Shown piece after piece: positions 1-29,197 of a DNA stretch of 29,197 bases. The notes beneath the pieces are model-generated. The model worked only from the letters and a program-made list of their open reading frames with translations. It was not told where the DNA came from and did not search any database. The stretch is taken from IMG/VR virus record IMGVR_UViG_3300006079_000006, positions 1 through 29,197 of that record. The stretch is one strand, 5' to 3'. The position numbers and the translations under genes are program-made. This DNA is from a virus. Position 1 is the stretch's first letter. Each line of letters opens with the position of its first letter.

Positions 1-132
1 TACTGCAAGCGCAATAGAGCCAACGTAACGGAGCTTTCAGACTACTTTAACATAAGCCACAAAGACGCATTAAATGTCGTTAGGTGGGAAAAATTAAATC
101 CAGATTCAGAATTTAAAATCATAAAATTATGA
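1..132 (+). CDS. Partial small DNA-binding-like protein (C-terminal end)
   Basis: The frame is open from the first base and stops at TGA 130-132, giving the last 43 residues of a protein whose start lies left of the window. The visible part has a helix-turn-helix look: TELSDYFNISHKDALNVVRW could be the turn and recognition helix of a small DNA-binding protein. The stop overlaps the next start as ATGA (129-132), the same translational coupling seen between many genes here, which supports it being real. The fold is inferred from the pattern only; the family is not recognised. Confidence 0.5.
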   Translation, partial: YCKRNRANVTELSDYFNISHKDALNVVRWEKLNPDSEFKIIKL

Positions 133-347
133 GAACATTTTATTTGAATCTAATATTTGAGAATGAAGATTTAAACCTCTTTCATCAACAAAGGGAAGTA
201 GAAATCCAGTACGACCCCGAAAATACAGACGATGTAGAAATGTATTTAGATGGCGAAGATATAAGCCACTTACTGCATCATTATATGGAAGATGTATTCA
301 CAGGAATAATGAATGATAAATTATTAAAAAATAATAGGAATATTTAA
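129..347 (+). CDS. Hypothetical acidic protein, 72 aa
   Basis: This short acidic protein starts within the stop of the preceding frame (ATGA overlap), which fixes the start. It is rich in Asp and Glu with a lysine-rich last few residues, and shows no Cys cluster, signal peptide or membrane segment. I do not recognise a family. Its place in the early region, ahead of the SSB-like gene, suggests a small accessory protein expressed early in infection. Function unknown. Confidence 0.6.
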   Translation: MRTFYLNLIFENEDLNLFHQQREVEIQYDPENTDDVEMYLDGEDISHLLHHYMEDVFTGIMNDKLLKNNRNI

Positions 348-357
348 AATAAATTAA

Positions 358-365
358 TACATTTG
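358..365 (+). promoter_or_regulatory. Bacteroidetes-type -7 box (TACATTTG)
   Basis: The sequence TACATTTG fits TAnnTTTG, the -7 element of the primary sigma factor of Bacteroidetes. It lies in a short AT-rich gap 7 bases before the ATG at 373. No clear -33 TTTG partner is visible. It probably drives the small gene at 373 and the SSB-like gene. Confidence 0.5.
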
Positions 366-372
366 TAAAGTT

Positions 373-501
373 ATGAAACGAACAAAAGATATTTTCCTTG
401 AAGTCAGGGAAGAACAGCAACAAAAAGAGAAAGTAGCTGAAAGGGTACAAGCTACGAAAGTTTTAATGTACCTTAGAAACTGCGACAATGTCGCTAAATA
501 A
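373..501 (+). CDS. Hypothetical small protein, 42 aa
   Basis: A 42-residue, highly charged protein (MKRTKDIFLEVREEQQQKEK at the start) that is probably mostly helical and perhaps a coiled coil. It is preceded by a TAnnTTTG promoter box and ends 6 bases before the SSB-like gene. The last codons overlap a 13-base inverted repeat that recurs at 2564-2576 in a different reading frame. Family not recognised; the DNA-level repeat may matter more here than the peptide. Confidence 0.45.
   Translation: MKRTKDIFLEVREEQQQKEKVAERVQATKVLMYLRNCDNVAK
477..501. repeat. Inverted-repeat element, copy 1
   Basis: GCGAC-AAT-GTCGC (482-494) is a perfect 5-bp inverted repeat with a 3-base spacer. The surrounding 25 bases match 2559-2583 at 22 positions. 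Two of the three differences (486 and 490) are complementary, so symmetry is kept in both copies. It lies just upstream of the SSB-like gene and could be an operator or an RNA hairpin. Confidence 0.5.
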
Positions 502-507
502 TCAATT

Positions 508-1029
508 ATGAAAGCAAAAGTAACATCAGTACAAGCCAACGGAACTTGGGAGGGAAAGTTCGGATTAATGTATAAATATGAAGTCGCTATGGAATCAGGC
601 GAAGTTGGGGAATATTCAAGTTCAAAATATCAGGACAAAGATAGTCCAGACTTTCCTTTTAAAATAGGTGAAGAATCTGAATTTGAATTTCAAGGCGGAC
701 AATACCCTAAAATTAAACTACCGAAAAAGGATTTTAATAACGGTTTTAGTGGTGGTTATGGGAATAAAGATGACGTTCAGCTTATGATAGTTCGGCAGAG
801 TTCTTTAAAGTGTGCAACAGAAGTTCTAATTAACAACGTAGATAAAGTCAAAGCAGACGATATTATAAAACTTGCAGAACACTTTACTAAATGGGTAATG
901 AAAGTAGAACCAAAGCCAGAACCTAAAGCAGAGGTTAAACCAGTTGTACAACAACCAGTTCAACAACCAGTTGCAAAGCAACCAGTTGTACAAGAACCAT
1001 CTGAGCCAATTAACGATTTGCCATTTTAA
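508..1029 (+). CDS. Single-stranded DNA-binding protein (SSB-like)
   Basis: A 173-aa protein with a beta-rich N-terminal half of the kind expected for an OB-fold (about residues 1-75), then a probably helical segment to about 133, a Pro/Gln/Val-rich flexible linker (about 134-163) and an acidic tip ending NDLPF. A short acidic tip ending in Pro-Phe is the hallmark of SSB proteins, which use it to recruit replication and repair partners. It would coat ssDNA during phage replication, in keeping with the helicase, RadC-type and NinG genes downstream. Overall similarity to bacterial SSB is weak, so this is probably a phage-specific type. A terminator follows. Confidence 0.7.
   Translation: MKAKVTSVQANGTWEGKFGLMYKYEVAMESGEVGEYSSSKYQDKDSPDFPFKIGEESEFEFQGGQYPKIKLPKKDFNNGFSGGYGNKDDVQLMIVRQSSLKCATEVLINNVDKVKADDIIKLAEHFTKWVMKVEPKPEPKAEVKPVVQQPVQQPVAKQPVVQEPSEPINDLPF
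938..987 (+). repeat. Short direct repeats in the SSB linker
   Basis: AACCAGTT occurs four times, starting at 938, 953, 965 and 980 (spacing 15, 12 and 15 bases), and encodes a (Q/K)-P-V repeat in the linker before the acidic tip. Such repeats can expand or contract by slippage without changing the frame. Confidence 0.7.
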
Positions 1030-1036
1030 TATTAAT

Positions 1037-1066
1037 AAAGGGGGTGTACAAGTTGCACCCCTTTTT
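1037..1066 (+). terminator. Rho-independent terminator after the SSB-like gene
   Basis: GGGGTG (1041-1046) pairs with CACCCC (1056-1061) across a 9-base loop. The stem is extended by a G-U pair and A-T pairs (1037-1040 with 1062-1065), and five Ts follow the C run. It sits in the gap between the SSB-like and Gp157-like genes. A GGGTG/CACCC stem with T-run recurs at 24934-24965. Confidence 0.75.
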
Positions 1067-1080
1067 AAAAACAAACAATT

Positions 1081-1563
1081 ATGAAAACACTATACGAAAT
1101 AAAAGACGATTATTTAACGCTTGTAAGCCAAATAGAAGACGCTGAGGGCGAGATTACACCAGAAATGGATGAAGCATTAACGCTGAACGAAAAGACGTTA
1201 AAAGCGAAGTCTGGAAATTACATTGAATTTATCGGTTCAAGGGAAAGCTTGACAGATAGAATAGACGGAGAAATAAAACGTCTGCAAGCTATGAAGACAA
1301 GAGAGAAAAAGCTGATAGATCTTCTAAAATCTAAGTTAGTTGAGGCGGTGGGAATGTTTGGCGATATTGAACTTGGTTTAAAGACCATAACTACACGCAA
1401 AAGCCAAGCCGTAGAATGTAATCTGGAAGATTTAAGCAAAGAATTCAAGGCGATAGTAGTATCTGAATATCCAGATAAAAATAAGATAAAGAAAGCTATT
1501 AAATCTGGCGAAGAAGTAAGGGGTGCAAGCTTAGTAGACAAATTTAATTTTAGACTAAAATGA
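1081..1563 (+). CDS. Siphovirus Gp157-like protein
   Basis: A 160-aa helical protein. Residues about 1-90 form a long coiled-coil-like helix pair rich in Glu and Lys, followed by a small basic C-terminal domain with SEYPDKNKIKKAIKSGEEVRG. This matches the layout of the Siphovirus Gp157 family, commonly found beside phage recombination and SSB genes, whose exact biochemical role is not settled. The start is supported by an A-rich leader (AAAAACAAACAATTATG) after the upstream terminator. It overlaps the next gene by ATGA. The family call is from overall pattern only. Confidence 0.6.
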   Translation: MKTLYEIKDDYLTLVSQIEDAEGEITPEMDEALTLNEKTLKAKSGNYIEFIGSRESLTDRIDGEIKRLQAMKTREKKLIDLLKSKLVEAVGMFGDIELGLKTITTRKSQAVECNLEDLSKEFKAIVVSEYPDKNKIKKAIKSGEEVRGASLVDKFNFRLK

Positions 1564-1694
1564 ACAAGAAAGAAATAGCAAATTATATACAATTACGTTG
1601 TAGTGGAAGAAACCAATCGTCTCATTTTACACTAGAGAAATTCTGGGAAGAAATGGTAGAACTGTCTGATGAATTACATAACGAACTAAACTAA
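1560..1694 (+). CDS. Hypothetical small protein, 44 aa
   Basis: This starts in the stop of the Gp157-like gene (ATGA at 1560-1563) and encodes 44 residues with an acidic, helical second half (FWEEMVELSDELHNELN). Only the coupling to its neighbour supports translation. Family unknown; probably a small accessory replication-region protein. Confidence 0.5.
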   Translation: MNKKEIANYIQLRCSGRNQSSHFTLEKFWEEMVELSDELHNELN

Positions 1695-1704
1695 AACAAT
1701 AGAT

Positions 1705-1944
1705 ATGAAAATAAAAGAATTAATTGAAAAACTATTACCAATAAATAGCGGTTCGACTTTCACTGAAAAGGGACAGTTCATACAACATCATTATGATTTA
1801 GATATGAGCGATATAATTGAAATCGTAGAAAAATGTACTAATCAAAGAGTGATTGATGAGTTAGAAATATTGCTTAGTTTGTCCTTTAATAATGGAGATT
1901 TGGCAGTTGATTTAACTAATAGAATCAAAGAACTAAAACAATAA
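1705..1944 (+). CDS. Hypothetical protein, 79 aa
   Basis: A 79-aa acidic protein, probably all-helical (IIEIVEKCTNQRVIDELEILLSLSFNNGD is split here by loop residues), preceded by an A-rich leader (CTAAAACAATAGATATG). No metal-binding motif or membrane segment. Not recognised. It lies among small early genes and is followed 3 bases later by a zinc-ribbon protein, so it is probably co-transcribed. Confidence 0.55.
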   Translation: MKIKELIEKLLPINSGSTFTEKGQFIQHHYDLDMSDIIEIVEKCTNQRVIDELEILLSLSFNNGDLAVDLTNRIKELKQ

Positions 1945-1947
1945 GAT

Positions 1948-2127
1948 ATGACCTGCATATATTGTTCAAAGAAATTAAAAGGCGACCAGTCGAAATGGTG
2001 CAGTACGGAATGTTCTGCAAAAGGCAACCATATAGCCAAGATGGTAGATTCTGGTAGAGGACATAAGCGGATCTATACGGACGAAGAAAAAGCCACTTTT
2101 CAGAAGATTAAAGATTACTTGTTATGA
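1948..2127 (+). CDS. Small zinc-ribbon-like protein, 59 aa
   Basis: The N-terminus carries two Cys pairs, CIYC (Cys3 and Cys6) and WCSTEC (Cys18 and Cys22), the spacing expected for one structural zinc site, followed by a basic stretch (SGRGHKRIY). This suggests a small nucleic-acid-binding or adaptor protein. The stop overlaps the next start as ATGA (2124-2127), which supports the reading frame. The function is not recognised. Confidence 0.6.
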   Translation: MTCIYCSKKLKGDQSKWCSTECSAKGNHIAKMVDSGRGHKRIYTDEEKATFQKIKDYLL

Positions 2128-2543
2128 AAATACAGATGCACAAAAGTTTAGGCGGTCTAAGACCTATGAATTCAGAGGATGAAGAAATATTGAAATCTTT
2201 GCCGAGAGACTGGCAGGGCGAAGTAACTTTAAAACACCCTCGTAACTACGAATTTCACAAGAAATATTTTGCATTGATTAAGCTTGGCTTTGAGAACCAG
2301 GAGAGGTATAAGAACAAAGACCACTATCGAAAAGTTATGCAAATGAAAGCTGGCTATTACGATACCATAGAAACCGACAAGGGCACAGTCTGGCTGCCTT
2401 TAAGCATATCTTTTGGTGCTATGGAAGCAGACGAATTTACAGACCTTTATTCTAAAGTTTTGTATGAAATTAGTTTGGATTTGGGATTGAGTTTTAAAGA
2501 CTTAGACACAGAAGTACAAGCAGAATTAAATGGGTTTTATTAA
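2124..2543 (+). CDS. DUF1367-like phage protein
   Basis: A 139-aa protein with the pattern of the DUF1367 family: a short N-terminal strand (MKIQMHKSLGGLRPM), then LPRDWQGEVTLKHPRNYEFH and KKYFALIKLGFENQ. The R-x-x-x-F-H-K-K-[YF]-F-A-L-[IL] block is the family signature. DUF1367 proteins are common in phage replication and recombination regions, but their activity is not established. The start is coupled to the zinc-ribbon gene (ATGA) and the stop to the next gene (TAATG). Confidence 0.65.
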   Translation: MKIQMHKSLGGLRPMNSEDEEILKSLPRDWQGEVTLKHPRNYEFHKKYFALIKLGFENQERYKNKDHYRKVMQMKAGYYDTIETDKGTVWLPLSISFGAMEADEFTDLYSKVLYEISLDLGLSFKDLDTEVQAELNGFY

Positions 2544-2680
2544 TGAAAGAACTAATTAAAACTGCGATAATATCGCTAAAGAAAATAAACAATTTATTCA
2601 ACAGAAAATTTGGATGGTTTTTTACGAATGGAAGAAAGCAAAATAATGTTGAACGAGAAATTGAAAATTATGATTTATAA
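2543..2680 (+). CDS. Hypothetical small basic protein, 45 aa
   Basis: A 45-residue basic protein with an N-terminal amphipathic helix (MKELIKTAIISLKKINNLFN) and an aromatic centre (KFGWFFTNG). The start overlaps the upstream stop (TAATG), and the end overlaps the next gene by 11 bases. An inverted repeat shared with 477-501 lies inside codons 7-12. Function unknown. Confidence 0.45.
   Translation: MKELIKTAIISLKKINNLFNRKFGWFFTNGRKQNNVEREIENYDL
2559..2583. repeat. Inverted-repeat element, copy 2
   Basis: GCGAT-AAT-ATCGC (2564-2576) is a perfect 5-bp inverted repeat, matching the element at 477-501 at 22 of 25 bases. Here it is read in another codon phase, so protein conservation in the annotated frames does not explain the match. 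Confidence 0.5.
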
Positions 2681-2807
2681 TATAAAAAAATATTCTGAAA
2701 AAATAGGTTTAACACGGCAAAGGGTGTACCAGCTAATCAAAGCAAAACGGCTGCCAAAGGGTGCTAAAAGCATTGAGATTGACGGCAAAGTCTTTGTTGA
2801 GTGTTAA
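2670..2807 (+). CDS. Small helix-turn-helix protein, 45 aa
   Basis: The core YSEKIGLTRQRVYQLIKAKR is a textbook helix-turn-helix of the excisionase/MerR-like type, followed by a short wing ending KVFVEC. The ATG at 2670 is preferred over the in-frame ATG at 2610, which would overlap the previous gene by 71 bases and add sequence that does not look like part of the domain. It probably acts as a small DNA-binding regulator or architectural factor. It closely resembles the next gene in layout (HTH, then V-K/E-I-D-G-x-V-F-[IV]). Confidence 0.65.
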   Translation: MIYNIKKYSEKIGLTRQRVYQLIKAKRLPKGAKSIEIDGKVFVEC

Positions 2808-2849
2808 TAACTTTAAGAAAATAAAAGTTTAAAATATTAAATTAATTTA

Positions 2850-2858
2850 TATATTTGC
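2850..2858 (+). promoter_or_regulatory. Bacteroidetes-type -7 box (TATATTTGC)
   Basis: TATATTTGC is an exact match to TAnnTTTGC, in an AT-rich gap and only 3 bases before the ATG at 2862. Transcription would start at or next to the start codon, suggesting a leaderless or nearly leaderless message. No clear -33 TTTG is visible. Confidence 0.6.
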
Positions 2859-2861
2859 AAT

Positions 2862-3014
2862 ATGGAATCTTTAAAGATTGACAAGACAAGATTAAAAACA
2901 ATTAAGACCTATGCAGAAAGCAGAGGTTTAACAGTTCAAGGAGTATATAAGATGGTTAAAGAAGATCGAGTACCGACAGTTAAAATTGACGGTGTTGTGT
3001 TTATAAAGATTTAA
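2862..3014 (+). CDS. Small helix-turn-helix protein, 50 aa
   Basis: A second small HTH protein: TYAESRGLTVQGVYKMVKED is the helix-turn-helix and VPTVKIDGVVFIKI the C-terminal hairpin. It parallels the protein just upstream (KSIEIDGKVFVEC), so the two probably share an origin. It has its own TAnnTTTGC promoter box 3 bases upstream, unlike its neighbours, which suggests separate regulation. It is probably a small transcriptional regulator or excisionase-like factor; the target is unknown. Confidence 0.65.
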   Translation: MESLKIDKTRLKTIKTYAESRGLTVQGVYKMVKEDRVPTVKIDGVVFIKI

Positions 3015-3048
3015 TTTTTTTTGTCTATAAAATTTAAAAACTTAAACA

Positions 3049-3855
3049 ATGAAATATTTTCTACACGATACCAACTCATTCCAAGATGAAAAAATAACTG
3101 AACTATATATAGAGTTCGGTTACGAGGGTTTGGGATTGTTTTATACGGTTCTTGAAAAGTTGGCTATGCAAGAAAAGCCGATAAAAACAAAAGTCCTTAA
3201 ATCGCAACTAAAAGTCGGTAAAAGATTAGAAAAATGCTGGTCTTTTATGGAAGAAATAGAACTTTTTTCAACAAAAAATGGTGAAACTTTCAATGAAAAA
3301 CTACTACTTTATAGTGAAAAGTACCAAGTAAAAAAACAAAAAAACAAAGAACGTATTTCTCAATGGCGTGAAAATCAAGAAGTTACAAAAAATGTAATAC
3401 ATTACGAAAATGTTCGTAACACCCCTAAATTAAAGAAAAGTAAAGAAAAGAAAAGTAAAGGTACTTTAGTTGCTAAAGCAACGACAACAACATTTTCTTT
3501 ATGTAAAGATCTTTTCCTTAAACACTATTTAACTAATGAGACCACGGCGTACTACTTCACGCCGAAATGTGCTGGAAATCTTAAACAACTAATTAAAAAG
3601 ATTGAGTTCAAAATGACAGAATCAGGACAACAAAATGAACCTGAGAAAGTAGCATCAGGATTCAAAATATTTATAGAAGCAATAAATGACAAATGGATAT
3701 TAAATAATTTATCAATACCTAATATTAACTCTAAATTCAATGAAATATATGGAAAACTCAAAACTAATAAAAACGAAATCTTGTCAGTTGAAGACTATGC
3801 AAATCAAACAATTAGTACCCTTATTAATGAGGGCACGATTAACGAGACTAAATAA
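3049..3855 (+). CDS. DUF4373-type replication protein
   Basis: A 268-aa protein. The N-terminus (MKYFLHDTNSFQDEKITELY, followed by GYEGLGLFYTVLEKL) matches the Lin1244/Lin1753-like (DUF4373) domain, found at the start of phage replication initiation proteins. A basic linker follows (about 100-145, including KLKKSKEKKSKG), then a C-terminal helical domain. Its place just before the helicase suggests a role in origin binding or helicase loading; that is inference from position. The start has the A-rich leader TTTAAAAACTTAAACAATG. Confidence 0.65.
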   Translation: MKYFLHDTNSFQDEKITELYIEFGYEGLGLFYTVLEKLAMQEKPIKTKVLKSQLKVGKRLEKCWSFMEEIELFSTKNGETFNEKLLLYSEKYQVKKQKNKERISQWRENQEVTKNVIHYENVRNTPKLKKSKEKKSKGTLVAKATTTTFSLCKDLFLKHYLTNETTAYYFTPKCAGNLKQLIKKIEFKMTESGQQNEPEKVASGFKIFIEAINDKWILNNLSIPNINSKFNEIYGKLKTNKNEILSVEDYANQTISTLINEGTINETK

Positions 3856-4069
3856 CTTTGATATTCTAACATCTACTGACTGGTTATATCTTGCTAATGA
3901 GATTAAAAAAGACTTTCCAGACATAGATATTATAGAAGCTGAAAAGATAGTTGATAAAGGGGTGAAGGGATTTTACAAGGATTCAAATATGCCGTTAAAT
4001 TTCACCAAAGTTTATCAATGGTTCTATAAAAATAAAACTAAAAACTTAAATTATTCTGTAATAGTATGA
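3827..4069 (+). CDS. Hypothetical protein, possible helicase-loading partner
   Basis: An 80-aa acidic/aromatic protein lying between the DUF4373-type protein and the helicase, overlapping the first by 29 bases and the second by ATGA (4066-4069). An in-frame ATG at 3740 would give 109 aa but would lie mostly inside the upstream gene, so 3827 is preferred. The body (TDWLYLANEIKKDFPDIDII) looks helical, and no known motif is visible. A role in loading the helicase is a guess from position only. Confidence 0.5.
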   Translation: MRARLTRLNNFDILTSTDWLYLANEIKKDFPDIDIIEAEKIVDKGVKGFYKDSNMPLNFTKVYQWFYKNKTKNLNYSVIV

Positions 4070-4941
4070 TCTGGAAAACACCAAATAACGTAAAAGACGA
4101 ACTTTTACAAATCTATCAAAAAGGACTGCCGAGAGGTCAGGAAGTAGGCTGGAATTGGGAAAAGCATTACACTTGTTTAAAAGGCACTACGACGTACTGG
4201 GGGGGGTTGAGTTCACACGGAAAGTCTTATATGCTATTTAATGTGCTTAGAAATCTAACAAATAAATACGGATGGAAGCACGCAATTTTCAGTCCTGAAA
4301 TGGATAGTGCCGATAGAATCTTAGCACGCCTTATTCATATTCATTCAGGCGAAGAAATGAACGTAAATCATATGTCTGAATTAAACTTTTATCGATGGAC
4401 TTCAGAGCTTGAAGATTCTTACAGAATATTAGAACTTCAAGACAATGAGCTGACCTTAGATTCATTTATAATAGCGATTAAAGAATTAATGAATAATGAA
4501 GACGTAGATACCATTACCTTAGACCCATTCAATGAGCTAAGACATAACTTTTCTGAGCACGGTGGTAGAGAAGATAAATACTTAGAAGAACGCTTAACAG
4601 AGATACGCAGAATAGCACAAGAATACAACGTACATATTAACATAGTAGCACACGCAAGGAGCGATAAATCAGGGCAAAGGGGCACACACCCTAAACCCCC
4701 AAGTATGTACGAATTCTCAGGCGGTGAAGCGTTCGCAAATAAGGCAATGAATGTTATCTGTGTTTACAGACCTTTAGAACACGAGGGGCTGATGTTTCCA
4801 AAACACAATAAAACAGAAGTATATTTCCAGAAGATCAAACCCCAAGAAGTCGGAGAACGTGGAATGTTAGAAATGTTTTATGACAAGCAACAAGCTCAAT
4901 TCTACTATATCAATAATATGAACCAAAAAATATATTCATAA
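4066..4941 (+). CDS. DnaB-like replicative helicase (RecA-fold ATPase)
   Basis: A 291-aa RecA-fold ATPase. Walker A is GLSSHGKS (residues 47-54), followed by a DnaB-like FSPEM motif (75-79), a Walker B-like TITLDP with Asp153, and a sensor/H3-like region VAHARSDKSG (194-203). The later EFSGGEAFANKAMNVICVYR fits DnaB motif H4. DnaB proteins are usually over 400 aa with an N-terminal domain; this has only the ATPase part, as in some phage helicases. It would unwind the fork with the DUF4373-type protein and SSB. A run of eight Gs (4199-4206) encodes the Gly-Gly just before Walker A. Confidence 0.8.
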   Translation: MIWKTPNNVKDELLQIYQKGLPRGQEVGWNWEKHYTCLKGTTTYWGGLSSHGKSYMLFNVLRNLTNKYGWKHAIFSPEMDSADRILARLIHIHSGEEMNVNHMSELNFYRWTSELEDSYRILELQDNELTLDSFIIAIKELMNNEDVDTITLDPFNELRHNFSEHGGREDKYLEERLTEIRRIAQEYNVHINIVAHARSDKSGQRGTHPKPPSMYEFSGGEAFANKAMNVICVYRPLEHEGLMFPKHNKTEVYFQKIKPQEVGERGMLEMFYDKQQAQFYYINNMNQKIYS

Positions 4942-5189
4942 TGGAAAAATTTTACTACAAAAAAATTGAGAAATGTCATCAGTTAGAAAGTTTAATTGGG
5001 GATTTAGAAATACGACTTAAAGCATTGAAAGGCGACAAAGTAGCTATTGAAGTCCTAAAAGAGCCAATAGAAGACAAAGTAACATTATTAAAGCAACACA
5101 TCCATAATCTATATGATGTACACAAGTACATTAATCAGTTCTTTGAAGTGTGGGTAAAAGATAATCAGAACAAAAAAACAATATGTTAA
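4941..5189 (+). CDS. Hypothetical coiled-coil protein, 82 aa
   Basis: An 82-aa protein whose start overlaps the helicase stop by one base (TAATG). It is mainly a coiled-coil-like helix with leucine/isoleucine spacing (LESLIGDLEIRLKALKGDKV), ending in a basic tail. The family is not recognised. Coupling to the helicase gene hints at a replication accessory role, which is inference only. Confidence 0.55.
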   Translation: MEKFYYKKIEKCHQLESLIGDLEIRLKALKGDKVAIEVLKEPIEDKVTLLKQHIHNLYDVHKYINQFFEVWVKDNQNKKTIC

Positions 5190-5251
5190 AAAAATAATTT
5201 AAAAAAAGTTTGGTTATTAAAAAATTTGAAACAACAACTAAAACAACAATT

Positions 5252-5443
5252 ATGACACAAAACGAAAATATATTAAATCATTTAAAAAAAGGCAATAAGA
5301 TAACGCCTTTAGAAGCTTTAAACTTGTTCGGATGCTTTAGGTTATCTGCAAGGATTCACGACCTTAGAGACTTAGGTAACGACATTAAAGCAATGAGAAT
5401 CACAAAAGGAAATAAGAACTTTTGTCAATATTCTTTGATATGA
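5252..5443 (+). CDS. Helix-turn-helix protein (HTH_39-like), 63 aa
   Basis: The sequence ILNHLKKGNKITPLEALNLF followed by SARIHDLRDLGNDI matches the small phage winged-helix type HTH_39, in which the second part is the recognition helix. The ATG at 5252 is preferred because it follows an A-rich leader (AAAACAACAATTATG); an upstream non-ATG extension to 5210 would read through that leader. It overlaps the RadC-type gene by ATGA. It is probably a small DNA-binding regulator. Confidence 0.65.
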   Translation: MTQNENILNHLKKGNKITPLEALNLFGCFRLSARIHDLRDLGNDIKAMRITKGNKNFCQYSLI

Positions 5444-5865
5444 ATGAAATAGAAATAAAATATCAAAAAAAGGTTAAGAACAGACCCAAAATAACATCTT
5501 CAAAAGATGCTTATAGCTTTCTTAAAGACTTGTATAACGAAAATGAAAAGGACTATTTGGAAGAAAGTTTTTTACTTTTATTGAATCGTAGAAACGGAAT
5601 AATAGGTTGGAGAAAGCTAAGCTCAGGGGGAACGTCTGGTTGCATTATAGACCCGAAGTTAGTATTTACAATAGCTTTAAAAACTGGCGCAAGTGGAATC
5701 ATATTAAGCCATAACCACCCATCAGGAAACACTGAACCAAGTAATTCAGATAAAAAAATAACAAGACAATTAGCGGATGCTGGGAAGTTGTTAGGCATAC
5801 CAGTATTAGATCATATAATTATCGGAGACGGCTATCGGTCTATGGCTGATGAATGTGAAATGTAA
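5440..5865 (+). CDS. radC: RadC-type JAMM-domain protein
   Basis: A 141-aa protein with the RadC/MPN signature: Glu42 followed by a hydrophobic strand (EESFLLLLNRRNGII), and the metal motif SHNHPSGNTEPSNSD with His91, His93 and Asp104. Chromosomal RadC proteins are about 220 aa and carry an N-terminal helix-hairpin-helix region; this lacks it, as is common for RadC copies on phages and mobile elements. The zinc ligands and the catalytic Glu are intact. The family's biochemical function remains uncertain despite its historical DNA-repair name. The start at 5440 (ATGA overlap) is preferred over the frame's extension to 5422. Confidence 0.8.
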   Translation: MNEIEIKYQKKVKNRPKITSSKDAYSFLKDLYNENEKDYLEESFLLLLNRRNGIIGWRKLSSGGTSGCIIDPKLVFTIALKTGASGIILSHNHPSGNTEPSNSDKKITRQLADAGKLLGIPVLDHIIIGDGYRSMADECEM

Positions 5866-5874
5866 AGAATTTAC

Positions 5875-5883
5875 TATGTTTGC
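5875..5883 (+). promoter_or_regulatory. Bacteroidetes-type -7 box (TATGTTTGC)
   Basis: TATGTTTGC matches TAnnTTTGC and ends 2 bases before the ATG of the NinG-like gene at 5886, so the transcript would begin at about the start codon. It sits in the short gap after the RadC-type gene. Confidence 0.55.
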
Positions 5884-5885
5884 AA

Positions 5886-6509
5886 ATGCGTTGTAAACTA
5901 TGCAAATCTAAATTCTTACCTAAAGTCTTTTTACAAAAATATTGCCTTGAAAATTCAGAATGTATAAAAGCTGAATTAAACTACAAAAAAGCAAAGCAAG
6001 AAACCACCAGAAAAAAGGAATGGAACAAAGAAAAAAAGGCAAAGATGCCTGTACTTTATCCAAGAAAATACAAGAACCTTTTGCAGAACGAAATAAACAA
6101 GTTAGCACGTAATATTGACACAAAATTAGGTTATCTTTGTATAGATTGCGGACTTGAATACGGCAAACAAGCAGACGGCAGCCACTTTCACAACGTGCAA
6201 GGAAATGAGAATATCAGATTTAATCTTCACAATATACACAAATCCAGAAGCGACTGCAACCAGTTTCACGGCGGAAGAAAAAGACTTTATGCAGAGGGAT
6301 TAGAAAAGCGATATTCAAAAAAATATCTTGGGTATGTAGATTTTGAAATGCGAAAACAGTACAAGACTATAAAGCTAAACTCAGTAGAAATAGCAGAAAA
6401 ATTAGCAATAGTAAGAAAGCTAAATAGGGACTTTGAAACCTTTGAAATTAAAGACGGAATAAAAGCACGTAATATGTTTAATTCAATAATCGGTATTTAC
6501 ACTATTTAA
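5886..6509 (+). CDS. NinG-like recombination protein
   Basis: A 207-aa protein with an N-terminal Cys cluster (Cys3, Cys6, Cys20, Cys26), a basic helical middle and a C-terminal nuclease-like zinc region: CIDCG (Cys85, Cys88), SHFHNVQGNENIRFNLHNIH (His100, His102) and CNQFHGG (Cys124, His128). This order is that of phage lambda NinG (Rap), which acts on Holliday-junction and D-loop intermediates. The ATG at 5886 is used; a TTG at 5880 would lie inside the promoter box. It follows radC, so this part may handle recombination of replicating phage DNA. Confidence 0.75.
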   Translation: MRCKLCKSKFLPKVFLQKYCLENSECIKAELNYKKAKQETTRKKEWNKEKKAKMPVLYPRKYKNLLQNEINKLARNIDTKLGYLCIDCGLEYGKQADGSHFHNVQGNENIRFNLHNIHKSRSDCNQFHGGRKRLYAEGLEKRYSKKYLGYVDFEMRKQYKTIKLNSVEIAEKLAIVRKLNRDFETFEIKDGIKARNMFNSIIGIYTI

Positions 6510-6517
6510 TAAATTAC

Positions 6518-6526
6518 TACCTTTGC
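6518..6526 (+). promoter_or_regulatory. Bacteroidetes-type -7 box (TACCTTTGC)
   Basis: TACCTTTGC matches TAnnTTTGC and ends 3 bases before the ATG at 6530. It is placed to start the transcript of the modification island (ParB-like, DpdA-like, methyltransferase), again with almost no leader. Confidence 0.6.
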
Positions 6527-6529
6527 AAA

Positions 6530-7057
6530 ATGAAAATAATAATCCGTAAGATTAAAGACCTTATCCACGCTGAGTACAACCCCAGAGAACTAACACCAGA
6601 CCAACACCAGCAGCTTAAAGATAGCTTGACGAGGTTTGGAATGGTTGACCCTGTAATAGTAAACACCCACAAAGACAGAAAGGATATTATCGTAGGTGGA
6701 CACCAAAGGACAAAGGTCTGGCTAGAAATGGGAAACAAAGAAATTCCTACCGTAGAAGTTAAATTAAACCCAGAAAAGGAAAGGGAATTAAATATCCGAC
6801 TAAACAAAAACTCTGGTCAATGGGATTGGGAAGCACTTACAGAACATTTTGATACTGATAAGTTGGTGGAGTGGGGTTTTGAGGAGTATCAATTTCCAGA
6901 AGAATTAGACTTGGATGGATTCTTTGAGCCAGAAGAAGAAAAAGAGGAAGTATTTAAAATCACCCTTGAATATACGGAAGAAGATTATAATAAAATCATT
7001 GAAAAGTTAAGTGGTATTGAGGGAACAAAAGAGCAGATTTTTCTTGACTTATTATGA
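6530..7057 (+). CDS. ParB-like N-terminal domain protein
   Basis: A 175-aa protein with the ParB/sulfiredoxin-like fold: IKDLIHAEYNPREL at the start, LKDSLTRFGMVDPVIVN in the middle and the phosphate-binding signature VGGHQRTK (GGHQR at 56-60). In phages this domain is often found next to or fused with DNA methyltransferases. Here no methylase follows; instead the stop overlaps a DpdA-like transglycosylase by ATGA. The C-terminus is strongly acidic (EPEEEKEEV). It is not likely to be a partition protein, as no ParA or parS is seen. It may bind DNA or nucleotides for the modification enzyme. Confidence 0.75.
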   Translation: MKIIIRKIKDLIHAEYNPRELTPDQHQQLKDSLTRFGMVDPVIVNTHKDRKDIIVGGHQRTKVWLEMGNKEIPTVEVKLNPEKERELNIRLNKNSGQWDWEALTEHFDTDKLVEWGFEEYQFPEELDLDGFFEPEEEKEEVFKITLEYTEEDYNKIIEKLSGIEGTKEQIFLDLL

Positions 7058-8025
7058 GGATTTATCTTGCGTTAGCAAATGCGGGGGGGGGGTATGTTTT
7101 TAAAGATGCACCAATAGAACGATTAATGAAAATTTATCTTGCAGGATATTCAACACCTTGGGGGGGGAAAGTTGCAAGACAGGCAGAAAAAGAGATAATG
7201 GATATTTATTTAGCAGGGGCAGCAACAGGAAATAATAATTATCTATGGAGAAAAGAAAATCCTGATAAAGTTATGAATTTATTTTTAGCTGGAGGCGAAG
7301 GACATAGAAAAAATGAAATAGAAAAAGCAGGGTTGAATGCTCAAAAGATTCACGTATTGGAATCATTTTATTATATTGACGATTGGATGATACCTTACAT
7401 TAAAGACCATTGGAATTTTATGCTTGATTCTGGTGCTTTTACTTTTTTTAGTGGTAATGGAAATATAGATTGGAAAGAGTATACAAAAAAATATTGTAAG
7501 TTTATTAATGAAAATAATATTGACTTATTCTTTGAACTAGATATTGAAAAACTTACTTCGCTTAGTTATGTGGAGGATTTAAGAAAATACATTGAGGATA
7601 AAACAGGAAAACAGACTATACCAGTTTGGCGACCCTTTAGAGGAATGGATTATTGGTATAAAATGATTGAGGAATATAGTTATGTTGCTATCTCTGCGAG
7701 TGGTGCTTACGATAGTGGTTGGACAAGAAAACAGAATAGTGAAAAGATATTAAATAAATTATGTTCAGAAGCATATAAAAAAGGATGCAAAGTACACGGA
7801 TTGGGTTATACTTCATTAAAAGGATTGACTAAAGTAAAATTTGATAGCGTGGATTCTACGGCTTGGATATATGGAAATAGAGGTGGTTATTTATACCGAT
7901 TTAATGGAAGGACAATAGATAAAATAAACAAGCCAAAAGGAACAAGATTAAATTCCAAAAAGGCAGCGATTCATAATTTTAAAGAGTGGGTAAAATTTCA
8001 GAAATATGCAGAAAATAACTTATGA
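7054..8025 (+). CDS. dpdA: DpdA-like DNA guanine transglycosylase (TGT superfamily)
   Basis: A 323-aa protein with features of phage DpdA2-type enzymes, which replace guanine in DNA with a 7-deazaguanine base: LESFYYI (102-108), FMLDSGAFTFF with Asp125, FFELDIEKL with Asp163, VHGLGYTS (247-254) and SVDSTAWIYG with Asp267. Asp125 and either Asp163 or Asp267 are candidates for the catalytic pair. The Cys-rich zinc site of tRNA-type TGT is absent. The first 80 residues hold four M-x-[IL]-[YF]-L-A repeats (starting at residues 1, 25, 49 and 74) and two poly-G tracts. Clustering with queD, queE and folE strongly supports a DNA-modification role. The start overlaps the ParB-like gene. Confidence 0.8.
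   Translation: MRIYLALANAGGGYVFKDAPIERLMKIYLAGYSTPWGGKVARQAEKEIMDIYLAGAATGNNNYLWRKENPDKVMNLFLAGGEGHRKNEIEKAGLNAQKIHVLESFYYIDDWMIPYIKDHWNFMLDSGAFTFFSGNGNIDWKEYTKKYCKFINENNIDLFFELDIEKLTSLSYVEDLRKYIEDKTGKQTIPVWRPFRGMDYWYKMIEEYSYVAISASGAYDSGWTRKQNSEKILNKLCSEAYKKGCKVHGLGYTSLKGLTKVKFDSVDSTAWIYGNRGGYLYRFNGRTIDKINKPKGTRLNSKKAAIHNFKEWVKFQKYAENNL
7083..7092 (+). repeat. Poly-G tract, G10, in dpdA
   Basis: Ten consecutive Gs encode the end of Ala10 and Gly11-Gly13 of the DpdA-like protein. This is the longest G run in the window, in otherwise AT-rich DNA, and a likely slippage site. Confidence 0.9.
7160..7167 (+). repeat. Poly-G tract, G8, in dpdA
   Basis: Eight consecutive Gs cover the end of Trp36 and Gly37-Gly38 of the DpdA-like protein. 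A second slippage-prone run follows the first by about 70 bases; other runs of 8-9 Gs are at 4199-4206, 11408-11416 and 14648-14656. Confidence 0.9.
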
Positions 8026-8566
8026 AATAGATAAGGGAATTAATTTTGGTAAATGGAAAGACAAGACCTCACAATATCTATATTTTGAAAGTACTATTGA
8101 GATATTAAAAAAAATAAAAATTCCTAACTCAGTAGCAGATTATGGTGGTGGAAATGGACTATTAAAGCAATTTATTCCACAAATTAAAACTATAGATATT
8201 GACGAAAATAAGCAACCAGATTTGATTGATAATATACTAACTCATAATAACCACTACGAATTAGTAATAATAAGATTCGTTATACATTACCTTAATGATT
8301 ACGAAGTCATAGAATTATTTAAAACAATAAACGCAGACAATATACTTGTTATACAATTTGAGAATGAGGACTTAAAAACAAAATACCAAAATAGTATAAA
8401 TGAGTTTAAATATTTTAGGACAGAGAAACAATTAAAAGCATTACTACCTAAACATAAAAAAATTTACAATAGAGAATATGAAGTCACTGTAGAGTTTTAT
8501 AAGGAACGCTTAGGAGATGCAGATTATATAGCACATAAAGAGATTTTAAAGGCATACTATATATGA
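8006..8566 (+). CDS. Class I SAM-dependent methyltransferase
   Basis: A 186-aa Rossmann-fold methyltransferase. Motif I is VADYGGGNG (residues 43-51), the acidic motif II strand is TIDIDE (62-67), and the motif IV region is YELVIIRFVIHYLND (84-98). That region lacks the [DNS]PP[YFW] motif of N6-adenine/N4-cytosine methylases and the PC motif of cytosine-C5 methylases, so a small molecule or an unusual base is a likelier target. It overlaps the DpdA-like gene by 20 bases and lies before queD, so it is likely part of the same modification pathway. The substrate is not known; methylating a 7-deazaguanine is inference. Confidence 0.7.
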   Translation: MQKITYEIDKGINFGKWKDKTSQYLYFESTIEILKKIKIPNSVADYGGGNGLLKQFIPQIKTIDIDENKQPDLIDNILTHNNHYELVIIRFVIHYLNDYEVIELFKTINADNILVIQFENEDLKTKYQNSINEFKYFRTEKQLKALLPKHKKIYNREYEVTVEFYKERLGDADYIAHKEILKAYYI

Positions 8567-8588
8567 TAAGATTAATATTATTTTAACC

Positions 8589-8608
8589 GGGTTTTTTTGG
8601 ATAAACTC
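8589..8608 (+). promoter_or_regulatory. Possible leader hairpin upstream of queD
   Basis: GGGTTT (8589-8594) can pair with AAACTC (8603-8608), with one G-T pair and an 8-base loop. It lies in the 56-base gap before queD, the largest gap in this part of the window. It does not fit the preQ1 riboswitch pattern. The role, if any, is unknown. Confidence 0.25.
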
Positions 8609-8631
8609 AAATTATAAAACAAATGGATATA

Positions 8632-8991
8632 ATGTATAAAATAAGCAAAGAATTTCATTTTAGCTCAAGTCATCAACTAAAGGGATTACCAGACGACCAT
8701 CCTTGTAGTAGATTACACGGACATAACTATGTAACCACTTTTCATTTTCAAAGTCCAGAACTTAACGAGGTAGGGTTTATCATTGATTACAGAGAGCTTG
8801 ACGTAATAAAAAAATACTTGGACGACAAATGGGATCACCGCCACTTGAACGATATATTGCCGTTTAACCCTACGGCTGAATTAATTGCAGTATATTTGTA
8901 TGAAGAATTTAAAACAGATTACCCTCAATTAATAAGGGTAGATGTAAAAGAAACACCAAAGACACTAGCAAGTTATTCAACTAGTATATGA
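8632..8991 (+). CDS. queD: 6-carboxy-5,6,7,8-tetrahydropterin synthase QueD
   Basis: A 119-aa QueD (6-pyruvoyl-tetrahydropterin synthase family), which converts 7,8-dihydroneopterin triphosphate into 6-carboxy-tetrahydropterin, step two of 7-deazaguanine synthesis. The zinc ligands are His14 (SSSHQL), His29 and His31 (LHGHNY); Cys25 is the catalytic Cys, Asp68/His69/His71 lie in DHRHLND, and Glu107 is the likely pterin-anchoring residue. Length is normal. ATG 8632 gives the typical family start MYKISKEFHF; ATG 8623 would add three residues. It overlaps queE by ATGA. Key residues are intact, so it is probably active. Confidence 0.92.
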   Translation: MYKISKEFHFSSSHQLKGLPDDHPCSRLHGHNYVTTFHFQSPELNEVGFIIDYRELDVIKKYLDDKWDHRHLNDILPFNPTAELIAVYLYEEFKTDYPQLIRVDVKETPKTLASYSTSI

Positions 8992-9575
8992 AGATAAGTG
9001 AAATATTTTATTCCTTACAGGGCGAGGGTGCAAGGTCAGGAAGTGCAAACGTATTTATTAGAGTACAAGGATGCAAGACACAGAACGCTTGTTATTCAAT
9101 GGGTATAAGATGCGATACAGAGTTTGAAAGCGGTAAGGATTATTCTATTGATGAATTACTGGAAAGGATAAAAGAGTTTAATTGTAAGAACATTATTTGG
9201 ACTGGTGGAGAACCAGCCGACCAACTAACAACCGACATAGTGGAAAGGTTTAAAAAAGAAGGATATTACCAAGCGGTAGAAACAAGTGGATTATTTGCTA
9301 TTCCAGAAAATATTGACTATATTACAATATCACCAAAGGTAGCAGAACACGTTGTAAAAAAGAACTTTAAAAGGGCACACGAATTAAGATATGTAAGACA
9401 CGAAGGACAGGAGATACCACAACCACAAATAGAAGCAGACAATTACTATATTAGTCCTCACTCTGACGGATTCGATATAAATGAAAAGAATTTAAAATAT
9501 TGTATTAACCTATGTTTAAAGAATCCAAAATGGAAGCTATCGGTTCAGCAGCACAAGCTATGGAGCGTGTTATAA
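8988..9575 (+). CDS. queE: 7-carboxy-7-deazaguanine synthase QueE (radical SAM)
   Basis: A 195-aa QueE, the radical SAM enzyme that rearranges 6-carboxy-tetrahydropterin into 7-carboxy-7-deazaguanine. Family marks are FYSLQGEG (7-14), the Cys region with Cys29, Cys35 and Cys42 followed by DTEFESG, IIWTGGEP (69-76; the SAM-binding GGE), and a C-terminus PKWKLSVQQHK typical of QueE. The cluster Cys spacing is CX5CX6C, not the CX3CX2C of most radical SAM enzymes; QueE is known to vary here. The start overlaps queD by ATGA, and the end overlaps folE by 46 bases. Confidence 0.9.
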   Translation: MKISEIFYSLQGEGARSGSANVFIRVQGCKTQNACYSMGIRCDTEFESGKDYSIDELLERIKEFNCKNIIWTGGEPADQLTTDIVERFKKEGYYQAVETSGLFAIPENIDYITISPKVAEHVVKKNFKRAHELRYVRHEGQEIPQPQIEADNYYISPHSDGFDINEKNLKYCINLCLKNPKWKLSVQQHKLWSVL

Positions 9576-10069
9576 GCGAGTTTGACGACGTTACAAGAGA
9601 AGGATTAAGAGAAACCCCCAAAAGGTATATTAAGTTCTTAGACGAGTTTATAAACAAGGATAAGGAGTTTAAATTTACTACCTTTAAAAACGAGGGTATA
9701 GACGAAATGATAATACAGACAAATATTCCTTTTTATTCTTTATGTGAACACCACTTAGCACCGTTCTTTGGAGTGGCAAATATTGCCTATGTTCCAAATG
9801 ATAGAATAGTAGGTTTATCTAAGTTAGCACGGACAGTAGATTACTATGCAAGAAATTTCCAGAATCAGGAAAGAGTAACAACACAAATAGCAGAACGATT
9901 AACAAAAGAACTCAATCCCTTAGGTGTTGCAGTAGTATTGAAGGCTCAGCATCTTTGTATGGCTATGAGAGGAATAAAGAAACACGATGTATGGACAACG
10001 ACTTCTAAAATGACGGCTATCTTTAAAGAAGATTTGAGTTGTAGAAATGAGTTTTTAAACTTAATATAA
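9530..10069 (+). CDS. folE: GTP cyclohydrolase I FolE
   Basis: A 179-aa GTP cyclohydrolase I, which opens GTP to 7,8-dihydroneopterin triphosphate, the first step of both folate and 7-deazaguanine synthesis. The family core is complete: FYSLCEHHLAPFFG (Cys72, His74, His75), RIVGLSKLARTVDYYARNFQ, QERVTTQIA and HLCMAMRG with Cys143; Cys72, His75 and Cys143 are the expected zinc ligands. ATG 9530 gives a typical start; ATG 9512 would add six residues. It would supply pathway precursor during infection independently of the host enzyme. It overlaps queE and ends 6 bases before the terminase genes. Confidence 0.92.
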   Translation: MEAIGSAAQAMERVISEFDDVTREGLRETPKRYIKFLDEFINKDKEFKFTTFKNEGIDEMIIQTNIPFYSLCEHHLAPFFGVANIAYVPNDRIVGLSKLARTVDYYARNFQNQERVTTQIAERLTKELNPLGVAVVLKAQHLCMAMRGIKKHDVWTTTSKMTAIFKEDLSCRNEFLNLI

Positions 10070-10075
10070 AGTTAT

Positions 10076-10435
10076 ATGAAGACCAACAAAATCCAACAAA
10101 AGAAAAAAGCACTGATTGAAGCATTAGAGAAAACGCTTGGAATTGTAACGACTGCTTGCAAGATAGTAGGCATAGATAGGACGATGTTTTATGACTATGT
10201 GAATAACGACAAGGACTTTGCAAAGGCAGTAAAAGACGTTGAGAACATTACCTTTGACTTTGTAGAGAGCCAACTACACAAGCAGATCAAAGACAACAAT
10301 ACTGCTTCAACTATATTCTATGCTAAAACAAAGATGAAGCATAGAGGGTATGTCGAACGCACTGAAATTACTGGTGCAGAGGGGAAAGCAATAGAAATTA
10401 CGGGTTTCAATTATGTAAAGCCGAATGAAGATTAG
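10076..10435 (+). CDS. Terminase small subunit
   Basis: A 119-aa DNA-binding protein directly before the large terminase gene and overlapping it by 11 bases. The N-terminal part has a helix-turn-helix (TTACKIVGIDRTMFYDYVNN), followed by a long helical region (VENITFDFVESQLHKQIKD) for oligomerisation and a C-terminal tail with RGYVERTEITGAEGKAIEI. This is the usual layout of small terminases, which recognise the packaging site and recruit the large subunit. Confidence 0.8.
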   Translation: MKTNKIQQKKKALIEALEKTLGIVTTACKIVGIDRTMFYDYVNNDKDFAKAVKDVENITFDFVESQLHKQIKDNNTASTIFYAKTKMKHRGYVERTEITGAEGKAIEITGFNYVKPNED

Positions 10436-11765
10436 TCCAACTATAAGACCTACCAAGAAGCAAGACCAAGCCTATCAGAAGCTATTAGACAAGAAAACAA
10501 AGTATATCTTATTTGGTGGTGGTGCGGGAGGTGGGAAGTCTTGGCTCGGTTGTGAATGGCTGCTAACAAGGTGCTACTTCTACCCAGAAACAAGATGGTT
10601 CATAGGTAGGGAAGAACTGAAACGGCTAAGGGACTCAACTTTTATTACTTTCTTTAAGGTTTTCAAATATATGTTTGACCCCTTTGGTGTTACTTCAAAT
10701 CAGATGTTTAAGTATAACGGCTCAGACCATTACTTTGAGTTCTTTAATGGTTCACGGGTAGACCTCTTAGACCTTAAATACTTACCTTCAGACCCTTTGT
10801 ATGAACGGTATGGCTCGGTAGAGTACACAGGCGGTTGGATAGAAGAAGGTGGGGAGGTAGACTTCGGTGCTTTTGATGTTTTAAAAACAAGAATTGGAAG
10901 ACATTTAAACGATAAATACGATATACTAGGAAAGATGCTCATAACTTCAAACCCAAAAAAGAACTGGATTTATCATACATTCTATAAGCCTGATAAGGAA
11001 GGAATATTACCAAAAGACCACGCTTTTATTAAAGCACTTGTACAAGACAATCAATATATAGAAAGTAGGTATTTAGAATCCTTACAAGGACTAAAAGACC
11101 AAAATAAAAAAGAAAGATTATTGTATGGAAACTGGGAATACGATGACGACCCTGCAAAGCTGATGGACTATGAAGCTATCACAGACCTATTTACAAACCA
11201 AGCAAACGGACAAGGAAGTTATTTGACTGCTGACATAGCACGTTTCGGGAGAGATAAGACGGTTTTAATGGCTTGGGAAGGGTATAGGGTAGTAGAGGTT
11301 CAAAGTGCGTTAGAAACAAGCATAACGGATTCAGCAAAAATGATTGAAGAAATGAGCAAAAGGCACAATATACCCAGAAGCAGAATAGTAGTAGACGAAG
11401 ATGGTTTGGGGGGGGGTGTCAAGGATATACTTAGGTGCAAAGGGTTCGTAAATAATAGCAGACCACAAAAGGTAAAAGGGGAGGTTGAGAACTATCAAAA
11501 TTTAAAAGCACAATGTTACTTTAGACTTGCTGAACGAGTAAACCAAAGAACAATAGCAATAAGGTGTGATGCTGAAACAAGGGAAAGAATTACCGAAGAA
11601 CTGGAAGTTATTAAACAGAAAGACCCTGACAAAGACAACAAAGCTAACATTATGGGAAAGGATAAAATAAAAGATTTATTAGGAAGGTCGCCTGATTACG
11701 CTGATACATTAATGATGCGAATGTATTTTGATGTTAATAAAAATCGTATCTCGGTTTCGATATAA
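10425..11765 (+). CDS. terL: Terminase large subunit
   Basis: A 446-aa packaging motor. The ATPase has Walker A GGAGGGKS (residues 32-39), a Walker B region YTGGWIEEGGEV (134-145) and the coupling motif TSNP (174-177). The RNase H-like nuclease follows, with candidate acidic metal ligands at Asp270 (TADIARFGRDKT), Asp324/Asp326 (VVDEDGLGGG) and Asp424/Asp427 (DYADTLMM). It cuts and pumps concatemeric DNA into the prohead through the portal. A G9 tract (11408-11416) encodes GLGGG in the nuclease domain. The length is normal for the family. Confidence 0.93.
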   Translation: MKISPTIRPTKKQDQAYQKLLDKKTKYILFGGGAGGGKSWLGCEWLLTRCYFYPETRWFIGREELKRLRDSTFITFFKVFKYMFDPFGVTSNQMFKYNGSDHYFEFFNGSRVDLLDLKYLPSDPLYERYGSVEYTGGWIEEGGEVDFGAFDVLKTRIGRHLNDKYDILGKMLITSNPKKNWIYHTFYKPDKEGILPKDHAFIKALVQDNQYIESRYLESLQGLKDQNKKERLLYGNWEYDDDPAKLMDYEAITDLFTNQANGQGSYLTADIARFGRDKTVLMAWEGYRVVEVQSALETSITDSAKMIEEMSKRHNIPRSRIVVDEDGLGGGVKDILRCKGFVNNSRPQKVKGEVENYQNLKAQCYFRLAERVNQRTIAIRCDAETRERITEELEVIKQKDPDKDNKANIMGKDKIKDLLGRSPDYADTLMMRMYFDVNKNRISVSI

Positions 11766-11778
11766 AAAATATTTGTAT

Positions 11779-11786
11779 TAACTTTG
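11779..11786 (+). promoter_or_regulatory. Bacteroidetes-type -7 box (TAACTTTG)
   Basis: TAACTTTG matches TAnnTTTG in the 41-base gap after terL, followed by an A-rich leader (AAAAACTAAAAAAAAATATT) and the ATG at 11807. It probably starts a late tail-gene transcript. Confidence 0.5.
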
Positions 11787-11806
11787 AAAAACTAAAAAAA
11801 AATATT

Positions 11807-11998
11807 ATGGCAAAGGTGAAAAAAGCAAAAGAAGCAAAAGTAATTAATAGGGAATCTATATTTGCAGATGCAAAAAGTGAACTAGGGGTGCTCTCTGCGA
11901 AGTATAAGGCTTTAGCTTTATCTCAGTCAGGAGGTTCGGCACAAAGATTGAATAAAGCATCTATTGATTTGGGTAGACTAGCGAAATTGTTTGTATGA
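11807..11998 (+). CDS. Hypothetical basic protein, 63 aa
   Basis: A 63-aa protein with a Lys/Ala-rich N-terminus (MAKVKKAKEAKV) and a helical body. It is preceded by a TAnnTTTG promoter box and an A-rich leader, and overlaps the next gene by ATGA. The family is not recognised. As the first gene of the transcript it may be a small structural or assembly protein. Confidence 0.55.
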   Translation: MAKVKKAKEAKVINRESIFADAKSELGVLSAKYKALALSQSGGSAQRLNKASIDLGRLAKLFV

Positions 11999-12720
11999 AA
12001 ATAGACCTTGACGGTAAGGGATTCAATTTGCCTGTTAATTGGGAGGATGTTACTTTAGGGCAAATCATAGAGAGTGATAAACTTCTAAATGATATGCCAG
12101 ACAAGTTACATAAGGCAACTTTTGACAATAAGCCTCAAGAATATACAGACGATGACTTAATTGATAACTGGAAATTTTATCGTAAGTGGGTAGGCTTCTG
12201 GACTCAGATACCAGAGAACTACGAATTGAAAGTTGAAGACGTTACTTGGTTATATGAAGCAACCTTGATCTTTATGGGTTCTGCAACCGAAGAGGATATA
12301 ATTATTTACCCAGAGATTCATTTCAAAGGTGTTGAATATGGACTACCAGAAGCAGAGAAGCTATTAAACGGACAGACGAAAGAAATGGCTAATAGTAGTT
12401 ACGGAGAGTTTATAGAATCAGCACAATTAACAACTAAGATTAATCAATTGAAATCAGGCGACCTAACGGCTTTACCACTACTAACGGCAATACTTTACAG
12501 ACCAATGAAAGAGAGTGGCTTATTGTGGTGGAAAAAGCGAAAGGTAGCCGATTATAATGAGGGCGACGTAATGAAAAGAATGAGTCTATTTAAAGAATTG
12601 CCTATGGATAAGGTATGGAGTGCGTATTTTTTTTTAATCACGCATCTGGAGAAGTATGTAAGTGGTTTGGCGACCTCTTTAAAGGCGGAGGGAAAGGGAG
12701 TAGATACGGTTGGTATATAA
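11995..12720 (+). CDS. Tail assembly chaperone-like protein
   Basis: A 241-aa protein. The N-terminus (GFNLPVNWEDVTLGQIIESD) and middle (WVGFWTQIPENYELKVEDVTW) follow a pattern I associate with tail assembly chaperones of Bacteroidetes phages: a swd-x-[VI]-T-[LV]-x-Q-like block, then a helix with a [GF]-x-P break. The gene lies before the neck and tail genes. Near its 3' end a T9 run (12627-12635) contains T_TTT_TTT in the zero frame; a -1 shift would join it to the frame of the next gene. The assignment is moderate and based on pattern and position. Confidence 0.4.
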   Translation: MKIDLDGKGFNLPVNWEDVTLGQIIESDKLLNDMPDKLHKATFDNKPQEYTDDDLIDNWKFYRKWVGFWTQIPENYELKVEDVTWLYEATLIFMGSATEEDIIIYPEIHFKGVEYGLPEAEKLLNGQTKEMANSSYGEFIESAQLTTKINQLKSGDLTALPLLTAILYRPMKESGLLWWKKRKVADYNEGDVMKRMSLFKELPMDKVWSAYFFLITHLEKYVSGLATSLKAEGKGVDTVGI

Positions 12721-12875
12721 TGACCAAAAATATTGCTAAGACAGGGGTTTTCGGCAACAGTATTAAAGACGTTGAAAGGTCTAAGTTGTACGAAGTTTTA
12801 TACTTCGCAATGGCAGAACGGGTAGAAACAGATATGCACAATGAACATACTAGTAGCAGCACCAACAAGCGATAA
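12720..12875 (+). CDS. Hypothetical small protein, 51 aa (possible frameshift partner)
   Basis: This starts in the stop of the upstream gene (TAATG, 12718-12722) and encodes 51 residues with a helical core (SKLYEVLYFAMAERVETDM). The same frame is open upstream back to 12615, so a -1 frameshift at the T9 tract would fuse it to the preceding protein. Its end overlaps the glycosyltransferase gene by 35 bases. It could be the second tail-chaperone component; the function is not proven. Confidence 0.45.
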   Translation: MTKNIAKTGVFGNSIKDVERSKLYEVLYFAMAERVETDMHNEHTSSSTNKR

Positions 12876-13551
12876 GAAGGATTATTGCCTTGACGTTTAT
12901 GCTAGGCAGGTACAATCTTTTACCTATATAGACTACGACACCTTTTTAGTAGACAATTCAAAAGACCCTAAGCATATTGAAAAGATATGGGATCTAGGAA
13001 TAGATGCAGAACGAGTAGAGCCTAAAGGAAGTCCGCTAGAGTTCATAACAGAGAGCCAAAACATTATCAGAGAAAAGGTATTAAGTGAGGGGTATGAGTG
13101 GTTGTTTATGTTAGAAACTGATGTCTTTGTTCCTTTGAGTATCTTAGATTATTTAATGATGTACTCAAACCCAGTACACACCTTCTCTTATTTTATAGGC
13201 AATTCTGCTTTATGTTTACAGGGTATAACAACAATGTCGGGAAACAAAAGAGGAATGAGAATACCCGCAGAAGTAGGTGATAGTTTATTTGGTTCTATTA
13301 AGCCGATACACGAATATAAAATAGGAATGGACTTTGACGTTTATGCAACAGGGATAGGATGCACATTAATACACAGGTCAGTTTTAAAGAAGGTTAAATT
13401 TAGAACAGGAAACCAGAAAGAGGTTTTTTCAGATTCTTATTTTTACCTTGACTTGAAACGGCTAGGTATAAGTCCTGTTTTAGATACAACAATTATTCCC
13501 GCTCATTATAGAAGCGACTCATTCATAACTGATTTAAGAATCTATAATTAA
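12841..13551 (+). CDS. GT-A-like glycosyltransferase
   Basis: A 236-aa protein with a nucleotide-diphospho-sugar transferase look: a Rossmann-like start (MNILVAAPTSDKKDYCLDVY), a FLVDNSKDP strand, the metal-binding acidic motif LETDVFVPLSI (a D-x-D variant) and a later acceptor region MDFDVYATGIGCTLIHRSVL. It probably transfers a sugar from a nucleotide-sugar donor. The substrate could be a phage structural protein, the modified DNA base or host surface glycan. It lies between chaperone-like and neck genes, favouring a virion target, but this is inference. No signal peptide or membrane anchor is seen. Confidence 0.65.
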   Translation: MNILVAAPTSDKKDYCLDVYARQVQSFTYIDYDTFLVDNSKDPKHIEKIWDLGIDAERVEPKGSPLEFITESQNIIREKVLSEGYEWLFMLETDVFVPLSILDYLMMYSNPVHTFSYFIGNSALCLQGITTMSGNKRGMRIPAEVGDSLFGSIKPIHEYKIGMDFDVYATGIGCTLIHRSVLKKVKFRTGNQKEVFSDSYFYLDLKRLGISPVLDTTIIPAHYRSDSFITDLRIYN

Positions 13552-13558
13552 TTTAAAA

Positions 13559-13963
13559 ATGGAAATAAAAGACCACGTTGAACTATTAAAAGGCAGAATA
13601 ACTTTCTTAGATGAATGGATAACTGAGTTGGAGAAGACAAATAAAAAAGACCCTAATTATTTTGAGAAGAAGGACAAAATATATTCTTTAAAGATGGAAG
13701 CAAACCATAAAGCGTATCTAATATCAATGCGGTTAAAAGATGAAAAATTAATGGAAGGTCAAAGAGCTGAACTAAGCCAAAAGGTAAAAACGGACTTAGG
13801 TACTCAGATAGGAAAATTACGGGTGAAGAAAGGAAAGCTAAAAGACAAAGAATATCATATTGCAGACGGAATAATTAAGCGATTTGCACGGGATAAATAC
13901 GATACAAAAGAGCATAAGATTAACGACTACCGAATGGCAGTTCAACTCAATATAGATGGCTAA
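13559..13963 (+). CDS. Hypothetical coiled-coil protein, 134 aa
   Basis: A strongly charged, helical protein with long Lys/Glu-rich coiled-coil stretches (LLKGRITFLDEWITELEKTN near the start) and no other recognisable motif. It lies 7 bases after the glycosyltransferase and overlaps the next gene by 8 bases. It could be a small scaffold or tail-assembly factor; family not recognised. Confidence 0.5.
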   Translation: MEIKDHVELLKGRITFLDEWITELEKTNKKDPNYFEKKDKIYSLKMEANHKAYLISMRLKDEKLMEGQRAELSQKVKTDLGTQIGKLRVKKGKLKDKEYHIADGIIKRFARDKYDTKEHKINDYRMAVQLNIDG

Positions 13964-14438
13964 TATAAAAGAATTAATTGACGAATTAGAAACAATAGCA
14001 ACGGCTTTTACTTCAGTAAATAGTTTTAACTTTGGGTTGCTGAGTGATATTAATACCGACCTAGAAAAGAGTTACCCAATGGTGCAGCTAAACTCCGACT
14101 TGGGTTCTACGAATATAGGCACGTTCACTAATTACCTACCTAAACAAAAGACGTATGTATTAGACTTTATTGTATGGGATATTTATAAGATAGCAGAGAA
14201 GAAAACAAAAGGCATACAGGAAAAATATTCAGATATTGAAATAATTGCTGACCAGTATATAGCAGAGGTATTAAGAAGAACAGTCGGTTTAGGAGGTGTA
14301 TTTGCTTTAATGAATCATAGCGATTTAAACGGAACGTATGTAAGCAACGCACATAATGACAAGCTAGTAGGTATTAAATATAGTTTAACATTTGGCTCAA
14401 GTAATGTAGGTTGTACGCTTGGCACTTTCTCTTACTAA
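13956..14438 (+). CDS. Probable tail terminator/neck protein
   Basis: A 160-aa alpha/beta protein: an N-terminal helix (IKELIDELETIATAF), a central beta region (KTYVLDFIVWDIYKI), a long helix (IIADQYIAEVLRRTVG) and a C-terminal strand pair (GIKYSLTFGSSNVGCTLGTF). This topology and its position just before an HK97 gp10-like protein resemble phage tail terminator or neck proteins. No catalytic motif is present. It ends one base into the next start (TAATG). The assignment is by context. Confidence 0.45.
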   Translation: MANIKELIDELETIATAFTSVNSFNFGLLSDINTDLEKSYPMVQLNSDLGSTNIGTFTNYLPKQKTYVLDFIVWDIYKIAEKKTKGIQEKYSDIEIIADQYIAEVLRRTVGLGGVFALMNHSDLNGTYVSNAHNDKLVGIKYSLTFGSSNVGCTLGTFSY

Positions 14439-14974
14439 TGGATAGACTTGTACGCACATTGATATTAGCCTTAGCTAGTGAATTGATTGACCAAGGACAT
14501 AAACATTCAGGCTCATTAATAAGTAGTTTAGAGGGTAGAATAAAAGACGACATTAAGGGTTTTGATGTGGCTATATGGGGAAACCGTTACGCAGCGTATT
14601 TAGACAAGGGTGTAAAAGCTAATAGGATTCCTTACTCGGGGAGAAGTGGGGGGGGGAAAAGTAAATATATACAAGCGTTAATAGCATACTTCAGACAAAA
14701 GGGTGCAGCAGACCCAAAGGCAGCAGCATTCGCAACGGCGAATAAACATAAGAAAGAGGGTATGCCGACAAAAGGAAGCTACAAATATTCAAAGACGGGT
14801 AAAAGAAAGGGATTCATTAAAGAGGCACTTAATAAAAGGGAAGCAATAATCAATAAAAGAATGACTGATTTAGTAGACAAGAAGTTTGAAAAAAAAGTAA
14901 AAGAAATAACAAAACAAATAGAATTTCACGGCGGAGGAACGGGTGTAGGTGGTGGTGGAGTATGGATATTTTAA
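14438..14974 (+). CDS. HK97 gp10-like tail completion protein
   Basis: A 178-aa protein: an N-terminal helix (LILALASELIDQGHKHSGSL), then a core with IWGNRYAAYLDKGVKANRIP and a basic C-terminal half. The pattern of an alpha-beta-alpha core with AAYLDKG is that of HK97 gp10-like neck/tail completion proteins, which link head and tail. ATG 14438 is used because it overlaps the upstream stop by one base. A G9 tract (14648-14656) encodes a Gly-rich loop. It resembles a P-loop but is probably a coincidence. Confidence 0.6.
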   Translation: MDRLVRTLILALASELIDQGHKHSGSLISSLEGRIKDDIKGFDVAIWGNRYAAYLDKGVKANRIPYSGRSGGGKSKYIQALIAYFRQKGAADPKAAAFATANKHKKEGMPTKGSYKYSKTGKRKGFIKEALNKREAIINKRMTDLVDKKFEKKVKEITKQIEFHGGGTGVGGGGVWIF

Positions 14975-14977
14975 ATT

Positions 14978-16114
14978 ATGGCAATAACAATAGATAGCAG
15001 TCCCTATACGATCTCAGCAAGCTACAACCCTATTAAGTGGAGTATAAGCTCTAGTACAGGAACAATAGTACGCATTATAGCAGACGTTTATATTGACGGA
15101 ACGGTACAAGCGAACATTGATAAAGACCCCAGATTTGGAACAAATAATGAGTTTGACTTTGACATACAGAGTGTATGCAAAGACTACTTAACAGAAAATA
15201 TAGAAAGCATATCAGGAAATAGTACAGTAGATGCAACCAATTCAGAGGTGAAGATAAAGATAGACTTTTATGAAGTAACTTTAGTCGGTGGGATATTGGT
15301 TACTGCTTGGGAAGAAGATGGAACAGGAACACCAGACCTTACGACCTCTTTTTTTTGGGTAACTAATTCAGCACTTCAACACGAAGAAACGCAGAACCTT
15401 AATGTTTATTCAACAGATGTAGCAACGAAACCTTTTTTATCACACGCACCGAAAACGTTAAAGCTGAAAAGGACAGAAACGGCACAATTACATTTTCTAA
15501 CATTTGAATTAAGCGTAACGACAAGAATAGCAAGTTATAATAGTTCAGATGTATTAATAGCAACTACGACTTCAAGTCTTGCAGTAGCAGATAAGGCAGT
15601 TATTGCTTTAATTGACGGCAGTACTTTCGTAGCTTCAACGTCATATATAAAAGTATATATAGTTGATTCTATTGGCACGACAATATCTGAGACAATACGT
15701 TATAATATAGACGAAGCCTGTAATGATAATACTTTGCGTTTGAAATGGGTGAACCCTTTGGGTGGGATAGATGCTTATACTTTTACGTCAAAATTAAAAG
15801 AAGAATTAAGATTTAGACAGAAGACATTTGAAAGGGTAATTGAGAAGGGATATGCAATAAAGGAAAGGGGCGATACTGTTTTGAGCGTTTCGGGAAGTGA
15901 TGCCTTAGAAGTTTACTCAAGTTATCTTACTAAAACAGAACTAGAATGGCTGAGTCAAATAGGATTGTCTAATAATGTATGGATAGACGACGGTACGTTT
16001 ATTCCTGTTATAGTAACCTCTAGGAAAACAAAAACTTTAGATACGTCTAAAAAGGTTTTTCAAGCAGCCTTTAAGCTCAAGAAAGCAAACGATAGAATAA
16101 CACAAAAGGGATGA
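14978..16114 (+). CDS. Tail structural protein, possibly distal tail
   Basis: A 378-aa beta-rich protein. It starts with ITIDSSPYTISASYNPIKWS, continues through many short strands and Thr/Ser-rich turns (LIATTTSSLAVADKAVIALI), and ends with a mixed domain (YLTKTELEWLSQIGLSNNVW). It overlaps the large tip protein by ATGA. Together with its position before that protein and the tape measure, this suggests a tail tip or distal tail component. No enzyme motif is visible. Confidence 0.5.
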   Translation: MAITIDSSPYTISASYNPIKWSISSSTGTIVRIIADVYIDGTVQANIDKDPRFGTNNEFDFDIQSVCKDYLTENIESISGNSTVDATNSEVKIKIDFYEVTLVGGILVTAWEEDGTGTPDLTTSFFWVTNSALQHEETQNLNVYSTDVATKPFLSHAPKTLKLKRTETAQLHFLTFELSVTTRIASYNSSDVLIATTTSSLAVADKAVIALIDGSTFVASTSYIKVYIVDSIGTTISETIRYNIDEACNDNTLRLKWVNPLGGIDAYTFTSKLKEELRFRQKTFERVIEKGYAIKERGDTVLSVSGSDALEVYSSYLTKTELEWLSQIGLSNNVWIDDGTFIPVIVTSRKTKTLDTSKKVFQAAFKLKKANDRITQKG

Positions 16115-18600
16115 AGCTAGAAATACGAGATACGGACAATAGTATTCTTGGACTAATAGATATTGGAAATGATGCTGACTTTCCTTTTACCCTGACTAAA
16201 AGGTTAGCCAGTTTAAATGATATATCAAAGCGTGGTGGTGCTTATTCCAAGACGTTTAAAGTGCCTTCTACGAAAGAGAATAACAAATTACTACATTACC
16301 TATACTCAAGTAATCAAAGGGTCGTAAAAGGCTTTAGAAAGCGTAAGACGGCTAATATATTGGTTGACGATATAATTATAGAAAGAGGTTATATAAAGAT
16401 AACAGATATTGAAGTAAATAACAAAACAGAGTATTATGTAATAACTTTCTTTGGTGATAATGTTCAATGGATGACAGATCTAGCAGAAGTTGAATTGCCA
16501 GACTTGACTTATGCTAATAATACTCAGACATATACTACGGCAAATATTGTTTCATCGTGGAGTGCTACCTACCCAACTAATGACCACGTTTACCCTTGGA
16601 TAAGTTACGGAGAATATGAGAACGGAACGTCATTAACTACTGAGGATTTTGTACCCTCAATAAGATATATTGCAATAATAGAAAACAGTTTGAATAAGGC
16701 GGGATTTACGTTAAGTTCTACGTTTTTGAATACTGCAAATTTCAAGCAGTTAATCTTTCCTTTTGTTGGGGAGGGATTTCTGTTTTCTCAAGCTTTTGTA
16801 GATGATAAATTGTTTAAGTCTTCGCTATTAAGTAGTAATCAGCTTATAATTGGGGTGTTTGACGTTTTTCTAAACCCTATACCCACCAAGCTAATATTTA
16901 ATGACGATTCAACGGGCGATAATTTTGATACGGGAGGGAATTTTAATATAACTACTAACCAGTTTACCGCACCTGATGAAGGGCTTTATAGATTTGATTT
17001 AAGTTTGGAAATCCTGTACGCAGACCAAAATTCGCAAGATACAAAAATAAAAATATTTAAAAATAATACTGACTTTCAAACTATCAATAGTGAAACCCCT
17101 CAAAGTATGAGTATTAGTAGTCCAGTAATTATAAAGAGCGGTTATTACATTTTAAATATGGGTGACACAATAGATATAAGGGTGGAGTACCCTACAATAG
17201 TAGGGCGGATATTGTTCGGTTTTAACAGTTATTTCAAACTTACTGATATGAGTAGGGAGATAAGAGCCAACGCAACGTATAATATTAGTGATGTTTTGCC
17301 TAAAATAAAGGTCTTAGATTTGTTTGCTGATTTGACTAAACTATTTAACCTCTACTGGCTAACTGACAATAAAACTAAAACAGTTTATGTAGAGGAAAGG
17401 GATTCATTTTTTAAGGCAGTAAGTCAGGCGAAAGACTGGACTTCTTTACTGGCTATCGACAAAGAGCATAAGATAAAATTTATCACTAGCTACAAACGTA
17501 ATTTGTTGTTTAAGTATGCAGAGGATTCAAATGATAAGTATTTAGAAAAGAGGAATGCAGATTTTAAGTATGATAATAATTTATATTCATCTTATAAACA
17601 CACCTTTCCAGACAGATTCCGAAAAGGACAGGACACACTAGAAACAAGTGAGATAGCACCTACATATATCATTCACGATGAAAGGGCGGTTAGTGGTTCT
17701 TTGAATTACGGTATAACGGCTAGAATGTGGAATGAATCTTTACAAGGACACCCACCAAAGAGCCACGCTTTTAAGCCGAGAATATTAAACTTTCAATACT
17801 CAGGGCAAACAATAGACGGAGACACGCTTTATATAACGGTAGACGGCACTAATTATAGTAACATACCATCTGCTTTGCCTATTGCGGTGTTTGGTAATAC
17901 TGTTCCTTATTCTTTAAGTTTCGCACAAGCAGATGGATTATTTTCCTATTACTCTAAAAGTATGTCAATAATAGAAGACGGAATACAACTAGAGGCAGTC
18001 TTTAATATAAGTCCTAATCAATATCAAAGTTTAGATATTAGAAAACCGATTTATCTTAATGCACCAGAGGAAGTACAGGGATATTGGATAATAGACACGA
18101 TAAGCGATTACAACCCTTTTAAGCTAACAAAAGTAATTCTATTAAAATATCATAATCAAACCCCAGTAAGCATTGATACTGATATAAGTCCACCACCTTT
18201 CCCGAACCCAACAGGAGGGGATTTTCCTTATGTGCCGTCAAGCGTAATATCTGCGGGAACAACAAAAGGAACAGGAGAAAACCCAGAAAAAAGGGGTGTA
18301 ATAATTAATAACGGAACAGGAAATAGAACAACTCGAGGCTCTGGAAGTTTAGCCTTAGGACAAGGGTGTATTTCGGAATACTCAAACCAAACTTTTATAG
18401 GCAGCTACCCAGAAACGACTAATGATAAAATTGCAATAGGAATAGGAAGTAAAGAGGAACGCCTAACGGGTTTAAGGGTAACGACAGAAGGAGATATAAC
18501 CTTTTACAACGGGGAAGTCTATATTGTCAATACAGACGGGGAGAGAGTACCTGTAACTATTGATTCAGATAATAAAATTAAAAAGATATACCTAAAATAA
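16111..18600 (+). CDS. Large tail-tip/fibre protein
   Basis: An 829-aa protein. The N-terminal domain (LTKRLASLNDISKRGGAYSK then TFKVPSTKENN) is of a type seen in Bacteroidetes phage tail proteins; the long middle is beta-rich. The C-terminus has a trimeric-fibre-like beta-roll (SLALGQGCISEYSNQTFIGS followed by DKIAIGIGSKEERLTGLRV), resembling the repeats of YadA-type heads and fibre tips. It probably forms the tail tip or receptor-binding fibre. The start overlaps the upstream stop (ATGA), and it ends at the tape measure start. Confidence 0.65.
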   Translation: MKLEIRDTDNSILGLIDIGNDADFPFTLTKRLASLNDISKRGGAYSKTFKVPSTKENNKLLHYLYSSNQRVVKGFRKRKTANILVDDIIIERGYIKITDIEVNNKTEYYVITFFGDNVQWMTDLAEVELPDLTYANNTQTYTTANIVSSWSATYPTNDHVYPWISYGEYENGTSLTTEDFVPSIRYIAIIENSLNKAGFTLSSTFLNTANFKQLIFPFVGEGFLFSQAFVDDKLFKSSLLSSNQLIIGVFDVFLNPIPTKLIFNDDSTGDNFDTGGNFNITTNQFTAPDEGLYRFDLSLEILYADQNSQDTKIKIFKNNTDFQTINSETPQSMSISSPVIIKSGYYILNMGDTIDIRVEYPTIVGRILFGFNSYFKLTDMSREIRANATYNISDVLPKIKVLDLFADLTKLFNLYWLTDNKTKTVYVEERDSFFKAVSQAKDWTSLLAIDKEHKIKFITSYKRNLLFKYAEDSNDKYLEKRNADFKYDNNLYSSYKHTFPDRFRKGQDTLETSEIAPTYIIHDERAVSGSLNYGITARMWNESLQGHPPKSHAFKPRILNFQYSGQTIDGDTLYITVDGTNYSNIPSALPIAVFGNTVPYSLSFAQADGLFSYYSKSMSIIEDGIQLEAVFNISPNQYQSLDIRKPIYLNAPEEVQGYWIIDTISDYNPFKLTKVILLKYHNQTPVSIDTDISPPPFPNPTGGDFPYVPSSVISAGTTKGTGENPEKRGVIINNGTGNRTTRGSGSLALGQGCISEYSNQTFIGSYPETTNDKIAIGIGSKEERLTGLRVTTEGDITFYNGEVYIVNTDGERVPVTIDSDNKIKKIYLK

Positions 18601-21600
18601 TGGCAGAAAATCTAATTAAAATACTGAATGTAAAAGCAGACATAAGCGATGCACAGGCAAAACTGGGCAAATTACAGACCTCTGTAATGAAACTAAAAGA
18701 GGCTAGAAAGCAATTAACCGCACAATTAAAGTCTGGTAAGATTACCCAAAGGCAATATAACCAAGCAATAGGAGCAAACACAATAGCTACTAAGAAAGCA
18801 CAGATGGGAGTTAGACAATACTCTAAGTCTATACTTGTAGCAAATGGTGCAATGAAAAAGACATCTGGTTTTGTAATGGGAATCAGAAAGGCACTTACTG
18901 GAATGGCGGGTCAGTTTCTTGGTGCTATGGCGGCTTTTATGGTAGTTAAAAATGTAATAGGAATATTTAAAGATTTTGAACAAGCCAACGCAGACTTAGC
19001 AGCCGTATTAGGAAAGACAAGTGATGAAATTACCGACCTTTCAGAAGATGCTAAAAAGTATGGAAGTGTTACAAAATTTACTGCAAGTGAAGTTTCTGCA
19101 CTTCAAAAAGAGTTTGCTAAGTTAGGGTTCACAACGAAAGAAATCAAGTCCGCAACAAAGGCAACGCTTGACCTAGCAGCAGCAACTGGAACAGACTTAG
19201 CAAGAGCAGCAGAGGTAACTGGTGCAACAGTTAGGGCATTTGGATTGGATGCCTCAGAATCCCAAAGGGTAACAGACGTAATGGCTAAGAGTTTTTCTTC
19301 TAGTGCATTAGATATGGAGAAATTTGCTACCTCAATGAGAAGTGTAGCACCAGTAGCAAAAAATGCGGGTTTAAATATAGAGCAAACTACTGCGATGTTA
19401 GGTGCTTTGACAGACAGAGGAATAGATGCTTCAACTTCTGGAACGGCTTTAAGAAATGTCTTTTTAGAACTCTCAAAACAAGGATTAACGTTTGAGGAAG
19501 CAATGGAAAAAATAAACACCTCAACAGATAAGAACAAAACTGCTTTAGAATTGTTTGGAAAACGTGGTGCAGTCGTAGGAACTATCCTTGCTGAAACTGG
19601 TGAGGATGTGGCTAATTTGGAAGCCAAACTTAATAATGCGGGAGGTGCTGCAAAGAGAATGGCAGATACTCAGCTAAACACTTTGGAAGGTGCTTTAACC
19701 ATCTTGAATAGTGCTTGGGAGGGATTTATATTAAGTTTAGAAGATGGACAAGGTACTTTCGCACAAACATTAAAAAATATAGTCAGGGTAATAACGGAGG
19801 TTTTAAGTCTTGCAACAGGCACGGCAAAAGCCAGAGAGGGACTAAATGAATACCAAAAGGGAATACGTGATACTGCTGAATCAGTAGTTACATTTTTGAA
19901 AGCGTTGAAATTTGTTATACAGACATTTATAACATATAAAGCTGTAATGATAGGTGCAAGGATTGCTACTGCTGCTTATACATTTGCTACAACGGCTTTA
20001 AGGATTGCAAAAGTTATGTTAGCAAGGGGAATAGGAAGTGCCACCAAAGCGATGAAACTTTTTAACACGGCTTCAAAAGCAAATATAATAGGTGCTATTG
20101 CTGCAGTAGTTATCACTCTGGCAACTCATTTTATGACACTAGGAAAGGAAGTCAAGAAAGTGACTAAGGAGCAAAAGAGATATAATGAGAAATTGCGAGA
20201 GATGAAAGAACTCGACGAAGATGTGCAGGGTTCAGAAAAATCATTTGAAGCAAGAAAATTATTATCAAAGAAAGGACTAGAAAACCTTAAAGACACTTTG
20301 GCTATGCAAATATCCGCTATGGATGCAGCTAAAGACCAAGCTATTGTAATTGCAACCGAAGAAGCAGGGAAAGAAAAAGAGTTAAGGAAACGTTTAAGGG
20401 AATCAGTAGATAATATTAATAGACAAGGTATTAAACAAGAAATTCAAACAGAACAAGCAAGAGTATTAGAAAAGATACGGCTTGAAACTGGATATAGTGC
20501 AAAACAAGCAAAAAAGAGGGTTGAACTTGGTGAGAAATTAAGAGTTATAAACAAACAAATTGCAGATAATGAGTTTGTTGAAAAGGAAGATGAAAACAAA
20601 GATAAGGAAGACCAAGAAACTAAGGCACAGGATAAGCTATTAGCAATAAAAGAGAGGGTAGCCGAAAAATTAAAAAATACAACGGCACAATTATTAAACG
20701 AGATAGACCAGTTAGAAATTGATGCTATCCAAAATAAAAAAGAAAAAGAAGAAACACAGGCACTATTTGATTTTGAAAATAAAATAAACAAAATTGAAGG
20801 GGAGAGTGATATAGAAAACCAATTACGCACAGCACTAGAGGAACAACTAGAAGCAAATTTACAAGCAATTAGAGATAAATATTCTGACATTGAAAGTGAA
20901 AAGGAAAAGAAAGCTACAGAAGAATCATTAAAAAGACAAGAAGAATCCTTTAAGAAAAAAGAAGCTATTACTATGGGATTTGCCAATGATGTTGGCAGCG
21001 TATTAGGTGAAGTAATTGCAGGGACAGAAACGGCGCAGGAAAACTTTGGTAAAAGTATTGCATTATCTGGATTGAAAACTTTAGAAAATGTTATTAATTT
21101 GGCTATTGCAGAAGCTACTGCAAGGTCGTTAGCAAGTGCAGAAAGTGTTGCTACTTTTGGTGTTGCAGGAGTAGCAAAATCAGCACTATTGGCTGCGTTG
21201 ATAAAAGCAGCCTTTACGGCAGCAAAAGTAGGGATAAGTGCTAAAATGGAAAGAGGTGGAGTATTGAGAGGAAAGAGCCACGCAAGGGGAGGAATACCTA
21301 CAATAGACGGACAATATGAGTTTGAAGGTGGAGAAGCAGTAATTAACAAAAGGAGTACGGCTAAATACGGTGCTTTGTTGAGTAATATAAATCAAGCCGA
21401 AGGCGGTGTTGCATTTGAAAGGGGAGGGATAACAAAATTTCAACAGGGAGGAATATCAGCACCTTTAAATTTCCCAGAAACAGTAAGCGATGCAACGGGA
21501 AGCTTAGAACAGATTACCTCACAAATGGGAGCAATAAAAGTAGTCAATGTAGTTACTGATACAACCGACCAGCAAGTAAGCATTTTGAACGTACAAAGTG

Positions 21601-21617
21601 AAGCAGAAATTGGATAA
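18600..21617 (+). CDS. Tail tape measure protein
   Basis: A 1005-aa tape measure protein with a TP901-type core at about residues 125-260 (TKFTASEVSALQKEFAKLGF, ATGTDLARAAEVTGATVRAF, DRGIDASTSGTALRNVFLEL). Hydrophobic segments at about 100-118 and 455-515 may insert in the host membrane during ejection. A long coiled coil covers about 515-800, and the C-terminus has HARGGIPTIDGQYEFEGGEA, a common tape measure ending. By the usual 0.15 nm per residue the tail would be about 150 nm. The long antisense frames across it are shadows. Confidence 0.92.
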   Translation: MAENLIKILNVKADISDAQAKLGKLQTSVMKLKEARKQLTAQLKSGKITQRQYNQAIGANTIATKKAQMGVRQYSKSILVANGAMKKTSGFVMGIRKALTGMAGQFLGAMAAFMVVKNVIGIFKDFEQANADLAAVLGKTSDEITDLSEDAKKYGSVTKFTASEVSALQKEFAKLGFTTKEIKSATKATLDLAAATGTDLARAAEVTGATVRAFGLDASESQRVTDVMAKSFSSSALDMEKFATSMRSVAPVAKNAGLNIEQTTAMLGALTDRGIDASTSGTALRNVFLELSKQGLTFEEAMEKINTSTDKNKTALELFGKRGAVVGTILAETGEDVANLEAKLNNAGGAAKRMADTQLNTLEGALTILNSAWEGFILSLEDGQGTFAQTLKNIVRVITEVLSLATGTAKAREGLNEYQKGIRDTAESVVTFLKALKFVIQTFITYKAVMIGARIATAAYTFATTALRIAKVMLARGIGSATKAMKLFNTASKANIIGAIAAVVITLATHFMTLGKEVKKVTKEQKRYNEKLREMKELDEDVQGSEKSFEARKLLSKKGLENLKDTLAMQISAMDAAKDQAIVIATEEAGKEKELRKRLRESVDNINRQGIKQEIQTEQARVLEKIRLETGYSAKQAKKRVELGEKLRVINKQIADNEFVEKEDENKDKEDQETKAQDKLLAIKERVAEKLKNTTAQLLNEIDQLEIDAIQNKKEKEETQALFDFENKINKIEGESDIENQLRTALEEQLEANLQAIRDKYSDIESEKEKKATEESLKRQEESFKKKEAITMGFANDVGSVLGEVIAGTETAQENFGKSIALSGLKTLENVINLAIAEATARSLASAESVATFGVAGVAKSALLAALIKAAFTAAKVGISAKMERGGVLRGKSHARGGIPTIDGQYEFEGGEAVINKRSTAKYGALLSNINQAEGGVAFERGGITKFQQGGISAPLNFPETVSDATGSLEQITSQMGAIKVVNVVTDTTDQQVSILNVQSEAEIG

Positions 21618-21803
21618 ATGTATAGTTTATTTACAGACAAAATTGAAAGGAAAAGAAGATATGATATTTGCAAAGGGTGTATGTTTTTCAGAAAAGGATA
21701 TGAGGTTTATTCTTTCATTCTGAAAATAGAAAAATGTCAAGATTGCGGGTGTCCTATAAACAATAAAATAACTATTAAAAGTCCTAAATGTCAATTACAT
21801 TAG
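21618..21803 (+). CDS. Small Cys-rich zinc-ribbon protein, 61 aa
   Basis: Immediately follows the tape measure gene. The pattern is CKGC (Cys18, Cys21), a spacer, then KCQDCGCPINN and a final KCQLH, a two-knuckle zinc ribbon of the kind found as a small ORF after tape measure genes in Bacteroidetes phages. Its role is unknown; it may be an assembly or regulatory factor. It overlaps the next gene by 16 bases. Confidence 0.65.
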   Translation: MYSLFTDKIERKRRYDICKGCMFFRKGYEVYSFILKIEKCQDCGCPINNKITIKSPKCQLH

Positions 21804-22024
21804 AGGAAAGAGCCGATCTAATAAGCGACGAAGAGAAGATGGAAATATTACATTCCTATAAAAAGGTCAGCGGTAGAATGTATGCCGACAAAACAGAACT
21901 AGAAACCTTATTTAATAAGTTTGACAAATACATTGAACCCTATCCGCTTAAAAACATGTCTTGTAATGATTGTAGGGTGATGATAATCAAATTCTGGAAA
22001 CGAGCAATAGACCTATGGAAGTAA
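21788..22024 (+). CDS. Hypothetical helical protein, 78 aa
   Basis: A 78-aa acidic-to-basic helical protein (LEERADLISDEEKMEILHSY at the start). Two Cys residues in MSCNDCRVMIIKFW may form a pair. Overlaps with both neighbours (16 and 10 bases) support translation. The family is not recognised. Confidence 0.55.
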   Translation: MSITLEERADLISDEEKMEILHSYKKVSGRMYADKTELETLFNKFDKYIEPYPLKNMSCNDCRVMIIKFWKRAIDLWK

Positions 22025-22266
22025 CTTATATGGACTTAATAAAAGAATACGCAAAGCAATTTGACGATAATATTTCAGAGAAAGTTATTTATCAAATGGC
22101 AAAGCATAATTTAATCGACAAGAAAGCTTTAAGGAATAGAGCAATAGTAAAAGATTATGACAAACTGGTTATAAGCGGTATTAGTATGACCGAGGTTTAC
22201 GACGAACTTTGTTTTATTTATAATCTTTCCTTCAGAATGATACACGAAATAGTTACCAAGAAATAA
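22015..22266 (+). CDS. Hypothetical HTH-like protein, 83 aa
   Basis: An 83-aa protein of three or four helices. The C-terminal part (SGISMTEVYDELCFIYNLSF followed by RMIHEIVTKK) has the turn and spacing of a helix-turn-helix. ATG 22015 overlaps the upstream stop, while ATG 22030 would give 78 residues; 22015 is kept because coupled starts are common here. It may be a small DNA-binding protein; function unknown. Confidence 0.5.
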   Translation: MEVTYMDLIKEYAKQFDDNISEKVIYQMAKHNLIDKKALRNRAIVKDYDKLVISGISMTEVYDELCFIYNLSFRMIHEIVTKK

Positions 22267-22272
22267 TTTGTA

Positions 22273-23301
22273 ATGACATTGCAAGAGGTTATGAAAGCCT
22301 TGAATTACTTTTGCCCTATGCGACATTTTGAAATAAAGTCATTAGCAGATTCTACGGAAATTGATATTTTCGGACAGATAGGCGATTCTTTTTTTGAAGA
22401 AGGAAACACTTTAGATTCTGTTAAAGCAGAAATATCAAATATCAAAACCGACATAGTAATTAATATCGCCTCACTTGGAGGTAATGCTTTTGAAGGATTG
22501 GCAATCCACGATCTGATAGCTTCGCATCCTTTCAATACTAAGATTAATATAGTAGGAGCAACTGCATCAGCAGCAGCAGTAATTGCTATGTCAGGTGATG
22601 AAGTAGGTATAAGCGAAAACTCATTATTTTTAATTCACAATTCACACACCTCAGCACTAGGCAACGCAGACGACCTAGAAGGTGTTGTAAATGATATGCG
22701 AAAGATTGACGACAGAATGGTATCAGTATTTACTAAGAAGTCAGGACAGAGCGAAGAAAAGGTAAGGGAAATAATGAAAGAAGATAAATTTCTAAGTCCA
22801 GAAGAAGCAAAGGAACTGGGCTTTGTAACGGCAATAAGTCAGCCTAGCAAAATAGCTGCTAGTATTAATAAGAATAAGATTATAAATTCAAATTTAACAA
22901 AAAACCAAAAAACACAAATCTTAAACACAATGGATAATTCATTAGTACACCAACTCAAAGAACTAACCGAAAAGGTTACAAATTTTATGACTGCAAATAA
23001 GGAAGTAAAAATTGCAGACGAAAAAGAAATCACAAATGAGATAAGCGATATTTCAACAAAGCTAGAATCTTTTGGAGAGGAAAACAAAACCCTTTCAACA
23101 GAGAACGAAACCTTAAAAACAGAGGTAGAGGCTAAGACAAATGAAATAAGTGCTTTAACAGAAGAAATTGCTAAGTACAAAGCAACACCAGTAGCAGTAG
23201 AGCCAAAGACGGACACAGAGCCGACAGAGGAAGTAGAAACTACTAAGGGAGTATTCGGCAACACTTTCAAGACAAGGGTAAATTCAAGATTAACAAACTA
23301 A
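22273..23301 (+). CDS. ClpP-type prohead protease with C-terminal scaffold-like region
   Basis: A 342-aa fusion. Residues about 16-190 are a ClpP/S14 fold: INIASLGGNAFEGLAI, the nucleophile Ser99 in GATASAAAV, His122 in FLIHNSH and Asp171 in KEDKFLSPEEAKELGFV. Residues about 220-342 form a charged coiled coil (STENETLKTEVEAKTNEISA) that looks like a capsid scaffold. The protein would help prohead assembly and process it in maturation. An in-frame ATG at 22930 (codon 220) could start a separate scaffold. ATG 22318 (MRHFEIKS) is an alternative protease start. The major capsid gene follows. Confidence 0.82.
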   Translation: MTLQEVMKALNYFCPMRHFEIKSLADSTEIDIFGQIGDSFFEEGNTLDSVKAEISNIKTDIVINIASLGGNAFEGLAIHDLIASHPFNTKINIVGATASAAAVIAMSGDEVGISENSLFLIHNSHTSALGNADDLEGVVNDMRKIDDRMVSVFTKKSGQSEEKVREIMKEDKFLSPEEAKELGFVTAISQPSKIAASINKNKIINSNLTKNQKTQILNTMDNSLVHQLKELTEKVTNFMTANKEVKIADEKEITNEISDISTKLESFGEENKTLSTENETLKTEVEAKTNEISALTEEIAKYKATPVAVEPKTDTEPTEEVETTKGVFGNTFKTRVNSRLTN

Positions 23302-23313
23302 AAATAAAAAACA

Positions 23314-24321
23314 ATGGCAAATTCAATAACAACTTCCTTTTCGCACACTTATAACGGTAAGGAATTTTTAACCGAACTTTTCTACAAGCCACAAGAGGGT
23401 GGAGACGATGTTTTCGGTATTTATAAAGTGATGCAAGTAGTTGATAAAACTAACTTATATATTCCAGGAAACTTAAGCAAGATTTTGCGAAAGTATACAA
23501 CTTGCGGATTCTCTCAGGTTGGTTCTTTAAGTATTTCAGATAGGACAATTTCAACCTCTAAGGTTAAGGTAAATCTAGAAGAATGTGAAGATGCTTTTGA
23601 CGGAACAGTTTTTGAGGAAGCTATTAAGTTAGGAGTAGACATTGACGATTTACAGGGAACAGTAGTTGAGGACATTCTTAGAACGTCTTTAATGAGAGCG
23701 TTGGAAAGCGACATTCCTAGAATACAATGGTTTGCAGACGCAGCTTCTGGTTCTTCTGATTATGACCAGTTTGACGGGTGGGTTGAGTTAATTCAAGATT
23801 CTTCAGCAACGGTAGGTCAGTTCTTAAATATGAATACAGATTCTAATATAGAGGTTACTGGTGCTATGGTTACAGACGGTGCAATTACTCTTTTTAGAAA
23901 TATGTATGAAAACCAGTCTAAGACATTAAGAGGAATTGACAGAGCAAGTAAGAAGTTCTATGTTACTTCTTCTATTATGGACAACTATCTTACTACTTTG
24001 GAAGACACTCAGAATGAAAGAGGACAATTAAACCTTGAAGACGGTTCGACGGTTGTTAAATTCAGAGGAATTGAAGTTGTAGAGGTTAAAGGTTGGGACA
24101 CCCACTTAGCGGACACGGCTAACCCTCAAAAAACAGCAGTCGGCGCCAATATGTGTGTTCTTACAACACCAGACAATTTAATTGTAGGTGCTGACGTAAT
24201 GAGTCCAGCCAATGAAGTGAAGATTTGGTTCTCTGATGACGATGAAGTAATGAGAATGAAGGTAAAATTTAAGTTAGGAGCACAAATTTTGCATCCTGAG
24301 TTAATCGGCTTTGCATATTAA
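23314..24321 (+). CDS. Major capsid protein
   Basis: A 335-aa protein just after the protease/scaffold gene, which is the usual site of the major capsid gene. It has a mixed alpha/beta sequence with a P-loop-free central domain and an end (MRMKVKFKLGAQILHPELIG) like those of flavobacterial phage capsid proteins. An A-rich leader (AAAATAAAAAACAATG) suggests high expression. The HK97 fold is expected but cannot be shown from sequence alone here. Confidence 0.78.
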   Translation: MANSITTSFSHTYNGKEFLTELFYKPQEGGDDVFGIYKVMQVVDKTNLYIPGNLSKILRKYTTCGFSQVGSLSISDRTISTSKVKVNLEECEDAFDGTVFEEAIKLGVDIDDLQGTVVEDILRTSLMRALESDIPRIQWFADAASGSSDYDQFDGWVELIQDSSATVGQFLNMNTDSNIEVTGAMVTDGAITLFRNMYENQSKTLRGIDRASKKFYVTSSIMDNYLTTLEDTQNERGQLNLEDGSTVVKFRGIEVVEVKGWDTHLADTANPQKTAVGANMCVLTTPDNLIVGADVMSPANEVKIWFSDDDEVMRMKVKFKLGAQILHPELIGFAY

Positions 24322-24339
24322 TTTTAAAAACTAAAAACA

Positions 24340-24900
24340 ATGGGAATATCTAACGACTTAGTTTTAGCTTGTAATGAGCAAAACAGAGCAGCCTTAGCAC
24401 GTATATTCGTGATAGAGACTTGTGATATTACTTCTTTTACTGCGGGTGTGTTGCAAGACTTCACGGCAGTAACTTTAGATTCAACTGCTGCAAAGTGGTA
24501 TGAGTATGAAGGGGAGTTTAAAACAAAATCTTTAAACGGAGAGGGCACAAATGAAAACGGAACGGCAACTTTCACAAACACCGTAGAGTTCAAGATTCAC
24601 GGACTTGACAAGACCAAAGGAAAACGGTTACAAGACCTTATAGACTCTAGGGAAGTTACGGCTATAATTGAAGGAACAAATTCAACAGGAACGTATTTAA
24701 GAGCGTTTGTAGTGGGTTGGGACAACATTATAAAGAAAGAAGCTAGTTGTATGAGTAACGTATCTTATACACTTGACGGGGAACTATCAGGTGCTAATGA
24801 GTACACTATTCAGCTAACTTCTGAACACGCTGAGATTATCCGAGAATATGTAGGTTCAATACTTACTAATTCTAGTGGTACAGTTAATTTCGGTTCGTAA
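24340..24900 (+). CDS. Major tail tube-like protein
   Basis: A 186-aa beta-rich protein with a Thr/Asn-rich middle (LNGEGTNENGTATFTNTVEF) and a C-terminus (LDGELSGANEYTIQLTSEHA) of a type seen in tail tube or capsid-decoration proteins. It has the same strong A-rich leader (TTTTAAAAACTAAAAACAATG) as the capsid gene, implying an abundant virion protein. Tail tube is preferred to decoration by the length and fold pattern; the placement between capsid and portal genes is unusual. Confidence 0.5.
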   Translation: MGISNDLVLACNEQNRAALARIFVIETCDITSFTAGVLQDFTAVTLDSTAAKWYEYEGEFKTKSLNGEGTNENGTATFTNTVEFKIHGLDKTKGKRLQDLIDSREVTAIIEGTNSTGTYLRAFVVGWDNIIKKEASCMSNVSYTLDGELSGANEYTIQLTSEHAEIIREYVGSILTNSSGTVNFGS

Positions 24901-24911
24901 GTTTTTTTAAC

Positions 24912-24919
24912 TAACTTTG
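24912..24919 (+). promoter_or_regulatory. Possible -7 box (TAACTTTG)
   Basis: TAACTTTG matches TAnnTTTG, 58 bases before the ATG at 24977. A terminator-like hairpin lies directly downstream, so a transcript started here could end after about 40 bases unless it is read through. Confidence 0.35.
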
Positions 24920-24933
24920 GCACAAGCCATAAC

Positions 24934-24965
24934 AGGGGTGGATGGTGGAACTGTTCACCCTTTTT
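24934..24965 (+). terminator. Terminator/attenuator hairpin before the portal gene
   Basis: GGGTG (24936-24940) pairs with CACCC (24956-24960), extended by a G-T and an A-T pair, with a 15-base loop and then TTTTTATTTT. AACAG/CTGTT (24931-24935 and 24951-24955) can pair instead, giving two competing folds. It separates the capsid/tail tube genes from the portal genes. Confidence 0.6.
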
Positions 24966-24976
24966 ATTTTGAGTTT

Positions 24977-25120
24977 ATGAAATATATAGTAAACAAGCAA
25001 TTTATAAAGTGCGTCATTTGTGATTCAAATGGAGTTCACGAATTAGCAAAAGCTACTCAATCAGAATTAAAGAAACTCTATGAATCACACCAAGATAAAA
25101 TCCAACGGTCAGAAAAATAG
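24977..25120 (+). CDS. Small protein before the portal gene, 47 aa
   Basis: A 47-residue protein with a Cys pair (CVIC) and a helical end (LAKATQSELKKLYESHQDKI). ATG 24977 is preferred to the TTG at 24917, which would lie in the promoter box and read through the hairpin. It overlaps the portal gene by 41 bases. Small proteins like this are often found before the portal in Bacteroidetes phages. Role unknown. Confidence 0.5.
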   Translation: MKYIVNKQFIKCVICDSNGVHELAKATQSELKKLYESHQDKIQRSEK

Positions 25121-26330
25121 GATTCTTGCAAGTGTTACAGGAGTTCAAACACCTAATGTTACAAGGGAGAATATAAACCAGAGGGCAAGGTCTAAGTGGA
25201 TTCCATTTTTTGAGGGATCAAATAACGTCTGGATTAATGATTTAGCTTTAAGGAAAAGACGTTCTTCGACCAATGGTGCAGTATTGGAAAACAAGGTTAC
25301 TTATTCAGTAGGTAGCAAGTTGTTATTCAGTGAAGACCTAAACACCGCACAAGAGGATTATACAAACGAGGTAAACTCTAACGATGAATCCTTATATGAC
25401 GTATATAAGACCGTTCAAAGCGATTATATAATATTCGGCAATGCTTATATCGAAGTAGTAAAAGAAGGCGGTAGAGTTAATCTATTTCACAGAGACGCTA
25501 CAACAGTACGAATAGCAAAGAACGGTGAGAAGGCTTATATTTCAAACTACTGGAGGGATATAGGAACAGACCTTACTTACCCTAATAAACAATATCCTAT
25601 AAGTGAGATTGACCTAACGGGAAAGGAGAGCAACTTCTTATTCCATATAAAGAACTACGAACCAGAATACCAGACATACGGTGTTCCTGATTATTCGGGT
25701 GCTTTAAAAGATGCAGATATTGAGTATAAAATTTCTACCTTTAATTTATCTAAATTAGACAACGGTTTTTTTCCTAGTGTTTTGCTTCAACTCTTTGGAG
25801 AGCCACCAGACGGGAAAGACCCAGAGCAATACATTAAAGATATTGTCAATAAATATACAGGCGAAGGCAATTCAAGAAAGGTAGTAGCTGAACTCTTAGA
25901 CGACAAAGAACAAGCGGCTAATATTCACGAATTTAAGACCCCTGCTACTGGGGAATTCTTACAACTTAAACAATTAGCAAAAGAGGGAATTATCGAGGGT
26001 CATAGGTGGCACTCTGCTTTAATGATGCAAGTAAGCGGAAAGTTGGCAAATTCAAGCGATATAAGGACTGCTTTTGAGTTGGTTAATAATACAGTCATAC
26101 CTGCTTATAGAAGACCAGTATTAAAGGCTTTTGAAACGATCTTAAGGGAAACCTCGTTAAATGGGTTAAGTCTAGGAATTATGCCTATACGACCAGTATC
26201 TAGTGCTGATAGGGTTACTCTGACTGATGTTTGGACAATCAACGAACTAAGAGAGGAAACGGGAAAAGACCCCATTGAAGAGATGGCGGGTCAGTTTGTA
26301 AAAAAGGAAGTAAAAAAAGATGGCGTTTAA
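25080..26330 (+). CDS. Portal protein
   Basis: A 416-aa portal protein: N-terminal NVWINDLALRKRRSSTNGAV, a core with DYIIFGNAYIEVVKEGGRVN, then IKNYEPEYQTYGVPDYSGAL, and a C-terminal region with ILRETSLNGLSLGIMPIRPV. The pattern is that of HK97/SPP1-type portals, which form the dodecameric DNA channel at one capsid vertex and dock the terminase. The next gene is a head-tail connector, supporting the call. The start overlaps the small upstream gene. Confidence 0.8.
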   Translation: MNHTKIKSNGQKNRILASVTGVQTPNVTRENINQRARSKWIPFFEGSNNVWINDLALRKRRSSTNGAVLENKVTYSVGSKLLFSEDLNTAQEDYTNEVNSNDESLYDVYKTVQSDYIIFGNAYIEVVKEGGRVNLFHRDATTVRIAKNGEKAYISNYWRDIGTDLTYPNKQYPISEIDLTGKESNFLFHIKNYEPEYQTYGVPDYSGALKDADIEYKISTFNLSKLDNGFFPSVLLQLFGEPPDGKDPEQYIKDIVNKYTGEGNSRKVVAELLDDKEQAANIHEFKTPATGEFLQLKQLAKEGIIEGHRWHSALMMQVSGKLANSSDIRTAFELVNNTVIPAYRRPVLKAFETILRETSLNGLSLGIMPIRPVSSADRVTLTDVWTINELREETGKDPIEEMAGQFVKKEVKKDGV

Positions 26331-26820
26331 TACAAAGATAGTAACGGTAGCAAATATAGTAACGGAGTGTGTTCCTGATGCTTCATTTGATGGGGAGGTA
26401 TTTACTAATTATATCTTACCTTCTCAAAGGTCATATTTAAGGGATTTGCTAGGGGAAGACTATTATGATACTATTCTGGTAAGTGTAGCAAGTGGAACGT
26501 GGGTAGCAGAAGACCAAACTTTGTACGATAATTTTATTAAAAGTATGATGTGTTGGTATGTGCTTTATGATGCTTTACCACAAGTGAGAAACCATATTAC
26601 CAGTCAGGGAATTATGGTTAATAATACTGAGTTTTCGGCACAGAGTTCTAGAGGTGATTATGCTGCTTTAAGAAACTCAATTTTAGCACAGGCTGAAAGA
26701 TGGAAGAAAGACCTAAAACAATACGTTAAAGACACTCAAGAAGACAACTCTAGTGCTTATCCTGATTATGACGATGGGAAAGACGATAGCAGTAACAAGT
26801 ATGGATTTATTTTAATATGA
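26320..26820 (+). CDS. Head-tail connector (gp6-like)
   Basis: A 166-aa protein that follows the portal gene with an 11-base overlap. The first half (FTNYILPSQRSYLRDLLGED and MMCWYVLYDALPQVRNHITS) is the helical pattern of phage gp6-like head-tail connector adaptors, which form a ring below the portal. The C-terminal tail is acidic and Ser-rich. The stop overlaps the next gene as ATGA. Confidence 0.68.
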   Translation: MAFNTKIVTVANIVTECVPDASFDGEVFTNYILPSQRSYLRDLLGEDYYDTILVSVASGTWVAEDQTLYDNFIKSMMCWYVLYDALPQVRNHITSQGIMVNNTEFSAQSSRGDYAALRNSILAQAERWKKDLKQYVKDTQEDNSSAYPDYDDGKDDSSNKYGFILI

Positions 26821-27164
26821 AAGAAGTAGTTGTAGGTGGTTATGATTTGTCAGGTGGTGCTAGTAATTGGACTTCATCTGATTTATCTGGGTATTCCTTT
26901 TTTAGCATTAAGCTAATCGGCTCAAATATAACAGGGGAAACGACTATTAAAATACAAGAAGGGAAAACAACTTTTAAGACCTTAGAAACAAAGACTTTAA
27001 GCGAGGGAGTAACAGAGGTGTTTTTAACCTTGACAGAAAAATATATAAAACTAGATATTAGCGGAACGGCAACGGGTAAGTTCTCTGGAACTTTAGTCGC
27101 TGAAAAAAACAACTTACAAACTCAAGAAGATTTATTAAAAAGATATACTTATTTAAATGCCTGA
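26817..27164 (+). CDS. Beta-rich structural protein, 115 aa
   Basis: A 115-aa protein made mostly of short strands (SGYSFFSIKLIGSNITGETT and YIKLDISGTATGKFSG), ending in a helix (QEDLLKRYTYL). This looks like a single beta-sandwich domain, probably a small virion protein (capsid decoration or tail fibre accessory). It is coupled at both ends (ATGA before, 8-base overlap after). Confidence 0.55.
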   Translation: MKEVVVGGYDLSGGASNWTSSDLSGYSFFSIKLIGSNITGETTIKIQEGKTTFKTLETKTLSEGVTEVFLTLTEKYIKLDISGTATGKFSGTLVAEKNNLQTQEDLLKRYTYLNA

Positions 27165-27921
27165 TAGTTTACATATAGACATACCGAACAGTCAAATACA
27201 CAATCCAAAGGATTTTACTTCGGCTGCTAAGAACGGTCATATCTTAAAAGACGAGCAAGGTGCTTTAGCTTGGGAACAAAGAAGTATTTTACCACCAGTT
27301 AATCAATTCATTGACGCTACGTCAGGAGCAGCAGCAGAGGTTGACCAAGACGCTTACATTTTAGTAGGCACACCTTCAGCAGATTGGGATGGTGCTTTAG
27401 AAAATGACTTTGTAAGGTACGATTCAAGTTTAGACACTTGGTTTGCTATAACACCCTCAGAAGGGATGCGAGTATATGACAAGTTATATGATGGGTTCTG
27501 GACTTATGTTTCAGATTTAGGAGTTAGCAAATGGACAGGAACTTTTCAGAAGTCAGTCACTATTAATTCCACTCAGGCAAAAGCGTTATTCACTACACCG
27601 ATTCAGATAGTTGCAGCACCAGTAGGAAAGAGCATAACTTTAATAGATTGGACGATAGAAACCGACTTCACTACACCCGCTTATTCCGCAGAAGATACGT
27701 TATGGTTAAAAACTGAAACGGCTACAATACCTCAAGGAGTAGATACGACAAGTTTATTAAGTAGTGTTTCAAGGATTAAGAAAGGAGAACTTTATAGCGG
27801 TTCGTGGTTGGCTACTGATACTCAAATTATAGAAGCTAAGAAGTTAGAATTAACAACAGATTCAGCAGACCCGACTTTAGGAAATTCATCTTATATAGTA
27901 ACGGCTAATTTTCGGTTATGA
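27157..27921 (+). CDS. Virion protein with DUF2793-like region
   Basis: A 254-aa protein. About residues 55-110 resemble DUF2793: a QDAYILVGTPSADWDGALEN block, then FVRYDSSLDTWFAITPSEGM and VYDKLYDGFWTYV. That small beta domain is common in phage tail and adhesin proteins. The C-terminal half is beta-rich. It probably belongs to a fibre or surface appendage. It overlaps the next gene by ATGA. Confidence 0.55.
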   Translation: MPDSLHIDIPNSQIHNPKDFTSAAKNGHILKDEQGALAWEQRSILPPVNQFIDATSGAAAEVDQDAYILVGTPSADWDGALENDFVRYDSSLDTWFAITPSEGMRVYDKLYDGFWTYVSDLGVSKWTGTFQKSVTINSTQAKALFTTPIQIVAAPVGKSITLIDWTIETDFTTPAYSAEDTLWLKTETATIPQGVDTTSLLSSVSRIKKGELYSGSWLATDTQIIEAKKLELTTDSADPTLGNSSYIVTANFRL

Positions 27922-28241
27922 TTCAGGAGAAGTTACTCGGACAATTAAGACCATCAAGCACAAGTGCTGAGGTGGTTTACTCTGCACCTTCTGAAACGAC
28001 TGCGATTGTTAAAACTATAACTATTGCGAATACCTCGAATACTGCGGTTAAATATAGTATTTTTGTAAGTGCTGGAACGACTTATGATGAAACGACTGCG
28101 ATTATATGGGAGGTAAGTTTAGCCAAAAACAATAGTGATATTATAGATAATTTTATAGCTCTAACGGAGGGAAATATTGCTTTTAAAATAGATTCAGCAA
28201 CAGATGCAACAATAACATTATTCGGTGCAGAAATAACGTAG
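27918..28241 (+). CDS. Small beta-sandwich structural protein, copy 1
   Basis: A 107-aa beta-rich protein with TIANTSNTAVKYSIFVSAGT then TTYDETTAIIWEV. The block T-T-Y-D-E-T-T-A-x-x-W also occurs in the next protein, so the two are paralogues. It is probably a virion decoration or fibre-associated protein. A 16-base direct repeat lies within the gene (27992-28007 and 28088-28103). Confidence 0.6.
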   Translation: MIQEKLLGQLRPSSTSAEVVYSAPSETTAIVKTITIANTSNTAVKYSIFVSAGTTYDETTAIIWEVSLAKNNSDIIDNFIALTEGNIAFKIDSATDATITLFGAEIT

Positions 28242-28242
28242 A

Positions 28243-28575
28243 ATGAGAATAGGAAGTGAACGAAATTATAAATTAATTATTCAGAACAGACCCTCGAACG
28301 AGAGTACGAATACTATATTTAAGGCGACAACGAAAACGATTATAACTCAGGTAGTCGTTTCTACGTGCAATAATACAGATGTAAAGTTCTGGATATATCA
28401 CGATGACGATGGCACGACCTATGATGAAACGACTGCCCTTTTATGGAAAATAAAGGCGAAAGAAAAAACTACGCTTATTATAGATTGCGAGTGGGCAGTA
28501 GAAGTGAATGGTTCGATAGGAGTTAAAGTAGATAATTCTAACGGGCTGAATTTTACATTATACGGGTACGAATGA
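28243..28575 (+). CDS. Small beta-sandwich structural protein, copy 2
   Basis: A 110-aa protein parallel to the preceding one: VVVSTCNNTDVKFWIYHDDD, then GTTYDETTALLWKI, then a similar hydrophobic C-terminal strand set (GIKV-like motif and TLYGYE against TLFGAE). The gene probably arose by tandem duplication. It has the same likely role as its neighbour and overlaps the next gene by ATGA. Confidence 0.6.
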   Translation: MRIGSERNYKLIIQNRPSNESTNTIFKATTKTIITQVVVSTCNNTDVKFWIYHDDDGTTYDETTALLWKIKAKEKTTLIIDCEWAVEVNGSIGVKVDNSNGLNFTLYGYE

Positions 28576-28883
28576 TAATAGGAGAAGATAAAACGGAGTT
28601 AAATTTAACATTAGATACTAATGTATTGGCATCTACTATACCCTTAGAGTTGGGAGGAAAATTAGTAGGAGTATATGTGAATCCGTTATCTGGCACACAC
28701 GATAATCATAAATTAATGCTGCAAGTAAGCGGTAATGGCGTAGATTTTTACGACACATCAGCATCATTAACAGGGTGCGGTGCTATGCCTGACCAATGGT
28801 TTTCAGCTAATTATGTACGATTAAAAATAACAACCCCAGAAGGTTCAGAATCAAAAGTAACAATTAATATAATAGCAAAATGA
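28572..28883 (+). CDS. Small beta-rich structural protein, 103 aa
   Basis: A 103-aa beta-rich protein with a Gly-containing core (VSGNGVDFYDTSASLTGCGA) and a C-terminal strand (SKVTINIIAK). It follows the two paralogues with an ATGA overlap and has a similar size and composition, but no clear shared block. It is probably another virion surface protein. Confidence 0.5.
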   Translation: MIIGEDKTELNLTLDTNVLASTIPLELGGKLVGVYVNPLSGTHDNHKLMLQVSGNGVDFYDTSASLTGCGAMPDQWFSANYVRLKITTPEGSESKVTINIIAK

Positions 28884-29197
28884 GAAAGAGTACAATAGTA
28901 GAAACTGCGGTAGGCAGAACAAAAGTAATAAACATCACAGGAACATCAGTAGGTGCAACGGCTACAACTTATGCTAGTGGTGACTTAATAGGAACAAAAT
29001 TAACCCTAACAGACGCAGCTTTAGAAGTAGGCTCAGAATCAACTTTGGTGAATGTTACTTTGGGAGATTTAGACAAGCAGAATATAGCGTTAGATTTGGT
29101 TATTTTTAATGCAGACCCAACGGGAACAACCTTTACAAATGATGCAGCACTAACGATAGCAGACGCAGATATTCCTAAGATTTGCGGAGTAACAAGC
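28880..29197 (+). CDS. Structural protein, partial (runs off the right edge)
   Basis: The start overlaps the previous stop (ATGA), and the frame stays open for 106 codons to the window end. It opens MRKSTIVETAVGRTKVINIT, is Thr/Ala-rich, and has VIFNADPTGTTFTNDAALTI, a pattern seen in small capsid-associated or fibre proteins of Bacteroidetes phages. The C-terminus is missing, so size and domain content are unknown. Confidence 0.55.
   Translation, partial: MRKSTIVETAVGRTKVINITGTSVGATATTYASGDLIGTKLTLTDAALEVGSESTLVNVTLGDLDKQNIALDLVIFNADPTGTTFTNDAALTIADADIPKICGVTS

Follow-up and report, generated by a model that had tools for sequence, protein, structure and literature searches.

Phage preQ0 cassettes, of the type carried by CAjan and Rosebush, comprise FolE, QueD, QueE, QueC and DpdA. 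The window analysed here, the whole stretch of 29,197 bases of an uncultured phage record and a linear fragment, contains an island that resembles them in FolE, QueD and QueE and in having a DpdA from the same PHROG, and the proposed route to 7-carboxy-7-deazaguanine (CDG) is the same in both. In contrast to those cassettes, the window has a hitherto undescribed methyltransferase-like protein (MT) in place of QueC and a DpdA loop of the form SASGxYDSxW in place of GGxV, and its product is not expected to be preQ0 (Table 1). An earlier note had described the locus as a 7-deazaguanine DNA-modification island without QueC. This description is well supported, although it missed the MT gene, the exchange of genes at the QueC position and the changed DpdA loop.

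Table 1. Features of the island, in nucleotide positions of the window.
Feature	Position	Strand	Evidence or remark
ParB-N-domain protein	6530..7057	+	PF02195 2.3e-6; PHROG ParB-like
DpdA, TGT-superfamily DNA guanine transglycosylase, 323 aa from first ATG	7054..8025	+	PHROG 887 8e-44
DpdA N-terminal array: three extra ATG-started units (MRIYLAL..., MKIYLAG..., MDIYLAG...)	7054..7272	+	
DpdA loop SASGAYDSGWTR, residues 214-225	7693..7728	+	at the position of the TGT 7-substituent-recognition loop (GGLAVGE)
MT, resembling class I SAM-dependent methyltransferases and occupying the QueC slot; proposed to methylate CDG	8006..8566	+	PF13489, AlphaFold, Foldseek, slot exchange
QueD, 6-carboxytetrahydropterin synthase	8623..8991	+	PTPS 1.7e-30; CSRLHGH metal/catalytic motif
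QueE, CDG synthase, radical SAM	8988..9575	+	TIGR04508 7.6e-34, a clear match though under the curated cut-off; atypical C-x5-C-x6-C cluster motif
FolE, GTP cyclohydrolase I	9512..10069	+	PF01227 1.4e-59; CEHHLAPFFG motif

The four genes recognised earlier between 7054 and 10069 (DpdA, QueD, QueE and FolE) were each recovered as open reading frames with PHROG, Pfam or TIGR matches, which confirmed their assignment. A fifth gene between DpdA and QueD, that of MT, had been missed; it overlaps DpdA by 20 nt and is followed by a gap of 56 nt before QueD. Relatives with solved structures were 6-carboxytetrahydropterin synthase for QueD, CDG synthase for QueE (4njg, 1.3e-20) and GTP cyclohydrolase for FolE. 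The key residues, previously described as present, were found in QueD and FolE, whereas the QueE cysteines form neither CxxxCxxC nor Cx14CxxC; the arrangement that replaces them recurs in 30 of 47 distinct QueE segments from related phages. The ParB-like gene lies directly 5′ of dpdA, is kept in nearly all related cassettes and adjoins dpdA in Cellulophaga phage phi38:2 as well, and its product is possibly a DpdB-like helper.

DpdA is homologous to TGT, and PHROG 887 is named queuine tRNA-ribosyltransferase, which would allow these genes to act on tRNA, in a queuosine-type modification, rather than on DNA. We consider this scarcely credible. PHROG 887 also contains the experimentally studied DpdA proteins of 9g and CAjan, which act on DNA (PMC6884629), and Pfam TGT matched neither the window DpdA nor that of 9g. 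The profile built from the window protein's own family scored the 9g and CAjan proteins at ~81 bits. Residues D125 (DSGAF), D163 and D267 (SVDS) were invariant across 25 relatives, and the catalytic Asp pair D125 and D267 (DSGxF and VDS motifs) aligned with those of 9g and CAjan. Placing DpdA on TGT by fold was dropped, since its model (pLDDT 77.8) retrieved generic TIM barrels in Foldseek and no TGT among the best 50 PDB matches; the identity of DpdA therefore rests on PHROG, profile and motifs.

The three extra units precede the one through which the array connects to the DpdA core (M74, nt 7273), and in DpdA the N-terminal array comprises 1-5 ATG-started units. In the model, pLDDT was 36-53 for residues 1-72 and about 70-98 from M74 onward. 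The array region contains a G10 tract at 7083 and a G8 tract at 7160, and poly-G tract length varied among near-identical contigs (G9 in L036; G10 in L037, L039 and L041). The L036 tract lies at a contig end, and a scan of the collection revealed no further length-variable poly-G tracts, leaving phase variation through these tracts unproved. In the near-identical contig L001, synonymous changes break up the tracts at 7160 and 11408.

About 60 related IMG/VR contigs shared the conserved cassette ParB-DpdA-slot-QueD-QueE-FolE-TerS (terminase). The slot between DpdA and QueD holds QueC in many of them and MT in the window contig; elsewhere it houses other non-QueC genes, for example one for a 111-116 aa protein that we read as a QueD paralogue. 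The QueC relatives in these cassettes have lost their zinc cysteines. Among 54 contigs found through DpdA or QueE, 27 carried QueC, 9 carried MT and none carried both (Fisher P = 9e-4). Three near-identical phage pairs differed at the slot: L004 (QueC-QueD) and L006 (MT-QueD), with flanks matching at 95.7% and 99.1%; L049 (DpdA-QueC) and L050 (DpdA-MT), with flanks at 96.1% and 91.8%; and L002 (MT) and L007 (a 145-aa QueC-like PP-loop fragment), with flanks at 86-94%. With MT as the label on the FolE tree, 12 changes were counted, and supported branches required at least 6 of them; QueC contigs and MT contigs were also found with identical FolE. Where gene order is rearranged (L071, L073 and L077-L081), MT still accompanies the pathway genes. 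At the level of sequence, the gene identities, the slot exchange and the exclusion of QueC by MT are established.

A PF06508 (QueC) search of the whole 29,197-base record returned no match, while the same search was positive in 12 of 14 control genomes, bearing out the earlier statement that the window has no QueC-like gene. Because the contig is a fragment, absence from the window alone is weak proof, and the argument rests on the comparative data. Measured against the canonical phage preQ0 cassette, FolE, QueD and QueE were present, and QueC was found neither in the record nor in any of the roughly 18 contigs with MT, four of which are 59.6, 32.4, 25.9 and 22.0 kb long (L089 was checked by local profile). 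MT contigs contained no clear case of QueF either; the weak PF14489 matches, where checked, proved to be FolE, and the FolE and QueF folds are homologous. A fragment could have left QueC in the unsequenced rest of the genome, making this an ordinary preQ0 phage with an incidental MT, but the uniform lack of QueC across MT contigs makes this very improbable, and it is for this reason that the earlier option of a QueC outside the window is disfavoured. Host QueC might instead finish the pathway, with MT altering preQ0, preQ1 or another target: QueC is common in bacteria, and published phages with DpdA alone may draw on host precursors (PMC6884629). We give host supply only a slim chance, since it predicts neither the strict mutual exclusion of MT and QueC nor the departure of the main-clade DpdA loop from GGxV, and would sit poorly with MT contigs that have no clear QueF. 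The remaining suggestion of the earlier note, a local enzyme making another end product, fits best of its three, because a methyltransferase-like gene fills the QueC slot and never co-occurs with QueC.

PF13489 was detected in 7 of 7 MT members (best 2.9e-6), with the window MT below the gathering score. The AlphaFold model of MT had a pLDDT of 87.4, its Foldseek neighbours were class I SAM methyltransferases, and the SAM-binding motifs AD[YF]GG.N and DxD were invariant in 16 members. The model and motifs indicate a class I SAM-dependent methyltransferase fold with SAM motif I and an acidic motif II. The neighbours were mixed, with the carboxyl methyltransferases BioC and ChlM among them, and thus did not diagnose the acceptor. 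A DPPY-like or PCQ motif was absent from 16 of 16 members, and MT was ruled out as an N6A, N4C or m5C DNA-base methyltransferase for lack of these motifs. A tblastn search with three members against 50,697 phage records gave no match in isolate phages, and two scans of GTDB yielded one weak partial match (Propioniferax, 29% over 86 residues), on which result a host gene was rejected. Judging from these searches, the MT family is phage-only. MT could also be a different CDG-tailoring enzyme on the same fold, such as a decarboxylase with dDG as its product, the role predicted for DpdL, and the variety of non-QueC genes in the slot is in keeping with this. We find it improbable, given the invariant SAM-binding motifs and the lack of relatives in the phage records, whereas DpdL and DpdM come from isolate phages.

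QueC cassettes have GGIVTxEIKR at the DpdA loop position. All nine distinct main-clade DpdAs accompanied by MT had the loop S-x-S-G-x-Y-x-S-x-W, and 13 of 14 DpdAs accompanied by QueC had GGIVxxE or GAFITD; a GGxV loop was found in 9g, CAjan and the transporter-only phages L013 and L020. Within the main DpdA clade, loop type was associated with slot content in the sequences compared, and correction for the tree left only three independent pairs (two in agreement, one tie), which is not significant. The divergent MT cassettes L077-L081 had GGxx loops, confining the loop rule to one DpdA clade. In L004 a QueC-like gene stands beside a DpdA of the MT type, identical to the L006 DpdA at 330 of 335 positions, suggesting that this DpdA may not be restricted to a single base. 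A loop unlike that of preQ0-type DpdA would also suit a pathway that stops at CDG, with DpdA taking the carboxylate and MT acting elsewhere or after insertion. FolE, QueD, QueE and DpdA should suffice for this, and dCDG was reportedly described as a phage nucleoside by Cui et al. 2023. CDG has also been raised for the QueC-less phage Bipper (PMC6884629). Direct insertion of CDG, which the earlier note had offered as well, is possible; we nevertheless regard plain dCDG as unlikely, since it leaves unexplained the repeated replacement of QueC by MT and the travel of MT with the pathway genes.

In the mechanism that we favour, FolE, QueD and QueE would convert GTP to CDG, and MT would use SAM to methylate CDG, with the carboxylate as the likeliest site and a methyl ester (7-methoxycarbonyl-7-deazaguanine) as the product. 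DpdA, with its altered 7-substituent loop, would then swap DNA guanine for methylated CDG, perhaps assisted by the ParB-like protein. We put it a little short of an even chance that MT of this QueC-less island methylates CDG, probably on the carboxylate, and that DpdA inserts the product into phage DNA; what we infer here is MT activity, CDG as the substrate, methylation at the carboxylate ahead of insertion and an effect on restriction. Somewhat more tentatively, we propose that a phage-only MT standing in for QueC makes methyl-esterified CDG as a new DNA base, that a DpdA whose loop has been retuned inserts it, and that the slot serves as an exchangeable chemistry switch. To our knowledge, the predicted DNA nucleoside has no published report; this reading names MT as its enzyme and defines its exact mass. 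The pairs L004/L006 and L049/L050, near-identical with one slot different, provide a natural experiment on DNA-base change and DpdA substrate choice, and the DpdA loop gives a rule, testable and limited to one clade, for predicting the inserted base from sequence. If true, phages switch DNA chemistry through cassette exchange, presumably against guanine-reading restriction systems. By analogy with published work on other 7-deazaguanines (PMC6884629), resistance of the phage DNA to restriction enzymes, as anticipated by the earlier note, is plausible.

The bacterial dpd island (DpdA/DpdB, QueC, DpdC and others) resembles the present locus in DpdA with a ParB-like partner and in QueD/QueE, whereas the window has no QueC and no assignable DpdC-like product. 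The dG+ cassette of phage 9g (Gat-QueC) has a homologous DpdA and likewise a swapped enzyme at the QueC position that tailors the 7-substituent, but this is an amidotransferase-QueC fusion, in contrast to the SAM-methyltransferase fold of MT. DpdM, DpdL and DpdN are comparable as tailoring enzymes for further 7-deazaguanine DNA bases. According to Cui et al. 2023, DpdM reportedly acts on dPreQ1 and has a fold said to be new to nucleic-acid methylases; against DpdM, compared by description only, MT has a class I fold, no QueC alongside and no relative in the isolate-phage collection searched. Trm9 and CmoM, which form esters on carboxylated wobble bases of tRNA, serve as a works-like comparison only, sharing the class I SAM fold and the methyl ester on a carboxylated base that is proposed for MT. 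The proposed substrate of MT is CDG or DNA rather than tRNA uridine, and MT would by analogy be their DNA counterpart.

The window is a linear viral record of 29,197 bases whose terminase is nearest to those of Bacteroides, Flavobacterium and Cellulophaga phages, so the host is likely a member of the Bacteroidota. The four island genes named in the earlier note (DpdA, QueD, QueE and FolE) were all recovered, and the absence of QueC held across the record. That gene list had overlooked a methyltransferase-like gene (MT) in the slot between DpdA and QueD. A separate glycosyltransferase-like ORF was read by eye from the translation amid the structural genes.

Features of the window and of related IMG/VR virus contigs (L handles)
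Feature	Contig	Coordinates	Content
Island	Window	6530-10069	ParB-like, DpdA, MT, QueD, QueE, FolE, then terminase genes
MT gene	Window	8006-8566	Methyltransferase-like
dpdA 5' unit array	Window	7054-7272	
dpdA 5' unit arrays	L002, L004, L007, L010, L023, L036, L045, L049, L054, L070		
QueE	Window	8988-9575	C-x5-C-x6-C
Glycosyltransferase-like ORF	Window	12841-13551	
Slot	L028	2079-3367	111-113 aa protein, glycosyltransferase-like protein
Slot	L051	6263-7563	As L028
Vut_1/YhhQ-like membrane protein	L012	3892-4398	
Vut_1/YhhQ-like membrane protein	L054	2358-2864	
Vut_1/YhhQ-like membrane protein	L033	7110-7610	
Vut_1/YhhQ-like membrane protein	L055	685-1203	
Vut_1/YhhQ-like membrane protein	L072	11124-11612	
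Further tailoring gene	L009	5435-6091	DUF5591 (ArcS-like)
Further tailoring gene	L052	4943-5356	QueF
Further tailoring gene	L024	3364-4557	GATase-QueC fusion

The window DpdA matched PHROG 887 (E 8e-44), which also contains the DpdA of 9g and CAjan, two phages with measured DNA modification (PMC6884629). Both of these proteins scored about 81 bits with a profile built from the window DpdA family, and their DSGAF and VDS catalytic motifs aligned with those of the family. The fold search returned TIM barrels, with no TGT among the top 50 matches.

MT comprises 186 residues. Methyltransf_23 was matched by all seven MT members tested (best 2.9e-6); the window MT scored under the gathering threshold. 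An AlphaFold model of MT (pLDDT 87.4) resembled class I SAM methyltransferases, with BioC, a carboxyl methyltransferase, as the top structural neighbour and mixed kinds after it. Motif I (VAD[YF]GG[AG]NG) and DxD were kept across members, in which no DPPY or PCQ motif was found. No MT relative was detected among 50,697 phage records; two GTDB scans returned zero matches and a single weak partial match, respectively, and BFVD held one uncharacterised relative (59%) from an uncultured phage.

To survey the slot, we collected about 60 contigs from IMG/VR scans with DpdA, QueE and MT queries, most of which had the order ParB-DpdA-[slot]-QueD-QueE-FolE-TerS. Among the 54 found by DpdA or QueE, the slot held QueC in 27 and MT in 9, and never did one contig carry both (Fisher P = 9e-4); the remainder had a QueC-like PP-loop protein without the C-terminal part, a 111-116 aa protein without Pfam match that we read as a QueD paralogue, or other genes. 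Gene order near MT varied (L071, L073, L077, L078/79, L080, L081), yet pathway genes accompanied MT in every case, as did DpdA except in L072 and the truncated L089. Three closely related phage pairs differed at the slot: L004/L006 and L049/L050 exchanged QueC and MT together with QueD or DpdA, and L002/L007 exchanged MT and a 145-aa QueC-like fragment. FolE was identical in L049 (QueC) and L050 (MT), and the FolE tree required 12 changes of the MT label, of which supported branches impose 6 or more. As read from these sequences, the MT/QueC distribution is one of repeated exchange, not of loss in one lineage.

In bacterial TGT, a loop contacts the 7-substituent. The aligned DpdA segment was GGIVxxEIKR or GAFITD in QueC cassettes, in line with GGLVG in 9g and GGMVG in CAjan, and GGIV/GGLV in transporter-only phages. 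Main-clade MT cassettes instead had S-x-S-G-x-Y-x-S-x-W with an insertion. Among distinct sequences, the S-x-S-G loop occurred in 9/9 MT versus 1/14 QueC cassettes (P = 1e-5), although the tree-corrected test comprised only 3 pairs. The exception, L004, has a QueC slot and an MT-type DpdA identical to that of L006 at 330/335 positions, which fits a recent swap. The loop rule is local, since GGxx loops were retained in the divergent MT phages (L077-L081); in this set, DpdA/slot co-variation is confined to one clade.

We propose that FolE, QueD and QueE would yield 7-carboxy-7-deazaguanine (CDG), that MT would methylate it at the step where QueC would form the amide and then the nitrile, and that DpdA would insert the product into DNA. 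The methyl group would most likely go to the carboxylate, because slot enzymes of known chemistry (QueC, Gat-QueC) act on it and because the class I enzymes Trm9 and CmoM esterify carboxylated tRNA bases. The altered loop suggests methylation before insertion, at least in the main DpdA clade.

Most QueC relatives of this lineage lacked the zinc cysteines. All four were missing in L004, L017-L019, L023, L036, L040, L043, L047, L049 and L052, where the SGGQDS loop was kept and TDYNG...NPAT replaced TCYNG...CGxCPAC; these cassettes may therefore make a product other than preQ0. For the L028 and L051 slots, where we likewise interpret the small protein as a QueD paralogue, the product could be a glycosylated 7-deazaguanine. 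Small membrane proteins with a distant relationship to the Vut_1/YhhQ family of preQ0 transporters lay in or near cassettes already predicted to make CDG, and further tailoring genes occurred in related islands (Table).

The DpdA N-terminus is a tandem array of 1-5 interchangeable short units, each ATG-started (consensus M-x-[IV]-[YF]-[LM]-A-[GAS]), in an order that differs among phages; window units 1-3 were modelled with low confidence. Since 25/26 internal units begin with Met (Met-Ser in the other) and sequence 5' of unit starts is A-rich (P = 7e-7), alternative internal starts or recombination shuffling modules are suggested. Poly-G in the first unit was G10 in the window (7083), L037, L039 and L041, G14 in L023 and G9 in L036; its length was unequal in near-identical contigs, shifting the frame of the first ATG, possibly through phase variation, although the L036 tract lies at the end of its contig. 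On the coding strand, the window, from a genome of 35% GC, has five runs of at least 8 G (4199, 7083, 7160, 11408, 14648) versus 0.27 expected from synonymous codon shuffles; synonymous changes broke two of the five in near-identical L001.

Eight phage 7-deazaguanine bases, dCDG among them, were reportedly described by Cui et al. 2023. To our knowledge, CDG methyl ester is not among the known ones, and a literature search found no report of it. The island lacks the QueC that defines a preQ0 cassette. Its QueE belongs by family match, but the cluster motif C-x5-C-x6-C, also present in about 30 distinct QueE segments from related phages, is atypical; other phage QueE of the set have C-x3-C and a distant third Cys. 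By DpdA, QueD and FolE, the island is a member of the known phage 7-deazaguanine systems and would work alike.
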